Assembly (NCBI GenBank): GCA_026713485.1 | Contig: JAPOOK010000061.1 | Location: 1-59,616 of the forward strand | DNA: 59,616 bases | Reading direction: 5' to 3' | Source: Chloroflexota bacterium | GTDB lineage: Bacteria; Chloroflexota; Dehalococcoidia; UBA6926 | Shown here: positions 1 to 59,616 of the stretch, piece after piece | Numbering within the stretch: the stretch's first letter is position 1 | Layout of the letters: each line of letters begins with the position of its first letter | The notes under the pieces: model-generated | What the model was told of the DNA's origin: nothing | The model's input: only the letters and a program-made list of their open reading frames with translations | The model's database searches: none | Translations under genes and position numbers: made by a program

Positions 1-849
1 CGGCGTGACAGGCCGAATGCATACAACTACATCATCCTGATGTCTGACGGCGTGGCCAATGTCAACGCGACGGATCCGTTCGCCATCCTCGAAAGCGCGT
101 ATGACCGCAACGCCAACAACCCTCTCCGCCTGATCACCATCGGAGTCGGCATCAGCAACTACAACGATGTGCTGCTGGAACAGCTGGCACAGTACGGCAA
201 CGGCTGGTACCGCTACCTGAACGACACGGAGCACGCACGCCAGACTTTCGACCGCGACAACTGGCTGGCAATCTCAAAGCCGTTCGCCGATCAGACGCGG
301 GCTCAGGTGAGGTGGAACCCGGACGTTGTGGACTCATGGCGCATGGTGGGTTACGAGAACCGCGTCACGTCCGACCAGTCGTTCACCGAGAACCGCAAGG
401 AATTCGCGGAGATTCCGGCGGGCGCGGCAACCACAGTCTTCTTCGAGGTGCGCCTGCGCGACGAGATGCGCGCTCGCCTGAATAGCGTTACTGACCTGGG
501 TACAGTCGACCTGCGTTGGGTCGACCCCATCACCGGCGATTCCTATCAGCAGTCTGAGTGGATGGACGTGCGGCTGGATCGTCAGCTTGGCAGGGGCGCC
601 GACGCATACGTGGAATTCGGCGCAATCGTGGCACTGTCCGCGGACCGGTACGCGAGTCTGCCTAACACGGACTCACGCGGCGCAAGAATCGTGCAGAACG
701 AGCTATCCGTGCTGTCGAATCGTCTTGAGTCGCTGGACCGAGAGCTCGGCCGGCTGGATTCCTACAAGGACTTCCGGTATGTGCTGGACCACATGATGGG
801 TGACCTGCCGCAAGCTCCGGCCAGGCCCACATCCGGGTACAGCAACTAA
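1..849 (+). CDS. VWA-domain protein, C-terminal part (5' end outside window)
   Basis: The reading frame is open from base 1, so the true start lies upstream; the first in-window ATG (position 40) is internal. The visible part holds the second half of a von Willebrand A domain (an LMSDGVANV stretch, then the LITIGVG strand and the YNDVLLEQLA helix) and a beta-rich C-terminal region like the DUF3520 part of YfbK-type proteins. It is clearly paralogous to the complete VWA lipoprotein at 4068-5723, which has SDGVANV, TVGFGMGNFNDVLMEQLA and LLGYENR at equivalent places. VWA domains bind partners through a divalent metal; the MIDAS part of this copy is outside the window. It is probably extracytoplasmic like its paralogue, which is inferred. 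A strong terminator follows 37 bases after the stop. Confidence 0.75.
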   Translation, partial: RRDRPNAYNYIILMSDGVANVNATDPFAILESAYDRNANNPLRLITIGVGISNYNDVLLEQLAQYGNGWYRYLNDTEHARQTFDRDNWLAISKPFADQTRAQVRWNPDVVDSWRMVGYENRVTSDQSFTENRKEFAEIPAGAATTVFFEVRLRDEMRARLNSVTDLGTVDLRWVDPITGDSYQQSEWMDVRLDRQLGRGADAYVEFGAIVALSADRYASLPNTDSRGARIVQNELSVLSNRLESLDRELGRLDSYKDFRYVLDHMMGDLPQAPARPTSGYSN

Positions 850-885
850 CCAGCGTTTCACCCCAGAACACGGGGGAGGGGGAGG

Positions 886-921
886 CCCGCCCTGCCGTAC
901 GGCAGGGCGGGTTCTTTTCTT
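886..921 (+). terminator. Rho-independent terminator after the VWA gene
   Basis: A perfect 26-base palindrome (886-911) has an 11-bp G+C-rich stem and a GTAC centre that would form a GUAC tetraloop. It is followed by a T-rich run (912-921). It ends the upstream VWA transcript before the toxin-antitoxin pair. Confidence 0.85.
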
Positions 922-1053
922 ACTCCCTTGCACTTACCTGTCCCCCACCATCATTCTGGCCAGAGGGGCAGAATCTGAATCACATTGCGCCACCCAACCC
1001 CCGTACCGCCACTTCCCTCTAACTGGCACAAGCCGTATCTATCCTTTGCCCCA

Positions 1054-1059
1054 TATAAT
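1054..1059 (+). promoter_or_regulatory. -10 element (TATAAT) upstream of the toxin-antitoxin pair
   Basis: A perfect TATAAT lies 62 bases before the antitoxin ATG, in a low-G+C stretch. No convincing -35 hexamer is present 16-18 bases upstream, so assignment as a promoter rests on the -10 and position. A start near 1066 would give a leader of about 56 bases. Confidence 0.4.
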
Positions 1060-1121
1060 GGTGAAATGGCGTAACCGGTTCGGTGCTTGGCAGTATGCAT
1101 CAAGGCCTAGGGAGTCACGAC

Positions 1122-1394
1122 ATGGCAACCGTGCGGGCAAGATATGAGAAAGGCGTCCTGACGCCCCTGGAGCCCCTTGACCTTGCGGAAGGGGCCGAGG
1201 TCACAGTGTCGGTCGAGGGCCATAACGGCGCGAAGGCCGATCAACAGGACGCGGAGGGGACATTGGATCGCATGCTGGCTCTGGTCCGGGAAATGGAGAG
1301 GACAATCCCGCCGGAAGAATGGGACGTCCTCCCCCGTGACCTCGCCAAAAACAAGAAACACTACCTCTACGGGCATCCCAAGGTGGAAGACTGA
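1122..1394 (+). CDS. AF2212-like (DUF104) antitoxin
   Basis: A 90-residue protein whose N-terminus (MATVRARYEKGVLTPLEPLDL, then EGAEVTVSVEG) matches the AF2212-like/DUF104 antitoxin pattern: a short beta-strand, the basic ARYEKG turn, and PLEPLDLxEG. The ATG at 1122 is preferred over upstream alternatives because it has GGAG at about 1110-1113 and begins exactly at the family N-terminus. The C-terminal half is helical and charged and would wrap the toxin. The PIN toxin gene starts 4 bases after the stop, so the two are probably cotranscribed. AF2212-like proteins are standard partners of PIN toxins in VapBC-type modules. Confidence 0.75.
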   Translation: MATVRARYEKGVLTPLEPLDLAEGAEVTVSVEGHNGAKADQQDAEGTLDRMLALVREMERTIPPEEWDVLPRDLAKNKKHYLYGHPKVED

Positions 1395-1398
1395 GGCG

Positions 1399-1854
1399 AT
1401 GGGATCTGTATTCGCAGATGCAGGTTACTGGATAGCCCTGTGGCACTCTAGAGACAGCTTGCACGCGAAGGCGAGTGAAATGGCCAGTGCCTTGGGGACA
1501 ACTAGCCTGGTGACAACCCAGATGGTATTGACGGAGGCACTTGACGCTATGGCGGGTCTGGGAAGCTTCCGACGCCTGTACGCCGCTCAGATGGTGCGCG
1601 AACTACAGAGAAGTCCCCAGATCGAAATCATCTCCCAATCCGATGCGCAATTCGATGCTGCGCTTGAGCGGTATGCGGCTCGCGCTGACCAGACGTGGGG
1701 ACTTACCGATTGTGCCAGCTTCCTCGTGATGGAGGAGAAGGCCATAGCCGAGGCTCTAGCCTACGACCGCGATTTCGAGCAAGCCGGGTTCGTCGCGCTG
1801 TTGCGGGCCGATCAGAATAGTGGCCCACAAGGCCGCAACGTCCCCTCTCCCTGA
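1399..1854 (+). CDS. PIN-domain toxin (VapC-like ribonuclease)
   Basis: A 151-residue PIN-domain protein, predicted metal-dependent RNase. The acidic residues expected for the active site are visible: Asp in FADAGYW near the N-terminus, Glu in VLTEAL, Asp in LTDCASF and Asp in AYDRDFEQ. The start at 1399 follows the antitoxin stop by 4 bases, and an in-frame extension upstream would only overlap the antitoxin. The last codons and the stop lie inside a palindromic repeat (1842-1876), so the native C-terminus may have been replaced by repeat sequence (NVPSP at the end). Length is normal for the family. Function is inferred from family and partner. Confidence 0.75.
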   Translation: MGSVFADAGYWIALWHSRDSLHAKASEMASALGTTSLVTTQMVLTEALDAMAGLGSFRRLYAAQMVRELQRSPQIEIISQSDAQFDAALERYAARADQTWGLTDCASFLVMEEKAIAEALAYDRDFEQAGFVALLRADQNSGPQGRNVPSP

Positions 1855-1876
1855 GGGAGAGGGCTAGCGTGAGGGG
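1842..1876. repeat. REP/MITE-like palindromic repeat
   Basis: A 9-bp inverted repeat CCCTCTCCC / GGGAGAGGG (1843-1851 and 1855-1863) separated by TGA is followed by GCTAGCGTGAGGGG. This 'ccctctccctgagggagagggctagxgtgaggg' type of element is a common dispersed palindrome in environmental bacterial genomes. The central TGA is the stop codon of the PIN gene. No second copy is seen in this window. Confidence 0.6.
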
Positions 1877-1902
1877 GTTCCGTCCCGCGTACCGCCCGCC
1901 CC

Positions 1903-3942
1903 CTAACACATAGGCCGCCCCGGGATCACTGTGCGTGGCCGGAACTCCAGGAGATCCCACATCTCGGCCCCGCCGCGCGCCGTGGCAATGGGAGCTTCAA
2001 GCAGAACGGCGGCGTCTTGGTGAGCCACTCGGCACGCCCGCTCCGACAGTGACCCGGCCCACACGATGTAGTCGGCAAGATCGCTCTCCGCATCATCAGC
2101 AAGGCCGAGCATTGCGTGAGCCAGCGTTCGTGAGTAAAGCGCCCTGTCATACCCGCCCTGCACCGCCGTGTCGCAGTAGCGGACCGCCGAGACGGCATCT
2201 CCGGCGACAATGAGCGAGCGGCAGGCAGAATCCTGGTAACGGAGGACACTCGGCGCGAGCTCTGTTGCTTTCTCCAGGTCAGCGGCTGATTCTGCGAGAA
2301 AGCCGAGCGCCGAGTTGGCAAGGCCCCGGTGGAACCAGGCATCCGCAGATTCGGGCGCCAGATCGATGGCCTGGGTATATTCAGCGATACTGCGGAGCAG
2401 TTCTGCCCGGCCCCCACGGGCCACAAACAGCAGGCCGGCAGTTAGAAAAGCTTCTGAGAGGCTCGGTTCCAGCTCCAGCGCGTGATCAAGGTCAGTTCGC
2501 GCCAGGGATAAGTCGGTGGCCTGGCCGCGGGCTATGTACGCCCCGGCACGGTCGACGTAGGCAATTCCGTTTTCCGGGACCAGTTCAATTGCTCTTGAGA
2601 ACGAATTAATGGCCTGGTTGAGGTCATCGCTTTCAGCGTGGAGCATGTGCGCCCTGCCCCTGTTTGAGTGGGTTTCGGCATGGTCAGGCCGGATGGACTC
2701 GGCACGGAACAAGTCGGTGCGCGCCAACTGGATATCGCCGTCCTTGTCTCGCCGCATATAGGCAACGGCGCGGCCATTCAGCGCCTCGACTGATAGCGGT
2801 TCCACTTCCAGGACGAGGGAGAACCAGGCGATGGATTCATCGTAGTCGAATCGCTCGCCCTCAAGGTAGGCAATACCCAACAGGTAACGGACATCCGCCA
2901 ATGCGGCGGGATCCTCGGGCGGCGGGATGGCGGCTCGCCTCAGGACGGCCTTCGCGCGGTCATATTCTCCCTGATCCAGGTAGACGCGTCCCGAGGTCAT
3001 CAGAGCGACATACCGAACAGCGCCGGTCAGGCTCACGTTGATGGTCGTCGGGAGTTCCGACGGTGAGGACGCGATGTTGACGACGGGTTGTCCACCCGTT
3101 CCATCGGGACTCTGAGCAGTCGTGAATCGGGCCAGAACGCGCCCGCTATCGTACTCACCCCAAATTGTGAGCAGCGCGCCGGATGTCTCAGTAGCGATCC
3201 TCGCCTCACTCTCTGATCGGATTGTGTCCGGCCACAGGAATGTGCGCGCGTTTGCCAGCCCCGAGAGACGCAACTCTGCGTCGATTCGCTCCTGGAGGCG
3301 CCCTGAAACGTTGTACCCCTGCGCGCCGACGGTGTAGTTGGCAAACGGAGCGAGGAGGATGAGGGACTCGCCGTCCTGCGCAATGGTGGCGGGCAGAGGC
3401 GTAGCCGTCGGAATTCTTGGGGTGGGCGTTGGTGTAGCGGCGGGCGTGTGGGTTGCAATGACTGTTGGGGTGGGTGTAGGGAGTATCGGCGTGGGGTCAG
3501 GGCCGTTCAGGTTCAGGGTGTTTGTAACGACAGCCAGTCCTGCGCCCAGCAGCACAATGGCAGCTAAGGCGGCCGCTGCAAGAGTCCACTTGCGAGTGAA
3601 CCTTAATTCCCTGATCGAGAAGTGAGTAGCTCTCCCCTCACCCAGCTCATCCTCCTGGCGGGCGGGGGTGCTGTCATCCTGGGCCGAGGTAACCCCCGTG
3701 GGTGTTTCGGGTTGGAATCCGGCAGCCAGAAGGAATTCGTCGCGCTCCTCGGTACTGAGCCGCAGGACGTCAGCACAGCGGGCTACGTCCTGACGGTGGC
3801 GAGGGCGCTCGGTAACGCCCTCGCGCCAGCGAATAAGGGTAAGACGGTTGACATTGATGCGGCGGGCAAGCTCGGCATCGCCGATGCCCGTGCGCTCCAT
3901 GTACTCCGTCAAGAGATCGGCAAAGGTGCGCGAATGCGACAT
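1903..3942 (-). CDS. XRE-type HTH, transmembrane, TPR-repeat protein
   Basis: A protein of about 679 residues with an unusual architecture. An N-terminal XRE-like helix-turn-helix (residues about 5-75; LTEYMERTGIGDAELARRINV then LTLIRWREG) is followed by a single membrane span around residues 120-140 (WTLAAAALAAIVLLGAGLAVV). Then come a Pro/Thr-rich linker, a sensor-like region, and at least eight TPR-like helical repeats to the C-terminus. The layout suggests a membrane-anchored DNA-binding or signalling protein with an outside TPR domain. The upstream GTG at 3951 could also start it; the ATG at 3942 is preferred though neither has a clear ribosome site. It is divergent from the VWA lipoprotein at 4068, with an inverted repeat between them. 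Targets are unknown. Confidence 0.75.
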   Translation of the reverse strand: MSHSRTFADLLTEYMERTGIGDAELARRINVNRLTLIRWREGVTERPRHRQDVARCADVLRLSTEERDEFLLAAGFQPETPTGVTSAQDDSTPARQEDELGEGRATHFSIRELRFTRKWTLAAAALAAIVLLGAGLAVVTNTLNLNGPDPTPILPTPTPTVIATHTPAATPTPTPRIPTATPLPATIAQDGESLILLAPFANYTVGAQGYNVSGRLQERIDAELRLSGLANARTFLWPDTIRSESEARIATETSGALLTIWGEYDSGRVLARFTTAQSPDGTGGQPVVNIASSPSELPTTINVSLTGAVRYVALMTSGRVYLDQGEYDRAKAVLRRAAIPPPEDPAALADVRYLLGIAYLEGERFDYDESIAWFSLVLEVEPLSVEALNGRAVAYMRRDKDGDIQLARTDLFRAESIRPDHAETHSNRGRAHMLHAESDDLNQAINSFSRAIELVPENGIAYVDRAGAYIARGQATDLSLARTDLDHALELEPSLSEAFLTAGLLFVARGGRAELLRSIAEYTQAIDLAPESADAWFHRGLANSALGFLAESAADLEKATELAPSVLRYQDSACRSLIVAGDAVSAVRYCDTAVQGGYDRALYSRTLAHAMLGLADDAESDLADYIVWAGSLSERACRVAHQDAAVLLEAPIATARGGAEMWDLLEFRPRTVIPGRPMC

Positions 3943-3953
3943 TTGTGACACTC

Positions 3954-3972
3954 GTTTCAGCGTGAATGAAAC
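3954..3972. promoter_or_regulatory. Inverted repeat GTTTCA-N7-TGAAAC in a divergent intergenic region
   Basis: Perfect 6-base arms (3954-3959 and 3967-3972) around a 7-base spacer lie just upstream of the XRE-TPR gene start and 96 bases before the VWA lipoprotein. The size fits an operator for a dimeric HTH regulator, possibly the adjacent XRE protein. No binding evidence exists. Confidence 0.35.
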
Positions 3973-4067
3973 AGAGTTGTAGTGAGAATTGTACCCACTT
4001 CAGGCCGACTGTGGTTGTGGGTTCGGCAGCGGCCGAGCCTGAGGCAAATACACAGGAGGCGTAGGTT

Positions 4068-5723
4068 ATGCGTACTACATGGGTAGCTTTGATTGCCCTG
4101 CTAGCCGTGATCGTCATGGCGGTGGGTTGTTCGGCCGAATCTGAGGAGGACCAAGGGTCGGATGTGACTCCTGAACCCACGGCCACGGCGCTTGTCATTA
4201 CGGGGTCTCAAGCAATTCCGACGAGCGCGCCGGCGATGTCGGAATCTTACGAAATGATGATGGACGCTTCGCTAGAAAGCGGACAGGAGGGATTCAACCA
4301 AATTGGCGGCACATCAACAGTCAATGATGAGCCGTATGATCTGACATTCTTCCAGAACTATGGCGTCAATCCGTTCATCGACACGGAAGATGACCGTTTC
4401 TCAACGTTCGCAATGGATGTGGACACGGCCTCGTACGTCGTGACACGCACGTTCCTTGGTGATGGCTTCTTGCCGGATATCGATTCGGTGCGCGTTGAGG
4501 AGTTCGTCAACTACTTTGAGCAGGGATACGAACAGCCTGATGAAGCAGCGTTCAGCATCACCATTGACGGCTCACCATCCCAATTCGGTCTCGACACGCA
4601 TCACATGATCCGCGTGGGACTCCAGGGCAAGGCGATTACCGGAGAGGAACGCAAGGATGCAACGCTCATCTTCGTGATCGATGTGTCCGGCTCAATGGCC
4701 CGTGAGGATCGCCTGGGGTTGGCCAAGGGCTCGCTGCGGTTGCTCGTGGACGAACTGCGAGATTCTGACAAGGTCGGAATCGTTGTCTACGGAAGCGCTG
4801 GGCGCATCCTCCTAGAACCCACAAGTGTGGACGCCGACAATAAGCAGACGATCATCAACGCCATCGAAGCTGTCAGTGCCGGCGGCTCAACCTACGTCGA
4901 GCAGGGGCTGGAACTCGGATACCGGATGGCGGCTGATGAGGCTGACCCGGAGCGAATCACCCGTGTAATCGTCCTGTCGGACGGCGTGGCCAACGTTGGC
5001 TCGACCGGCGCGGAGTCAATACTTGAGACCATCCGCGAATACGTTGATAAGGGCGTCACGCTGACCACCGTCGGTTTCGGCATGGGCAACTTCAACGACG
5101 TGCTGATGGAGCAGCTGGCGAATAACGGCAACGGCACATACCACTACGTCGACACGCTGGCGGAGGCGCGGCGGCTGTTCGTGGAGAACCTTGCAGGAAC
5201 TCTCCAGTTCATCGCACGGGATGCCAAGATCCAGGTGGAGTTCGATGAGAAAAGCGTCCGCAGCTACCGCCTGCTCGGCTATGAGAATCGCGATGTTGCG
5301 GACGAGGATTTCCGTAACGACGCGGTGGACGCGGGAGAGGTTGGCGCGGGCCACTCCGTGACGGCGCTGTACGAGATCAAGATCAACGACGACGTAACGG
5401 ATGACACCACATTGGCCACGGTGAGAGTGCGCTACGAGCACCCGGACTCGGGCGTCGTGAGCGAAATCGAGCAGTCGATCACCAAGGGTGATCTGGCCGC
5501 GGAGTTCACGGATGCATCGACGCGCTATCAGCTGGCAGCCGTGGTTGCTGAATTTGCCGAACTCCTGCGTCATAGCTACTGGGCGCGCGAAGGAAATCTG
5601 AGCGAGATCGAGACACAGACGGATCGGCTGCGTCAGCTACTCCCCGACGACACTGACGTGGCCGAGCTTGCCGACCTTGCCTCGATTGCAGCTCACATCC
5701 AGCAGGTGGACGCCGGTAGCTAA
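4068..5723 (+). CDS. VWA-domain lipoprotein (YfbK-like, DUF3520)
   Basis: A 551-residue secreted lipoprotein. The N-terminus is a type II signal peptide with Cys at residue 21 (AVGCSAES). A short linker is followed by a VWA N-terminal region (FFQNYGVNPFIDTEDDRFSTF, typical of YfbK proteins) and a VWA domain whose MIDAS motif DVSGSM begins at residue 205. The C-terminal third is the DUF3520-type domain. AGGAGG lies about 12 bases before the ATG. YfbK-like proteins are anchored extracytoplasmic proteins of unclear function, often thought to bind partners in a metal-dependent way. The protein is paralogous to the partial gene at 1-849. A terminator follows at 5825. Confidence 0.85.
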   Translation: MRTTWVALIALLAVIVMAVGCSAESEEDQGSDVTPEPTATALVITGSQAIPTSAPAMSESYEMMMDASLESGQEGFNQIGGTSTVNDEPYDLTFFQNYGVNPFIDTEDDRFSTFAMDVDTASYVVTRTFLGDGFLPDIDSVRVEEFVNYFEQGYEQPDEAAFSITIDGSPSQFGLDTHHMIRVGLQGKAITGEERKDATLIFVIDVSGSMAREDRLGLAKGSLRLLVDELRDSDKVGIVVYGSAGRILLEPTSVDADNKQTIINAIEAVSAGGSTYVEQGLELGYRMAADEADPERITRVIVLSDGVANVGSTGAESILETIREYVDKGVTLTTVGFGMGNFNDVLMEQLANNGNGTYHYVDTLAEARRLFVENLAGTLQFIARDAKIQVEFDEKSVRSYRLLGYENRDVADEDFRNDAVDAGEVGAGHSVTALYEIKINDDVTDDTTLATVRVRYEHPDSGVVSEIEQSITKGDLAAEFTDASTRYQLAAVVAEFAELLRHSYWAREGNLSEIETQTDRLRQLLPDDTDVAELADLASIAAHIQQVDAGS

Positions 5724-5824
5724 CGAGCGCAAGCGCGGGGGTTATTCCCGGCTCGCGATCAGGACTGCCGGAGAAAAGGAGTTGGCAGACTGCGTTCCGG
5801 CTGGATTTCACCGGGAATAGGAGG

Positions 5825-5868
5825 CTGTGCCCGCACTGCGAAATCTGCAGTGCGGGCACAGTCTTTTT
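5825..5868 (+). terminator. Rho-independent terminator after the VWA lipoprotein
   Basis: Arms of 15 bases, perfectly complementary (5825-5839 and 5847-5861), enclose a 7-base loop and are followed by TCTTTTTG. It ends the VWA transcript immediately before the promoter of the DUF35-thiolase unit. Confidence 0.9.
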
Positions 5869-5870
5869 GT

Positions 5871-5900
5871 TTGACAGGGTGAAAGGACGGATGCTACGTT
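5871..5900 (+). promoter_or_regulatory. Promoter of DUF35-thiolase copy A
   Basis: A consensus TTGACA (5871-5876) is followed after 18 bases by TACGTT (5895-5900), in the context ATGCTACGTT. Copy B has the same arrangement with ATGCTACATT, which supports this as the real promoter. Confidence 0.6.
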
Positions 5901-5934
5901 TCGACGGCAATAGTAGGGTGCTAAGGGGGTAGAA

Positions 5935-6363
5935 ATGGCACGACCGATAGTTCCCGTTCCGGATCCGGCAACTCAGCCTTTCTGGGACGCATGCAACGAG
6001 GGGAAGCTCATCATCCAATACTGCTCGGTGTGTGACCGACGGCAGTTTCCACCGGAGGCAGTCTGCCGTGATTGCGGCTTCAACTTCCATCTGACCTGGC
6101 AGGAGACCAGTGGCCGCGCGAAGATTGTCGGCTACTCGATTACATACGACTCCCGCCTCGTGCAGTGGCATCCATTGCAGCCGTTCCTCAACGTCATCGT
6201 GGCGCTTGAGGAGGATCCGGTGATCAACTTCCACACAAATCTCATCGACGACTTCGGCACGAACCTGTCCGAGGAGCCCGAAATTCCCATCGGGGCGACC
6301 TGTGAGGTCCAGTTCGTTGAAGCCGAGCCGGGGCGCATGATCCCGGAGTGGAAGCTCGCCTAA
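5935..6363 (+). CDS. DUF35 OB-fold zinc-ribbon protein, copy A
   Basis: A 142-residue DUF35 protein: an N-terminal helix (PIVPVPDPATQPFWDAC), a rubredoxin-like zinc ribbon with two CxxC pairs (CSVC and CRDC, residues about 30-48), then an OB-fold with the GRAKIVGYSITYD strand. DUF35 proteins such as ChsH2 act as obligate partners of thiolase-fold enzymes or acyl-CoA hydratases, and the thiolase-fold gene follows after 33 bases. The start is fixed by AAGGGGG about 6 bases upstream. It is almost identical to copy B at 7945-8376. It probably forms a complex with the product of the next gene and helps bind an acyl-CoA substrate; the substrate is unknown. Confidence 0.85.
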   Translation: MARPIVPVPDPATQPFWDACNEGKLIIQYCSVCDRRQFPPEAVCRDCGFNFHLTWQETSGRAKIVGYSITYDSRLVQWHPLQPFLNVIVALEEDPVINFHTNLIDDFGTNLSEEPEIPIGATCEVQFVEAEPGRMIPEWKLA

Positions 6364-6396
6364 CAGGGCGCACACGACAGAAAGGAACACACATCA

Positions 6397-7686
6397 ATGG
6401 CACGTGAAGTCAACTGGGAACGAAATCACGATCCCGTCGGCATCTGGAACGGCCGTGGCAAGGCAGCTCTGATTGCCCGAGGCCACTCTCCGACGGATCG
6501 CCGCTGGGACGGCGAGTCGCTGGACAAGTCCCTCGGCGCATTCATGATGATCGCCGTGCAGAACGCACTCGATGACGCCGGCATCACCATCGACGACGTC
6601 GATGGCATCATCGGCTCCGCGGGCGGACAGCCCGGCGGCGCACCCTTGAGCGACGTATGGGGCCCGCGCCCGTACTTCGATCCGCCCTACGACTCGGAGG
6701 ATGGCCTGACGCACGTCACCGGCCAGTGGCTCCGCCAGCAGATGGGCTTCAAGAACATCAAGTACATAAATAATCATGGCGACCCCATCTGGAACCTCAT
6801 CGGACAGGCCGCGCAGGCCATCGCCGATGGGCGTGCAGAGACCGTCGTCGTGACGTACCCGAACGGCAACCTGCCCGGACGCTATCACCAGGATCCGACC
6901 AACGAGGCACGGGGCCCGGCCGTTTGGCCGAACACATGGGGCTGGGGCCTTTCCGGCCAGGGCTTCACGTTCAATCAGTACTGCCAGAAGTACGGAACGA
7001 ACCATGACCGCATGGCGCCGTTCGTCGTGCAGGAGCGCAAGAACGGCTTGCTCTGGGAGCACAGCTACTATGCGCAGCACGAGCCGGGCGAGTTCACCGA
7101 AGAGGACTACCTCAACGGTCGAATGATTGCTCGCGACTTGAGCATCTTCGACTGCGACCGCCCGGTGCTGGCCGCCGCCGCGTACATCATGACCACGGCT
7201 GAGAAGGCCAAGGACATGAAGCAGACGCCGGTCTACATCTGGGACCACACGGAGAGCCTGTTCTCCCCACGCAGCCTGGTGCAGACGATCGACGACACTG
7301 AAGAGTGGACTGACATCCAGGCGCAGCGATCCTACAACGGCTCCGGCATCACGGCGGACGACATTGACGTGTTTGCGCCGTATGACGGTTTCGCGGTGTT
7401 CACGCAGTACTACATCGAGGCATGGGGCTGGCGCGGCGTCAAGCGCGGCGAGGCGCACGACTTCTATGCCGGTGACATCAGCCTGAAGGGGCCAAACCCG
7501 CTTAACTCCGGCGGCGGCAATATGGGCACGGGCCGCATGCGAACCGTGTTCATAACCGATCCGCTTGAGCAGCTGCAGAATCGCGCAGGCGAGCGACAGA
7601 TCACGGGTCGAGCCGAGATCGCAGTCAGCCACGGCGTGCTGCCGGTCAGGGCGGCCACGGTCGTAAGGAGCACGACCCCCGGCTAG
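6397..7686 (+). CDS. Thiolase-fold (Ltp2-like, non-thiolytic) protein, copy A
   Basis: A 429-residue thiolase-superfamily protein of the lipid-transfer/Ltp2 type. The fold is recognisable from LGAFMMIAVQNALDDAGITIDDVDGIIG, the IGQAAQAIADGRAETVVV helix-strand and a C-terminal glycine-rich turn NSGGGNMGTGRM. The catalytic residues of true thiolases are absent: there is no nucleophilic Cys before the IGQA helix (NNHGDPIWNL instead), the HDxF motif is APYDGF, and the C-terminal CxH is missing. This pattern fits Ltp2-type retro-aldolases, which work with a DUF35 partner in sterol side-chain breakdown. The DUF35 gene lies immediately upstream. A thiolase with another chemistry cannot be excluded. 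A strong terminator follows at 7712. Confidence 0.8.
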   Translation: MAREVNWERNHDPVGIWNGRGKAALIARGHSPTDRRWDGESLDKSLGAFMMIAVQNALDDAGITIDDVDGIIGSAGGQPGGAPLSDVWGPRPYFDPPYDSEDGLTHVTGQWLRQQMGFKNIKYINNHGDPIWNLIGQAAQAIADGRAETVVVTYPNGNLPGRYHQDPTNEARGPAVWPNTWGWGLSGQGFTFNQYCQKYGTNHDRMAPFVVQERKNGLLWEHSYYAQHEPGEFTEEDYLNGRMIARDLSIFDCDRPVLAAAAYIMTTAEKAKDMKQTPVYIWDHTESLFSPRSLVQTIDDTEEWTDIQAQRSYNGSGITADDIDVFAPYDGFAVFTQYYIEAWGWRGVKRGEAHDFYAGDISLKGPNPLNSGGGNMGTGRMRTVFITDPLEQLQNRAGERQITGRAEIAVSHGVLPVRAATVVRSTTPG

Positions 7687-7711
7687 TCCCCGGTAAGAGA
7701 AACAAGGCTGC

Positions 7712-7748
7712 AATAGCCCCCGCCGTACGGCGGGGGCTATTCATTTTT
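7712..7748 (+). terminator. Rho-independent terminator after thiolase copy A
   Basis: A perfect 30-base palindrome (7712-7741) with a 13-bp stem and GUAC tetraloop is followed by CATTTTTG. It separates the two duplicated units, so each unit is probably transcribed independently. Confidence 0.88.
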
Positions 7749-7872
7749 GCCTACTAGTCAAGAACCTGTTTCATGGTTATCCGTGTAAGTAGATACGAAT
7801 GAAGAATTGGATGTCTAACATATACGCTAATTCCAATATTTTTGTGTGGGAATTACGTGCCCACGCGCTACG

Positions 7873-7902
7873 TTGACATGCACTTTGGCACCATGCTACA
7901 TT
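7873..7902 (+). promoter_or_regulatory. Promoter of DUF35-thiolase copy B
   Basis: TTGACA (7873-7878), 18 bases, then TACATT (7897-7902) within ATGCTACATT. It closely matches the promoter of copy A in both hexamers and in the conserved ATGCTAC flank. Confidence 0.6.
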
Positions 7903-7944
7903 CCGCACGGTATAGCAGTGTCAATACAAGAGTGGGGGGAGATA

Positions 7945-8376
7945 ATGGCACGACCGATTGTTCCTGTTCCGGATCCGGCGACTCAGCCTTTCTGGGACGC
8001 ATGCAACGAAGGCAAGCTCATCGTTCAGTACTGCTCGGTGTGTGATCGCAGGCAGTTCCCGCCCGAGGCAGCCTGCCGCGATTGTGGCTTCAATTTCCAT
8101 CTGACATGGCAGGAGACCAGTGGTCGCGCCAAGATTGTTGGCTACTCAATCACGTACGACTCCCGCCTGGTTCAGTGGCATCCATTGCAGCCTTTCCTCA
8201 ACGTCATCGTGGCGCTTGAGGAAGACCCTGTGATCAACTTCCACACAAATCTCATCGACGACTTCGGCACGAACCTGTCCGAGGAGCCCGATATTCCGAT
8301 CGGCGCGACCTGTGAGGTCCAGTTCGTGGAGGCGGAGCCGGGCCGCATGATCCCGGAGTGGAAGCTGGTCAAGTAG
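7945..8376 (+). CDS. DUF35 OB-fold zinc-ribbon protein, copy B
   Basis: A 143-residue near-duplicate of the copy A protein, with Ile/Val, Val/Ala, Glu/Asp changes and a different last residue plus one extra Lys. Both CxxC pairs are kept, so the zinc ribbon should be intact. The ATG at 7945 is chosen because GGGGGAGA lies just upstream and the N-terminus then matches copy A exactly; an in-frame upstream ATG at 7846 would precede or overlap the promoter. The partner thiolase-fold gene starts 60 bases downstream. Expected role is as for copy A, with possible divergence in substrate or expression. Confidence 0.85.
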   Translation: MARPIVPVPDPATQPFWDACNEGKLIVQYCSVCDRRQFPPEAACRDCGFNFHLTWQETSGRAKIVGYSITYDSRLVQWHPLQPFLNVIVALEEDPVINFHTNLIDDFGTNLSEEPDIPIGATCEVQFVEAEPGRMIPEWKLVK

Positions 8377-8436
8377 GCGTTGGCCTGTTTCTAAAGAAGC
8401 AAGCAGCGCATATCACAAGGAAAGGAAAATACGCAG

Positions 8437-9726
8437 ATGGCACGTGAAGTCAACTGGGAACGAAATCACGATCCCGTGGGCATCTGGAACGGCCGCGGCA
8501 AGGCAGCATTGGTTGCCCGAGGCCACTCCCCGACGGATCGCCGCTGGGACGGCGAGTCGCTAGACAAGTCCCTCGGCGCATTCATGATGATCGCCGTACA
8601 AAACGCCCTTGATGACGCAGGCATCACCATAGACGACGTTGATGGCATCATCGGTTCCGCCGGCGGCCAGGGAAACGGCCAGCCCTTGAGCGACGTATGG
8701 GGCCCGCGCCCGTACTTCGATGCGCCCTATGACTCGGAGGACGGCCTGACGCACGTCACTGGCCAGTGGCTCCGCCAGCAGATGGGCTTCAAGAATCTCA
8801 GGTACATCAACAACCATGGCGACCCCGTCTGGAATCTCATCGGACAGGCCTCACAGGCCATTGCCGATGGGCGAGCAGAGGTTGTGGTTGTCACTTACCC
8901 GAACGGCAACCTGCCTGGACGCTATCACCAAGATCCGTCCAACCAGGCGCGTGGCCCGGCGGTATGGCCAAACACGTGGGGCTGGGGCCTTTCCGGCCAA
9001 GGCTTCACGTTCAACCAGTACTGCCAGAAGTACGGCACGAACCATGACCGCATGGCTCCGTTTGTCGTGCAGGAGCGCAAGAACGGCCTCCTCTGGGAGC
9101 ACAGCTACTATGCGCAGCACGAGCCCGGCGAGTTCACCGAAGAGGACTACCTCAATGGTCGGATGATCGCCCGTGACCTGAGCATTTTCGACTGTGACCG
9201 CCCGGTGTTGGCAGCAGCTGCCTATGTCATGGTCTCCGCAGACCGTGCCAAGGACATGAAGCAGAAGCCGGTGTACATCCTGGATCACACGGAGAGCCAG
9301 TTCTCTCCGCGGAGCCTGGTGCAGACGATTGACGACACGGAAGAGTGGACGGATATCCAGGCACAGCGGTCCTACAACGGGTCCGGCCTGAAGCCCGAGG
9401 ATATCGACATCTTCGCGCCGTACGACGGTTTCGCCGTGTTCACGCAGTACTACATCGAGGCATTCGGTTGGCGCGGCGTCAAGCGCGGCGAGGCGCATGA
9501 CTTCTACGCCGGCGACATCAGCCTGAAGGGGCCGAATCCTCTGAACTCCGGCGGCGGAAACATGGGCACCGGTCGCATGAGGACCGTGTTCATCACCGAC
9601 CCGCTTGAGCAGCTTCAGGGCCGCGCAGGCGACCGGCAGGTCACCACGAAGGCAGAGGTTGCGGTGACACACGGTGTGCTGCCAATCACGGCCGGCACCG
9701 TGGTGATGTCCACTTCACCTGACTAA
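8437..9726 (+). CDS. Thiolase-fold (Ltp2-like, non-thiolytic) protein, copy B
   Basis: A 429-residue paralogue of copy A with no length change. The same replacements at catalytic positions are kept (no nucleophilic Cys, APYDGF in place of HDxF, NSGGGNMGTGRM), so loss of thiolytic chemistry predates the duplication. Differences cluster in a loop (GGQGNGQPLSD versus GGQPGGAPLSD), around residues 265-285 and in the last 30 residues. A ribosome site (AAGGAAAGGA) lies before the ATG. It presumably pairs with the DUF35 protein encoded just upstream, and cross-pairing with copy A's partner is possible because the DUF35 proteins are nearly identical. Reaction inferred: retro-aldol or condensation on an acyl-CoA. 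Confidence 0.8.
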   Translation: MAREVNWERNHDPVGIWNGRGKAALVARGHSPTDRRWDGESLDKSLGAFMMIAVQNALDDAGITIDDVDGIIGSAGGQGNGQPLSDVWGPRPYFDAPYDSEDGLTHVTGQWLRQQMGFKNLRYINNHGDPVWNLIGQASQAIADGRAEVVVVTYPNGNLPGRYHQDPSNQARGPAVWPNTWGWGLSGQGFTFNQYCQKYGTNHDRMAPFVVQERKNGLLWEHSYYAQHEPGEFTEEDYLNGRMIARDLSIFDCDRPVLAAAAYVMVSADRAKDMKQKPVYILDHTESQFSPRSLVQTIDDTEEWTDIQAQRSYNGSGLKPEDIDIFAPYDGFAVFTQYYIEAFGWRGVKRGEAHDFYAGDISLKGPNPLNSGGGNMGTGRMRTVFITDPLEQLQGRAGDRQVTTKAEVAVTHGVLPITAGTVVMSTSPD

Positions 9727-9754
9727 AGACTTCTGTCATAATACGGGGGTCAAG

Positions 9755-9790
9755 ATGCAACTCCCTGCCGGTACCGGCAGGGAGTTGCAT
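9755..9790. terminator. Long perfect palindrome after thiolase copy B
   Basis: A 36-base perfect palindrome with a GTAC centre forms a 16-bp stem with a GUAC tetraloop. No T-run follows on the + strand (TACTAACACT), so it is a weak or bidirectional terminator, or an RNA-stabilising hairpin. It has the same design as the palindromes at 886 and 7712. Confidence 0.6.
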
Positions 9791-9820
9791 TACTAACACT
9801 AATCACATGGGGTGGAAGGT

Positions 9821-10201
9821 ATGGCGATACTTCTGAGCTTTGACATTGACGGAACCCTTGAGCTTGGCGACCCGCCCGGCGGCGTCACAACAGAGATGGT
9901 CCGCAAGGCACGTGATGTGGGTTTTATCATTGGCAGTTGTTCAGACAAGCCGCTGAGTGTACAGCGCAAGATTTGGGAAGACATGGAACTAACGCCCGCG
10001 TTTGTCTCCGCCAAGCATCAGCTCGGCAAGGTCAGGCGTGAGAACCCGGCGGACGCCTACTACCACATGGGCGATCGGGACACGGATTACATGGCCGCGA
10101 AGGACAACAATTTCGGTTTCTGGTGGGCGCATGAGGCCGCCGAACAGCCATGGCTCGAGTTCGACATGAACAACCACGAGCAGATTCCCATCACCACCTA
10201 G
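9821..10201 (+). CDS. Small HAD-superfamily hydrolase-like protein
   Basis: A 126-residue cap-less HAD-like protein. Motif I is SFDIDGTLE (Asp nucleophile and Asp general acid), a Ser/Cys patch GSCSDKP stands near motif II, a Lys in AKHQLGKVR can serve as motif III and GDRDTDYMAA is motif IV. All four motifs are present in a minimal core, so phosphatase or phosphotransferase activity is likely, but substrate is unknown. The start is the ATG at 9821 behind GGAAGG; the GTG at 9812 would add only three residues. It converges on the minus-strand gene at 10262, with a shared terminator between. Confidence 0.75.
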   Translation: MAILLSFDIDGTLELGDPPGGVTTEMVRKARDVGFIIGSCSDKPLSVQRKIWEDMELTPAFVSAKHQLGKVRRENPADAYYHMGDRDTDYMAAKDNNFGFWWAHEAAEQPWLEFDMNNHEQIPITT

Positions 10202-10219
10202 ACCTGCGCAAAAAACGAT

Positions 10220-10247
10220 ACGCCGCCCAGTGGGCGGCGTTCTTCGT
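10220..10247. terminator. Bidirectional terminator between convergent genes
   Basis: A 9-bp G+C stem (10220-10228 with 10232-10240, loop AGT) has TTCTTCGTT on the + side and an A-run (10210-10215) that gives a U-run on the minus strand. It can end both the HAD gene and the gene at 10262-10669. Confidence 0.8.
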
Positions 10248-10261
10248 TAAGGGGCGTGGCG

Positions 10262-10669
10262 TTATGACTGCTGGTTGGGAGTGGGAGCAATCTTGAGCGG
10301 AATCACAGCCGATTCGTGGCCGTCGATGAGCCAGGAGACTTCGTAGTCGCCGTAGGCAGGGAACGTTACCCCGTGCAAGCCGAGTGCGATGCGGTGGGTC
10401 CGGTGGGTGTAGCCGGTTTGGGGTCGGCCAATTTCCACCTGCGTTCTGAGGGCCGGGACAACATCTCCGCCATCAGCATCAACGATGTGAACCTCAACGG
10501 TCTTTGATCCCGCCTCAACTGCCTTGAACCGAAACGCTGCCACAACATAGAAGGCGGGATGATTCAGCGGAACTTCCTGGGCGTAAATGGTGTCAAAGCC
10601 GATGCCGACGGCGGTCAGCTTGGACGAGTTTTCGGCGTAATCGCAGACAAAGGCAAAAGCGACATCCAT
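10262..10669 (-). CDS. Conserved small beta-rich protein of unknown function (possibly DUF6941-like)
   Basis: A 135-residue protein with no signal peptide and no membrane span. The N-terminus MDVAFAFVCDYAENSSKL and later pieces (YVVAAFRFKAVEAGSKTVEVHIVDADGG, HGVTFPAYGDYEVSWLIDG) predict alternating beta strands, like an Ig-like or C2-like sandwich. I associate this N-terminal pattern with a DUF6941-type family, but the match is from memory and uncertain. The ATG is supported by GAGGA 6 bases upstream. The gene is single, bounded by the terminator at 10220 and the tRNA-Pro gene. No function can be assigned. Confidence 0.65.
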   Translation of the reverse strand: MDVAFAFVCDYAENSSKLTAVGIGFDTIYAQEVPLNHPAFYVVAAFRFKAVEAGSKTVEVHIVDADGGDVVPALRTQVEIGRPQTGYTHRTHRIALGLHGVTFPAYGDYEVSWLIDGHESAVIPLKIAPTPNQQS

Positions 10670-10713
10670 TGGTGATCCTCAGCGTAGGTCATTGGCTTCA
10701 CAAGACGTTTCAA

Positions 10714-10790
10714 TGGTCGGGGTGCCCGGATTTGAACCGGGGGCCCCCTGCACCCCATGCAGGTGCGCTTCCGGGCTGCGCCACACCCCG
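10714..10790 (-). tRNA. tRNA-Pro (anticodon GGG), CCA encoded
   Basis: Read on the minus strand, a 7-bp acceptor stem CGGGGTG/CACCCCG, a D arm, an anticodon stem CCTGC/GCAGG with loop ATGGGGT (anticodon GGG), and a T arm with GGTTCAAATCC are all intact. A is the discriminator, and the 3' CCA is in the DNA. The 77-base length is standard for tRNA-Pro. Confidence 0.95.
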
Positions 10791-10849
10791 ACCGACGTTT
10801 GCGCATGATACTCGTGGGGCGCGTGGCGACGCAAGCCGTGCCGACGGCA

Positions 10850-10855
10850 TAGGAT
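10850..10855 (+). promoter_or_regulatory. -10 element (TAGGAT) of a probable leaderless transcript
   Basis: TAGGAT ends 6 bases before the ATG at 10862 and no ribosome site precedes the ATG. The spacing matches the pattern of leaderless genes in actinobacteria and Deinococcus, where transcription starts at the A of the start codon. Confidence 0.35.
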
Positions 10856-10861
10856 ACACAC

Positions 10862-11542
10862 ATGCACGTACGGGAATTGCATTCATGGAATCTCACACCG
10901 CGAGAGGCCATCGCCCTCCAACGGGAACTGGCCGGGCAACTGAAGCTGGATCAAGCCTTGCCGGAGAGCGCAGTGCACACGATTGCAGGTGTTGATCTCT
11001 CTCCGCCGGACGCAGAGTCGGGGCGTGTTCGTGGGGCAGTAGTCGCGGTGGCATGGCCGTCACTTGAGGTTGTGGAGGTATCAACGGCAGAGGGCGTAGC
11101 AGATTTCCCTTACGTGCCAGGGCTGCTGTCGTTCAGGGAGGCGCCGATCCTGCTTGAGGCTCTGGCGGGATTGAGCTCGACGCCTGACATGATTCTTGTT
11201 GACGGACAGGGGACGGCGCATCCACGTCGGTTTGGGATTGCCTGCCACCTGGGGTTAGCCGTCGACGTGCCGACCATCGGGTGCGCAAAGTCGCGACTTG
11301 TCGGCACGCATCAGGAGCCGGACGAACAGAAAGGCGCCTGGACTTCCCTCGTGGATCATGAGGATCCTATAGGGGCGGTTGTGCGCACGCGCACGGGCGT
11401 GAGGCCTATCTATGTTTCGCCGGGAAACACTATCGATCTTGAGTCGTCAGTGAGATGGGCGTTGGCCTGTTCTCCACGGTATCGCGTGCCCGTGCCAACC
11501 CGATTGGCGCATCGGGCTGCCGCCGGCGAATCGCTCCTGTAA
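10862..11542 (+). CDS. nfi: Endonuclease V
   Basis: A 226-residue endonuclease V, which nicks DNA on the 3' side of deoxyinosine one phosphate away in repair of deaminated adenine. The family signatures are present in order: AGVDLSP (Asp45), YVPGLLSFREAP (Glu93, with the Tyr used in lesion recognition) and LVDGQGTAHPRRFG (Asp114), then GCAKSRLVG. These acidic residues match the metal-binding set of known enzymes. Length is typical. The start lacks a ribosome site but has a -10 element just upstream, suggesting a leaderless message. prfB follows 49 bases downstream. Confidence 0.93.
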   Translation: MHVRELHSWNLTPREAIALQRELAGQLKLDQALPESAVHTIAGVDLSPPDAESGRVRGAVVAVAWPSLEVVEVSTAEGVADFPYVPGLLSFREAPILLEALAGLSSTPDMILVDGQGTAHPRRFGIACHLGLAVDVPTIGCAKSRLVGTHQEPDEQKGAWTSLVDHEDPIGAVVRTRTGVRPIYVSPGNTIDLESSVRWALACSPRYRVPVPTRLAHRAAAGESLL

Positions 11543-11591
11543 AATTAATCACAATGTAGTCGGCATAAACTGACCTGGAGTTGGCAAATCG

Positions 11592-12696
11592 ATGCAGGAC
11601 GTAAGGAACGGCGCTCAGCAACTGCTGGATCGGATCGCAACATACCTGGAGCGTCTTTGATCTGCCGGGCAAGGAGTCTCGGGTTGCGCAGCTGGATGTT
11701 GAATCGGCGAAGCCGGACTTCTGGAACGACGCGCAGCGCGCGCAGGGCATCTTGAAAGAGGCTTCAACGCTGCGGGAGGAGATTGCCACGTGGCAGTCTC
11801 TTGAGAGGCGCGCGCGGGGATTGGTGGATCTTGCCGACATGGCGCTTACGGAGGACGCTTCGGAACTGGAACCTGAGCTGGAGTCCGAGCGTGAGATTGT
11901 TGAGAAGGCTCTCGAAGACCTCGAAACGCAGGCGATGCTGAGCGGGCCACATGACGGGCGTTCGGCAATTGTATCGCTGCAGGCCGGCGCTGGCGGCGTC
12001 GACTCGCAGGATTGGGCGCAGATGTTGGTCACGATGTTCCGCCGGTGGGGAGATTCACACGGCCACAAGGTGCGAATTCTCGACTGGATGGACGGCGATG
12101 AGGCGGGCATCAAGCGGGCGGACCTTGAGATCGATGGGACGAACGTGTACGGGTACCTGAAAGGAGAGGCGGGGGTTCATCGGTTGATTCGCCTGTCGCC
12201 TTTCGATAACCAGCACCAGCGGCACACGTCTTTTGCACTGGTAGAGGTGCTGCCGGTAGTCGATGACGCCGTGGACGTGTCAATCAGTCCGGAGGACCTC
12301 CGGGTGGACACTTTCCGCAGCAGCGGCGCGGGCGGACAGAATGTGCAAAAGAACGAGACGGCAGTGAGGCTGACACATATTCCGACCGGGCTTGCAGTAA
12401 GTGTTCAGAACGAGCGCTCCCAGGGACGGAATCGCGAGATCGCGATGCGTATTCTGATGGCGCGTTTGGTGGAGAGGGAGATGGCCAAGCGGCGTGAGGA
12501 GGAGATGCGGCTACGGGGCGAGTTTGTCGCGCCGGAGTGGGGCAACCAGATTCGCACCTACGTCCTCCACCCATACAAGATGGTCAAGGATCATCGCACG
12601 GGGCATGAGGAGCCGGACCCGGACGCCGTGCTAGGCGGAGAGTTGGACCCGTTCCTGACGACGTGGCTGCGGGAGTCCGTGGGGAGAGAGCGGTAG
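11592..12696 (+). CDS. prfB: Peptide chain release factor 2 with programmed +1 frameshift
   Basis: RF2 recognises UGA and UAA stops. The first 22 codons run from ATG 11592 to CTT (11655-11657) and are followed by an in-frame TGA (11658-11660). Reading resumes at +1 with GAT (11659) giving LFDLPGKESRVAQLD, the normal RF2 sequence. The joined protein is about 367 residues. The tripeptide anticodon SPF is at residues 202-204 (RLSPFDN) and the GGQ hydrolysis motif at 247-249 (SGAGGQNVQKNETAVRLTH). The CTTTGA slip site and the upstream GGAG are the standard autoregulatory signal: low RF2 favours shifting. The coordinates span both frames, with base 11658 skipped. A lipoprotein gene starts 2 bases after the stop. 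Confidence 0.95.
11647..11661 (+). promoter_or_regulatory. prfB programmed frameshift site
   Basis: TGGAG (Shine-Dalgarno-like), three bases, CTT TGA T. The anti-SD contact, slippery CTT codon and UGA are the three known stimulators of RF2 frameshifting. Spacing from GGAG to CTT is the usual 3 bases. Confidence 0.9.
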
Positions 12697-12698
12697 TC

Positions 12699-13352
12699 GT
12701 GCAGGGATCAATCGCAATTGGCGGGTGGCGGACGCAACGATGGCTCGTCGTCTTTGCCGCCCTGCTCGCAATGCTGTTTGCCACGGGAGTATTGGCAGGC
12801 TGTTCGCTTGGGGAGGAGCCGACACCAGATGTGAGCGCCTGCACGGGCGAGCCTTCGGAGGCTCCGAATCCATTTCTGATTCCGGGTACGGAAGAGATGC
12901 AATACCGTGACAGCGAGCTTGGGGTTAGTTTCTGTCACCCGGACGACTGGCTGATCAGCGACCCGGAGAGCACCGAGGGGATCGTCGTTTCTCTCGTGTC
13001 ACCGGAGCAAACCGTCACCATGGACATTGAGCGCGATCTTCCTCCACCACAGATCGATTTCATGTCATACGGGAATGCCCGCATGAGGTTCTTCCAGCAA
13101 CTGCAGCCCAGCCTTGAAATCGTGGAAGAGACGGAAACTGCCCTGACGGATGGCACGCCGGCATACCACGCGAACTGGGTTTCAAGAGCCGAGGATGCAG
13201 AAACGACGGGGGAGACGCTGGTTGTCTTTCGCGGGGAGGGTGACGACCGCGAGGCATTCATGATCGTGTCTTCAGGACCCTCGTCGCTCTACAGCGCGTG
13301 GACGGGGCCGATTCTGTTCTTCTACGAAACACTGACGATCGACCCAGCCTAG
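12699..13352 (+). CDS. Putative lipoprotein of unknown function
   Basis: A 217-residue protein with a basic N-terminus, a hydrophobic core (WLVVFAALLAMLFATGV) and a lipobox LAGC, then a Thr/Pro-bearing linker and a globular domain. The domain (DSELGVSFCHPDDWLISD, then SLVSPEQTVTMDIE, LEIVEETETALTDGTPAYHANWVS) resembles small PsbP/Mog1-like or DUF1795-like folds often found on secreted lipoproteins, a low-confidence impression. The GTG at 12699 is preferred because GGGGAGAG lies 10 bases upstream; the GTG at 12663 would overlap prfB. Cotranscription with prfB is likely given the 2-base gap. Confidence 0.65.
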   Translation: MQGSIAIGGWRTQRWLVVFAALLAMLFATGVLAGCSLGEEPTPDVSACTGEPSEAPNPFLIPGTEEMQYRDSELGVSFCHPDDWLISDPESTEGIVVSLVSPEQTVTMDIERDLPPPQIDFMSYGNARMRFFQQLQPSLEIVEETETALTDGTPAYHANWVSRAEDAETTGETLVVFRGEGDDREAFMIVSSGPSSLYSAWTGPILFFYETLTIDPA

Positions 13353-13370
13353 CTGTAGACCGCTCCGCGG

Positions 13371-13961
13371 CTAGTCACTCCCTTCACTGCCGCCCATTCC
13401 CGCGATGATTCGCTGGAGCGCGCTGACAGCAGAAAGCGCGGCGACCGCAACAACGGCGATGAGCGGCTGCGCAATGACCAAACCAATGGCCAGGATAGCA
13501 ACACGGACCGGACGCGGGGCGGGAATAAAGCCGCCGCGATTCAGTCCCAGACTCTCTGCGCGCGCTCTCGCATAGCTCACCAGCATTGAGAGAGCGAGCG
13601 CGGCAGTGGTCGCCACGACTGCGAGAACATCTTCTTCTCGCGCGAAGTGGAAGCTCAGGCCAATGAGGAGTGCCGCTTCCCCTACCCTGTCAAGCACAGA
13701 ATCCAGGAAAGCGCCAGTACGGGACACCGAATCCGTGTGGCGTGCAAGCGCGCCGTCCAAGCCATCCATCAGGCTTCCGGCGAGGAATACAAGGCCGGCG
13801 GGCAACAACTCGCCCTGACCGGCCAGGTACCCTGCGCCCACAGCGATAAGGGCGCCAAGGACAGTCAGATGGTTGGGACGAACACCGACCGCGGCAAGAA
13901 TACGAACGATGGGCGACCGTATGCTCTCAATGGCATTCGTGAAAACGGAGAGACGGCTCAC
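13371..13961 (-). CDS. CDP-alcohol phosphatidyltransferase (PI-phosphate synthase or PgsA-like)
   Basis: A 196-residue polytopic membrane enzyme with the full CDP-alcohol transferase signature: DGLDGALAR, eight residues, GAFLD, then SVLD, giving the Asp residues that bind two metals and the CDP group. It transfers a phosphatidyl group from CDP-diacylglycerol to an alcohol phosphate. The length and the N-terminus (IRSPIVRILAAVGVRPNHLTVLGAL) resemble actinobacterial phosphatidylinositol-phosphate synthase. Inositol-1-phosphate synthase is encoded at 30072, which supports inositol phosphate as acceptor, but phosphatidylglycerophosphate synthase remains possible. It starts at GTG and may share a transcript with the gene at 14016. 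Confidence 0.8.
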   Translation of the reverse strand: MSRLSVFTNAIESIRSPIVRILAAVGVRPNHLTVLGALIAVGAGYLAGQGELLPAGLVFLAGSLMDGLDGALARHTDSVSRTGAFLDSVLDRVGEAALLIGLSFHFAREEDVLAVVATTAALALSMLVSYARARAESLGLNRGGFIPAPRPVRVAILAIGLVIAQPLIAVVAVAALSAVSALQRIIAGMGGSEGSD

Positions 13962-14015
13962 GGTTTCTTCGGGGCCGCCACAGACAGCCGCCGGCCTTTG
14001 TGTCCGTGGATGACT

Positions 14016-14930
14016 TTAATCCGCTGACGAGGAGCCGCGAGACACGTAGATGCCGAGTTTGTCGAGGAGCTGCGATTCGACGGTCCCCTCTTCAGGACGA
14101 CGGCGGCGGCGGCCACGACGGCGTCGCCGACCCTCAATACTCCGAAGAACCTCATAGATGCGGCCCATGGTGACCGCTCCCCAATCCACAGAGGACTGGG
14201 TCATATCCCGCTCCCGCTCAGGGCCATAGATGGCGACGGTGGAGTGGTTCGTTCCCCGGCCCTCGAGTTCAACAGTCTCGCCCGTGTAATCGGCAACCGT
14301 CTGCCGAATTCCCTCAAGATCCGGGGATTGGACGGACTCGTTATTGAGGATGATCTGGACCGCAAATCGTCCCTGTCGCCGGAAGGCCCAGTTGAGGCCG
14401 ATCTTGCCTCGGCCCATGCGGACAATTCGCTCACGCGGCCCCTCTGTGCGAGAGAGGCGGGCGTCCGGCATCCTGGCTTGGAAACTGGCAACGAGCTGAT
14501 TCCAGAAATCTTCTCGCGAGGAAAAGGCAGCCGCGACCTCCTCTACGTCGGGCTCAGGGGTCGGTTCAGATGCCGGCGCGGCGGCCTGAGACCTGGTTGA
14601 TCTGCTTCCCGGGGGGCGGCCACGCCTGCGGCGAGGAGCTCCGGCGCCTGCTCTTGAAGAGGTTCCGGCAGGAACGCCATGGATTCCCTGGATTACGTTG
14701 TTGAGGTTGATGCTCTGCTGTATCCGCGCCGCCACGGTCATGATGTCGAGGATTTCATTGTTGTTGATGCCATCGGCCAGCGCATCCGACATAGCCTGCC
14801 TGATTGCCGCTTCATCACGAACTGCCGCAGCCGTCGCGAGGGCTACGATTACGGAGGTCCTGCTGTCGAGAGCTATTCCCAAGGAATTCTCTCCAAGTAA
14901 CCCTGTCACTTTCCTATACTCCCTTACCAC
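14016..14930 (-). CDS. Two-domain protein: CMD-like helical domain plus DUF4268-like domain
   Basis: A protein of about 304 residues. Residues about 15-85 look like an AhpD/carboxymuconolactone decarboxylase-type helical domain (LDSRTSVIVALATAAAVRD, ALADGINNNEILDIMTVAA) but lack the CxxC pair. A basic Pro/Arg/Ser-rich linker follows. Residues about 140-270 (REDFWNQLVASFQARMPDARL, GKIGLNWAFRRQGRFAVQIIL, SVDWGAVTMGRIYEVLRSIE) resemble the DUF4268 domain found near nuclease and restriction genes. A second Arg-rich patch ([13 protein letters not shown]) sits before the C-terminus and suggests nucleic-acid binding. The GTG at 14930 is the longest start; an in-frame GTG about seven codons later is an alternative. 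Function is unknown. Confidence 0.6.
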   Translation of the reverse strand: MVREYRKVTGLLGENSLGIALDSRTSVIVALATAAAVRDEAAIRQAMSDALADGINNNEILDIMTVAARIQQSINLNNVIQGIHGVPAGTSSRAGAGAPRRRRGRPPGSRSTRSQAAAPASEPTPEPDVEEVAAAFSSREDFWNQLVASFQARMPDARLSRTEGPRERIVRMGRGKIGLNWAFRRQGRFAVQIILNNESVQSPDLEGIRQTVADYTGETVELEGRGTNHSTVAIYGPERERDMTQSSVDWGAVTMGRIYEVLRSIEGRRRRRGRRRRRPEEGTVESQLLDKLGIYVSRGSSSAD

Positions 14931-15095
14931 GTTCTACGCCACTACAAGGGGTGGTGAAGCAATATCGCCACTTTTCTTGTCAAAATCAGGTTTCTTACAA
15001 GTTTTTGCTTTTCACCGTAAGGGAAAACTGCAGTGGCTTAACCAGTGCTTTCGACGCGGCGGCGTGTGCGCGAATCCGTTCTCGACAACTCGAAC

Positions 15096-15407
15096 TTACA
15101 TGAGGCCGGCTAGAAGCTCTTTCGCTTCCGGCCGAAGCATCTCCGGAGTCCAGGGCGGGTCCCAAACAATGTCCACCTGGGAATCATTCACGCCTTCGAG
15201 TTCAAGGATGCGATTCTCGACTTCGGGGCCAACTGTGCCGGCCATTGGGCAGCCCGGGGCAGTGAGTGTCATCGTGACGTAGACACAATCTTCCCGTATA
15301 TCTATGTCGTAAATGAGACCAAGATCATAAATGTTCAGCGGAATCTCAGGGTCGTAGCATGTCCGCAAAACGTCGACTACTTGCTCTTCAGTAATTGTGT
15401 TAGGCAC
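15096..15407 (-). CDS. MIP18/DUF59-family Fe-S assembly protein (SufT/PaaD-like)
   Basis: A 103-residue DUF59 protein. The family core is clear: an N-terminal helix (EEQVVDVLRTCYDPEIPLNIYDLGLIYDIDI), the TLTAPGCPM motif with its reactive Cys, and VDIVWDPPWTPEML. SufT-like proteins help mature Fe-S proteins; PaaD-like ones work with ring-epoxidase clusters, none of which is here. The GTG start has GGAGG about 5 bases upstream. It lies divergent from lpdA, whose complex partners do not need Fe-S, and 5 kb from the A-type Fe-S carrier gene. General Fe-S cluster assembly is the best call. Confidence 0.85.
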   Translation of the reverse strand: MPNTITEEQVVDVLRTCYDPEIPLNIYDLGLIYDIDIREDCVYVTMTLTAPGCPMAGTVGPEVENRILELEGVNDSQVDIVWDPPWTPEMLRPEAKELLAGLM

Positions 15408-15572
15408 GCCAGCCTCCTAATGCAGAAGATACATCGCAACTTACCCCATTGAGACCAGCATACACTCTTTCAGTAGAGGGTGTTACTTCACCCCTTGCGG
15501 GCATAATCCTATGCTGGTTCTATTAGCATATGGCACTAGAGACATATTCGGCAGTTGGAGGCAAACAAGGAA

Positions 15573-16949
15573 ATGGCGGCTTTTGATGTAATTGTTCTCG
15601 GGGCCGGTCCCGGCGGGTATGTTTGTGCAATACGAGCCGCACAACTGGGACTGAGCGCAGCCATTGTTGAGCCCGACGAACTCGGCGGCCTGTGCCTCAA
15701 TTGGGGGTGCATCCCATCGAAGGCCCTGCTGCGCAACGCCGACGTGCTCAATACGATCAACAATGCCGCGGACTTCGGAATCACTGTTGGATCGGTCGAC
15801 GCAAGCCTCGATCAGGCAATCACCCGATCACGCAGAGTTGTTCACCGGCTGGTCCGTGGAGTTACAAGTCTCCTGCGTTCAAACAATGTCACTGTCGTGA
15901 ATGGGCGCGGGACGTTGCTGGACTCGCACCGACTTCTCGTGGACACCGAACCGGAGCCGTTGGAGGCGAACGAGGCGATTGTCATTGCAACCGGGGCGCA
16001 GGAACGCGCGATCCCCGGCCTTGATGTCAATGGTGAAACGGTTGTGACAAGCAGGGAAGCGCTGGAGCGTCGTGACTTGCCGGAGAGAGTGCTCATCATT
16101 GGCGGCGGCGCGACGGGGTGTGAATTTGCCTATTTCTACCGTTCATACGGCAGCGCCGTGACGCTGGTTGAGTTGATGCCCAATCTGTTGCCGGGGGAGG
16201 ACACGGAGATTACGGCCGCGCTGAAGGACTCACTTACACGCCAGGGCATTGAGGTCCTGACGGAAAGCCGCGTGAATCGATTGACCAGCGGCGGGGCGGA
16301 ACTGGACGTTGCGGGAGCGTCGCGCATTATCCCATTCGATATGGCGCTCGTGGCCGTGGGGATGCAGGGTCGGACAGAAGGCCTGGGTCTTGATGCGGCA
16401 GGCGTTGCAACGGGACCGGGCGGCTATATCGAGTGTGACGACACCATGCAGACGAACATCCCGGGCGTGTATGCAATCGGTGACGTCACAGGACCGCCGC
16501 TCCTTGCTCATGCTGCGATGGCACAGGGGGTGCTGGCGGCGGAGGCTATTGCAGGTCGTGAGACCCAGCCGCTCATCAAGGAGGACATACCCCGGGCGGT
16601 CTACTGCCACCCGCAAGTGGCGAGCATGGGAATAACGGAGGCGCAGGCAGCAGAGCGTGGCATCACCGTCAATGTTGGGCGTTTTCCCTATCGCGCAAAC
16701 GGAAAGGCGCTGAGCCTGGACGACTATGCAGGGATGATCAAGGTGGTCAGCGACGCCGAAACAGGGGCGTTGCTGGGCGCGCAGATGGTAGGGCCGGAGT
16801 GCGCGGAACTGCTCGGTGAATTGTCCGTAGCGAAGCTGCTGGAGGCGACACCGCTGGAGATCGGGCGCGCCATTCATCCTCACCCCACACTTTCAGAAAC
16901 CCTGATGGAGGCGTCGCTTGCAGCTTTCGGCGAGGCAATACACATGTAG
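15573..16949 (+). CDS. lpdA: Dihydrolipoyl dehydrogenase (E3)
   Basis: A 458-residue FAD flavoprotein disulfide reductase that reoxidises dihydrolipoyl groups of E2 with NAD+. The FAD fold GAGPGGYVCA begins at residue 10, the redox pair is CLNWGC (Cys41, Cys46), the NAD-binding GGGATGCEFA lies near residue 177, and AIGDVTGPPLLAHAA is the second FAD motif. The C-terminal interface HPHPTLSE carries the His-Glu catalytic dyad. The ATG at 15573 is used; a TTG 18 bases upstream is a weaker start. It leads the complex operon: E1-alpha follows in 26 bases. Confidence 0.93.
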   Translation: MAAFDVIVLGAGPGGYVCAIRAAQLGLSAAIVEPDELGGLCLNWGCIPSKALLRNADVLNTINNAADFGITVGSVDASLDQAITRSRRVVHRLVRGVTSLLRSNNVTVVNGRGTLLDSHRLLVDTEPEPLEANEAIVIATGAQERAIPGLDVNGETVVTSREALERRDLPERVLIIGGGATGCEFAYFYRSYGSAVTLVELMPNLLPGEDTEITAALKDSLTRQGIEVLTESRVNRLTSGGAELDVAGASRIIPFDMALVAVGMQGRTEGLGLDAAGVATGPGGYIECDDTMQTNIPGVYAIGDVTGPPLLAHAAMAQGVLAAEAIAGRETQPLIKEDIPRAVYCHPQVASMGITEAQAAERGITVNVGRFPYRANGKALSLDDYAGMIKVVSDAETGALLGAQMVGPECAELLGELSVAKLLEATPLEIGRAIHPHPTLSETLMEASLAAFGEAIHM

Positions 16950-16975
16950 ACTCTGTGTATGGAGGCAGATCGCTT

Positions 16976-17956
16976 GTGAGCACATCGATAGACTCTACGC
17001 TTCCGCGTTCTGAGCTTTTGACAATGCTCAGGACAATGAAGCTGATCCGCCGGTTCGAAGAACGCAGCGCCGAGCACTACGGCCGCGGAAACATCGGCGG
17101 CTTTCTGCATCTGTACATCGGTGAAGAGGCCGTCGCCGTCGGTGTGATCTCCCCGCTGCGGGACGATGACAAGATCGTCACGCATTACCGCGACCATGGC
17201 CACGCGCTGGCGCGCGGGATGGACACGGCGGCATGCATGGCGGAGCTATTCGGAAAGTCGACGGGCGTGAGCGGCGGCAAGGGCGGCTCCATGCACTTCT
17301 TCGACGTCGAAAAGGGATTCATGGGCGGCCATGCCATCGTTGGTGGTCAGTTGCCGCTGGCAGTGGGGCTGGCATTCGCGAATCGCTATCGTGGCGAGGA
17401 CTCTCTCGTGGTGTGTTTCCTGGGCGACGGGGCGGTCAACGAGGGAGAATTCCATGAGTCGATGAACCTGGCTTCGCTGTGGAATCTGCCGGTCCTGTTC
17501 CTACTGGAAAACAATGGGTTCGGCATGGGAACACGCGTGGAGCGAGCGTCGGCACAGCCTGTCATCCACCGCCTTGCCGACCGCCACAACGTGCGCAGTC
17601 ACCGCGAGGAAAACGGTCAAGACGTGTTCGCAGTACGAGAGGCGGCGCTGGACGCTATTGAATACATCAGGGACGGAAACGGGCCGTACTTCCTGGAGGT
17701 CATGACGTATCGCTTCCGCGGGCATTCTATGGCGGACCCGATTGAGTACCGCCAGCAGCACGAGGTGGAACCGTGGCTGGAGTTGGATCCAATAAAGCTG
17801 CTTTCCGATCGACTGCTTGCAAATGATCTGACGACGGCGGACGAGATTAACGCCATCGACGAGGACGTGGAGAACGAGGTGAACGAGGCGATTCAGTTCG
17901 CGTTGGAGTCCCCGTTCCCCAAGCCGGACGAACTATATTCGGACATTTACGCGTGA
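16976..17956 (+). CDS. pdhA: 2-oxoacid (pyruvate/acetoin-type) dehydrogenase E1 subunit alpha
   Basis: A 326-residue thiamine-diphosphate enzyme that decarboxylates the 2-oxoacid. The E1-alpha signature HYRDHGHALARG, the GSMHFFD and GGHAIVGGQLP loops and the ThDP/Mg motif (GDGAVNEGEFHES, ending in ENNGFGMGT) are present, as is the regulatory-loop-like YRFRGHSMADP. The short N-terminus without extension is typical of pyruvate or acetoin E1-alpha rather than branched-chain types. The GTG at 16976 is chosen over the GTG at 16955 because GGAGG lies 10 bases before it. E1-beta follows after 10 bases. Confidence 0.9.
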   Translation: MSTSIDSTLPRSELLTMLRTMKLIRRFEERSAEHYGRGNIGGFLHLYIGEEAVAVGVISPLRDDDKIVTHYRDHGHALARGMDTAACMAELFGKSTGVSGGKGGSMHFFDVEKGFMGGHAIVGGQLPLAVGLAFANRYRGEDSLVVCFLGDGAVNEGEFHESMNLASLWNLPVLFLLENNGFGMGTRVERASAQPVIHRLADRHNVRSHREENGQDVFAVREAALDAIEYIRDGNGPYFLEVMTYRFRGHSMADPIEYRQQHEVEPWLELDPIKLLSDRLLANDLTTADEINAIDEDVENEVNEAIQFALESPFPKPDELYSDIYA

Positions 17957-17966
17957 GGAGTCAGAC

Positions 17967-18938
17967 GTGGCGCAACTGACATATCGCGATGCGATCCGCG
18001 CCGGGTTGGAGGAGGCGCTCCGGTCCAATCCTGAGGTGTTCATCATGGGTGAGGACGTGGGCGCCTACGGCGGTTCCTATGCTGTGACCAAGGGCTTCAT
18101 GGAGGAGTACGGCGAGGAACGCATCATCGACACACCGATCGCGGAATCCGGTTTTGTCGGCACGGGAATCGGCGCGGCGATTGCGGGCATGAGCCCTATC
18201 GTCGAAATTATGACCATCAACTTCTCGTTGCTGGCGATGGATCAAATCGTTCACATCGCGGCGAAGGCTCGGTATATGTCCGGCGGACAGATCAGCGTGC
18301 CAATTGTGATTCGAACGGTAAGCGGTGGCGGGAACATGCTCGCCGCAACTCACTCACAGAGCCTGGAGGGATGGTACGCGCGTGTACCGGGGCTCAAGGT
18401 GGTGACGCCGTCCAACGCGGCGGACGCGCTGGGACTGCTGCGGTCTGCAGTCGCCGACCCGAACCCCGTGATGTTCGTGGAGCATTCGCTCCTCTATGGG
18501 AGCCGCTCAGAGGTGCCGGATGAGCACTACACGATACCCTTTGGCTCGGCGCGCGTAGCGAGGAGTGGGGCCGACGTCAGCATCATTGCTTATTTGAGAC
18601 GGGTTCCCATCTCTCTGCAGGCGGCGGAGCTGCTGGAGGATGACGGCATTGATGCCGAGGTGATCGACCTGCGCACCCTGCTGCCGCTGGATACACAGAC
18701 GTTCATCGATTCCGTCCACAAGACGAATCGGGCAGTCGTTGTCGAGGAGACGTGGGAGTTCGGCGGGTTCGCGGGCGAGGTTATTGCGCAGATCAATGAG
18801 AAGGCGTTCGACTCGCTGGACGGGCCCGCGCTGCGGGTCGGCGGGGCCAATGTGCCGACGCCGTATTCCCGACCGCTGGAACTGCTGACGATACCGACGC
18901 CAGAGATGGTGGCGGACAAAGTTCGGAGCCTGTTCTAG
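17967..18938 (+). CDS. pdhB: 2-oxoacid dehydrogenase E1 subunit beta
   Basis: A 323-residue E1-beta that completes the alpha2beta2 decarboxylase. It begins with LTYRDAIRAGLEEALRSNPEVFIMGEDVG, where the Glu that activates ThDP lies, and contains RIIDTPIAESGFVGTGIGAA and the FVEHSLLYG region. The C-terminal transketolase fold (VIDLRTLLPLDTQTFIDSV, VVEETWEFGGF) is complete. GTG start with GAGG upstream. E2 follows after 24 bases, so stoichiometric expression of the complex is likely. Confidence 0.92.
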   Translation: MAQLTYRDAIRAGLEEALRSNPEVFIMGEDVGAYGGSYAVTKGFMEEYGEERIIDTPIAESGFVGTGIGAAIAGMSPIVEIMTINFSLLAMDQIVHIAAKARYMSGGQISVPIVIRTVSGGGNMLAATHSQSLEGWYARVPGLKVVTPSNAADALGLLRSAVADPNPVMFVEHSLLYGSRSEVPDEHYTIPFGSARVARSGADVSIIAYLRRVPISLQAAELLEDDGIDAEVIDLRTLLPLDTQTFIDSVHKTNRAVVVEETWEFGGFAGEVIAQINEKAFDSLDGPALRVGGANVPTPYSRPLELLTIPTPEMVADKVRSLF

Positions 18939-18962
18939 GTCGCATCGAAGGGAGAGGCAGAC

Positions 18963-20303
18963 GTGGCAAGTGACGTAATCATGCCGCAGATGGGCTTCGA
19001 CATGACCGAAGGAATGGTTGTGCGGTGGCTGAAGCACGAGGGCGATACGGTGACGCGCGGTGAGATGATCGCGGAGATCGAGACGGACAAGGCGACCGTT
19101 GAGCTTGAGGCGTATGAGTCCGGCGTGATGGCCCGCATCCTGGTACCCGAGGGCGTCATGGTGCCCGTCGGTGAGACGATTGGCCTGATTACGGCGCCGG
19201 GGGAGGATGTCCCGGACGTTACAACGCCCACGCTGTCCCCACCTGTTGCGGCCCCGCCCGCAGATTCTGCTCCGCCCGCGCCCCCGGCCCCGCCGGAGCC
19301 TGTTGAGGCTGCCCCCGTTGCTGAGGCCAACAGGGGGGAAGCGCCGTCGACAGGCGCGCCGGTGACTCCCGTGGCACGCCGAATAGCCGAGCAGGCAGGC
19401 CTTTCCGTGGCAGAGGTGCAGGCCAACGTGACCGGCACAGGTCCCCGCGGACGAATCACGCGGGGCGATGTTGAAGCTTATCTGGAAGCTAGAGGGGCCG
19501 CACAGCCGGAGTCTGTCACTCCTCAAGCGCCTACACAGGTTGAGCCAGTTGCCCCGGAGCCTGTACCGGACGGTGGACTAACAGTCGCCGAGCCGCCGGC
19601 GGCGGGCGCGGTGGGGATAGTGGTGCCGGCGGGACTCCCGCCGATGCGGCAAGCGATTGCGCGGCGAATGTCCTTGAGCAAGCTTACCGCGCCCCACTAT
19701 TACGTGACCGTAGAGATCGACATGACGCGCGCCATTCAGATGCGCGCGGAGATCAACGAGGAGTTGGACGCGGAGAGCCGTGTAACGGTAAACGACCTCG
19801 TTATCAAAGCCGTCGCCATGGCCCTGCGTTCGCATTCGCATTTTAACGTGACCGTTCAGGCCGAGGGGATTATTCCGAATCCGACCGTTGACGTGTCCAT
19901 CGCTGTGGCAATGGACGGGGGCGGGCTCATTGCGCCGTCGATGCCGGATATTGGCGATGCGAGCCTTGTCGATACCGCAGCGCGATCGCGGGACCTGTCA
20001 GGGCGAGCGCGCGAGGGGCGGCTGCGTCCGAACGAGGTGAGCGGAGTGGGATTCGCGGTGTCCAACCTGGGCATGTATAACGTGAAGGATTTTGTCGCGA
20101 TCATCACGCCGCCGAACGCAGGCGCGATTGCGGTGGGGTCAGTGCAATCAACGCCGGTTGTGCAAGACGGCCAGGTGGTTGTGGCAGAGATGATGTCCGC
20201 GACGCTGTCTGCGGATCACCGAGCGACGGACGGCGCGGAGGGCGCTCGGTTTATGAACGAGGTGAGGCGGGTTCTGGAACGGCCGTCGCTTCTATTGCTC
20301 TAG
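18963..20303 (+). CDS. pdhC: Dihydrolipoamide acyltransferase (E2)
   Basis: A 446-residue E2 core. It has one lipoyl domain (residues about 3-77, lipoyl Lys in EIETDKATVELEA), a Pro/Ala linker, a peripheral-subunit-binding domain (TPVARRIAEQAGLSV to GRITRGDVEAYL), a second Pro/Ala-rich linker and a catalytic CAT domain ending in LSADHRATDG with the His and Asp of the active site. A single lipoyl domain is the minimal E2 form. The stop codon lies in CTAG shared with the stop of the opposite-strand gene (20300-20303). Confidence 0.92.
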   Translation: MASDVIMPQMGFDMTEGMVVRWLKHEGDTVTRGEMIAEIETDKATVELEAYESGVMARILVPEGVMVPVGETIGLITAPGEDVPDVTTPTLSPPVAAPPADSAPPAPPAPPEPVEAAPVAEANRGEAPSTGAPVTPVARRIAEQAGLSVAEVQANVTGTGPRGRITRGDVEAYLEARGAAQPESVTPQAPTQVEPVAPEPVPDGGLTVAEPPAAGAVGIVVPAGLPPMRQAIARRMSLSKLTAPHYYVTVEIDMTRAIQMRAEINEELDAESRVTVNDLVIKAVAMALRSHSHFNVTVQAEGIIPNPTVDVSIAVAMDGGGLIAPSMPDIGDASLVDTAARSRDLSGRAREGRLRPNEVSGVGFAVSNLGMYNVKDFVAIITPPNAGAIAVGSVQSTPVVQDGQVVVAEMMSATLSADHRATDGAEGARFMNEVRRVLERPSLLLL

Positions 20304-20680
20304 TTTCCCGGGCTTTCGAGTTCGATGTCTTGCGTGGGCGGCGGGGTGTGGGCGTGACCGTGGCCGGCAGCCATTTCGCCGGCCTGGATGAAGGCGTTGA
20401 GGGCCTCGAGAACGAAGTTCTGGGGGGAGAGTCCAACCTCCCTGGATAGATCCTTGATCTGCTTGGCCAGAACACCACTGAACGAGACGACCAGTCCCTC
20501 CTGGTGCGCCCATGCATCCAGCCTTTCGACCTGATCCGGGCGGACCTGGAGAATCACTTCTCCATCATCGGGGCGCGTGGCGCGCCCGCGCATGATGCTG
20601 ATGCCACCGGGGGCAGTTTCAGCCCACACGTCACCATCATCTGACCGGGAAATGACAAAACGCCCGGGGTAGAGATTCAT
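20300..20680 (-). CDS. Small protein of unknown function
   Basis: A 126-residue protein with no recognisable family. The N-terminal half is beta-rich (MNLYPGRFVISRSDDGDVWAE). The C-terminal half has helices (DQVERLDAWAHQ, SGVLAKQIKDLSREVGLSPQNFVLEALNAF) like a small DNA- or protein-binding domain, followed by a His- and Pro-containing tail. The ATG at 20680 has GGGAG 8 bases upstream and is preferred to the ATG at 20695. It is convergent with the E2 gene and overlaps it by 4 bases. Not enough is visible to guess a role. Confidence 0.6.
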   Translation of the reverse strand: MNLYPGRFVISRSDDGDVWAETAPGGISIMRGRATRPDDGEVILQVRPDQVERLDAWAHQEGLVVSFSGVLAKQIKDLSREVGLSPQNFVLEALNAFIQAGEMAAGHGHAHTPPPTQDIELESPGN

Positions 20681-20738
20681 GCCCTGCACTCCCATCCTCT
20701 GATTAGCAGTCTCGTTAGACTCAGCGGTTGTCCTCGCG

Positions 20739-20768
20739 TGGACACGTTTGCTGGCCTGCTTGTATACT
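20739..20768 (+). promoter_or_regulatory. Promoter upstream of the A-type Fe-S gene
   Basis: TGGACA (20739-20744), 18 bases, TATACT (20763-20768). Both hexamers are close to consensus. It would give a leader of about 45 bases before the GTG at 20820. Confidence 0.45.
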
Positions 20769-20819
20769 GCCCTAAATTGGCGTTGTGTCGTATGTTCGCG
20801 TCATCGGAGGGTGAAAACA

Positions 20820-21263
20820 GTGATTACTCTGACTGAGTCGGCTGCGGAGAAGATTCTCGACCTGTTCAAGGAGCAGGAGTCCGAGGGCGCAGCGTTGCGC
20901 GTGTTCGTCAAGGGTGACGATAACGGGCAGCCCGCGTACGGCATGGCCATTGAGCCTGACCCAAGTGACGCGGATGAAGTGATTGAGAACTTCGGCGTCA
21001 AGGTGGTCGTGGATGAGGAGAGTCTCCCGTGGGTCATCGGCTCCGAGATTGACTTCATTGACAGCCTTGAGCGGACGGGCTTCACGATTCGCAACCCCAA
21101 TATGGGCGGGGCATGCGGCTGCGGTGGCGGCGGAGCGTGCGCGTGCGGTGGCGGCGGCGCAGAGGCCGGGGCATGCGCGTGCGGCGGAGCCGGCGCGGGA
21201 GCCTGCCAATGCGGGGCAGAAGAGACTGCCGAAGAGACGGCGGGAGCCGCCCACGCTCACTAA
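20820..21263 (+). CDS. A-type Fe-S carrier (HesB/IscA/ErpA-like) with CxC-repeat tail
   Basis: A 147-residue HesB-like protein: VITLTESAAEKILDLF at the start, FGVKVVVDEESLPWVIGSEIDFID in the core and GFTIRNPNMGGACGC at the place of the family's C-terminal CGC motif. Two things are odd. The first conserved Cys of A-type carriers (in GxCxG after the first strand) is absent, with KGDDNGQPAYG there. The tail has expanded to four CxC motifs (CGC, CAC, CAC, CQC) in a Gly/Ala-rich stretch, then Ala/Glu/Thr and a HAH end. Start GTG 20820 lies 9 bases after GGAGG and matches the family N-terminus; the GTG at 20811 abuts the ribosome site. Role as a Fe-S carrier or metal-binding variant is inferred. 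Confidence 0.85.
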   Translation: MITLTESAAEKILDLFKEQESEGAALRVFVKGDDNGQPAYGMAIEPDPSDADEVIENFGVKVVVDEESLPWVIGSEIDFIDSLERTGFTIRNPNMGGACGCGGGGACACGGGGAEAGACACGGAGAGACQCGAEETAEETAGAAHAH

Positions 21264-21286
21264 CCTTCCACGAGATTGCGAGAATC

Positions 21287-21318
21287 GAGGGGAGCCAATT
21301 GGCTCCCCTCTTTCTTTA
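21287..21318 (+). terminator. Rho-independent terminator after the A-type Fe-S gene
   Basis: A perfect 24-base palindrome (21287-21310, centre AATT) is followed by TTTCTTTA. It ends the Fe-S gene transcript before the two-component system. Confidence 0.88.
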
Positions 21319-21410
21319 CAGTGCCTTAATACAGGCATAACACCACCATCATGAATCACGAAGCTGTCCCTGTATGATGACAATACGAAGCGCGTTGAAC
21401 GGAAGGCGAA

Positions 21411-22106
21411 ATGACAATCGCCGAGACATCCATCCTGATTGTTGATGACGAGCCCGCCCTGCGGGAGGCGCTGACGTATTCTCTCAGTCGCGAGGGGTAC
21501 GCAGTAAGTTCCGCCGCCACCTCCGCGGAGGCATTCACGAAGATTGATCGGCAGATGCCGAACTTCATCGTCCTCGATCTCGGCTTGCCGGACGCGGACG
21601 GTCTTGAGTTGTGCCGACGGGTTCGCAGCCGCAGTTCCGTGCCGATCCTGATGTTGACGGCGCGGCAGTCCGAGGTAGACAAGATCGTCGGGCTGGAGAT
21701 GGGCGGCGACGATTACATGACCAAGCCGTTCTCCATGCGCGAGCTGCTTGCGCGCATCAAGGCGATCCTGCGCCGCTCATCACAAGAGACCAATGCGAGG
21801 CAGATGGACACCATCGAGTTCGGCGAGACGGTCATCGACCGCCTGGCGCATCGTGTGACCCACAACGGCGAGGAGATTACACTAACGCCGCTTGAGTTCG
21901 AGATGCTGTCGTTCCTGGCGGAGAATCGCGGCATCGTGTTCAGCCGTGAAACGCTGCTGGACCGGGTCTGGAAATACTCGTATCCCGAGGGAAGCCGCAC
22001 GGTTGACGTGCACATGCGGTGGCTGCGGCAGAAGATCGAGGATGATCCGGCTCGTCCGAAGATTCTCCTCACCGTGAGGGGTGTCGGCTACAAACTGGAG
22101 GCGTGA
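21411..22106 (+). CDS. OmpR/PhoB-family response regulator
   Basis: A 231-residue regulator. The receiver domain has the acidic pocket (VDDEP), the phosphoacceptor Asp in VLDLGLPDADG, the Thr in MLTAR and the Lys in MTKPFSMREL. The C-terminal winged helix (TLTPLEFEMLSFLAENRGIVFSRETLLDRVW and VDVHMRWLRQKIEDDP) is the OmpR/PhoB DNA-binding type. The sensor kinase starts directly after the stop codon (TGA ATG), so the pair is translationally linked. The resemblance to PhoB-PhoR is general and the signal is not known. Confidence 0.92.
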   Translation: MTIAETSILIVDDEPALREALTYSLSREGYAVSSAATSAEAFTKIDRQMPNFIVLDLGLPDADGLELCRRVRSRSSVPILMLTARQSEVDKIVGLEMGGDDYMTKPFSMRELLARIKAILRRSSQETNARQMDTIEFGETVIDRLAHRVTHNGEEITLTPLEFEMLSFLAENRGIVFSRETLLDRVWKYSYPEGSRTVDVHMRWLRQKIEDDPARPKILLTVRGVGYKLEA

Positions 22107-23513
22107 ATGCCCCGGTTAATTCAGGGCCGTATCGGGTTGGTCCTGTGGGGCGCCCTGCTTCTCGGTCTCATCACAGTCGCGATTATTTTCTGGATTCAGC
22201 TGGGACGCCTCGGGGAAGACGCCGGAGGAGCCGACGTCGAGCCCTATCGGCGCTTTCTGCTGTACGCGTCGATTGCCGCGGGCATCCTCATTGTCCTGCT
22301 CCTGGTGGTTACGAGGCAGCGCATGGCCGCCCCCTTACGCCGTCTCGCCCGGGAGCTCCGGGCAGGCCAACCGCCGGTCGTAGAGGATTTTGCCACGGCG
22401 ATTTCCGAGGTACGTGACGTAGCCCTGTTGATCAGCCGCCTGATGCAGGAGGAGCGCGGCATTAGCAGCGTCGTAGAAACCCAGCAGACCCGGCTCGCCT
22501 CCATCCTGGACAACCTGAGCGTTGGGGTAATCGTGCTTACGGACGATGAGCGGGTGCTGATGGTGAACGCGGCGGCGGCGCAGCTGTTCGGCTTCACGCA
22601 ACAGGTCGATGAGACAACCACGCTCATTGGATTGGCGCGCGACTATGAGGCGGCGGAGATTGCACGCCGCGCCCTGCGAGAGCAGGCCACGGCGGTGGGT
22701 GAAATAACGCACGGCGGCGAAACCGTCCAGACAACGCGACTCGTTGCGTCTCCGTATCGAGAGGGCAGACAAAGGCGGGTCCTACTGGCGGCGTACGACG
22801 TGTCCGAGGAGCATCGCGCGCAGCGGCTGCGGCACGAGTTTCTCGCGAATGCGTCACACGAGATTCGTACCCCGCTCGCCGGCATCCAGGCAACCCTTGA
22901 GACGCTGGACCTGGGGGCAATCGATGATCCTGACGCGGCGAGGCCCTTTGTTTCAAGCGCGCTTGTGGAGGTACAGCGGCTGACGACATTCGTGGAGAGT
23001 CTACTTGACCTGTCGCGGATGGAAATGGGGTGGACGCGCCTGACTCTGCAGCCACTTGCCGTTGGGGACGCAATCGACCGATGCGTCGGAATTATGGCAT
23101 CAATGGCGGCACGGGCCGATATTGAACTGGTTGTTGACATTCAACAGGGACTGCCGGAAATCAGTGCAGACCCTGATCGACTCTACCAAGCGCTTGTCAA
23201 TCTTGTGCATAACGCCATCAAGTTCACACCCGCGGGCGGGCGAGTGACTCTTGCGGCTGACAGCAGCAACGGTTCCGTGTGGCTCCGTGTCAGAGACACA
23301 GGCATTGGGGTTTCCCCAGACGACATTTCGATGCTCATGGATCGCGTTGGTCTGGGCGATGAGAGCGGAATGCGGGGGGGAGGATTGGGGCTCGCTATTG
23401 TGAGACAAATCGTCGAGGCCCACCAGGGTGAGGTACACGTCGAGAGCGACGTCGGCAGAGGGTCTGTTTTCTCACTGCGTTTGCCTATTGCAAGGGACGG
23501 CGACTCGGAGTAG
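22107..23513 (+). CDS. Sensor histidine kinase (PhoR-like)
   Basis: A 468-residue membrane kinase. Two N-terminal spans (about residues 10-32 and 50-70) enclose only a short outside segment, so the signal may be sensed in the membrane, by a partner, or by the PAS domain. A HAMP-like region, a PAS domain (about 130-235; LDNLSVGVIVLTDDERVLMVN), a HisKA domain with His in NASHEIRTPL and an HATPase domain (NLVHNAIKFTP, DTGIGVS, GGGLGLAI) follow. All catalytic boxes are intact. It directly follows the cognate regulator gene. A short external loop plus PAS resembles PhoR-type phosphate sensors. Confidence 0.9.
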   Translation: MPRLIQGRIGLVLWGALLLGLITVAIIFWIQLGRLGEDAGGADVEPYRRFLLYASIAAGILIVLLLVVTRQRMAAPLRRLARELRAGQPPVVEDFATAISEVRDVALLISRLMQEERGISSVVETQQTRLASILDNLSVGVIVLTDDERVLMVNAAAAQLFGFTQQVDETTTLIGLARDYEAAEIARRALREQATAVGEITHGGETVQTTRLVASPYREGRQRRVLLAAYDVSEEHRAQRLRHEFLANASHEIRTPLAGIQATLETLDLGAIDDPDAARPFVSSALVEVQRLTTFVESLLDLSRMEMGWTRLTLQPLAVGDAIDRCVGIMASMAARADIELVVDIQQGLPEISADPDRLYQALVNLVHNAIKFTPAGGRVTLAADSSNGSVWLRVRDTGIGVSPDDISMLMDRVGLGDESGMRGGGLGLAIVRQIVEAHQGEVHVESDVGRGSVFSLRLPIARDGDSE

Positions 23514-23576
23514 ATTCATCGCTCCACCCGGAATGCCAAGGGGCGTTGTTCCGTTGCTGGCAGAGGGCTCAAATAA

Positions 23577-23605
23577 TTGCCGCGCGGGGGTTCGGATGGT
23601 ACACT
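23577..23605 (+). promoter_or_regulatory. Promoter of the nusA-infB operon
   Basis: TTGCCG (23577-23582), 17 bases, TACACT (23600-23605). A start near 23612 would give a leader of about 108 bases that contains the terminator-like hairpin at 23644. Confidence 0.5.
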
Positions 23606-23643
23606 TTGGCACAGAAGGCAACGAGAACCGCGCGTAATGAGAG

Positions 23644-23676
23644 GTGGGGCGGCAATCCCACTTTTTTTATTAGTGG
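23644..23676 (+). promoter_or_regulatory. Leader attenuator upstream of nusA
   Basis: GTGGG (23644-23648), an 8-base loop and CCCAC (23657-23661) followed by T7 (23662-23668) form a short intrinsic terminator. CCACT (23658-23662) can instead pair with AGTGG (23672-23676), which would break the terminator stem. This layout inside the leader of a transcription-elongation-factor gene suggests attenuation, possibly autogenous. Confidence 0.45.
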
Positions 23677-23719
23677 AACTAGTTGCGGGGGAGTGTCAGG
23701 CAACCGAAATGAGGCAGGT

Positions 23720-25339
23720 ATGAAGAGCGATTTCTTGCTCGCGGTTACACAGTTGGCGACAGAACGCCGACTGCCTCGCGATGTCGTTCTCGGAGCCATT
23801 GAGGGCGCGGTGAGATCTGCGTACAAGCGCGAAGGAACCGAGACCGATGACATCGAGGTGCAGATACTGCCCACGACCGGGGAGATTATCGTCACCCTAA
23901 ACAAGGCTGTCGTGGAGACAGTTAACCAATCTGCTGAGGAAATCACACTCGAAGAGGCACGCCTGATTCAGCCCGACGCCAAGATCGGCGACACGATTTC
24001 CGTGGAAGAAAGCCCCGAGGACGCAGGCCGCATCGCCGCGCAGACTGCAAAGCAGGTGGTCATGCAGCGCCTCCGTGAGGCCGAACGCGACCAGGTCTAT
24101 GACGAGTACGCCGGGCGCATCAATGAGTTGATGACCGGTGTGGTGCAAAAGGTTGAGCAGGGACAGGTCATCATCGGTCTTGGTCGGACGGAAGCAACTC
24201 TGTTGCACACCGAGCAGGTGCCAAGCGAGCAATACTATGCCCGCCAGCGTATCCGTGTGCTGATCCAAGAAGTTGAAAAGGGTATTCGCGGGCCGAGGAT
24301 CCTTGTGTCGCGGGCACATCGCGACCTGATTCGTCGGCTATTTGAGCTGGAAGTGCCTGAGATCTTGAGCGGCACGGTTGTCATCAGGAACGTCGCGCGG
24401 GAACCCGGCTATCGTTCCAAGGTAGCCGTTGAGGCACGACAGGAAGGAATTGATCCCGTTGGCTCATGCGTGGGCTTGCGGGGCGTCCGCATCCAAAACA
24501 TCGTCAACGAACTGCATGGTGAGAAGATCGATGTCATTCCGTGGAATGAAGATCCCTCCGTATTCATCGGTCATGCATTGAGTCCGGCGCAGACATCACG
24601 AGTGGAGATCACAGGTGATCGCTCAGCGCTTGTTGTCGTGCCGGAGCAGCAGCTATCACTCGCCATCGGGCGAGAGGGCTTGAACGCGCGGCTCGCGGCC
24701 CGCCTGACCGGCTGGAAGATTGATATCCGCAGCACGTCAGAGGTGTTGGCAGAAGAGGCGGAACGCGCGGCTCGCGGGCCGGAGCAAGCTGCCGTGGCAG
24801 AAATAGCTGAAGTTGAGGCGCCGGAGGTTGACGCCATTGTGGCCGAGGCCGTCAGCGTGGCGGAAGAGGCTGAGACAGCCACGGAAGCTCCCCAGGTTGA
24901 GGAGGCCGCCGCAACAGTTGAGTCAAGCGAGACTGCGGTTGAAGCCACACAGGAGCTTGAAGCTGTCGCTGCTGAAGAGGTTTCGGTAACCGCTGAGGCG
25001 CCGGCCACTGAGGCTGCCGCTCCCGAAACACCGCAGACCGAAGAGGAAATCGAAGAAGAGCTCCGTAAACTGCAGGAAGAGGAAGAAGCGCTGCTGCGCG
25101 CCCTCGAAGAGGCCGATGCGGAATCTGACGAGGAGGCCGACGACGAAGACGCCGAGGAAGGCGAGGAGGAGTCGGCGACATTCGACTTCGATGCCTTCCT
25201 GCAGGAATACCAGTCAGAGCGCCAGGGTGAGGCGAGCGGCGGCATTCGATTCGCTGAAGATATTTTCCCGGAACGCGGCGGGCGTTTCCGTGGCGGCCGA
25301 GACGATCGGCGCGGCGGGAGGAGAGGCGGCAACCGCTAG
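23720..25339 (+). CDS. nusA: Transcription termination/antitermination factor NusA
   Basis: A 539-residue NusA, which binds RNA polymerase and RNA to control pausing, termination and antitermination. The N-terminal domain ([26 protein letters not shown]), S1 domain ([22 protein letters not shown]) and two KH domains ([43 protein letters not shown]) fill the first 360 residues. The remaining 180 are an unusual extension: an Ala/Glu/Val-rich acidic segment, an Asp/Glu run, then a basic RGG-like end ([20 protein letters not shown]). The ATG at 23720 fits the family N-terminus. rimP, usually upstream of nusA, is not here. ylxR follows by 2 bases. Confidence 0.93.
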
Positions 25340-25341
25340 AC

Positions 25342-25686
25342 GTGACGGCAGCAACGAGAGAGCGACGACAGCAGGTTACAGAGACGCGGCGCAAACCACA
25401 GCGGACGTGTATCGCCTGCCGTCAGACTCGGGCCAAGCATGAGCTGGTACGGGTTGTTCGTAGTACCTCCGAGGTCATCTCAGTAGACAGTTCCGGCAAG
25501 CTCTCCGGTCGCGGCGCGTATCTCTGTGCAAATGACACATGCTGGGAACGCGGCCTGCGTGGTTCATATCTTGAAAATCGTCTACTGCTCGGAGCGCCCC
25601 TGTCATCTGAGGATCGCGACCGCATTCGTCATGAGGCTCGAACCGTTATTCAGAGTCGCCGGGACGGCGAGGTGACCTCGCCATGA
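25342..25686 (+). CDS. ylxR: YlxR (DUF448) RNA-binding protein
   Basis: A 114-residue YlxR-family protein, a small nucleoid- or RNA-associated protein usually found between nusA and infB. The core RKPQRTCIACRQTRAKHELVR contains the CxxC-like Cys pair, and SGRGAYLCANDTCWERGLR the second. The N-terminus extends about 18 residues (MTAATRERRQQVTETR) beyond the core, starting at GTG 25342. The stop overlaps the infB start by four bases (ATGA), typical of translational coupling. Confidence 0.88.
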   Translation: MTAATRERRQQVTETRRKPQRTCIACRQTRAKHELVRVVRSTSEVISVDSSGKLSGRGAYLCANDTCWERGLRGSYLENRLLLGAPLSSEDRDRIRHEARTVIQSRRDGEVTSP

Positions 25687-27458
25687 CCACACAGCGACGC
25701 ACGGCGGATTCCGAAGAGCGGGTATTGGAGTTGTCCCGCGGAATCACCGTGGGCGAACTCGCAGAGCAGGTTGGCGCGAATCCCGTTGAGGTCATCAAAA
25801 ACCTGATGCGCATGGGCGTGATGGCGGGCCTGAACGACGCCATCGACGCTGATGTCGCAACACCGATCGCGAAATTCTATGGCTTTGACGTGAAAGAAGC
25901 CGAGGCTGCGGATGCTGCTCTCGGTGAACGGATGGCGGACGCCGAGAAAACGGAGAACGCGCAACCGCGCCCGCCCGTCGTGACGGTCCTCGGTCACGTC
26001 GACCACGGGAAGACAAGCATCCTCGACGCTGTGCGGAAAACCAACGTGGCGGACGGGGAGGCAGGCGGGATCACGCAGCATATCGGCGCATATCAGGTCG
26101 ATGTTCGCGGAACCCCAATCACCTTCCTGGATACACCGGGGCACGAGGCATTCACGACGCTGCGGGCGCGTGGGGCGAATGTCACGGATATCGCCGTGCT
26201 TGTGGTGGCGGCGGACGACGGCGTAATGCCGCAAACAATTGAAGCGATCAACCATGTTAAGGCGGCCGATGTGCCAATCATTGTGGCAATCAACAAGATG
26301 GACGTGCCGGCCGCCGATCCGGAGCGAGTGAAGCGTCAGCTTTCCGAACAGGAAGTACTTGTGGAGGATTGGGGCGGCGACGTGCTGAGCGTGCCCATAT
26401 CGGCACGAACGGGCGACGGCCTTGATGACCTGTTGGAATCTCTGCATCTGGTAGCGGAAATCTCGGAGTTGACGGCCGATCCTGACGTTTCGGCCCGTGC
26501 AACCGTCATCGAGGCGCGGCTTGACCAGAATCGCGGTCCGGTCGCCACTGTCCTGGTGCAGTCCGGAACACTGATGCCGGGGATGACAGTGCTTGTAGGG
26601 GCGACCTGGGGCCGTATCCGGGCGATGACGGACTTTCGTGGCAATCGAATGACAGAGGCGGGGCCATCAATGCCGGTGGAGATCCTCGGCCTGACTGATG
26701 TGCCGCGAGCCGGCGATGTCCTGGAGGTTTCCGAGTCAGACCAGGACGCACGGGCGACCGCTGCGGAAAGAGCGGACGCAGCGGAGACCGTTGACCGTCG
26801 GCAGCCGTCAAACCTGGAACAGTACGCGTCGCAGATCGGCAGCGGCGATGCTAGAGACCTGAATCTGATTATCAAGGCGGATACACAGGGCAGCCTTGAG
26901 GCGCTGCGGAGTTCCATTTCACGGCTCGGAAATGAGGCTACTCGGGCCAAGATCCTGCACACGGACGTTGGCTCCATCACAGAGGGGGACGTCCTGCTGG
27001 CAACCGCATCAGGCGCGACAATCCTTGGATTCAACTCGCGTATCGAAACGGCGGCTCGGCGACTCGCCGACACACGCGGGGTGGAGATCCGGAATTACGC
27101 CATCATCTACCAGTTGCTGGATGATCTTGATAATGCGCTGCGCGGACTGGCAGCGCCGTTGCTGCAAGAGGTTGAAGAGGCCCGGGCAGAGGTTCGCCAG
27201 GTATTCGATGTCCGCGGAGGCCGCGTGGCAGGATGTCTCGTGGCGGAAGGCCGCGTGCGGCGCACGTCCCTGGCGCGCGTACTGCGAGACGGAGCGGTCA
27301 TTATGGACGCTCCCATCTCCAGCCTGCGCCGATATCGTGATGAGGCACGCGAAGTGAACGCGGGCCAGGAGTGCGGCATCGGCATCGAGGGTTTTTCGGA
27401 CTTCGAAGAGGGCGACGTTATCATGACGTACGTGCAGCAGGAGCGACCGTCCTATTAA
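25683..27458 (+). CDS. infB: Translation initiation factor IF-2
   Basis: A 591-residue IF-2, the GTPase that brings initiator tRNA to the ribosome. A short IF2_N helix domain (residues about 15-75) precedes the G domain: G1 GHVDHGKT at 104-111, G3 DTPGHEAF, G4 NKMD. Domains II-IV follow ([29 protein letters not shown]; a C-terminal C2 domain ending [13 protein letters not shown]). The linker N-terminal extension seen in enterobacterial IF-2 is missing, giving a compact form like those of other Chloroflexota and many thermophiles. It lies between ylxR and rbfA in the conserved order. Confidence 0.96.
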
Positions 27459-27506
27459 CCCTCGCTTCGGCGCGCAGTGACAGTCGGCGCAACAGGAGGG
27501 CTCTCC

Positions 27507-27893
27507 ATGTCAAGGCGCACAGAACGCGTCAATGAGCTCCTTCGCGACCACATCAGTACGCTATTAGCTCGTGACATTAATGACCCGCGCATAGATGGAA
27601 TTGTGACGATTACGGCTGTGGAAACGTCACGGGATTTAGCTCACGCGCGAGTCTGGGTGAGTGTGGCAGGCGCGCAGGAAAACACGCAGCGAACCCTCCA
27701 GGGATTGCGTTCCGCGTCAGGCTTCCTTCAGCGCGGTCTGATGAGCCTGGGGATGCGCCGAACTCCCGAGCTTACCTTTGTTATCGACGACACGATGGCA
27801 AGGGCGGACCGGATCAATCAACTGCTGGACAGAGTCAGTCCGGGTGACCAGGAATCCGGCGTACCGAATGGGGACAGTCGTGGCGAACACTAG
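27507..27893 (+). CDS. rbfA: Ribosome-binding factor A
   Basis: A 128-residue RbfA with the KH-like fold (SRRTERVNELLRDHISTLLARDINDPR, then VTITAVETSRDLAHARVWVSV, and LGMRRTPELTFVIDDTMARADRINQLL). It assists 30S subunit maturation. The start is ATG 27507, with AGGAGG 7 bases upstream. The truB start lies inside its last codons, so the two are translationally coupled. Confidence 0.92.
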   Translation: MSRRTERVNELLRDHISTLLARDINDPRIDGIVTITAVETSRDLAHARVWVSVAGAQENTQRTLQGLRSASGFLQRGLMSLGMRRTPELTFVIDDTMARADRINQLLDRVSPGDQESGVPNGDSRGEH

Positions 27894-28821
27894 CCTGCAC
27901 GGTTTTCTCTCAATCTGGAAACCCAATGGAATGACGTCTTTTGACGTTGTTAAGCGCCTGCGGCGGGCTAGCGGGGTGAAACGCGTGGGCCATGGAGGGA
28001 CGTTAGATCCCGCGGCGGAGGGTGTGCTGCCGATCCTTTTCGGACAAGCAACGCGGCTCAGCAGCCGAATCGAGGAACTGGCCAAGGGCTATGCGGCAGA
28101 GATCCTGCTCGGCACGGTGACAGACACGTTGGATATGGACGGCACGGTCCTGGAGACCAAGACAACGGACGACGTGACAGACGACGCTGTTCGCGAGATT
28201 ATCCCCGAGTTTATCGGTGAGATTCAGCAAGTGCCGCCAATGTACAGCGCTCTGAAGCACCAGGGGCAACGTCTCTATGAGATTGCGCGACGAGGCGAGG
28301 AGGTTGAACGGGAGCCGAGGACTGTGATGGTTTACGGAGTCGAGGTGGAGTCATTAGACTTGCCTCGCATTCGCCTCTCGGTGGCGTGCGGGCGCGGGAT
28401 GTACGTGCGGTCGCTCGCGGCGGATATTGGTGAAAGATTGGGTTGCGGCGGCGTGCTGGACGGTCTGCAGCGCGTTCGTGTGGGGCCGTTCAATGAGCAT
28501 AACTCCCTGGGGTTGGAGGAGGCAGAAGAGGCGCTTGCGGGAGGGGACGCAGCAGCAGCACTCGCACCACTGGAGTCCGTTTTCCCAGGCTGGCCTGCCG
28601 TGCAGGTACGCTCAGGATTTACCGGACGGGTACGCTCCGGCATGGATCTTGCCGCCGCGTCCGGTGATTGGGTTAGCGTGAGCGGGGAATCTGATGATGT
28701 CTTCTGTCCCGGACCGGAAGCGGGCACTGCCGTCGCATTGGCGCCGGATGGTTCTCTCCTCGCGCTCCTGAAGCGCACCAGCTCCGGCAGGTGGCACCCG
28801 CACACTGTCTTCGGAGGGTGA
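27868..28821 (+). CDS. truB: tRNA pseudouridine-55 synthase TruB
   Basis: A 317-residue TruB that isomerises U55 in the tRNA T loop. The family motifs are present: GFLSIWKPNGMTSFDVV, the catalytic GHGGTLDPAAEGVLP (Asp47), YAAEILLG and the GMYVRSLAADIG element. A PUA-like C-terminal region follows (FPGWPAVQVRSGFTGRV). The ATG at 27868 overlaps rbfA by 26 bases; a GTG at 27880 is an equally possible start. It is the last gene of the nusA operon. Confidence 0.92.
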   Translation: MGTVVANTSLHGFLSIWKPNGMTSFDVVKRLRRASGVKRVGHGGTLDPAAEGVLPILFGQATRLSSRIEELAKGYAAEILLGTVTDTLDMDGTVLETKTTDDVTDDAVREIIPEFIGEIQQVPPMYSALKHQGQRLYEIARRGEEVEREPRTVMVYGVEVESLDLPRIRLSVACGRGMYVRSLAADIGERLGCGGVLDGLQRVRVGPFNEHNSLGLEEAEEALAGGDAAAALAPLESVFPGWPAVQVRSGFTGRVRSGMDLAAASGDWVSVSGESDDVFCPGPEAGTAVALAPDGSLLALLKRTSSGRWHPHTVFGG

Positions 28822-28899
28822 TGCAGCAGAGGAGTTTCTCGACTTCGTGCGGATCGCCCTTGTTGCATGAGATTGGGCCGTAAACGAGCGCTTGCGTCT

Positions 28900-28928
28900 T
28901 GACATGGGCGCACGGTCAACCCTAGAGT
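28900..28928 (+). promoter_or_regulatory. Strong promoter upstream of a small gene
   Basis: A consensus TTGACA (28900-28905), 17 bases, TAGAGT (28923-28928). It gives a leader of about 35 bases and shows that the small gene is transcribed separately from the nusA operon. Confidence 0.6.
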
Positions 28929-28971
28929 CAATCTAGTACGTATTTCGCAAGGGAGAGTGTTGGAGATTATT

Positions 28972-29172
28972 ATGGAAGAGCTCACCGCATACTCGTTAAA
29001 GCTCCGGAAGAGCGTCGTGATTCGTAATCCCAAGTTGGTGACGCTGAAGAACGGGCGACCCGCCGTTCGCGGGGTGGCAGACGAGGATCCCAGCGCTTCG
29101 GTGTTCCGCATTCTGAGCGACGCTGAGGCAAACAAGCTGCGGGCGTCGGGAATGGAAGAGGAGAAGAATTAG
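28972..29172 (+). CDS. DUF5679-like small protein lacking all zinc-ribbon cysteines
   Basis: A 66-residue protein. Its middle (AYSLKLRKSVVIRNPKLVTL, then KNGRPAVRGVADEDPSASVFRIL) follows the DUF5679 zinc-ribbon pattern, where the same stretch normally reads YCxKCR...NPxxVTLKNGRPAxxGxCPxCGTKxFRI. Here all four metal-binding cysteines are replaced (Ser, Leu, Ala, Asp). The core NPK-VTLKNGRPA is kept, so this is a homologue, not chance. The ATG at 28972 with TGGAG 6 bases upstream is chosen; a GTG at 28957 would add five residues. DUF5679 function is unknown. A strong dedicated promoter argues the gene is expressed. Confidence 0.7.
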   Translation: MEELTAYSLKLRKSVVIRNPKLVTLKNGRPAVRGVADEDPSASVFRILSDAEANKLRASGMEEEKN

Positions 29173-29191
29173 GGAACCTCCGCCGCCGACA

Positions 29192-29872
29192 TCAGCGGGG
29201 AGCTTGCTCTAGTCGGTTCGTAAGGATTTCCAAGAGCGCGCGAGGATTGTCGTCCGTTGCGATTGCGGCGCCTTCGCGGCTCAAGCCGGCGCCTAAGGCT
29301 GTGGTGAGGGCGAGTTCCTGGGTTAGCAGATCATCAGGAACATGCGCGTCTGAATTAACCAGCAACTTTGCACCCGTACGCTGCGCCGCTAGCGCCACGT
29401 GGCCGTTGGCCAGCGAGTGGCCTCGGCGTGTCGATAGCTCAAGGTAGACATCATTCTCAGCGGCCAGCGCGGCATCTTCGTCCGTGATCAGCCCCGGGTG
29501 TCCGAGAACATCCACGTCAGAGCAAGAAGCAGAGGCATGATTCGTCCCGCGCAACACGGGCTCCACAGGGGTCTCGCCGTGGACAAGGACAAGCACAGCG
29601 CCGGCGTCACGGGCACGAGCAGCCGCTTCGGCGATGCGATTGGGTGGGAGGTGAGTCAGTTCAACACCGGGGATTGCCACGATACCCCACTCATCACGAG
29701 CAATACGACAGTCTTCAGATAACCGCTCAAGCAGGGGGCCGAAGCCGCCCATTCCTACATGGTCAGTGATTGCGATAGCTTCATAGCCGTTGTAGTGGGC
29801 GCGACGAATGAGTTCGATGGGCGACAGGACGCCATCGCTGAGGAATGATTGTGTTTGAAAATCGTAGACCAT
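29192..29872 (-). CDS. PHP-domain phosphoesterase-like protein with altered metal motif
   Basis: A 226-residue PHP-domain protein of the histidinol-phosphatase-like type. Later motifs are intact: AITDHVG, IPGVELTH, VLVHGE, LGHPG and NSDAHV, giving the usual His, Glu and Asp metal ligands. The first motif, normally DxHxHT, is DFQTQS, with both His replaced by Gln; the two CAA codons are clear in the sequence. This would alter one metal site. SDGVLSPIELIRRA after it is typical. The start is ATG 29872. It lies alone, convergent with the DUF5679-like gene and divergent from ino1. Phosphatase activity is uncertain. Confidence 0.8.
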   Translation of the reverse strand: MVYDFQTQSFLSDGVLSPIELIRRAHYNGYEAIAITDHVGMGGFGPLLERLSEDCRIARDEWGIVAIPGVELTHLPPNRIAEAAARARDAGAVLVLVHGETPVEPVLRGTNHASASCSDVDVLGHPGLITDEDAALAAENDVYLELSTRRGHSLANGHVALAAQRTGAKLLVNSDAHVPDDLLTQELALTTALGAGLSREGAAIATDDNPRALLEILTNRLEQAPR

Positions 29873-29994
29873 GGCTGACGAAAGCGTAGCATCCGCCTAT
29901 GAAACGCTACAACCGACAAGAAAGCAGCACATCGAATAGGAGTTCAAGCGGCGATTTGACGCGGGGCGGCTAATATGATTATGTAGCATTCTTA

Positions 29995-30015
29995 CGCTCG
30001 CGGTGGGGGCGAGCG
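29995..30015 (+). promoter_or_regulatory. Hairpin in the ino1 upstream region
   Basis: CGCTCGC (29995-30001) and GCGAGCG (30009-30015) form a perfect 7-bp stem with loop GGTGGGG, 57 bases before the ino1 start. It lacks a T-run, so it is a possible leader structure or protein-binding site rather than a terminator. Confidence 0.3.
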
Positions 30016-30071
30016 CAATATCCCTGTCCCTGATTCGTATTGATTTCACGCATTGGACTGGAGGTTTTTTT

Positions 30072-31205
30072 ATGGGAGACAAGATAAATGTAGCCATTGT
30101 GGGGGTCGGCAACTGCGCGTCCTCACTGGTTCAGGGCATCGAATACTATCAGAATGCCTCGGACAACGATGCGATCCCGGGTCTGATGCATCCGCGACTC
30201 GGCCCGTATCACATTTCGGACATCAATTTTGTTGCGGCGTTCGATGTTGGCTCAACGAAGGTGGGCAAGGATCTCTCCGAAGCGATCTTTGAGGAGCCGA
30301 ACAATACATATAAGTTCACGGACGTCCCGAGAACAGGAGTCACCGTCGAGCGCGGCATGACGCACGACGGACTTGGCGAGTTTCTCTCGCAGAAGATCGA
30401 GAAGGCCGAAGGGAAGACGGCGGACATCGCCAACATTCTCAAGGAGCGTGAGGTAGATGTCCTCATCAGCTACCTGCCGGTTGGCAGTGAGATGGCCACG
30501 AAGTGGTATGTGGAGCAGGCGCTTGCGGCCGGCACTGCCTTCATCAACTGTGTGCCGGTCTTCATCGCACGGGAACCCTACTGGCAGAAGAGATTCCGCG
30601 ACGCCGGAGTGCCGGTGATCGGCGATGACATCAAGTCACAGGTAGGATCCACCATCGTCCATCGCGTTCTGTCGCGGCTGTTCGGAGACCGCGCCGTGAA
30701 GCTGGAGAACACATACCAGCTGAATTTCGGCGGGAACACGGACTTCTACAACATGCTTGAGTATGAGCGTCTGGTGTCAAAGAAGGAGTCCAAGACCAAC
30801 TCCGTCCTATCTCAGCTTGATTTCGACCTTGATCCGGACAACATCCACGTCGGTCCGAGCGATTACGTGCCGTGGCTTCTGGATCGCAAGTGGGCGTACA
30901 TCCGGATGGAGGGACGCACATTTGGCGACGTGCCCCTGAACCTTGAGCTCAAGCTCGAGGTCTGGGACAGCCCGAACTCCGCCGGTGTGGTCATCGACGC
31001 CATTCGCTGCGCGAAGATTGCGTTGGACAGGGGAATCAGCGGCGCGCTCGTGCCGCCATCGTCCTACTTCATGAAGTCGCCTGCCGTGCAGATGCGGGAT
31101 GAGGAAGCACGGCGACGGCTTGAACAGTTCATCGCCAACGAGGGCGGCCCTGACGACACGCTCCCCCACATCGCGGTTTCGCGTGATCGGGAGGCGGTTC
31201 TCTAG
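30072..31205 (+). CDS. ino1: Inositol-1-phosphate synthase (actinobacterial/archaeal type)
   Basis: A 377-residue myo-inositol-1-phosphate synthase that makes inositol phosphate from glucose 6-phosphate in an NAD-dependent reaction. The NAD fold [18 protein letters not shown] starts at residue 5, and the family blocks [39 protein letters not shown] and [15 protein letters not shown] (active-site Lys) are all present. The short form, about 370 residues, is the one of actinobacteria and archaea. ATG 30072 follows TGGAGG. It gives inositol for phosphatidylinositol-type lipids, matching the phosphatidyltransferase at 13371 and the glycosyltransferase downstream. Confidence 0.93.
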
Positions 31206-31272
31206 ACAGCAGCAAATGAGAGGTTCATTGGCGAAACGGCTGTCGTGATAGCATTAGGCGACGGTCACATCA

Positions 31273-32505
31273 ATGAATGCCATTGCTGAACACGAGGCTT
31301 TGGATGTGGCCGCGACCGATCGGTCGCGGCCACTCCGTATCGCACTCGTCTCCCCCTACGACTTTGCATACCCGGGCGGTGTGACGAATCACATTACCGG
31401 TTTAAGCGACGAACTGCGTCGACGCGGACACCATGTCACCATCGTTGCGCCGTCCTCCAGGCCGCTTGACGACGTTGAGGCGGACAACCTCGCTATCATC
31501 GGGCGTCCCATTCCCGTCCCGACGGCCGGATCCATCGCGAGAGTCACGTTGTCCCTGACGCTGGGCAAGCGCGTTCAGCCATTGCTGGATCGCGGCAATT
31601 TCGACGTGATCCACCTGCACGAGCCGATGACCCCTACCCTCCCCTTGACGTTTTTGCGCCTTGCGGACGGGCCTGCTCTGGTGGGCACCTTCCACGCCTA
31701 TGCGGAGCGACGGCGTGCACTGGGCCTTTCACGGCCCCTATTGCAGCGGTGGGTGCAGAGGCTGGATGAACGCATCGCCGTGACGGAACCGGCGAGAGAA
31801 TTCGCCAATCGCTATTTCCCCGGCTCCTACTCGATTATTCCAAATGGGGTGGACACGGAGGCATTCTCGCAGGCCGATCCATTTCCAATGTTCCAGGATG
31901 GAAGGCTCAATATCCTGTTCCAGGGGCGGATGGAGAAGCGTAAAGGGTTTCCACATATGCTTCGCGCATATGCTCAGATACGCTGGCAGTTTCCAAACTG
32001 CCGTCTGCTTGTCGTTGGACCCGGGAGCATGGATAGGGAGAGCGCGCGAGTCATCGGCGAACGCGGGCTTGAAGACGTGCACTTCATCGGCTACGCCTCC
32101 AATAAGGACCTGCCGCGTTACTATCGGACAGCAGACATCTTTTGCAGCCCCGCGCTGGGCAACGAAAGCATGGGAATCGTCCTGATCCAGGCAATGGCCG
32201 CAGGCAGAGCCGTTGTTGCGTCTGACATTGCCGGACACAGATCAGTAGTTGACCATGAGCACAACGGATTGCTGGCCGATCCGCGCAATGAGAAGGGCTT
32301 TGCCTCCACGCTCATTCGCTTGCTACAAGACGCAGAGCTGCGTAGCACTATCGCCAACACGGGTTCACAAACCGTCGCTCGCTACCATTGGGGCGTGGTG
32401 GCAGAAGAGATCCTGAATGTCTATCACAGCGCGCTGGAGCGTCGTTCCGAAAGAATCTCAAGTGGACTCCAGGCGAATCCGCTTGCAACTCGCGCCGGTT
32501 CCTAG
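31273..32505 (+). CDS. GT4-family glycosyltransferase (PimA-like)
   Basis: A 410-residue GT-B glycosyltransferase. The N-terminal acceptor domain has PGGVTNHITGLSDELRRRGHHVT, the donor domain FQGRMEKRKGFPHMLRAY, then GNESMGIVLIQAMAAGRAVVASD. The overall pattern is that of PimA, which adds mannose to phosphatidylinositol in mycobacteria. The GT4 EX7E motif is present as EX7Q (ESMGIVLIQ), so the second Glu is a Gln. It follows ino1 in the same direction with a 67-base gap, supporting work on inositol lipids. Donor (GDP-mannose or another) and acceptor cannot be read from the sequence. Confidence 0.8.
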   Translation: MNAIAEHEALDVAATDRSRPLRIALVSPYDFAYPGGVTNHITGLSDELRRRGHHVTIVAPSSRPLDDVEADNLAIIGRPIPVPTAGSIARVTLSLTLGKRVQPLLDRGNFDVIHLHEPMTPTLPLTFLRLADGPALVGTFHAYAERRRALGLSRPLLQRWVQRLDERIAVTEPAREFANRYFPGSYSIIPNGVDTEAFSQADPFPMFQDGRLNILFQGRMEKRKGFPHMLRAYAQIRWQFPNCRLLVVGPGSMDRESARVIGERGLEDVHFIGYASNKDLPRYYRTADIFCSPALGNESMGIVLIQAMAAGRAVVASDIAGHRSVVDHEHNGLLADPRNEKGFASTLIRLLQDAELRSTIANTGSQTVARYHWGVVAEEILNVYHSALERRSERISSGLQANPLATRAGS

Positions 32506-32614
32506 TCGCTGATTCTTCCCCTCCCTGCCCCGGGACGACGGCGCGCGCTTGACTAAGTGGGCAAATCGGCGGATTGTGGACGCGTGCAACGGTAATTAAG
32601 TGAGGAAAAACGCT

Positions 32615-33733
32615 ATGGCGAACCCACTGCAAGAGCTCAGCAAACTCGGACAGTCTTTCTGGCTTGACTACATCGACAGAGATCTCCTCGATACAGGCGG
32701 ACTGAAGCGTCTTGTCGACGAGGATGGGCTGCGCGGTGTAACGAGCAATCCAAGCATCTTTGAAAAGGCCGTCACGGGCAGTACGTCTTACGACGCCGCC
32801 CTGTCTTCGTACATGGCTGCGAATCCCGGCAGCCCCGCCAAGGACTTGTTTGAACATGTCGGCATCCGTGACATTCGTGATGCGGCAGACGTGCTGCGGC
32901 CCGTCTATGACGCATCTGACGGCGCGGACGGCTTCGTTTCCCTCGAAGTGTCGCCACATCTGGCATACGACACGGAGGGAACAATCAGCGACGGGCTGCG
33001 GCTGTGGGGCGAGGTGAATCGCCCGAACCTGATGATCAAGGTGCCGGCAGCGCCACAGGGCTTCCCGGCGGTGGAGGAGCTGATCGCGCAGGGCGTGAAC
33101 GTCAACGTGACGCTGATGTTCTCGCTGGAGCAGTATGAGGCGGCGGCGCGGGCCTACACGCGTGGGCTGGCGCGGCTGGCGGACCCGACACACGCGGCGT
33201 CAGTGTCGTCGTTCTTTGTGAGCCGTGTTGACTCGAAGGTCGACGCGCTGCTGAACGCGATCGGGACTGACGAGGCGTTGGCGCTGCGGGGCAAGGCGGC
33301 GGTGGCGAATGCGCGACAGGCGTTTCAGCTCTCGCTGCGGCTTGCAGAAGAGCCGGAGTTCCAGGCGCAGACGGCGCGCGGGGCACGGACGCAGCGGTTG
33401 CTCTGGGCGAGCACCAGCACGAAGAATCCCGACTACTCCGAGACGTTGTACGTTGACGAGCTTGTCGGACCGAACACGGTCAACACCATGCCTCCCGCGA
33501 CTGTAGACTCGTTCCGCAATGCGAGCAGCGTCCAGTCAGTGATTGGAGACGATCCTGCGGGTTCCGCGAAAGTTCTCTCAGACATCGCGGCTCTGGGCGT
33601 CGATTTCCAGAAGGTGCACGCAGAATTGCTGGATGAGGGCGTGGACGCATTCATCAAGGCATACGACGGCCTACTGAAGGCGGCGGAGAGCAAGGCGAAG
33701 GCGGCCTCGGGTATGGCGGCGGCACGGAGCTAA
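32615..33733 (+). CDS. tal: Transaldolase (mycobacterial type)
   Basis: A 372-residue transaldolase of the actinobacterial/cyanobacterial long type, converting sedoheptulose 7-phosphate and glyceraldehyde 3-phosphate in the pentose phosphate pathway. Marker stretches: NPLQELSKLGQSFWLDYIDRDLL, GVTSNPSIFEKA, the Schiff-base Lys142 in NLMIKVPA, NVNVTLMFSLEQY, FFVSRVDSKVD and LLWASTSTKNPDYSE. The ATG at 32615 follows TGAGGA by 8 bases. It may supply erythrose 4-phosphate or connect to glucose 6-phosphate used by ino1. tRNA-Arg is just downstream. Confidence 0.93.
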   Translation: MANPLQELSKLGQSFWLDYIDRDLLDTGGLKRLVDEDGLRGVTSNPSIFEKAVTGSTSYDAALSSYMAANPGSPAKDLFEHVGIRDIRDAADVLRPVYDASDGADGFVSLEVSPHLAYDTEGTISDGLRLWGEVNRPNLMIKVPAAPQGFPAVEELIAQGVNVNVTLMFSLEQYEAAARAYTRGLARLADPTHAASVSSFFVSRVDSKVDALLNAIGTDEALALRGKAAVANARQAFQLSLRLAEEPEFQAQTARGARTQRLLWASTSTKNPDYSETLYVDELVGPNTVNTMPPATVDSFRNASSVQSVIGDDPAGSAKVLSDIAALGVDFQKVHAELLDEGVDAFIKAYDGLLKAAESKAKAASGMAAARS

Positions 33734-33798
33734 ACTGCTTGCCGGTTGACGCCCACGCCGACTGAACGGCATTCTCGCCCGCGTGGAGTCTCATTCGT

Positions 33799-33871
33799 GC
33801 CCCTGTAGCTCAGAGGATAGAGCATCGGTTTCCTAAACCGAGTGTCGGCGGTTCGAGTCCGCCCAGGGGTA
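33799..33871 (+). tRNA. tRNA-Arg (anticodon CCT)
   Basis: A complete cloverleaf: acceptor GCCCCTG/CAGGGGT (with a G-U first pair), D arm GCTCAGAGGATAGAGC, anticodon stem TCGGT/ACCGA with loop TTCCTAA (anticodon CCT), and T arm with GGTTCGAGTCC. A is the discriminator. CCA is not in the DNA, unlike the tRNA-Pro gene, and a T-run (33873-33878) that can act as a terminator follows directly. Confidence 0.95.
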
Positions 33872-33928
33872 TTTTTTGCCTCTGGTTGTCTTCTTGCCTG
33901 GCTCATACCAATTGGCAATCCACAGGGC

Positions 33929-33934
33929 TAGACT
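33929..33934 (+). promoter_or_regulatory. -10 element of a possible leaderless transcript
   Basis: TAGACT ends 6 bases before the ATG at 33941, and no ribosome site precedes the ATG. The layout matches the one before the endonuclease V gene. No clear -35 is seen. Confidence 0.3.
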
Positions 33935-33940
33935 GTGGCT

Positions 33941-35644
33941 ATGATGATGTCTCATCCACGACTCCCGATTTTGCTTATTCTTGTGGTAGCCATCCTTTCT
34001 ACATGCAGTGATGGGGAATCAGCGTCAGTTCCAGATAGCTCGGTACCGACTCCACCACTTCCTCTACTAGTCAGTTCCTTACCGACCGGGACTACAGTTA
34101 CAGTCTCCTCACGAACGGGCACGCCGATATCTGCGACTTCAACCGCCCGATCTCCTAATCTCCCGCCTCCGTCGCCTAGCCCAACGAGTATGGCAACACC
34201 CGGCTCGACAAAGCCATTTCTGCCAGCAGTCCCTCCATTCTCTTTCCCACAGCTAAGCGGCGACCCCGCAGAACACTCCAATGAAGACATCATGCGTAGC
34301 GCGGAAGCAATCTTGAATTCCTACTTGGCCGCTCAGTTGGCTCTGCCGGAGGCGAATCTTTTCGCGATGAGTTTAACCAGAATTGCTGCGTGCCGCGGAG
34401 ATATCGACGATTTGGCCCCGATTGCTGACGGACAGAGGAGCATACTCCCTAGCTACCTTGGAGCTTCTGTAAAGCACTACGTCAATGGTGTGCACAGGAT
34501 TGACGATGTTCGAGCATGGATCTCTGTCACCGGATACGTTGACGAGCGTAAGAGTAACCATCTGCAGACTTTCTCCTTACTCCATCAGTTTGAGGGCGGT
34601 CAGTGGCGATCGGCCTCCTGTCTGCAGGGGCCTGACGGTACGTTTGCGGTGCCGGACAACATTCAAGAATCACTGCGCAGCTATTACATCGGTGAACAGG
34701 TGGCAATACAGTCGTCAAGAATGTTCCCTAGTCGGATTCCTTTTTCAGTAACGGTCCTCAATGCACCTGAATTTGTGACGGATACTCTTCTTTCGCTGCC
34801 TGTTCGGTATACGGCCGTGACAACGAGATGGACACTGAATCATCCTTATGCGATTTTGGGCCTTGCTGAAGATCCGCAAGAAGTTCGGTATTGGAGTACA
34901 ACGGATTGCCCAGGTGCCCGCAACAGTAAACCAGTCGCGCTGGTCAAGGGCGGTTGGATCGACACCAGGCTGTGCTTTGAACCCGCTAACTCCGAGGATA
35001 TTGCAACTATTAGTGAGGTCCCATGGGAGCGGCCGGCAGCGTGGCTGGAGTTTCCTCTACCCTGGAATTCATACGTTCTGGCCCGGCCAGCCGTTATCGA
35101 TCTCACAAAGTCGGTAGAGCCAACAGAGCCGGTTCGCTTTGTACGGGGGCTTCCGACAACCCCCGTAGTGGGCCAAGATCCCACCCTCCATCGTATCCGT
35201 TGGGCGCCGAATGAAGACACAGAGGTCAGCAGCGCAGTTACCTTATCCGAGACTTCTCCAAGCGCAGCAAAAGACTATCGAATCACGGTCCTTGGCCCTC
35301 TGGAGATAGTCGACGATTCGGCTGTTCGTGTTCTCATCAGGATTGAGTCGTTCAGTTGGGTAGCACTTTGGATCAATTCCCGTTCACTTGGATTGAGCGG
35401 CGAAGCTGACGAAAGTGGACATCTAACGAACCTGGGGTGGTGGACCTTTTCCGAATCAGAACGATTCATACTTCTATATCCGGATCAGTTAAGGGCCACC
35501 GAACTAAAAAGGGGCGAGACGATCGAGTCATACGTGTACTTCTTGACTCGGGATGAGTCACCGGTCACTGAAGATTCGCTACCAACTACTCTGTGGGTCT
35601 GGGATGAAATCCCGGTCAAATTGCAGAACCACGATACCCGGTGA
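33941..35644 (+). CDS. Orphan secreted protein (putative lipoprotein)
   Basis: A protein of about 567 residues with a hydrophobic signal (LPILLILVVAILSTC, atypical lipobox LSTC) and a long Ser/Thr/Pro-rich linker (about residues 30-110). A globular region of about 450 residues follows, with no family I recognise. It has scattered Cys (AACRGD, SASCLQGPDG, STTDCPGA, DTRLCFEP) that could form disulfides. G+C content looks lower than that of the neighbours and the codon use less biased, and the gene sits directly behind a tRNA gene, so it may be a later acquisition. Starts at ATG 33941 or 33944 (MMSHP). Function unknown. Confidence 0.7.
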   Translation: MMMSHPRLPILLILVVAILSTCSDGESASVPDSSVPTPPLPLLVSSLPTGTTVTVSSRTGTPISATSTARSPNLPPPSPSPTSMATPGSTKPFLPAVPPFSFPQLSGDPAEHSNEDIMRSAEAILNSYLAAQLALPEANLFAMSLTRIAACRGDIDDLAPIADGQRSILPSYLGASVKHYVNGVHRIDDVRAWISVTGYVDERKSNHLQTFSLLHQFEGGQWRSASCLQGPDGTFAVPDNIQESLRSYYIGEQVAIQSSRMFPSRIPFSVTVLNAPEFVTDTLLSLPVRYTAVTTRWTLNHPYAILGLAEDPQEVRYWSTTDCPGARNSKPVALVKGGWIDTRLCFEPANSEDIATISEVPWERPAAWLEFPLPWNSYVLARPAVIDLTKSVEPTEPVRFVRGLPTTPVVGQDPTLHRIRWAPNEDTEVSSAVTLSETSPSAAKDYRITVLGPLEIVDDSAVRVLIRIESFSWVALWINSRSLGLSGEADESGHLTNLGWWTFSESERFILLYPDQLRATELKRGETIESYVYFLTRDESPVTEDSLPTTLWVWDEIPVKLQNHDTR

Positions 35645-35962
35645 ATCCAAGATCGGGGAGCTCCTTCAGCTTGCGGTTGACCGCCACCCAAGATCAGGGT
35701 TGGGTTTGAAGAGTCACAGTGCCAAGCTCATGAGACAACTCTCGTCTACATTCGGCACAACACAAATCTCTGACCTTTACCTTTCCTCCGCCGCTTCCTC
35801 ACCGCTTGCGTTAAACCTACGCCAATCTCAGACGTTCGCACTACAGTCCTCGGAGGGGTGCGCCTGCTTGCTCTGGTGTAACTTTAGAGTGACTACGGCT
35901 TGACTTTCGTTGACTGAAACGGCCGCAACTGGGTGTGCGGCCGGCAAGTCCCCGGGACCACG
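35645..35962. other. 318-base intergenic region with a hairpin and repeated TTGACT
   Basis: No gene is supported here. It has no clear terminator for the lipoprotein gene. Its last 60 bases hold two TTGACT boxes at 35900-35905 and 35910-35915 and an 8-bp hairpin (35920-35943), which form the putative control region of the DUF1538 operon. Confidence 0.5.
35920..35943 (+). promoter_or_regulatory. Hairpin upstream of the DUF1538-PII-CBS operon
   Basis: CGGCCGCA (35920-35927) and TGCGGCCG (35936-35943) form a perfect 8-bp stem with loop ACTGGGTG, starting 4 bases after the second of two direct TTGACT repeats. The ATG follows 20 bases later, so the hairpin could affect translation or bind a regulator. 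Confidence 0.4.
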
Positions 35963-36706
35963 ATGAACGAGTACACCCGACTCTTAGCCCCAATGTTGCA
36001 GCGGACCGCCACTTCGCTGCGGGATCTTGCACCCATCATCATAGTCATCGCGTTCTTCCAGATCGTCGTGTTGCAGCAGCCTTTCCCCAATCTCGAAAAT
36101 GTCGTGATCGGCTTGGCCTTCGTGGTGATAGGACTGGCGCTCTTTATCGTGGGGCTTGAGAGCGCCCTCTTCCCAATTGGGGAGCTTTTGGCCGAGGGGT
36201 TTGCCAAGAAAGGCAGTCTGACCGCACTACTGGCCTTCGCCTTTTGTCTGGGATTCGGCGCGACGGTCGCCGAGCCGGCGTTGATTGCCATCGCCGCCGA
36301 AGCGGCCGATGTCGCTTCGGAAGCCGGAGCCATTGCTAACAGCGACCAGGCCCGCTCTTCATATGCCCTCGAGGTCCGCCTGGTCGTGGCGGTGTCGGTC
36401 GGGGCAGCCATCGTGTTGGGTGTATTCCGCATTCTCAAGGGCTGGCCAATCCACCGCCTGATAATCGGGGGGTATCTGCTCGTGGTGGCCCTGACCTTCT
36501 TTGCGCCTGACGACATCATCGGCGTTGCCTACGATTCCGGGGGCGTGACTACCAGCACCGTCACCGTGCCGCTGGTTGCTGCATTGGGTGTCGGTCTCGC
36601 CACGTCAATCCGTGGGCGCAACCCGATGATTGACGGCTTCGGCCTTATCGCCCTGGCCAGCTTGACGCCCATCATCTGTGTCCTCGCCTACGGCATGGTG
36701 ACCTGA
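35963..36706 (+). CDS. DUF1538 membrane protein, subunit 1
   Basis: A 247-residue DUF1538 protein with about six to seven membrane spans. The family blocks are seen: [15 protein letters not shown] near the N-terminus, [16 protein letters not shown] in the middle and [28 protein letters not shown] near the end, then [23 protein letters not shown]1538 proteins are uncharacterised integral membrane proteins, thought to be transporters. A second DUF1538 gene follows after 2 bases, so a heteromeric complex is likely. The ATG at 35963 has no strong ribosome site; upstream codons do not add a family region. Confidence 0.85.
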
Positions 36707-36708
36707 CT

Positions 36709-37494
36709 ATGGAATCGCTGAGCAGCCTCTGGCCAACGATCCTGTCCACCATAGTGGACGTGGCGCCAATTGTAGGGGTCCTGGTCCTGTTCCAGGTGGC
36801 GGTGCTCCGCCGCAAGCTTCCTAACCCGGGCCGCATGATTGCCGGGTTCGTTTTCGTGCTATTGGGACTCGCCTTCTTCCTTGTCGGCCTTGAACAAGCC
36901 CTCTTCCCCATCGGTGAGACCATGGCACGCCAACTCACGGGGGCGGAGACCGTTGGGCCACAGAGCGCTGCCGACGGCGTGGACTGGCGGGACTATTGGC
37001 TGGTATACACCTTCGCCGCAGCCATCGGGTTTGCGACGACGATAGCCGAACCATCGCTCATCGCTGTGGCCATCAAGGCGGAGGACGTGTCGGGCGGCAC
37101 CGTCCGCGCCTGGGGCTTGAGGCTCGCCGTGGCAGTTGGCGTGGCGCTCGGCGTGGCGCTCGGCTGTTTCCGCATCGTGACCGGCACTCCACTCCCCTGG
37201 TACATCATGGCTGCCTACGTCATCGTGATTGTGCAGACCTTCCGGTCCAGCAAGACTATCGTGCCGCTCGCCTATGACAGTGGAGGGGTGACGACCTCGA
37301 CGGTTACGGTGCCCGTCGTGGCGGCTCTAGGTCTGGGATTAGCCGCCAGCATTCCGGGCCGTAGCCCGTTGATCGACGGGTTTGGGCTGATTGCATTTGC
37401 CAGCGTGTTTCCTATAATGACCGTGCTGGGCTACGCCATCATCGCGTCCTGGTTAAATCAGAGGCGAAAGACCATTGAGTCGAAGGATGGTTGA
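36709..37494 (+). CDS. DUF1538 membrane protein, subunit 2
   Basis: A 261-residue paralogue of the preceding protein, aligned over its whole length: [64 protein letters not shown] and [20 protein letters not shown]. The [14 protein letters not shown] stretch is identical in both subunits and is the best candidate for a substrate or ion site in the membrane. It differs by a longer loop (LTGAETVGPQSAADGVDWRDYW). The PII-like gene starts 4 bases after it. A two-subunit membrane complex is inferred from adjacency and paralogy. Confidence 0.85.
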   Translation: MESLSSLWPTILSTIVDVAPIVGVLVLFQVAVLRRKLPNPGRMIAGFVFVLLGLAFFLVGLEQALFPIGETMARQLTGAETVGPQSAADGVDWRDYWLVYTFAAAIGFATTIAEPSLIAVAIKAEDVSGGTVRAWGLRLAVAVGVALGVALGCFRIVTGTPLPWYIMAAYVIVIVQTFRSSKTIVPLAYDSGGVTTSTVTVPVVAALGLGLAASIPGRSPLIDGFGLIAFASVFPIMTVLGYAIIASWLNQRRKTIESKDG

Positions 37495-37497
37495 GCC

Positions 37498-37848
37498 ATG
37501 AGACTAAAGCTGATTGTCGCACTGGTCAGCGACGAGAAAACGGGAGTCGTGATTGATGCCGCGCGCGCCGGCGGCGCCACCGGCGCCACCACGGTCACGA
37601 GCGTGCGGGGCGAGGGCTTGAAGCCGGAGAAGACTTTCCTGGGCCTCGGCCTGGCCGCCAAGCGCGACGTCGTCCTGTTCCTGGTGGTCGAGACTCGAGC
37701 GCGGGACATTCTGGAGCGTATCCGTGATGCCGGGAAATTCGATACGGAGCACGGCGCCGGAATCGCATTTCAGATCGACATTGAGGATGCCGTAGGCCTT
37801 GTTACGCAACTGCCCACCATTCGAGAGGAACTGGAATACGAAATATGA
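37498..37848 (+). CDS. PII-family signalling protein
   Basis: A 116-residue protein with the PII fold (MRLKLIVALVSDEKTGVVIDAARAGGATGATTVTSVRG). A T-loop-like segment GEGLKPEKTFLGLGLAAKRDVV stands in the usual place. The T-loop lacks the Tyr used for uridylylation, and the B-loop for nucleotide phosphate binding is changed (EHGAGIAF where GKPGTGKVF-type motifs occur), so binding of ATP/ADP is possible but altered. It is encoded between two membrane subunits and a CBS protein, like GlnK with AmtB, suggesting it gates or senses the DUF1538 complex. Nitrogen signalling is not implied by the sequence alone. Confidence 0.8.
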   Translation: MRLKLIVALVSDEKTGVVIDAARAGGATGATTVTSVRGEGLKPEKTFLGLGLAAKRDVVLFLVVETRARDILERIRDAGKFDTEHGAGIAFQIDIEDAVGLVTQLPTIREELEYEI

Positions 37849-38249
37849 GCGCGAAGAGTCATACAACGGTCGGCGACCTCATGGGTTCCGCAATCTACAG
37901 CATTGACGGCCTCGCGACGGTGGCTGAAGCGATAGAGCTCATGAAACAGCACAACGTCAGTTCGTTGATCGTCAACCGGCGAGACCACACTGACGAAGTA
38001 GGACTGGTTGTGGTCTCCGATATTGCGCGGCAAGTGATTGCCCAGAACCACTCTCCCGAACGAGTGAATGTTTACGAAATCATGTCCAAGCCGGTACTGA
38101 CTTTGCCGTCAGATATGCTCACCAGTTACGCCGTGCGCCTGCTGGAGCGGTTTGATATTTCCCGCGCTGTTGTCGTCGACGAAGATCGTGAACCGCTGGG
38201 GATAATAACGCTGCGCGACTTGGTGATGGGACACCAGACAGGGTCGTAG
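37845..38249 (+). CDS. CBS-domain-pair protein
   Basis: A 134-residue protein made of two CBS domains (VGDLMGSAIYSIDGLATVAEAIELMKQHNVSSLIV; NVYEIMSKPVLTLPSDMLTSYAVRLLERFDISRAVV then EPLGIITLRDLV). CBS pairs usually bind adenine nucleotides and report energy state. The start overlaps the PII stop by four bases (ATGA), so the two sensors are made together. With a PII-like protein in the same operon this is probably a second, nucleotide-sensing regulator of the DUF1538 membrane proteins. No extra domain is attached. Confidence 0.82.
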   Translation: MSAKSHTTVGDLMGSAIYSIDGLATVAEAIELMKQHNVSSLIVNRRDHTDEVGLVVVSDIARQVIAQNHSPERVNVYEIMSKPVLTLPSDMLTSYAVRLLERFDISRAVVVDEDREPLGIITLRDLVMGHQTGS

Positions 38250-38489
38250 ACGGCAGGTGCCCCTTTATTACTGGGCCTTAGCTCACCAGGTTCAACTATT
38301 CTCTGACTATTGTTAACGGGCTCGTCAGTTTGCGGGTAATTTAACCCACGTGTTTGCGCATAGGTTCGTTGCATCACGGGAGATGTTGCACCAACGCGAC
38401 TTCCACCGTTCAGGGTTGTCTCCGTACTACAGAAAGCGTCTATAGTTGTAGTCGGACGCATGATGACCCCCCCCAACAGAGTTTGAATC

Positions 38490-41400
38490 ATGGCGGCACG
38501 TAAGAGATTCTCCCTGGGTCGAGTACCCTTGGGCCGGATCGTGATCTTGGCGGCTCTGGCCACCTCAGCGTTGGTGTTCTTCACGGCGGGAACAACTCAC
38601 GGGCAGACCCCAGTGCCGACGATAAGCAACGTCGATCCGGCGCCCCCCTATTGTGTTCTTCAGCGTTCCACAGAGGACACCGACCTGCTGTTGACCATCA
38701 CCGGGGAAGACCTCACTGCGTATGAAGACGATGGGAGAGTCCAATTCCTGGACACTGACACCCGACAGGAAACCGAAGTATTCGACCGGAATATCAATTG
38801 GCAGGATCCGAGACGGATATCCATTGATATGTCATATGTGGACTTAAGATTCAATTCCGACAGGCAACTGCGGCTCCGGGTTCGTGTGATCTCGGACGAG
38901 TCTGAACGGCTGGCCTCGGAGTGGTCTGACGAATTCATCTTCGCTCGCAGCCGGTCCGCCTGCGGAACCGATTCGAGGTTCCCCCCAACGTCGCCGATTC
39001 GGGGGCTTGAAGGGGATTTGTGGGCGGATGTAGTGATCGGAAAGCCTGATTTTTCACAGACAGGTCCGCTGAGCGTGGTGCCATTCAAGGTTTTTGGCCC
39101 GGGCGGGGTCGTTGTCGACAGGTCTGAAGGCGCCGGCAGGGCCTATATCTGGGACTCCGGAAACAGCAGAATACTCGGCATTGATCTCGCCAATTGCTAC
39201 GAAACTGAATCTCCATGCTCTGCGGACATTGTCATCGGTCAGCCTTCGGGATTCGATCATTCTGCATGCAATGGAGATAGCGGGCTTCAAGGCTTCCCCT
39301 ACCGCGCCGTTGCATCAGCTGAGACGCTGTGCGGTATACGAGACGTCGCTCTCAGCCCGGGTGAAACCCACAATTTTGTGACTATGGCCGTAGACGGTCG
39401 CGGCAGCCTATACGTGCCCGACTCCGTGAACCATCGGATTCTGAAATACGAGGACCCTTTTGAAACAGACTCCGTTGCTGATCAAGTTTGGGGTCAAGCA
39501 GATTTCACAGGCATGGCGTGCAACCGGGGTAGTCTGGGGCGTCCGACTGCCGAGACTCTATGTTTCCATTCTCCTTCTAACCAGAGGCGTACCAACTGGT
39601 ACGGAAACGGGGTGGAGATCGATAAGCAGGGCAACATGTGGGTGGCGGACGGCGGCAACAACCGCGTTCTCCGTTTCCCGGTAAACCCTGATACTGGAGA
39701 AATAGCCAGCGCTGCCGACCTCGTTTTGGGACAGCGCAACCTCCGCAGCGCCGAGGAGAGAGACGGGTTTACCGGGCTGCATGGGCCGTCGGCCGTGAGG
39801 GTCGGCGATAACGGCTGGGTATACGTTGCTGACACCATCAACGATAGAATCCAGATCTTCAAGCCTCCGTTCCGATCCGGCATGCAGGCTGATGCAGAGT
39901 TTGGATCGGGCTTTAAACGCCCGACCTCGCTAGAGCTTGATCCTCTTGGAAGAGGTGTGTGGGTTGTCGATGGAGCCAACTACATGGTCCAGCTATGGGA
40001 CAAAGCGGGCGACTCCGTGCTTCAAGTTCTTGGTAGAGACTCCTATATGCCCGACGGCAGTTGCGGCGAGCCGCTATTCGAATTACCCGGTTCTCCCCAC
40101 CTGTGCCCGGTCGCCGGCAGTGTGGGGATCGATGCGGAGGGTAATGTCCTGGTACCCGTCTACCTCATAACTGCGGATGTCTTCCGATTTCCAGCACTTA
40201 CTCCAGAGGATGGGGATGCTGAAAAGAAGCCAGTCGGGCCGGCAGACAAGCGCCTCTTCTACCCACCCTTTGACGCGAACTTTCAAGACAGGAGTGGACT
40301 CCATTCCCCCAGGGGAATCGCAATTTGGCAAGATCAGTTGGTCGTGGCTGACAGACATCGACTCTTATTCTGGAATGGACTTGACTCACTGAACGACGGG
40401 AGGCCTGCCGATGGCCTCATTGGTGACGAATTCCAGGTGGGATCGTGGCACTACTGTTGTGGCAGGCTCAAGGTGGACACTGCAGGCAGATTGTGGGTAC
40501 TTGGGTTTGAGGGCAGGTATTTCCTCGAAGTTTACCAGCTCCCTTTGACTGAACTCTCTGTACCACTGCACACCACGTGGAGAAGATCAGCTTCATTCCC
40601 GGTACTGGGAACTACGGAACGGACCGCTCTGGGGGATCGAGTCTTTGGCATTGCGGTCGAAGGACCTGGCAACTATCTCTGGCTTAGCGATACTGACAAT
40701 CATCGCGTGCTCCGCATACGTGATCCCCTTACCAACCCGATGGTGGATGTGGTTCTGGGCCAGCAAGATGCGACCACCACATTGTGCAACCAGGGACGAT
40801 TTCGAGAGGATGACAGGAACGAAATCGGGGATGGCGGACACAGGGACGTTCTGTGTTACCCGGGAGCGCTATCAATTGATAGGCAGGGCAATCTCTATGT
40901 CTCCGATCACGCGCTGGAAGTCTCCGGAAACAAACGACTGTTGGTCTTTCCTCCATCTTCGATCAATTCAGTGAACTCCAAGGCCGTCTTCGCTCCGAAT
41001 GCCGACAGCGTGTTCACCCTCTCTGCCACCGGCTTCACCCATCTGTCCATCGGTCATTCTTATGAAGACAGAGAGGTCATTGGCAAGTCCGGGCACCATC
41101 TCTTTAGCGCGGCAACGTGGGAACCCGCTATTGACAGCACGAATAGGATGGTGGTCGGATACAATGCGTACTTCGGACCACGCTTTGTCGGCGTCTACGA
41201 TGATCCGCTGGATTCAACCGATCTGCCGACATCCTACCTTTACGACTTTGGCTCAATGCCCTACACGGCAACATTCGACGACAAAGATAACCTTTACGTC
41301 GGCGACATCAACCGTGGACGTCTGCTCATATACAAGAATCCATTCGGCAACACGCCTTCGGAAGAACCCGCGCCAGCGGACACCGCTGAAGCGCCGATCC

Positions 41401-42101
41401 CTTCATATCCAGTCTCGATTCAGTCTGTGAACCCTGGCCCGCCCTACTGCGTTATGCGCGATTCCACATGGGACTATGAGACCACTTTGGAATTCGACAT
41501 AGAGGGGTTGGCTGATTCACGTGACCTCATCTTGGAGATTCGCAAACCGACGTCACACCACAGAGTGTTCCTGGACCTTTGGCCCGAGTATTTTCAGGAG
41601 GACAACTCGAGTATTCGACTTGAACACCCACATCGCCATCGCTGGCAAGGGTCTTGGTCACGAATCGGCAAAGTCACCCTCACTGCCAGACTTCTTGCAG
41701 GCGGTCCATATGGCACGCCGGTTTCAAATTGGTCGCCTGCGTTCCTACTAGCTGACGATGCTGCCACTTGCGGCATCGCTTTGCCGACACCCACGCCAAT
41801 CCCTACTCCAACTCCGACTGAGACACCAACGCCATCACCTACACCGACACCTATCCCCACAAATACGGCCACGCCAACGGTGACACCCACACTGGTCCCG
41901 AGCCCAACGCCTACGCAAGTCGCGACCGCTACCGTCGTCGCTGAGACCCCGGAGCCACCGACGCCTACCCCTCTAATGACCCCAACGGCGACGTCAGAAT
42001 CGACCAGTGTCGTTAATGTTGGTCTGTTTCTGTTGCCCCTGGTTATTGTGGGCATTCTCCTGAGTCTGGGCGGGTTCCTGATATGGCGGAGACGACGGTA
42101 A
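38490..42101 (+). CDS. Large NHL-repeat surface protein with C-terminal anchor
   Basis: A 1203-residue secreted protein. A basic N-terminus with a hydrophobic signal (residues 16-37) precedes an Ig-like domain starting SNVDPAPPYCVLQRST. Many NHL-type beta-propeller repeats follow (VDGRGSLYVPDSVNHRILKY, VADGGNNRVLRFPVN, VYVADTINDRIQIF, LWLSDTDNHRVLRI, LYVGDINRGRLLIY). From residue about 973 a second copy of the first domain appears (SVNPGPPYCVMRDST). A Pro/Thr-rich stalk (about 1105-1170) leads to a single membrane span (LFLLPLVIVGILLSLGGFLIW) and RRRR. The same domain thus brackets the propellers. Probably surface-displayed; ligand unknown. Confidence 0.8.
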   Translation: MAARKRFSLGRVPLGRIVILAALATSALVFFTAGTTHGQTPVPTISNVDPAPPYCVLQRSTEDTDLLLTITGEDLTAYEDDGRVQFLDTDTRQETEVFDRNINWQDPRRISIDMSYVDLRFNSDRQLRLRVRVISDESERLASEWSDEFIFARSRSACGTDSRFPPTSPIRGLEGDLWADVVIGKPDFSQTGPLSVVPFKVFGPGGVVVDRSEGAGRAYIWDSGNSRILGIDLANCYETESPCSADIVIGQPSGFDHSACNGDSGLQGFPYRAVASAETLCGIRDVALSPGETHNFVTMAVDGRGSLYVPDSVNHRILKYEDPFETDSVADQVWGQADFTGMACNRGSLGRPTAETLCFHSPSNQRRTNWYGNGVEIDKQGNMWVADGGNNRVLRFPVNPDTGEIASAADLVLGQRNLRSAEERDGFTGLHGPSAVRVGDNGWVYVADTINDRIQIFKPPFRSGMQADAEFGSGFKRPTSLELDPLGRGVWVVDGANYMVQLWDKAGDSVLQVLGRDSYMPDGSCGEPLFELPGSPHLCPVAGSVGIDAEGNVLVPVYLITADVFRFPALTPEDGDAEKKPVGPADKRLFYPPFDANFQDRSGLHSPRGIAIWQDQLVVADRHRLLFWNGLDSLNDGRPADGLIGDEFQVGSWHYCCGRLKVDTAGRLWVLGFEGRYFLEVYQLPLTELSVPLHTTWRRSASFPVLGTTERTALGDRVFGIAVEGPGNYLWLSDTDNHRVLRIRDPLTNPMVDVVLGQQDATTTLCNQGRFREDDRNEIGDGGHRDVLCYPGALSIDRQGNLYVSDHALEVSGNKRLLVFPPSSINSVNSKAVFAPNADSVFTLSATGFTHLSIGHSYEDREVIGKSGHHLFSAATWEPAIDSTNRMVVGYNAYFGPRFVGVYDDPLDSTDLPTSYLYDFGSMPYTATFDDKDNLYVGDINRGRLLIYKNPFGNTPSEEPAPADTAEAPIPSYPVSIQSVNPGPPYCVMRDSTWDYETTLEFDIEGLADSRDLILEIRKPTSHHRVFLDLWPEYFQEDNSSIRLEHPHRHRWQGSWSRIGKVTLTARLLAGGPYGTPVSNWSPAFLLADDAATCGIALPTPTPIPTPTPTETPTPSPTPTPIPTNTATPTVTPTLVPSPTPTQVATATVVAETPEPPTPTPLMTPTATSESTSVVNVGLFLLPLVIVGILLSLGGFLIWRRRR

Positions 42102-42294
42102 GTCGCTGCTAGCGCCGCCCACCGTCCACCGGGCTGAGCTGCACGACTAATTGGATGGTATGCGTTACAGGGCCCCACAGGGGCATTTGACTCTGAGGGC
42201 GCGGGCAAGGCATCCTCCAACCGTTCCAATGGCCTCTGGGGTCCGTCTCCCTGTGATACATTCGCTCAGCGGGAGCATCACGTGGAGGGTCTCA

Positions 42295-43689
42295 ATGAAT
42301 GTCATCTGGATAGTTTCCGACAGTTTCCGCAGAGATCACATTGGCGCATACGGTAATCCGCGCATACGCACTCCATCCCTGGATGCATTGGCGGCCGAGT
42401 CCGTCAGGTTCGACGCTCACTACGCCGCCGGTTTCCCAACCATGCCGACGCGGGCAGACCATCAGACAGGTCGATGGACGATGTCCTTCATGGGTTGGGA
42501 GCCGCTTCCCGCCGGCGTAACGACTTTGGCAGAAACACTGGCCGGGAATGGCCTCCACACCGCCGCGTCTGTGGACACCCCCTACTACCTCCGGGACGGG
42601 ATGAACTACGACCGCGGTTTTCAGTCATTCTTCATGAACACCGGACAAGACACCCTTTGGTCGCTGATTCCGGAAACCGGCTATCACAATGAGGCCCTGG
42701 ATATCAGGGACAGATGGCGCTCTGAATCGGACAGGAACGCGCCGAAGACATTCATGAGCGCCATGCAGTGGCTGGAGAAACATTACAAGGAAGATTTCTT
42801 TCTATATGTGGACACATGGGATCCCCACGAACCCTGGGATGCCCCGTCCTACTACACGGAACTCTACATGCCTGACCACGACGGCGAGCTGGTGCTCCCT
42901 GTCTACGGCAACTGGCATGATGTGCCCGGCTACACGGAGGCGCAGCTGCACAAAGGGCACGCCGCCTACTGCGGCGAGATCACGATGGTCGATACCTGGG
43001 TGGGCTACCTGCTGAAGGCTGTCGAGAACATGGGACTTGCCGAAAAGACGGTCGTCATTTTCACCTCTGACCATGGCTTCTATTTCGGAGAGCATGGCGG
43101 ACTCTTCGGCAAGATGAGCTCTGACATGTACCCGGACGGAACGCTTCGGCCATACGACGAACCGGGTTCGCGGTGGAGTTACTCTCCGCTATTTGAGGAG
43201 ATTGTCCATCTGCCTCTTCTCATCCGTGCGCCCGGGGTTTCTCCCGGCACCTACAGCCGTCTGAGTTCCGCCATCGATGTCATGCCCACGGTGCTTGACC
43301 TGCTGGGCATGGACATCCCCGACTTCGTTCAAGGCCGCTCGCTTGCGCCTGTCTTGAGCGACGCCACGCGATCAGGACGCGACTATGTGATCAGCAGCAT
43401 CCCGTTCGCCAATCCGGGGGACGCGGTTCAATCTGTGGACAACTTCTTGCGCGACCTCAAAGACCCTCCGGTCACGACCATCACCGCGGGACATTGGAGC
43501 CTGCTATACAGCACTGACCCGGGTGTGTCTCAGCTCTACAACCTTGAATCAGACCCACAACAGCAGCACAACGTGATAGGGACGTACACCGACGAGGCAA
43601 AAGAGCTCCACCGGTTTCTGGTCGAGTTCATGCGTGAAACCAACGTGCCCGACCGCCTGCTGAAACCCAGGCTGGAGTTGCGCGTTTAG
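42295..43689 (+). CDS. Sulfatase/alkaline-phosphatase-superfamily hydrolase
   Basis: A 464-residue sulfatase-like protein. It opens with MNVIWIVSDSFRRDHIGAYG (metal Asp), followed by FPTMPTRADHQTGRW at the place of the nucleophile motif, and later YVDTWDPHEPWD, FTSDHGFYFGEHG (Asp-His metal site) and SAIDVMPTVLDLLGM. True sulfatases have a Cys or Ser (converted to formylglycine) in C/S-x-P-x-R; here that residue is Thr (T-M-P-T-R). Such Thr variants occur in phosphodiesterase-like members, so a phosphatase or phosphodiesterase is as likely as a sulfatase. The start is ATG 42295 after GGAGGG; upstream in-frame ATGs give no family sequence. Confidence 0.8.
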   Translation: MNVIWIVSDSFRRDHIGAYGNPRIRTPSLDALAAESVRFDAHYAAGFPTMPTRADHQTGRWTMSFMGWEPLPAGVTTLAETLAGNGLHTAASVDTPYYLRDGMNYDRGFQSFFMNTGQDTLWSLIPETGYHNEALDIRDRWRSESDRNAPKTFMSAMQWLEKHYKEDFFLYVDTWDPHEPWDAPSYYTELYMPDHDGELVLPVYGNWHDVPGYTEAQLHKGHAAYCGEITMVDTWVGYLLKAVENMGLAEKTVVIFTSDHGFYFGEHGGLFGKMSSDMYPDGTLRPYDEPGSRWSYSPLFEEIVHLPLLIRAPGVSPGTYSRLSSAIDVMPTVLDLLGMDIPDFVQGRSLAPVLSDATRSGRDYVISSIPFANPGDAVQSVDNFLRDLKDPPVTTITAGHWSLLYSTDPGVSQLYNLESDPQQQHNVIGTYTDEAKELHRFLVEFMRETNVPDRLLKPRLELRV

Positions 43690-43723
43690 GAGCCTGCCGG
43701 AGGATGACCCGAGACCAGGTCTG

Positions 43724-44983
43724 CTAGGCCGGCCTGAATCCGGAATGTGGGGGGAGGCTCACGGAAGTATCGCTCTCATACGGGGAGTACCCGGCGGCGC
43801 GCAGCTTCTCCAATACTTCCTCAGAGTGAACGGAGTTCCTGGTCTCGACAGTGAGTTGAATCTCTACCTGACCCAAGTGGACTGTCGGGGCGTGCCTGAG
43901 GTGACCGATGTCCAGCACGTTGACCTCACTCTCGGAAATGATGCCCAGCAGTCGATTCAGCTGGCCGGGACGGTCTTCCACCATGACCTTGAACACAAGG
44001 TAGCGTCCCGCGTGCGCCAATCCGTGCTCCACCACGCGCGCGATCAGGTGGGAATCAACATTGCCGCCGCTTAGCACCACCGCCACTCTCTGTCCGGCGC
44101 TCTGGATTTTTCCTCCCAGCACTGCTGCAAGACCTACAGCACCGGCCCCTTCGACGAGCAGCTTGCTCCTCTCCAGGAGGAGCATCATCGCCTGAGTGAT
44201 CTCTTCCTCTTCCACCACCACCATGTCATCCACGTAACGTTTCACCAACGGGATGGTGAGTTCCCCGGGTGTGCCCACCGCGATGCCATCGGCTACGGTG
44301 GCCTCCTGCATTGCAGTGAAGTGCCGGTTGGCCTTGTACGAGTCGACAACAGCCGTGGACGCCGCTGCCTGCACTCCAATCACCCTGACGTTGGGCCTGG
44401 TTTCCTTTATCGCCACGGCGATGCCGGATATCAAGCCGCCACCGCCTACCGGTACGACAATCGTGCCCGGTTCATCCACCTGGTCGAGTATTTCCAGCCC
44501 AATCGTCCCCTGCCCCGCGATGATGGCCGGGTCATCGAATGCGTGGATGAATGTCAGGTCGTTCTCCCGCATGATCCGCCGTGCATGTTCCTGTGACGAA
44601 TCGAAGTCTTCACCTGCCAGCACGACGTCTGCGCCGTAGCCGCGCGTGGCCTCCACCTTTGGGAGGGAGGCCCCTATCGGCATGACAACTGTGCAGGGTA
44701 TGCCCAGATTGCCTGCAGCCAGAGCGACTCCCTGGGCATGGTTGCCTGCGCTGGCAGTGATGACACCCCTGACCTTTTGGTCCGGGCTCAAGGCGGCGAT
44801 TCTATTTGAAGCGCCTCTGACTTTGAAGGAGCCGGCTCTTTGCAGGTTCTCGGCCTTGAGAATAAGTTCACTCCCCGCCAAAGCGCTCAGCGAGCGGGCG
44901 GATAGCGCAGGAGTTTTGCGCACCAGATGAGAGATGGTGCTTTGCGCCTGTCGGATGTCCTGGAGAGTTACGGATGGTTTCAT
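43724..44983 (-). CDS. ilvA: Threonine ammonia-lyase with ACT domain
   Basis: A 419-residue PLP enzyme that converts threonine to 2-oxobutyrate, the first step to isoleucine. The PLP-binding Lys54 is in AGSFKVRGASNRIAAL, the glycine loop is SAGNHAQGVALAA, and VPVGGGGLISGIA binds the phosphate. A C-terminal ACT-like domain (KVMVEDRPGQLNRLLGIISE) should allow allosteric control; it is a single one, as in catabolic/TdcB-plus-ACT forms. The start is ATG 44983 with AAGGG upstream. It converges with the sulfatase-like gene 34 bases away. Serine deamination is also possible. Confidence 0.9.
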   Translation of the reverse strand: MKPSVTLQDIRQAQSTISHLVRKTPALSARSLSALAGSELILKAENLQRAGSFKVRGASNRIAALSPDQKVRGVITASAGNHAQGVALAAGNLGIPCTVVMPIGASLPKVEATRGYGADVVLAGEDFDSSQEHARRIMRENDLTFIHAFDDPAIIAGQGTIGLEILDQVDEPGTIVVPVGGGGLISGIAVAIKETRPNVRVIGVQAAASTAVVDSYKANRHFTAMQEATVADGIAVGTPGELTIPLVKRYVDDMVVVEEEEITQAMMLLLERSKLLVEGAGAVGLAAVLGGKIQSAGQRVAVVLSGGNVDSHLIARVVEHGLAHAGRYLVFKVMVEDRPGQLNRLLGIISESEVNVLDIGHLRHAPTVHLGQVEIQLTVETRNSVHSEEVLEKLRAAGYSPYESDTSVSLPPHSGFRPA

Positions 44984-45200
44984 CCCTTAACCCCCTTTAC
45001 CTGGCCGCTCCCGGAGTTTGGGGCGTGGAGGATCTGTAGGGCACAGGGGCTACCCTGTGGTTGATAGTTCACTACGACGGCAGTATATCAAGCGGAGCAA
45101 ATGAAGGGCGTCCGGATTTTTGCGGATGCTATGATACGGCAATGAAGTGTCGCCGCTCGCTTTGGGTTCTCTTGAGACACATTGCCACGGAGACTAACTA

Positions 45201-45926
45201 ATGGGTGCGTTCAGTTTCATACGCCGCGGGTTGGCAATCACCATCTTGGCGCTTGGGTTACTACTTCTAGCGGCCACCGGTTGCGGAGTCCCCGACCCAA
45301 CGCCTGAGCCTGAGTTGACGCTCGACGAGGTTCTTGAGCGCACGAGCGATCACCTCCTCTCTTTTCAGACTGCTCAATTCCAGATGATCGATGAGATGGA
45401 ATCCGGGCGAAAATTCTTTGAGCAGACGCTCAAGAGCGTCGATGGGAAGGTGCAGGCGCCGGATCGCACGGACTTGTTGGTGAATGTTGAGTCTCCCGTC
45501 CTGGGATTCGTGCAGATCGGTATCATCGCGGTGGGAGATTCGGCGATGATGCAGTTCGCATCAGGCGCGCCGTGGAATCCCCTGCCCCTCGATCAGGTGC
45601 CTTTCAATTTCTCCGGGCTGGGTATGACGCTGAGTGATCTCCTGCCCAAGATCCAGAACATCGAGCTCACCGGGCGGGAGACGGTCAACGGCATCGAGAC
45701 CATCAGGATTGACGGGGACCTTGTCTCTGAGGATCTCAAGAATCTCATCACGTCCGCGGATTCCGGGCACCCAATCGATCTAACGGTGTGGGTCGACGCA
45801 GAGGATCAAAGCTTGCGTCAGATCAGGATAGTGGGCAATGTGTTCAACGACGACGGACCGGGCACGAGCCGGCTCATCATCCTCTCCGAATACGACGAAC
45901 CGGTTGACATTCAACTTCCGGGTTAG
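45201..45926 (+). CDS. LppX/LprAFG-family lipoprotein (LprG-like)
   Basis: A 241-residue lipoprotein. The signal peptide ends in the lipobox AATGC (LLLAATGCGVPDPT), followed by a short linker and the LppX/LprAFG fold, a half-barrel that holds an acylated ligand: LDEVLERTSDHLLSFQTAQFQ at the start, PDRTDLLVNVESPVLGFVQIGIIAVGD in the middle and TVWVDAEDQSLRQIRIVGN near the end. In mycobacteria LprG binds triacylglycerol and phosphatidylinositol mannosides and works with the MFS protein P55. Here an MFS gene starts 11 bases downstream, the same arrangement. Lipid carriage is inferred from this. Confidence 0.82.
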   Translation: MGAFSFIRRGLAITILALGLLLLAATGCGVPDPTPEPELTLDEVLERTSDHLLSFQTAQFQMIDEMESGRKFFEQTLKSVDGKVQAPDRTDLLVNVESPVLGFVQIGIIAVGDSAMMQFASGAPWNPLPLDQVPFNFSGLGMTLSDLLPKIQNIELTGRETVNGIETIRIDGDLVSEDLKNLITSADSGHPIDLTVWVDAEDQSLRQIRIVGNVFNDDGPGTSRLIILSEYDEPVDIQLPG

Positions 45927-45937
45927 CCTGCCGGATC

Positions 45938-47431
45938 GTGAATAGCACCCGGGCCCGCCTCTCCTCCCTGGGCACCTCGCAAACAGCGATCATCACGATC
46001 ATCTGCCTTGGTGTCTTTTCGACTGCGCTTGATCAGACGGTGGTGGTGGCGGCGCTCCCGACCGTCATGCTGGAACTTGAAATCCCGCTGACCGACCTCG
46101 ACACAGCCTCATGGATCATCACGGGATATCTGGTCAGTTACACGGTAGCCATGCCATTGGCGGGTCGGCTGTCCGATGTGTACGGCCGCGTGAGGATGTT
46201 CCAGATCGCGCTGCTCATCTTTGCGGTAGGGTCTCTGCTCGTGGCGCTGGCACCGAACTTTACATGGATCGTGACGGCGCGCGTCATTCAGGCGGTCGGC
46301 GGCGGGGCCACGGTTCCAATCGGGCTGGCGATGGCGGTAGCGGCGGTGAACCCCAAGCAGCGGGGCGTCACGCTTGGACTCGTGGCCGCTTCTGCCGAAG
46401 CGGGATCCGTGCTGGGGCCGCTGTACGGTGGAGCGCTCATCGAGTGGGTCGGCTGGCGGTTCATCTTCTGGCTGGATATCCCACAGAGCCTGTTGCTCAT
46501 CGCGCTGATGGCTATCCTGCGCAACCAGGCAAACCCACAGGCACGCATGGACTATGTGGGAGCAATAACGGTGGGCGCGGCGCTTACCGCTATAGCGATT
46601 GCTTTGTCTCAACGCGCGATCTTCTCATTTGATTCAATCCTGCCCTACGCAATCCTTGGGCTGGGAGTCGTCCTGGTCATAGCGGTCATATTCTTTGAGC
46701 GGCGCACTGTCCAGCCCTTGTTTGCCTCATTCCTGTACAAATCTCGAGCGTTCGTGTCCGCCAACGTGACGCAGTTCATGGTGGGGGTTTCCCTAGTCAT
46801 TGCGCTTGTGGCCGTTCCGTTAATGGCGAACACGGTGATGGAGAAGGAGGACTGGGAAAGCGCACTCCATCTGGTGCGGTTAACGGCAGCCATTCCGCCG
46901 GGGGCGATTGTGGGCGGGTACATCCTGCGGTGGACGGGCGTAATCCCCGTAACAGTCACCGGTCTGGCGTTCATCGGCATAGGGCTGTTGTTCATGAGTG
47001 GGTGGGGAACGGAGGTGGAGGAGTTCCGGTTAACGGCGCCTCTTGTGCTGTCCGGACTCGGATTCGGACTGGTTCTGCCTCCCATCAGCGTCACGGCCCT
47101 GAGCGCCGCGCCTAGTCACTATTGGGGCGCGGCAGCCTCGCTGGTGACAGCGGCGCGCATGGTCGGCATGGCGCTGGGGCTTTCGGCCCTGTCCGCATGG
47201 GGGATCGAGCGGTTCTACAGCCTGACGGCGGACGTGACAATCGGCGCGTCGTTTGAAGAGACGCAAGCGCCACTCCTCGAGGCGGGCGTTACTGTATTCC
47301 AGAACTTATTCATGATTGCAGGATTCGTTTCTCTGTTGGCGATTCTCCCTGCGCTCCTGATGAAGGTTGCAGACGTTGAGGAGACGGAACGACAGGCTGG
47401 GGAATCATCAGATGCAGCGCCAACGTGGTAG
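45938..47431 (+). CDS. MFS transporter, 14-TM (P55/Rv1410c-like)
   Basis: A 497-residue major facilitator protein of the DHA2-type with about 14 spans. Motif D1 (LDQTVVVAALPTV), motif A (GRLSDVYGRVRMF) and motif C-like (AASAEAGSVLGPLYGGALIEWVGWRFIF) are visible. The GTG start lies 11 bases after the LprG-like stop, making a two-gene operon like lprG-p55, where the transporter and lipoprotein move triacylglycerides and lipoglycans to the outer envelope. A drug exporter remains possible from family alone; the pairing argues for lipids. Confidence 0.82.
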   Translation: MNSTRARLSSLGTSQTAIITIICLGVFSTALDQTVVVAALPTVMLELEIPLTDLDTASWIITGYLVSYTVAMPLAGRLSDVYGRVRMFQIALLIFAVGSLLVALAPNFTWIVTARVIQAVGGGATVPIGLAMAVAAVNPKQRGVTLGLVAASAEAGSVLGPLYGGALIEWVGWRFIFWLDIPQSLLLIALMAILRNQANPQARMDYVGAITVGAALTAIAIALSQRAIFSFDSILPYAILGLGVVLVIAVIFFERRTVQPLFASFLYKSRAFVSANVTQFMVGVSLVIALVAVPLMANTVMEKEDWESALHLVRLTAAIPPGAIVGGYILRWTGVIPVTVTGLAFIGIGLLFMSGWGTEVEEFRLTAPLVLSGLGFGLVLPPISVTALSAAPSHYWGAAASLVTAARMVGMALGLSALSAWGIERFYSLTADVTIGASFEETQAPLLEAGVTVFQNLFMIAGFVSLLAILPALLMKVADVEETERQAGESSDAAPTW

Positions 47432-47471
47432 AATAAAGGTGCTTTTAGTGTAGGGGGCGCGTGTGTCGTCC

Positions 47472-47494
47472 CACCCCTTCTGAGCGGGTGTTTT
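47472..47494 (+). terminator. Weak terminator between the MFS and Rieske genes
   Basis: CACCC (47472-47476) pairs with GGGTG (47486-47490) around a 9-base loop and is followed by TTTT. The stem is short, so partial read-through into the Rieske gene is likely. Confidence 0.4.
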
Positions 47495-47541
47495 GGCCGA
47501 TTCGCCGTCATCCTGGGATTGCCTATAGGGAGTGATGGCAG

Positions 47542-48618
47542 ATGACAACCGCACGACTCGCGGAACTGGAGGATTCTCCACTATCGCCGTTCCCTGAGGG
47601 CTGGTATTTCATCGAAACTCGCCAGGCCATCGAGAAGGCCAAGCTGGTCAGCAGAACGTGGATGGGCGAGGAAATCATCGCCTGGATTGACGGCGAAGGG
47701 ACGATCTGCGTCGCAGAAGCGCACTGTCCACATTTGGGTGCGAACCTTGCGCCCGAAGTAGGCGGACGAGTCGTAGACGGGCAGCTGGTGTGCCCGTTTC
47801 ACGGCTTTGCGTATGATGCAACGGGACAATGCATCTCCACCCCATACACCAATCCTCCCCCAACGGCGCGGCTGCGCATGTTCCATATCGAAGAGCGCGT
47901 GGGCTTGATCTTCGGATGGTGGGGTATCGACAGGCGTCCACCTCAATGGCCGATGCCTGATGAACAGGAGGACACTCAAGGCTGGAGTTCCCTGGAACGC
48001 AAAAGCGTCAGATTCGCCGGACATCCGCAGGAGACGACAGAGAATTCAGTCGACTATTCCCACCTGAATTACGTACATGGTTTTGGGGACGTAAGCCGTA
48101 CCGCCCCGCTCGTGATTGAGGGCCATCGGCTGGAGAGCCGGTTCGATTTCCAGTCCAGAAAGCCAATCACACGATTTGCACATGTCACGTTTGATATTTC
48201 AGCGTCGACATTCGTTTATGGACTTGGAGTCTCGTATGTGGAGGTGCGGGAGCACTCGATCGGGATGGATCTGCGGTTGTGGGTGCTTGCAACACCGATT
48301 GATGGCACGAACGTGGAGGTGACGCTGTTCTCGCAAGTGAAGGAAATTACACACCCACGGCGCTTCCTGGTGGGTCTGGGTTTCCTGCCGAAAAAGTTCC
48401 GCGCACCCCTTATGAACAAGTTCATTGCGGCCTACCAGATCCAGGACGTCAAGAAGGACGTCATTATCTGGAATCGCAAGAAATACCGCTCACGACCGCG
48501 TCTTTTCAGGCTTGACGGGGACATCATGCCCTTTCGCAGGTATTGCGAACAGTTTTACCCTAGTACAAAGACAGCAGCAACCACACCCCCCAACACGGCA
48601 AGCGAGGCAACACAATAG
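47542..48618 (+). CDS. Rieske non-heme iron oxygenase
   Basis: A 358-residue Rieske oxygenase alpha-subunit type protein. The Rieske [2Fe-2S] ligands are Cys62-His64 (CPH) and Cys84-His87 (CPFH). The catalytic-domain motif NSVDYSHLNYVHGFGD supplies the bridging Asp and the two His of the mononuclear iron. It is of the stand-alone KshA/DAF36-like kind, many of which hydroxylate sterols, steroids or other bulky hydrophobic rings; the electron donor is not encoded beside it. The start is ATG 47542 after GGGAG. It is followed by an MMPL transporter. Substrate unknown, likely lipophilic. Confidence 0.85.
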   Translation: MTTARLAELEDSPLSPFPEGWYFIETRQAIEKAKLVSRTWMGEEIIAWIDGEGTICVAEAHCPHLGANLAPEVGGRVVDGQLVCPFHGFAYDATGQCISTPYTNPPPTARLRMFHIEERVGLIFGWWGIDRRPPQWPMPDEQEDTQGWSSLERKSVRFAGHPQETTENSVDYSHLNYVHGFGDVSRTAPLVIEGHRLESRFDFQSRKPITRFAHVTFDISASTFVYGLGVSYVEVREHSIGMDLRLWVLATPIDGTNVEVTLFSQVKEITHPRRFLVGLGFLPKKFRAPLMNKFIAAYQIQDVKKDVIIWNRKKYRSRPRLFRLDGDIMPFRRYCEQFYPSTKTAATTPPNTASEATQ

Positions 48619-48694
48619 GCATCCACTTCGGCCGCAGCTCAACCGGCCACGCTCATTGGAGCAGTGAGCCTTCCGGGGAGGGGGCGTATCCCGC

Positions 48695-51184
48695 ATGTAT
48701 ACGGCGCTAGGCAGTTTTAGTCGGCTTGTGACCGCGCGGCCATGGATAACCATCGCCCTGCTTCTCCTTGTGACGGTGGCGCTGGCCTACGGCGCGGGTT
48801 TCCGCGCACCGCCGACAGAAGGCGCCAGCCTCGCATTCCTCCCGCCGGATCACCCGCTCGTCCAGGCGTCGGAAGACGTCGAAGAGCATTTCGGAGACTC
48901 GGGTGAAGTTCTTGCCGGCACACTAATCTTCCGTGGCGAGACGCTCACACCCGACAGCCTGGCCCAAATGGACGCTCTTGCCAGCGACATCGCAAGCGAT
49001 CCACTCGTCCGTGACGTCCTGACTCCTACGGATTCGATAATCGTTCCGTCTTCATTTGTAAAAGCCGTCCTGCAAGTTGATGACCTTGGGGCAGTAACGC
49101 AAGCGCAGATTGATGCCGCCCGCGACGTTCCCGGGATCGGGGAGGCTCTCTCCGCGATGACCGGAGTGGATAGGGATGGCACGGAGATTGCCATCGGGAA
49201 TATTCGGCTCATCAACACGGCGGACGACAGCGCCTCCATAGCCGAATTTCGGATAGACGAACTGGCAAATGAGTCGGAAGGTCCATTTGGTATTAGCTTC
49301 CTTTCACCGGCGATCATCCAGGAAGAGTATGAGAAGGCAACGGAAGAAGGGATGGCGCCGCTAATCCTCCTGGCGTTGGTGCTTATCCCGGCACTGATCT
49401 TTGTCTTTACCCGCTCAATAGCAGACACGTTCCTGTCACTGACGGGGCTTGTCCTGTCCATCACATGGGTCGTGGGCGCGGAGGGATGGCTTGGGCCTGA
49501 ATCGCCACTACCGGAAGCACTGCGGATCATTGGCCCGCCCAGCTCGCTTACTACTCTTATCCCCGTCATCATCATCAGCCTCACCGTGGACTATGCCCTG
49601 CAGACAATCTCGCATTACAGGGAGCAGCGCCTCGAGGGATTGCCGGTTCGCGAGGCTGTCCGGGCCGGTATGCGGAATGTGACGATTCCCCTCACGCTGG
49701 CCGCGGTGACGACGATGGCGGGCATGTTGGCTTCGCTCTTCTCGCCAATTGCGGTGATCGGGGACTTTGGCGTCGTTGCCGCCTTGGGGGTCGGCTTGAG
49801 CCTGATCGTCATGCTGACCTTGATTCCGGCTGGACGAACAATCATCGACCGGCGCCGCGAATCACGAGGCAGCTTGCCACCGACGCGCGCAATATCGAAC
49901 GCGGTACCGGGCGTATCACGGATAGCGGAAATTCTGGGCAGGGAAGTTACCCGGCGGCCCGCTCCGTATATCGTCGGCGTCCTTGCCGTAACGGTCGTGA
50001 TGGGGTACTTCGCGACAGGACTGAAATCGGAATTCAGCATACGGGACGTCCTGCCTAATGACGGCTCAGTTCTTGAGAACCTTGAGACCCTCGACGCGGC
50101 AGTCGGCGGCTCGACAGAGTTGGCCAGTCTACTAGTGACGGCGGAGATAACGGACAGTCGTACGCTCCTGAATCTTCATGATCTGACAAACCCGTTCGAC
50201 GATGAACGTACACGCCCATCGTCAGCGGCGGAACCTGTACAGAAATCGTTTGAAGACATCGTGCATGATTGGACTAACGACAGCGGTGAACCAGACGACA
50301 AGTACGACGCGGAGTTGGCGGCGCTCTTTGAGCGAGCATCCCCCGGCGTAGAACTTGATCCTGTGCTAATGCAGGAGTTCGTTGATGAACTGCTGATCAG
50401 GGAACCTGAGCTCTCGCAATTCATCGTCAACAATCCTGACGGGATGGATCTGTTGCTGCTCCAATTCCTGGTGTTCAATGAAGACCAACCGCGATTGGGC
50501 AGGCTCCAGGGGGAACTTGAGGAACTCTGGCTCGGCGAAGACGACAATATCATTGTGACGTCCCTGGCCATCGTTTCAGTGGCGGTCGGTGATCAGATAA
50601 CAAGTCGCCAGACGGAGGCGATCGGTACGACCGCTGCGGTGGCAGTGACCATCCTGGCGATCTTCTTCTGGCTCACACTGCGCCAGCCTGCGCTTGCAGT
50701 CATCGCGGTGGGGCCGATCGTGCTGGTTCTTATCTGCGTGCTGGGCACAATGAGGCTGCTGGATATCCCCTACTCGCTCATCACATCCATCATCACTGCG
50801 TTATCAATCGGTATTGGCGTGGATTACACGATCCACATCATTCACCGCTATCGCGAGGAGTATTCCCACCTGCGCAACCCGGAACAGGCAGCGATTCGCA
50901 CCTTGTCGACAACAGGTTCAGCGCTATTGGGTTCCGCGATGACCACCGGCATGGGATTCGGTGTGCTGATAGCCGCGCCACTTACTGCGTCACAGCAGTT
51001 TGGCATTACTGCGACGATCACAATTGTCTATTCGCTGATCGTATCGGTTCTGCTGGTGCTGCCGGCAATGGTGGTCTGGGGCGCCTATCAGAACGTGCGG
51101 CTTCGATCAACGGCGCAGCGATGGGCGGAGGAACTGGATCTGGAAATCGATGCGGTGCATCGACGCCACGAAGCCGAGGCCTAG
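48695..51184 (+). CDS. MMPL/RND-superfamily transporter (HAE3-type)
   Basis: An 829-residue RND-superfamily membrane protein with two homologous halves. Each has one N-terminal span, a large outside domain and a five-span bundle (LLALVLIPALIFVF to LIVMLTLIPAG; TTAAVAVTILAIFFWLTL to VLLVLPAMVVWG). The halves share ITALSIGIGVDYTIHIIHRYRE and SLTVDYALQTISHYRE, the usual proton-relay region. The N-terminal PPTEGASLAFLPPDHPLVQ is typical of HAE3/MMPL proteins, which export lipids and hopanoids. GGGGAGGGGG precedes the start. Its stop shares a CTAG with the P450 gene on the other strand. Confidence 0.85.
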   Translation: MYTALGSFSRLVTARPWITIALLLLVTVALAYGAGFRAPPTEGASLAFLPPDHPLVQASEDVEEHFGDSGEVLAGTLIFRGETLTPDSLAQMDALASDIASDPLVRDVLTPTDSIIVPSSFVKAVLQVDDLGAVTQAQIDAARDVPGIGEALSAMTGVDRDGTEIAIGNIRLINTADDSASIAEFRIDELANESEGPFGISFLSPAIIQEEYEKATEEGMAPLILLALVLIPALIFVFTRSIADTFLSLTGLVLSITWVVGAEGWLGPESPLPEALRIIGPPSSLTTLIPVIIISLTVDYALQTISHYREQRLEGLPVREAVRAGMRNVTIPLTLAAVTTMAGMLASLFSPIAVIGDFGVVAALGVGLSLIVMLTLIPAGRTIIDRRRESRGSLPPTRAISNAVPGVSRIAEILGREVTRRPAPYIVGVLAVTVVMGYFATGLKSEFSIRDVLPNDGSVLENLETLDAAVGGSTELASLLVTAEITDSRTLLNLHDLTNPFDDERTRPSSAAEPVQKSFEDIVHDWTNDSGEPDDKYDAELAALFERASPGVELDPVLMQEFVDELLIREPELSQFIVNNPDGMDLLLLQFLVFNEDQPRLGRLQGELEELWLGEDDNIIVTSLAIVSVAVGDQITSRQTEAIGTTAAVAVTILAIFFWLTLRQPALAVIAVGPIVLVLICVLGTMRLLDIPYSLITSIITALSIGIGVDYTIHIIHRYREEYSHLRNPEQAAIRTLSTTGSALLGSAMTTGMGFGVLIAAPLTASQQFGITATITIVYSLIVSVLLVLPAMVVWGAYQNVRLRSTAQRWAEELDLEIDAVHRRHEAEA

Positions 51185-53205
51185 AGTTCGCGTCTCTCAG
51201 TCACCACAAGCTTGACCTTTTTGTGCGGTCTCAGTGACGGAAGCGCGGTGATCTTGAGGTTGTCCTTGAACTTCGCCGGGGAGACGTCAAAGGTGAAGTG
51301 GCGGGCAATCATGAGCAAGTTGACGGTGAGCTGCAACTCCATCTGGCGATTGCCGAGGCAGGTGTGTGTGCCCAGGCCAAAGGGGGCATAGCCGGGACTG
51401 TGGTGCTCATTGCGGGGCGCCTGGTAACGGTCGATATCGAATGTGTCGGCGTCCGGGAAGACATCGTCCATGTAATGCGCGGCGGTCTGCGCGATATGCA
51501 CCCGCGTTCCGATTGGCAGTTCAAATCCCTCAACAACACAGGTGTTCATCACGTTGCGAACAGACATGGGAACGATGGGATAGAGCCGCATGCATTCCAT
51601 GATGAATCGATGAGTGATGTCGACGGATTCCAGGGTGATGTCGTCTCCCTTGGGGTCACCATTCGCGAACAGCGCATCAGCCTCGCGCCGAACCTCGGCA
51701 TGGAGTTCCGGCTTAGCCGCCATGGCGTAGAGGCAGAAGCTCATCATATCGCCGAGATAAACGCTGGCAACCAGTGCCACGGTAAAAGCGAAGCGCAGAT
51801 TGGATTCCGGTATAAACTGCGGGTCGCTCGCATGGAGGCTGAGGTAGTCATCGACGAGGTCACGAGGTTGTCCCGCTCGTTGCGCCGGCGTATGCACACC
51901 CTGCACTCGCTCCAACAGCCGATCAACGAGTTTCGCTCGTCGTCTCATGCCCGGCGTCTTCAGCATAAACTTGGGCAAGACATTCATGACGTGAACGCTG
52001 AGTACCCTTTCCTTGTACGTGGCGAGATCACCAATGAGGTCCTGCGAATCGACGCCGACGAAGAACGGAGAGACTTGGGCGTTGATCATCATCCGGGACG
52101 TATTGCTTGCGGGAAGAGCGTCTCCCACCTTCCAGTTCGACATGAACGCCCGGGCATTGTCATAGACCATGTCCAATTGACCTTCAAGTCGAGTGCGGGA
52201 ATATGCGGGCTGCAGGGATTTCCGCAGGCGGAAGTGATCCGCGCCATCCAGGGAGGGGAGCACGCCTGCCGCCCCGTATTCTTTCTCAAAGTTATGGAAG
52301 TAGTCCCTGGCCCGCAGGTACATGCGCCCCTGCCGATGCGCCCACCTGTTTGTGGCGGATCCGGCCAGGAACACGAGGGGCTTCATGAATGGGGGCTTGA
52401 TCTGAAACACGGGGCCGTATGTCTCGGCCAGCGCGCCGAACAGCGCCGGAATGTTCCCGCTTCTCAGATGCTTGTTGAATAACAGCTTTCTCAGGGAAAC
52501 GGTCGGGATCTTCTTGGCCAGTCCTGACCGGCGCAGCAGAGGTCCGGCAAGGTTCTGAGAAACGGCCTCCGCTATGGATCGGCCGATGACGTCCATCCTG
52601 GAGATCTGTGTTATCCGCTCTTCCTCCTCTTCTTCGATGGGGAAGATGAAGCGAAACACGTCACACGTATTGACCAGGCAGATGAGAATGATATCTCTCG
52701 GCTCAGGAATCTCATCGCTGAAAATGACCCTGATGATTCGGTTCCTGACGAATTCAGCTGCCGTGTCCCTCCATTCGCCGCCGCCAAATTCGACGCCGCG
52801 CGATGTGCGGGCCATCGTCCAGAAATCGCCGTCATGGTGTTGAAGGATGCCAATCCTGACCAGACGGGCAAGGGTATCGTCGATGATGGTTTCTGCAAGC
52901 GGCGCGAGGCGTTCAATCCAGTATCTGGTGCTTCGCTGCTCAGATTCGGAGGCAATTTCGTCAAGAATGGTATCTAGCGCAATGTCATCCGTATCCGTCT
53001 TGTCGACGAGGATGAGCGACTCAAGGTCAGTATCAATGCGGCCCAAGAGAGACAGTTCCGCAATGGCCGCGCCAACGACAACACAGTTGAGGTTCCAGCC
53101 GGGCACCTGGTGGAAGTAGCCGTCCTCCTCATTGAGGAGGATCAGGATGAGTTCTTCCGGCAGGCTGAGAGTCTGTGTCTCCGCTCCGTCAGCAGCAACC
53201 GTCAT
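51181..53205 (-). CDS. GPP34 (GOLPH3)-cytochrome P450 fusion protein
   Basis: A 674-residue fusion. Residues about 12-210 form a GPP34 domain (SLPEELILILLNEEDGYFH, then WNLNCVVVGAAIAELSLLGRI, and LARLVRIGILQHHDG), the family of the eukaryotic Golgi phosphoinositide-binding protein GOLPH3/Vps74. By eye the Trp of the PI4P pocket is kept (PGWN), while a following Arg of GOLPH3 seems to be Ala. Residues about 255-670 are a P450: ExxR in MECMRLYP (Glu about 536), FDIDRYQAPRN, and the heme loop FGLGTHTCLG (Cys near 615). No membrane span is present. The start is ATG 53205 with CGGAG upstream. The FAD oxidoreductase gene lies 89 bases upstream. A membrane-tethered oxidase on a lipid or isoprenoid is inferred. 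Confidence 0.82.
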   Translation of the reverse strand: MTVAADGAETQTLSLPEELILILLNEEDGYFHQVPGWNLNCVVVGAAIAELSLLGRIDTDLESLILVDKTDTDDIALDTILDEIASESEQRSTRYWIERLAPLAETIIDDTLARLVRIGILQHHDGDFWTMARTSRGVEFGGGEWRDTAAEFVRNRIIRVIFSDEIPEPRDIILICLVNTCDVFRFIFPIEEEEEERITQISRMDVIGRSIAEAVSQNLAGPLLRRSGLAKKIPTVSLRKLLFNKHLRSGNIPALFGALAETYGPVFQIKPPFMKPLVFLAGSATNRWAHRQGRMYLRARDYFHNFEKEYGAAGVLPSLDGADHFRLRKSLQPAYSRTRLEGQLDMVYDNARAFMSNWKVGDALPASNTSRMMINAQVSPFFVGVDSQDLIGDLATYKERVLSVHVMNVLPKFMLKTPGMRRRAKLVDRLLERVQGVHTPAQRAGQPRDLVDDYLSLHASDPQFIPESNLRFAFTVALVASVYLGDMMSFCLYAMAAKPELHAEVRREADALFANGDPKGDDITLESVDITHRFIMECMRLYPIVPMSVRNVMNTCVVEGFELPIGTRVHIAQTAAHYMDDVFPDADTFDIDRYQAPRNEHHSPGYAPFGLGTHTCLGNRQMELQLTVNLLMIARHFTFDVSPAKFKDNLKITALPSLRPHKKVKLVVTERREL

Positions 53206-53294
53206 TGGCTATAGTCTCCGGCCATCATTGCGCCATACGCAGATAGAGTGCCACTTACCAGTATACGTTGGCGCATCTAGCTTCAACAAATGAG

Positions 53295-54698
53295 CTATAC
53301 GCTTTGAGCGCCGCGCCTGACCTTTCTGAATCGACGGCCGTACATGATGTTTCCGTAATAGTTGAACACCTGCCTCGCCTCTTCATCGTCGAAGGGATAG
53401 TCCGCGCCGAGCTGCCGCGCGGCAGCGAGCCCCGTGACAAAGCACGTTTCCTGGCTATTGACGAGTGTATGCGCGCCGCAGTGCCAGGTTCGTCTCTTGC
53501 CCTGGATGAAACGGAAAAGGCTCAAGAGCACGGCGATATGCCGCACGTCATGAATGATGTGCTGGAATGACAATCTCTTGACGATCTTTCCATCGTCAAT
53601 GGGGCTGACGGCGTTGTAGGTCACAAGGCAGGGTTTATCGGAGCCGGCCGCCCACGGCTGTTGGTTATGCATGATGTACGTGATCTGGTAGTTGTCCGGC
53701 CTGTCGCCGTACTGCTCGATGTAGTTGCTCCGCGTCTCCAGGGCCTTCATGTCATCGTCCGGCAGCACCGAGGAATCGGCGTGGACAACGGCGTCGCCGT
53801 GGAGCGAGGAATCGTAGCGGACAGACGAGAGGATGAACCGCTCAAGGCGCGTAGGTTCGTCGAGGATTGCCAGCGATTGATTCGCGTTGCAGGCGAGGAT
53901 GACATCATCGAACTCCTCACGGACGCCGTTCTCGTCCTCGATGACGACCCCGGCAGCCTGCCGATACACCTTTCGGACAGGACGATTCAGATAGATCTTG
54001 TCCCGGAACTCGAGGGACAGATTCTCGTAGATACGGCGGGTTCCCTGATCCCAGGTCTGCATGGTCGTCGCCCTCTCGATATCGAAGAACTCAAGGTATC
54101 GGGCGAAGAGAGACGCGGGCATGGCAAATACATCCGTCGCCATCAGGAAATTGACGAACATGGGCTTGAGGATCTTGTACTTGAAGTCATCGGAGAATCT
54201 GCCCAGCTTGAGCACCCGTCCCATGCTGATGTAGTTGTACGGGTTGAGGGCATTGAGGAGCCGGGAGCGGGAACGGGTCAACCGCCCAAAGCGGTGGAGA
54301 CGACGGAGCAGTCGTTGGAATTTCACTATATCGGACTGCAGTTCTCGCCGGAGATCGGAATCGAAGTCGTGCGCATAGATACCGTCTCCGTATTTCACGC
54401 TGTAACTGAAACGTGTTTCGAGCATATCTATGCCAAACCTCTGCATCAGGAGAAGCACATGCTGGTAAACGGACGGGATGAGGGCCGTGACGGAGATGTC
54501 AAACGGGACGGAGCTGCCGTCTTCCTGCGGCATATCGACTGTTACCGCATTGCCGCCAATCTGATCACGGGCTTCAAAGACTCGGAAATCAAACCTGTCC
54601 GTGTGATGGCTCAATCCCCACGCTGCGCCCAGGCCGGAGATGCCCGCCCCAACGATGGCGATGCGCCTTATCCCTGCCCTAGTCGCGCCGGATTCCAT
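53295..54698 (-). CDS. FAD-dependent oxidoreductase (amine-oxidase/desaturase-like fold)
   Basis: A 467-residue flavoprotein. The N-terminal FAD fold RRIAIVGAGISGLGAAWGL, the second motif VFEARDQIGGNAVTV and the central region YRQAAGVVIEDENGVREEFDDVILACNANQSLAILDEP (a GG-doublet protein) resemble the phytoene desaturase/amine oxidase class. The C-terminus (WHCGAHTLVNSQETCFVTGLAAARQLG) binds the isoalloxazine end. Members near fatty-acid or isoprenoid genes oxidise lipids. It precedes the GPP34-P450 gene on the same strand, so the two probably form an operon. Specific substrate unknown. Confidence 0.82.
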   Translation of the reverse strand: MESGATRAGIRRIAIVGAGISGLGAAWGLSHHTDRFDFRVFEARDQIGGNAVTVDMPQEDGSSVPFDISVTALIPSVYQHVLLLMQRFGIDMLETRFSYSVKYGDGIYAHDFDSDLRRELQSDIVKFQRLLRRLHRFGRLTRSRSRLLNALNPYNYISMGRVLKLGRFSDDFKYKILKPMFVNFLMATDVFAMPASLFARYLEFFDIERATTMQTWDQGTRRIYENLSLEFRDKIYLNRPVRKVYRQAAGVVIEDENGVREEFDDVILACNANQSLAILDEPTRLERFILSSVRYDSSLHGDAVVHADSSVLPDDDMKALETRSNYIEQYGDRPDNYQITYIMHNQQPWAAGSDKPCLVTYNAVSPIDDGKIVKRLSFQHIIHDVRHIAVLLSLFRFIQGKRRTWHCGAHTLVNSQETCFVTGLAAARQLGADYPFDDEEARQVFNYYGNIMYGRRFRKVRRGAQSV

Positions 54699-54967
54699 GG
54701 GGGATCCATATCCTCGTGGGGTAACTCGTGTGTCGGGCCGTTAGCGGGAGCGGGTCAGCGGCAGCAGCTCCGCCTTCTGCCGGGCAGAGAACCCATATGG
54801 GTTGGCGAGGCAGATGGTCTTTGGCATGTGTGAAGTTCTCCATATTAGGCGGCCGGTCTTGGGGAACCCAGGCTGGGGTCATGGTAGCGCAGGCCACAAG
54901 ATGACGTTGCCTATGGAATTCTATGGCACTACCTTTAGCCAGTCATAACACTCGATAAAGGATCGTG

Positions 54968-55606
54968 ATGGATATCGATTTTCAGGGGCATCTCAACGCC
55001 GTTGAGCGTTCCGTAGAGTACGTAGAGCGGGAGGGAAAGGCAGCTGCGGCAGTCACTCTTTCGCGCAGCTTTGAGGCGTCGGCGGAAGAGCTGTGGGATG
55101 CCGTGTCCAACGCGGAGCGAATCCCTCGTTGGTTTCTGCCCGTCAGCGGCGACCTCAAGACCGGTGGGCGATTCCAGCTGGAGGGGAACGCGGGCGGCGA
55201 GATTCTTGCCTGCGAGCCTGTATCGCGTTTCGCGGCGACGTGGGAGTTCGGCGGGGACGTCAGTTGGGTAGACGTGAGCGTCGAGAACCTTGAAGGTTCT
55301 GCCCGCCTGACACTTACCCACACCGCCCTGCTATCGCCTCACTGGGATGAGTACGGCGCGGGGGCGACGGGCGTCGGTTGGGAGATGGGTCTGATGGGCC
55401 TCGCCATTCATCTTGAGCATCCGGACGCGCCGCTGCCTGAGGAAGATGCGTTTACGGATACGCCGGAGGGCAAGGCGTTCATTGCGGACTGCAGCGCAGC
55501 GTGGGCTGCGGCATCCGTTAGCGCCGGAACGGACAGAGAGGCCGCATACGCCGCGGGCAGGAGTACGACGGCGTTCTACACGGGCGAGTCCGAGTCCGCG
55601 GAATAG
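54968..55606 (+). CDS. SRPBCC (AHSA1/START-like) ligand-binding protein
   Basis: A 212-residue SRPBCC-fold protein. AAAVTLSRSFEASAEELWDAVSNAERIPRWFLPVSG, DLKTGGRFQLEGNAGGEILACEPVSRFAATWEF and SWVDVSVENLEGSARLTLTHTA follow the AHSA1/Aha1-like domain order; AHSA1-type proteins bind hydrophobic ligands. An extra C-terminal segment (about 60 residues) beyond the fold is Ala/Thr-rich and acidic. The ATG at 54968 follows AAAGGA. It is divergent from the FAD oxidoreductase; a role in the same lipid pathway is only suggested by position. Confidence 0.8.
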   Translation: MDIDFQGHLNAVERSVEYVEREGKAAAAVTLSRSFEASAEELWDAVSNAERIPRWFLPVSGDLKTGGRFQLEGNAGGEILACEPVSRFAATWEFGGDVSWVDVSVENLEGSARLTLTHTALLSPHWDEYGAGATGVGWEMGLMGLAIHLEHPDAPLPEEDAFTDTPEGKAFIADCSAAWAAASVSAGTDREAAYAAGRSTTAFYTGESESAE

Positions 55607-55705
55607 CGGAATAAAGGTAAACAATCGGTCAGGGGCGCGAGGGGAGTCAGCCTTGTCTGCCGTTTCGCGGCTACATGACCGTCGCGTGTTGGCCGAGGTA
55701 ATCCT

Positions 55706-56404
55706 CTACGAAGTTGAGCGCGGGATCCACGCTCGAATGCGCTTGCCGTAGAACAGTTTGCCTGTCACGCTGGGCGATCGCGTAACGATCGAGAGCGCTC
55801 CCGCCGCCGACCACTTCGGGTCGCCGGGCCCGTTGGGGGACATATCCGTCCTCACCCATCCCGGATCCATCGCATTGACTGACACTTTGCCCTTCAATTC
55901 ATTGGCAGTTGCGAAGGTGAGGGCGTGCAGAGCCGCCTTGGACACGCCATAAGAGCCAGTTAATTCAGGTCCAAGGATGCCGGCGCTTGAGCCAACGTTG
56001 AGGATTCGTGGATCGCTAGACCGCAGGAGCAGCGGGAGGATGCGCTTGGTGCAGTAGTAGGGGCCGTGAAGGTTGACCTGCATCGTCGCCAGAAAGCTGT
56101 CGTCAGGCCCCTCGGTGAGACCCTGTTCGCTTTCATCAAGGACACCGGCGTTGTTCACGAGGATGTCGACTGCGCCCCATTCGCTCTCAGCCCACGACAC
56201 AACGCGATCAATTTCAGAGGGCACCGAGACGTCGGCGACAAGAGTAGTGAGCGCAGGAAGCTGCTCCTTTGCCCCTTGCAGCTTTGTGGAACTGCGGGAC
56301 ACCGCCAGCACCTGAGCGCCCTCAGCGAGGAATAGTTCCGAGATTCGATAGCCGATGCCGCGGCTGCCACCCGTTACGATGACCCGGCGTCCTTCCAACT
56401 GCAT
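55706..56404 (-). CDS. Short-chain dehydrogenase/reductase
   Basis: A 232-residue SDR. The NAD(P) motif TGGSRGIG, the NNAG stretch (VDILVNNAGVLDE), the catalytic Ser (NVGSSAGILG) and YxxxK (GSYGVSKAALHAL) are all present, then DPGWVRTDMSPNGP. The classical SDR order is complete. The ATG at 56404 with GGGGAG upstream is preferred; longer in-frame starts add 20 residues without family sequence. Substrate and direction cannot be deduced. It converges with the SRPBCC gene. Confidence 0.85.
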   Translation of the reverse strand: MQLEGRRVIVTGGSRGIGYRISELFLAEGAQVLAVSRSSTKLQGAKEQLPALTTLVADVSVPSEIDRVVSWAESEWGAVDILVNNAGVLDESEQGLTEGPDDSFLATMQVNLHGPYYCTKRILPLLLRSSDPRILNVGSSAGILGPELTGSYGVSKAALHALTFATANELKGKVSVNAMDPGWVRTDMSPNGPGDPKWSAAGALSIVTRSPSVTGKLFYGKRIRAWIPRSTS

Positions 56405-56543
56405 AGTCAACTCCCCATTCGTTATGTTTAGGCCATTGAACAGCGTCCGCGCATTGGGCGTCAAATAAGGGGCCGCCTGGAATTGTTGTCATGCTTAAAC
56501 TTAAGGTGTAGGCAGTACCGCACCCAACGCAGGTGAACCCCCA

Positions 56544-57665
56544 ATGAGCCAGTCAGACGTCGATCAGCGAATCCAGCAGTTGGTCTCGGAATTCAAGTTG
56601 CTGAGTCCATTCTTCGCGGGGTATCCAGTCAACCAGGACTTTGACTATTCATCGTTGTATCCATTGATGGCTTTCGCCGCCAACAATGTGGGCGATCCCT
56701 TCAGCTACTCACGCTATCAGGCAAACACACACGAGACTGAGCGTGAGGTCGTGCATATGGTCGCCGAGTTGATGAGACTGTCTCCGGACGACGCCTGGGG
56801 CAATGTCACTGCCGGCGGCACAGAGGGAAACATGTACGGCATCTATGTGGGGCGGGAGATGCTCAGAAACCCCATCGCCTACTTCTCACAGGACACCCAC
56901 TATTCCGTGCTGAAAATCCTGCACGTCCTGGGCATCCGCAACATCATGGTCCGCAGCCAGGAGAACGGCGAGATTGATTACGATGACCTGCGGGAGTCCA
57001 TGCGGATCCACAGGGACGCGCCGGCGCTCATTGTCGCTAACATCGGAACGACCATGAAAGGCGCGATCGACGATCTTGACAAGATCCGGGCAATCATCGA
57101 CGACCTGGCTTTGACCCGCACATATATCCACGCCGACGGCGCGTTTCACGGCATGATCCTCCCCTTCGTCGATGACCCCCAACCCTTTGGCTTTGACAGC
57201 GGGATCGATAGCATCGCCGTCTCAGGCCACAAGCTCATCGGCTCACCAATCCCATGCGGCGTTGTCGTGACAAGAAAGGAATACACCGCGCAAATCGGCC
57301 GAGCCATCGAGTATGTCGGCGCTCTGGACACAACATTGTTGGGCTCGCGCAACGCCATCACGCCCATGATTATCTGGTACGGGCTTAACAGGAACGGTCC
57401 GGACGGCATCAGGGAGATGGTGCGGCGGATGTTGGACAACGCGGAGTACGCGGTGCAGAAGTTCAACGACGCCGACATCCCCGCATGGCGCGGCGAGAAC
57501 AGCCCCATCGTCGTCTTCCCGCGTCCGTCGGACTATGTGCTGTTCATGTGGCAGCTCGCCCCCTACGGGGATATCGCCCATATCATCACGATGCCCCACG
57601 TCACCCGTGACATGATTGACAGAATCGTGCAGGACTGCCTGGAGTGGCCGGTGAAACAGGCGTAA
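56544..57665 (+). CDS. hdc: PLP-dependent histidine decarboxylase
   Basis: A 373-residue group II decarboxylase that closely follows the bacterial PLP-type histidine decarboxylase (Morganella type) in length and blocks. These are FAGYPVNQDFDYSSLYP, GDPFSYSRYQANTHETEREV, WGNVTAGGTEGNMYGIYVGRE, the SQDTHYSVLKI patch, VANIGTTMKGAIDDLDKIR, HADGAFHGMILPFVDD and the PLP-Lys230 in SGHKLIGSPIPCGVVV. It should convert histidine to histamine and CO2; other amino-acid specificities of related enzymes (such as MfnA) are less likely by these motifs. A gene for a double ACT protein starts 2 bases after the stop. Confidence 0.82.
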   Translation: MSQSDVDQRIQQLVSEFKLLSPFFAGYPVNQDFDYSSLYPLMAFAANNVGDPFSYSRYQANTHETEREVVHMVAELMRLSPDDAWGNVTAGGTEGNMYGIYVGREMLRNPIAYFSQDTHYSVLKILHVLGIRNIMVRSQENGEIDYDDLRESMRIHRDAPALIVANIGTTMKGAIDDLDKIRAIIDDLALTRTYIHADGAFHGMILPFVDDPQPFGFDSGIDSIAVSGHKLIGSPIPCGVVVTRKEYTAQIGRAIEYVGALDTTLLGSRNAITPMIIWYGLNRNGPDGIREMVRRMLDNAEYAVQKFNDADIPAWRGENSPIVVFPRPSDYVLFMWQLAPYGDIAHIITMPHVTRDMIDRIVQDCLEWPVKQA

Positions 57666-57667
57666 AC

Positions 57668-58078
57668 ATGCAAGCAGATCATCCAGACCGCCGGATCATC
57701 GCGTTCACCTCCCAGGGGACAAGCGGATTGGGGCTTGTCGCACAGACGCTGGGCGAGGCGGGAGTGAACATCGAATCCATCGACGGGGAAATGGCGGGCG
57801 AGTTCGGCGTCATTATGCTGCACACCAGTGATGATGATGCGGCGCTGCGGGCGCTGCTGCACGCCGACGTAAGAGCGATCACCTCCGAGGCCGTTGTCTT
57901 TCGTCTACAGGATCAGCCCGGCGCTCTGGCAAGCGTGGCCCGGCGCTTTATCGACGCTAACCTCAACGTCCGCACCATCCACATCCTGCATCATCAGGCC
58001 GGGCACGCCATTGTCGCGGTGACGACGGACGACGACGAAAGCGTCCGCGCGCTATTAGGCGACAATTTGCTGATGTAA
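57668..58078 (+). CDS. Two-ACT-domain regulatory protein
   Basis: A 136-residue protein made of two ACT-like domains: SQGTSGLGLVAQTLGEAGVNIESIDGE, then QDQPGALASVARRFIDANLNVRTIHILHHQAGHAIVAVTTDD. ACT domains bind amino acids. It is encoded 2 bases after histidine decarboxylase, so it is probably cotranslated and may sense histidine or control the enzyme. No catalytic domain is attached. Start ATG 57668 lies just after the TAA. Confidence 0.8.
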   Translation: MQADHPDRRIIAFTSQGTSGLGLVAQTLGEAGVNIESIDGEMAGEFGVIMLHTSDDDAALRALLHADVRAITSEAVVFRLQDQPGALASVARRFIDANLNVRTIHILHHQAGHAIVAVTTDDDESVRALLGDNLLM

Positions 58079-58190
58079 GGGGCTCGAGCAGTTCCAGTTT
58101 CCGTGTTTTCTCCCCACGGCGCATGCTCAATCATTGCTCATGTACAACTAGCGTCGCTGGTATAGTTTCGATACGGAGATTGGCTGAATT

Positions 58191-59616
58191 TTGACTTCAA
58201 GAAGCGCCGAGCTACCGATACAGTTCGAGCCGGAAGAGGCCACGTCCCTCTGGGTCACGCTGATTGTGGGGGCCCAGGGCGCGGTGCTCATTCTCGCGCC
58301 AACCGTGCTGAACGTCGCAGTGGCGATTCAGGCGTCCAATCTCGATGACACTCATCTGGCATGGGGCGTGTTCACCGCGTTGCTGATAACAGCGGCGATT
58401 ACAGCGCTGCAGTCGTTCCAGGTTTGGCGATTCGGCGGGGGACACATCGTCCTTACATCCCCGGCGGCGCTGTTCATCGCAATCATGGCGGCCTCAATGT
58501 CCGCCGCCGGACCATCGATGTTCGCGAGCCTGCTTGTCATCTGCTGCGTCATCCAGATTGGGCTTGCATTCTGGCTGCCAACGTTCCGCCGAATCTTCAC
58601 GCCTGTGGTCATAGGCACGGTGACCATGCTGATTGCCGTCAGCGTGCTGCCGATCGCATTCAACAGCATTCAGAACCTGCCCGATGACGCGCCCACTGCC
58701 TCCGGTCCGCTCATCGCCGCGGCAACGGTGATCATCTCAATCATCATGACCTTGCGTGCCAGGGGGCGGTGGCGTCTTGCGGGACCGTTTGTCGCCATCG
58801 TTGCCGGCTATCTGGTCGCAGTCGCCTTCGGACTGGTGGAAACGGAACGAATCGGCCGCGCCGCCTGGTTCGGCATCCCTGAGGTTCCGGAGCTTGGTTT
58901 TGATCTGACGTTTAGCCAGGAGTTCTGGGCGCTTCTGCCCTCGTTCGCGATTCTGACCCTCGTAATCGGCATCAAGACGATCAGCGACGGCGTTGCGATC
59001 CAGCAGGGCTCGAGACGACAACCACGGGCGATCGATTTTCGCCAGATCCAGGGCATGGTGAGCGTGAACGGTATCGGCATGTTGCTGGCCGGGATCGCAG
59101 GAACGCTGCCGCCCATGTCCTATTCGTCATTCAGCCTCTCATTGATCAGTCTCACCGGGGTCGCCGCACGACGGGTCGGCATCGGCGTGGCAGTTGTGAT
59201 AGTGGCCTTCGCCTTTTTCTCAAAGGTCACTGCCCTGCTGCTGACGATTCCCGGACCCGTGTTGGGGGCGTACCTGATGCTGGCCATGGGCATGCTCTTC
59301 GTCAGCGGCTTGCAGACCATCCTGCGCGACGGACTGGACCAGAAGCGCGTCCTGATAGTCGCGCTCGCAGGCTCGTTGGGTCTTGGCCTGCACAATCACC
59401 CCATCATGACGGACCTGTTTGGCGAGGTCATGGGCGGACTGCTGGGCAACGGCGCTACGATCGGGGCCGTTGTCGCGATCGGAATGACGTTCCTGTTCGA
59501 GTCCTTCGGTTCGCGTCTGTCACGTCTTGAGGTCACGCTGGAAAACACCTCGCTCCCGGCAATCGATGAGTTTCTCACTGGCCTGGCGTCCGGATTGCGG
59601 TGGAACGAGGCATCCA
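58191..59616 (+). CDS. NCS2 (uracil/xanthine-type) permease, 3' end outside window
   Basis: A polytopic membrane protein read from a TTG at 58191, 475 codons to the window end with no stop. CGGAG lies 12 bases before the TTG, and an in-frame TGA at 58185 excludes an earlier start. Segments such as VWRFGGGHIVLTSPAALFI, FTPVVIGTVTMLIAVSVLP and GMVSVNGIGMLLAGIAGTLP, then TIPGPVLGAYLMLAMGMLFVSGL match the NCS2 family of UraA and XanQ permeases. The motif region for nucleobase binding is visible but substrate (uracil, xanthine or other) is not decidable. It is truncated at the 3' edge, with a stretch after the last expected spans still open. Confidence 0.78.
   Translation, partial: MTSRSAELPIQFEPEEATSLWVTLIVGAQGAVLILAPTVLNVAVAIQASNLDDTHLAWGVFTALLITAAITALQSFQVWRFGGGHIVLTSPAALFIAIMAASMSAAGPSMFASLLVICCVIQIGLAFWLPTFRRIFTPVVIGTVTMLIAVSVLPIAFNSIQNLPDDAPTASGPLIAAATVIISIIMTLRARGRWRLAGPFVAIVAGYLVAVAFGLVETERIGRAAWFGIPEVPELGFDLTFSQEFWALLPSFAILTLVIGIKTISDGVAIQQGSRRQPRAIDFRQIQGMVSVNGIGMLLAGIAGTLPPMSYSSFSLSLISLTGVAARRVGIGVAVVIVAFAFFSKVTALLLTIPGPVLGAYLMLAMGMLFVSGLQTILRDGLDQKRVLIVALAGSLGLGLHNHPIMTDLFGEVMGGLLGNGATIGAVVAIGMTFLFESFGSRLSRLEVTLENTSLPAIDEFLTGLASGLRWNEAS

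Follow-up and report, generated by a model that had tools for sequence, protein, structure and literature searches.

The window analyzed in this work, viz. a whole stretch of 59,616 nucleotides of DNA from a Chloroflexota bacterium (contig JAPOOK010000061.1), encodes a protein in which a GPP34 (GOLPH3-type) domain is joined to a cytochrome P450, and this joining is genuine. As the same fused gene is present in sterol-modifying clusters of six phyla, the encoded protein is probably a membrane-held sterol-modifying enzyme. Judged from gene content, the conserved fused P450 appears to mark a sterol-modification cluster in symbionts, and the sterol context, which an earlier note on the sequence had not seen, is the best clue to its function. 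The explanation that we favour, and which we consider to be reasonably probable, is that the fusion is a P450 that modifies sterols (or sterol-derived lipids), with GPP34 as a membrane-surface adaptor, with partners encoded in its cluster, and with a substrate that is acquired. In the mechanism that we propose, the order of whose steps we infer, the N-terminal GPP34 domain would be a soluble adaptor that keeps the P450 close to its substrate on the surface of the membrane, and it would replace the transmembrane anchor that eukaryotic sterol P450s use. As partners the P450 would have the Rieske oxygenase with its KshA_C domain, the flavin oxidoreductase, an SMT (sterol C24-methyltransferase) and a reductase of the ERG4/ERG24 type. 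The sterol would be moved by the MMPL protein with its sterol-sensing domain, and in the organism of the window it would most likely be taken from the host or from another symbiont.

The open reading frame of the fusion runs from an ATG start to a stop codon with no internal stops, and it encodes one intact protein. The earlier note, made from the sequence, had described, without giving a strand, a GPP34 domain and a complete P450 with ExxR and FxxGxxxCxG motifs in this 674-residue protein. Both domains are confirmed by Pfam, where PF05719 matches with 106 bits (cut-off 29.1; positions 1-199 of the 201 in the profile) and PF00067 with 124 bits (cut-off 22.8), and the ExxR motif and heme-Cys loop that characterize the P450 superfamily are both present (Table 1). 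The NCBIfam models gave only weak P450 matches to the fusion protein, all far below their cut-offs. A predicted structure of the full-length protein (pLDDT 83.7, pTM 0.74) matches P450s. The possibility that the joined reading frame is an assembly error is rejected, since 31 independent loci carry the fusion in intact form and both halves are under purifying selection, with dN/dS of about 0.07 in each. In comparison with a relative of 91% identity, the values are 0.070 for GPP34, 0.030 for the linker and 0.077 for the P450, so that selection on the GPP34 domain and linker is as strong as that on the P450. No plasmid record spans 80% of the fusion protein, and scans for promoters and terminators gave results at the chance level.

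Table 1. Positions in the window of the fusion gene, its domains and motifs, and its conserved neighbours.
Feature	Coordinates	Strand	Basis or remark
GPP34-P450 fusion gene, 674 aa	51181..53205	-	ORF translation, Pfam, intact orthologues
GPP34 domain, residues 15-216	52558..53163	-	Pfam PF05719; AlphaFold2 and Foldseek
P450 domain, residues 249-660	51226..52461	-	Pfam PF00067; Foldseek
I-helix segment ASVYLGD (480-486), replacing (A/G)Gx(D/E)T(T/S)	51748..51768	-	Fusion alignment
ExxR motif E537-R540 (residues 537-540)	51586..51597	-	E and R invariant in 45/45
Heme-binding loop PFGLGTHTCLG (608-618), Cys616	51352..51384	-	Cys invariant in 45/45
Flavin-dependent oxidoreductase (amine-oxidase fold), upstream of fusion	53295..54698	-	PF01593; conserved neighbour
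MMPL/RND transporter with sterol-sensing/Patched match	48695..51184	+	PF03176, PF12349, PF02460; conserved neighbour
Rieske oxygenase with KshA_C domain	47542..48618	+	PF00355, PF19298; conserved neighbour

The 31 loci, which show 52-91% identity, were identified by scanning a single genome of each species, and they extend over six phyla, viz. Chloroflexota, Nitrospirota, Acidobacteriota, Actinomycetota (Acidimicrobiia), Gammaproteobacteria and Binatota, with the caveat for these loci and genomes that MAG contigs may be misbinned. The earlier note, which had proposed this search for the domain pair, knew of no described GPP34-P450 fusion; our literature search, confined to the main text of papers available without subscription, likewise found nothing relevant on GPP34 with P450, and in papers the term GPP34 mostly denotes an unrelated insecticidal protein. 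In a tree of the fusion proteins the grouping follows the phyla for the most part, but not strictly, and the branching of Nitrospirota, Binatota and Gammaproteobacteria among the Chloroflexota allows for transfer of the gene between phyla without proving it. Most fusion hosts appear to be sponge or coral symbionts, as judged from isolate names and general knowledge and not from sample records; names such as RHO, COS, IRC and APA fit a sponge MAG study (PMC8163846), and the bacterium of the window is probably sponge-associated. Distant GPP34-P450 paralogues (28-41% identity) are also present at L010:11438-13444 (-), L032:3261-5285 (+), L038:5284-7290 (+) and L039:1272-3314 (+). Those in L038 and L039 precede a gene of 393 aa, which in L038 encodes an acyltransferase (Acyl_transf_3), and sterol neighbours are absent; another distant fusion, at L040:5002-7035 in genome G252 (34% identity), is broken by an in-frame TAG.

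The genes near the fusion are in large part conserved. Of the 31 loci, 27 have the Rieske oxygenase nearby, 22 the flavin enzyme and 14 the MMPL protein, and an SMT is directly adjacent to the fusion in 13 of them as well as in six further Chloroflexota loci, four phyla in all. The one cluster SMT that was tested matches Sterol_MT_C above the cut-off, and at several Chloroflexota loci a tandem pair of ERG4/ERG24-type reductases lies within a few kilobases of the fusion. The nearest solved relative of the Rieske oxygenase is 3-ketosteroid 9alpha-hydroxylase, those of the flavin oxidoreductase are LkcE and 2b9w, and the KshA_C, sterol-sensing and Sterol_MT_C domains are all linked to steroids. 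The genes that define a bacterial sterol-modification cluster (viz. linked SMT, ERG24-type reductase and Rieske/KshA_C oxygenase) are found together in relatives; in the window itself, only the Rieske/KshA_C and MMPL genes of this kind are linked to the fusion, the latter being convergent with it and overlapping it by 4 bp, and the SMT and the ERG4/ERG24 protein are encoded elsewhere in the genome, on contigs C11 and C25, respectively. Two other genes were observed in these regions: an AcrB-type RND pump immediately upstream of the SMT/fusion cluster (L008:3689-6916, with equivalents in other Acidobacteriota loci and in L032), and, at 56544-57665 of the window, a histidine-decarboxylase-like PLP enzyme (NF002748, 444 bits, above the cut-off).

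The association with sterol genes is also seen at the level of genomes. Among 301 Chloroflexota genomes, from which all negatives were drawn, the close fusion is present in 23 and an SMT also in 23, with an overlap of 21; an SMT is accordingly found in 21/23 fusion genomes versus 2/278 others, and a full-length ERG4/ERG24 protein in 23/23 versus 1/278 (Fisher p values of 6e-28 and 1e-33, respectively, uncorrected for relatedness). The fusion and the SMT occupy the same 7 of 179 Chloroflexota genera, and within the genus of the window's organism genome G335 has both and G336 has neither. Of the 31 fusion genomes of the multi-phylum set, 29 have an SMT and 26 have ERG4/ERG24; no SMT was detected in the Chloroflexota fusion genomes G077 and G117, nor in G305 and G315 among the 31. 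This co-occurrence could in part be due to shared symbiont lifestyle and ancestry, as the hosts fall in seven genera and five families.

In regard to the source of the sterol, the only cyclase detected in the window's genome (91% complete) has the motif DIDDS and is of the hopene type, and in the same genome no lanosterol-type or oxidosqualene cyclase (DCTAE motif), as a de novo producer would have, was found. Since an SMT and a reductase are present and the sole cyclase found is hopene-type, the window's organism probably remodels acquired sterols. In some other fusion hosts (e.g. G218 and the Nitrospira bin75 locus), an oxidosqualene cyclase with the DCTAE motif is encoded, and in others, including four f42 fusion genomes and G042, no cyclase match was found; due to these differences, some hosts could produce their own sterols, and the remainder probably depend on acquired ones. 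At L004:13078-16740 (-) and L051:11167-14958 (+), one ORF each, of 1220 and 1263 aa, respectively, looks like a fusion of an FAD monooxygenase (squalene-epoxidase-like) with an oxidosqualene cyclase (DCTAE).

The identity of the N-terminal domain was examined by structure prediction, as the earlier note had advised. An AlphaFold2 model of residues 1-230, built from 31 aligned N-terminal regions (mean pLDDT 81.8, pTM 0.81), gave in Foldseek eight PDB matches with E<=0.001, all of them GOLPH3 or Vps74 (best TM 0.72/0.69; 9qpq and 3kn1 matched with probability 1.00), and the predicted fold is therefore that of GPP34. The domain resembles GOLPH3/Vps74 (PF05719) also in its profile match to human GOLPH3 (E 6.7e-11), but it differs from them in being fused to an enzyme, in having lost three PI4P arginines, and in belonging to a bacterial host without a Golgi. 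A bacterial GPP34 domain is likewise found in SCO4440 of Streptomyces, which has been connected with peptidoglycan and with wall-deficient cells; however, SCO4440 stands alone, without a P450 (PMC12402492). Most fusion genomes also encode a separate, stand-alone GPP34 protein that shares about 40% identity with the fused domain, and that in the window's genome (L036:8501-9154 (-), contig C17) lies beside an apparent iron/siderophore-type ABC transporter. W37 and the residues F128/W129 of a conserved hydrophobic hairpin (GDFWTM/L, residues 126-131) are kept in at least 41 of 45 aligned fusions. Due to their conservation, contact with the membrane by a route other than PI4P is possible, to which these residues would be suited. 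However, if the domain instead serves to join proteins, then it may be a docking or oligomerizing module that connects the P450 to the Rieske, flavin and methyltransferase enzymes rather than to lipid, by analogy with the recruitment of glycosyltransferases by GOLPH3. Binding of partner proteins is established for eukaryotic GOLPH3/Vps74, conservation of the cluster partners extends across phyla, and the strong selection on GPP34 and linker noted above is also in favour of such a role, which has in our judgment some chance of being correct but a smaller one than the adaptor role at the membrane.

The P450 half is closest in structure, based on Foldseek searches of the PDB with the full-length model, to CYP184A1, the Methylococcus CYP51-ferredoxin and P450 BM3. 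The Methylococcus capsulatus protein, like the present one, is a bacterial P450 fusion with a sterol context and a close P450 fold (TM 0.82; lanosterol-bound CYP51 is among the closest structures, at TM 0.82), but it carries a C-terminal ferredoxin in place of an N-terminal GPP34 and is a true CYP51. Membership of the fusion in CYP51 (sterol 14alpha-demethylase) was rejected, as the identity of its P450 is only about 20% with Methylococcus CYP51, and 23% with the P450 beside an oxidosqualene cyclase in L051, against the at least 40% expected; due to this low identity, the substrate is not readable from homology. The acid-alcohol pair (D/E-T) of classical monooxygenases is missing from the I-helix, where almost all 41 close members have A-S-[V/M]-Y-[L/V/M]-G-D, with Tyr plus Leu/Val/Met in place of the pair. 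The register, in which the acid is replaced by Tyr and the catalytic Thr by Leu/Val, is obtained by setting AGHYTGS of the L010 paralogue against AGHETT. As the pair is missing, an altered activation of oxygen is predicted, and the interpretation of the protein as an ordinary hydroxylase is weakened. If the enzyme is non-classical, then it may use peroxide or rearrange a pre-oxidized sterol (as an isomerase, dehydratase or peroxide-handling type), an explanation that is compatible with a sterol substrate and that we regard as possible but doubtful. The I-helix pattern is in agreement with it, as is the fact that no ferredoxin or reductase gene was seen in the window's cluster; however, the Thr is also missing from some true monooxygenases, electron partners may be encoded elsewhere, and the gap in the phmmer alignment falls at the I-helix segment.

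It may also be asked whether the substrate is a sterol at all. If the fusion were a gene of the symbiont lifestyle, with hopanoids or some other lipid as its substrate, then it would merely travel with the sterol genes. The hopene-type cyclase in the window's genome, the fact that the sequence similarity of the P450 half is not specific to sterol enzymes, and the nearness in fold of fatty-acid P450s (CYP184A1 with oleic acid, and BM3) are consistent with this. However, the SMT is immediately adjacent in four phyla, the co-occurrence with ERG4/ERG24 is near-perfect, and the f42 fusion genomes are without any cyclase match, and based on these results we consider a non-sterol substrate to be unlikely.

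The earlier note had suggested that GPP34 binds an inositol lipid (PI or PI4P) and thereby attaches a soluble P450 to membranes that contain this lipid, in a genome that seems to make inositol lipids. The window does carry genes for a myo-inositol-1-phosphate synthase (30003-31205) and, at 13371-13961, for a CDP-alcohol phosphatidyltransferase, and due to them inositol lipids are possible. In the profile alignment with human GOLPH3, R90, R171 and R174, which we take to be its basic PI4P ligands, are replaced by V44, E105 and I108, and W81 may be retained as W37; this alignment is remote (16-20% identity), and the equivalence of the PI4P pocket is to that extent uncertain. The pattern holds across the 45 fusions: at position 44 nothing but V/A/I/T occurs, at position 105 there is E/D in 43 of them, and at position 108 I/V/L in 41. 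Thus, of the residues of a GOLPH3-type PI4P effector, perhaps only the tryptophan is kept. Although the GPP34 fold, the two lipid genes and W37 are in its favour, the loss of three basic ligands, one of them reversed to Glu/Asp, makes anchoring through inositol lipid very improbable, and it was dropped as the leading idea.

The reading of the fusion as a sterol-modifying P450 relates to work on sponge symbionts of the same classes, in which clusters with SMT and ERG24-type genes have been reported, viz. ERG24-CYP51-ERG7 sterol clusters in Ircinia symbionts (PMC9531527) and bacterial SMTs that alkylate sterols in vitro, some to 24-isopropyl (PMC10070321). However, the fusion is not named there (a term search of the main texts found no GPP34 in PMC10070321 and no GOLPH3 in PMC9531527), and several of the Chloroflexota fusion hosts show a hopene-type cyclase or none. 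It is conceivable, although we would put the chances somewhat short of even, that the fusion belongs to an undescribed sterol-remodelling pathway of sponge and coral symbionts from six phyla, in which a non-canonical P450 is brought to host sterol by a PI4P-blind GOLPH3-like domain and, with SMTs, helps make unusual C24-alkylated or oxidized sterols that are now credited to sponges. The oldest biomarkers proposed for animals go back to unusual sterols, and it is debated whether these are made by sponges or by their bacteria (PMC10070321); the cross-phylum cluster, with the fused P450 as its marker and its link to SMT, provides a concrete set of enzymes that bears on this question. In addition, GPP34 gains a possible bacterial role, in which it is fused to a lipid-linked enzyme and the PI4P site is absent, and this bears on the function of the domain outside the Golgi.
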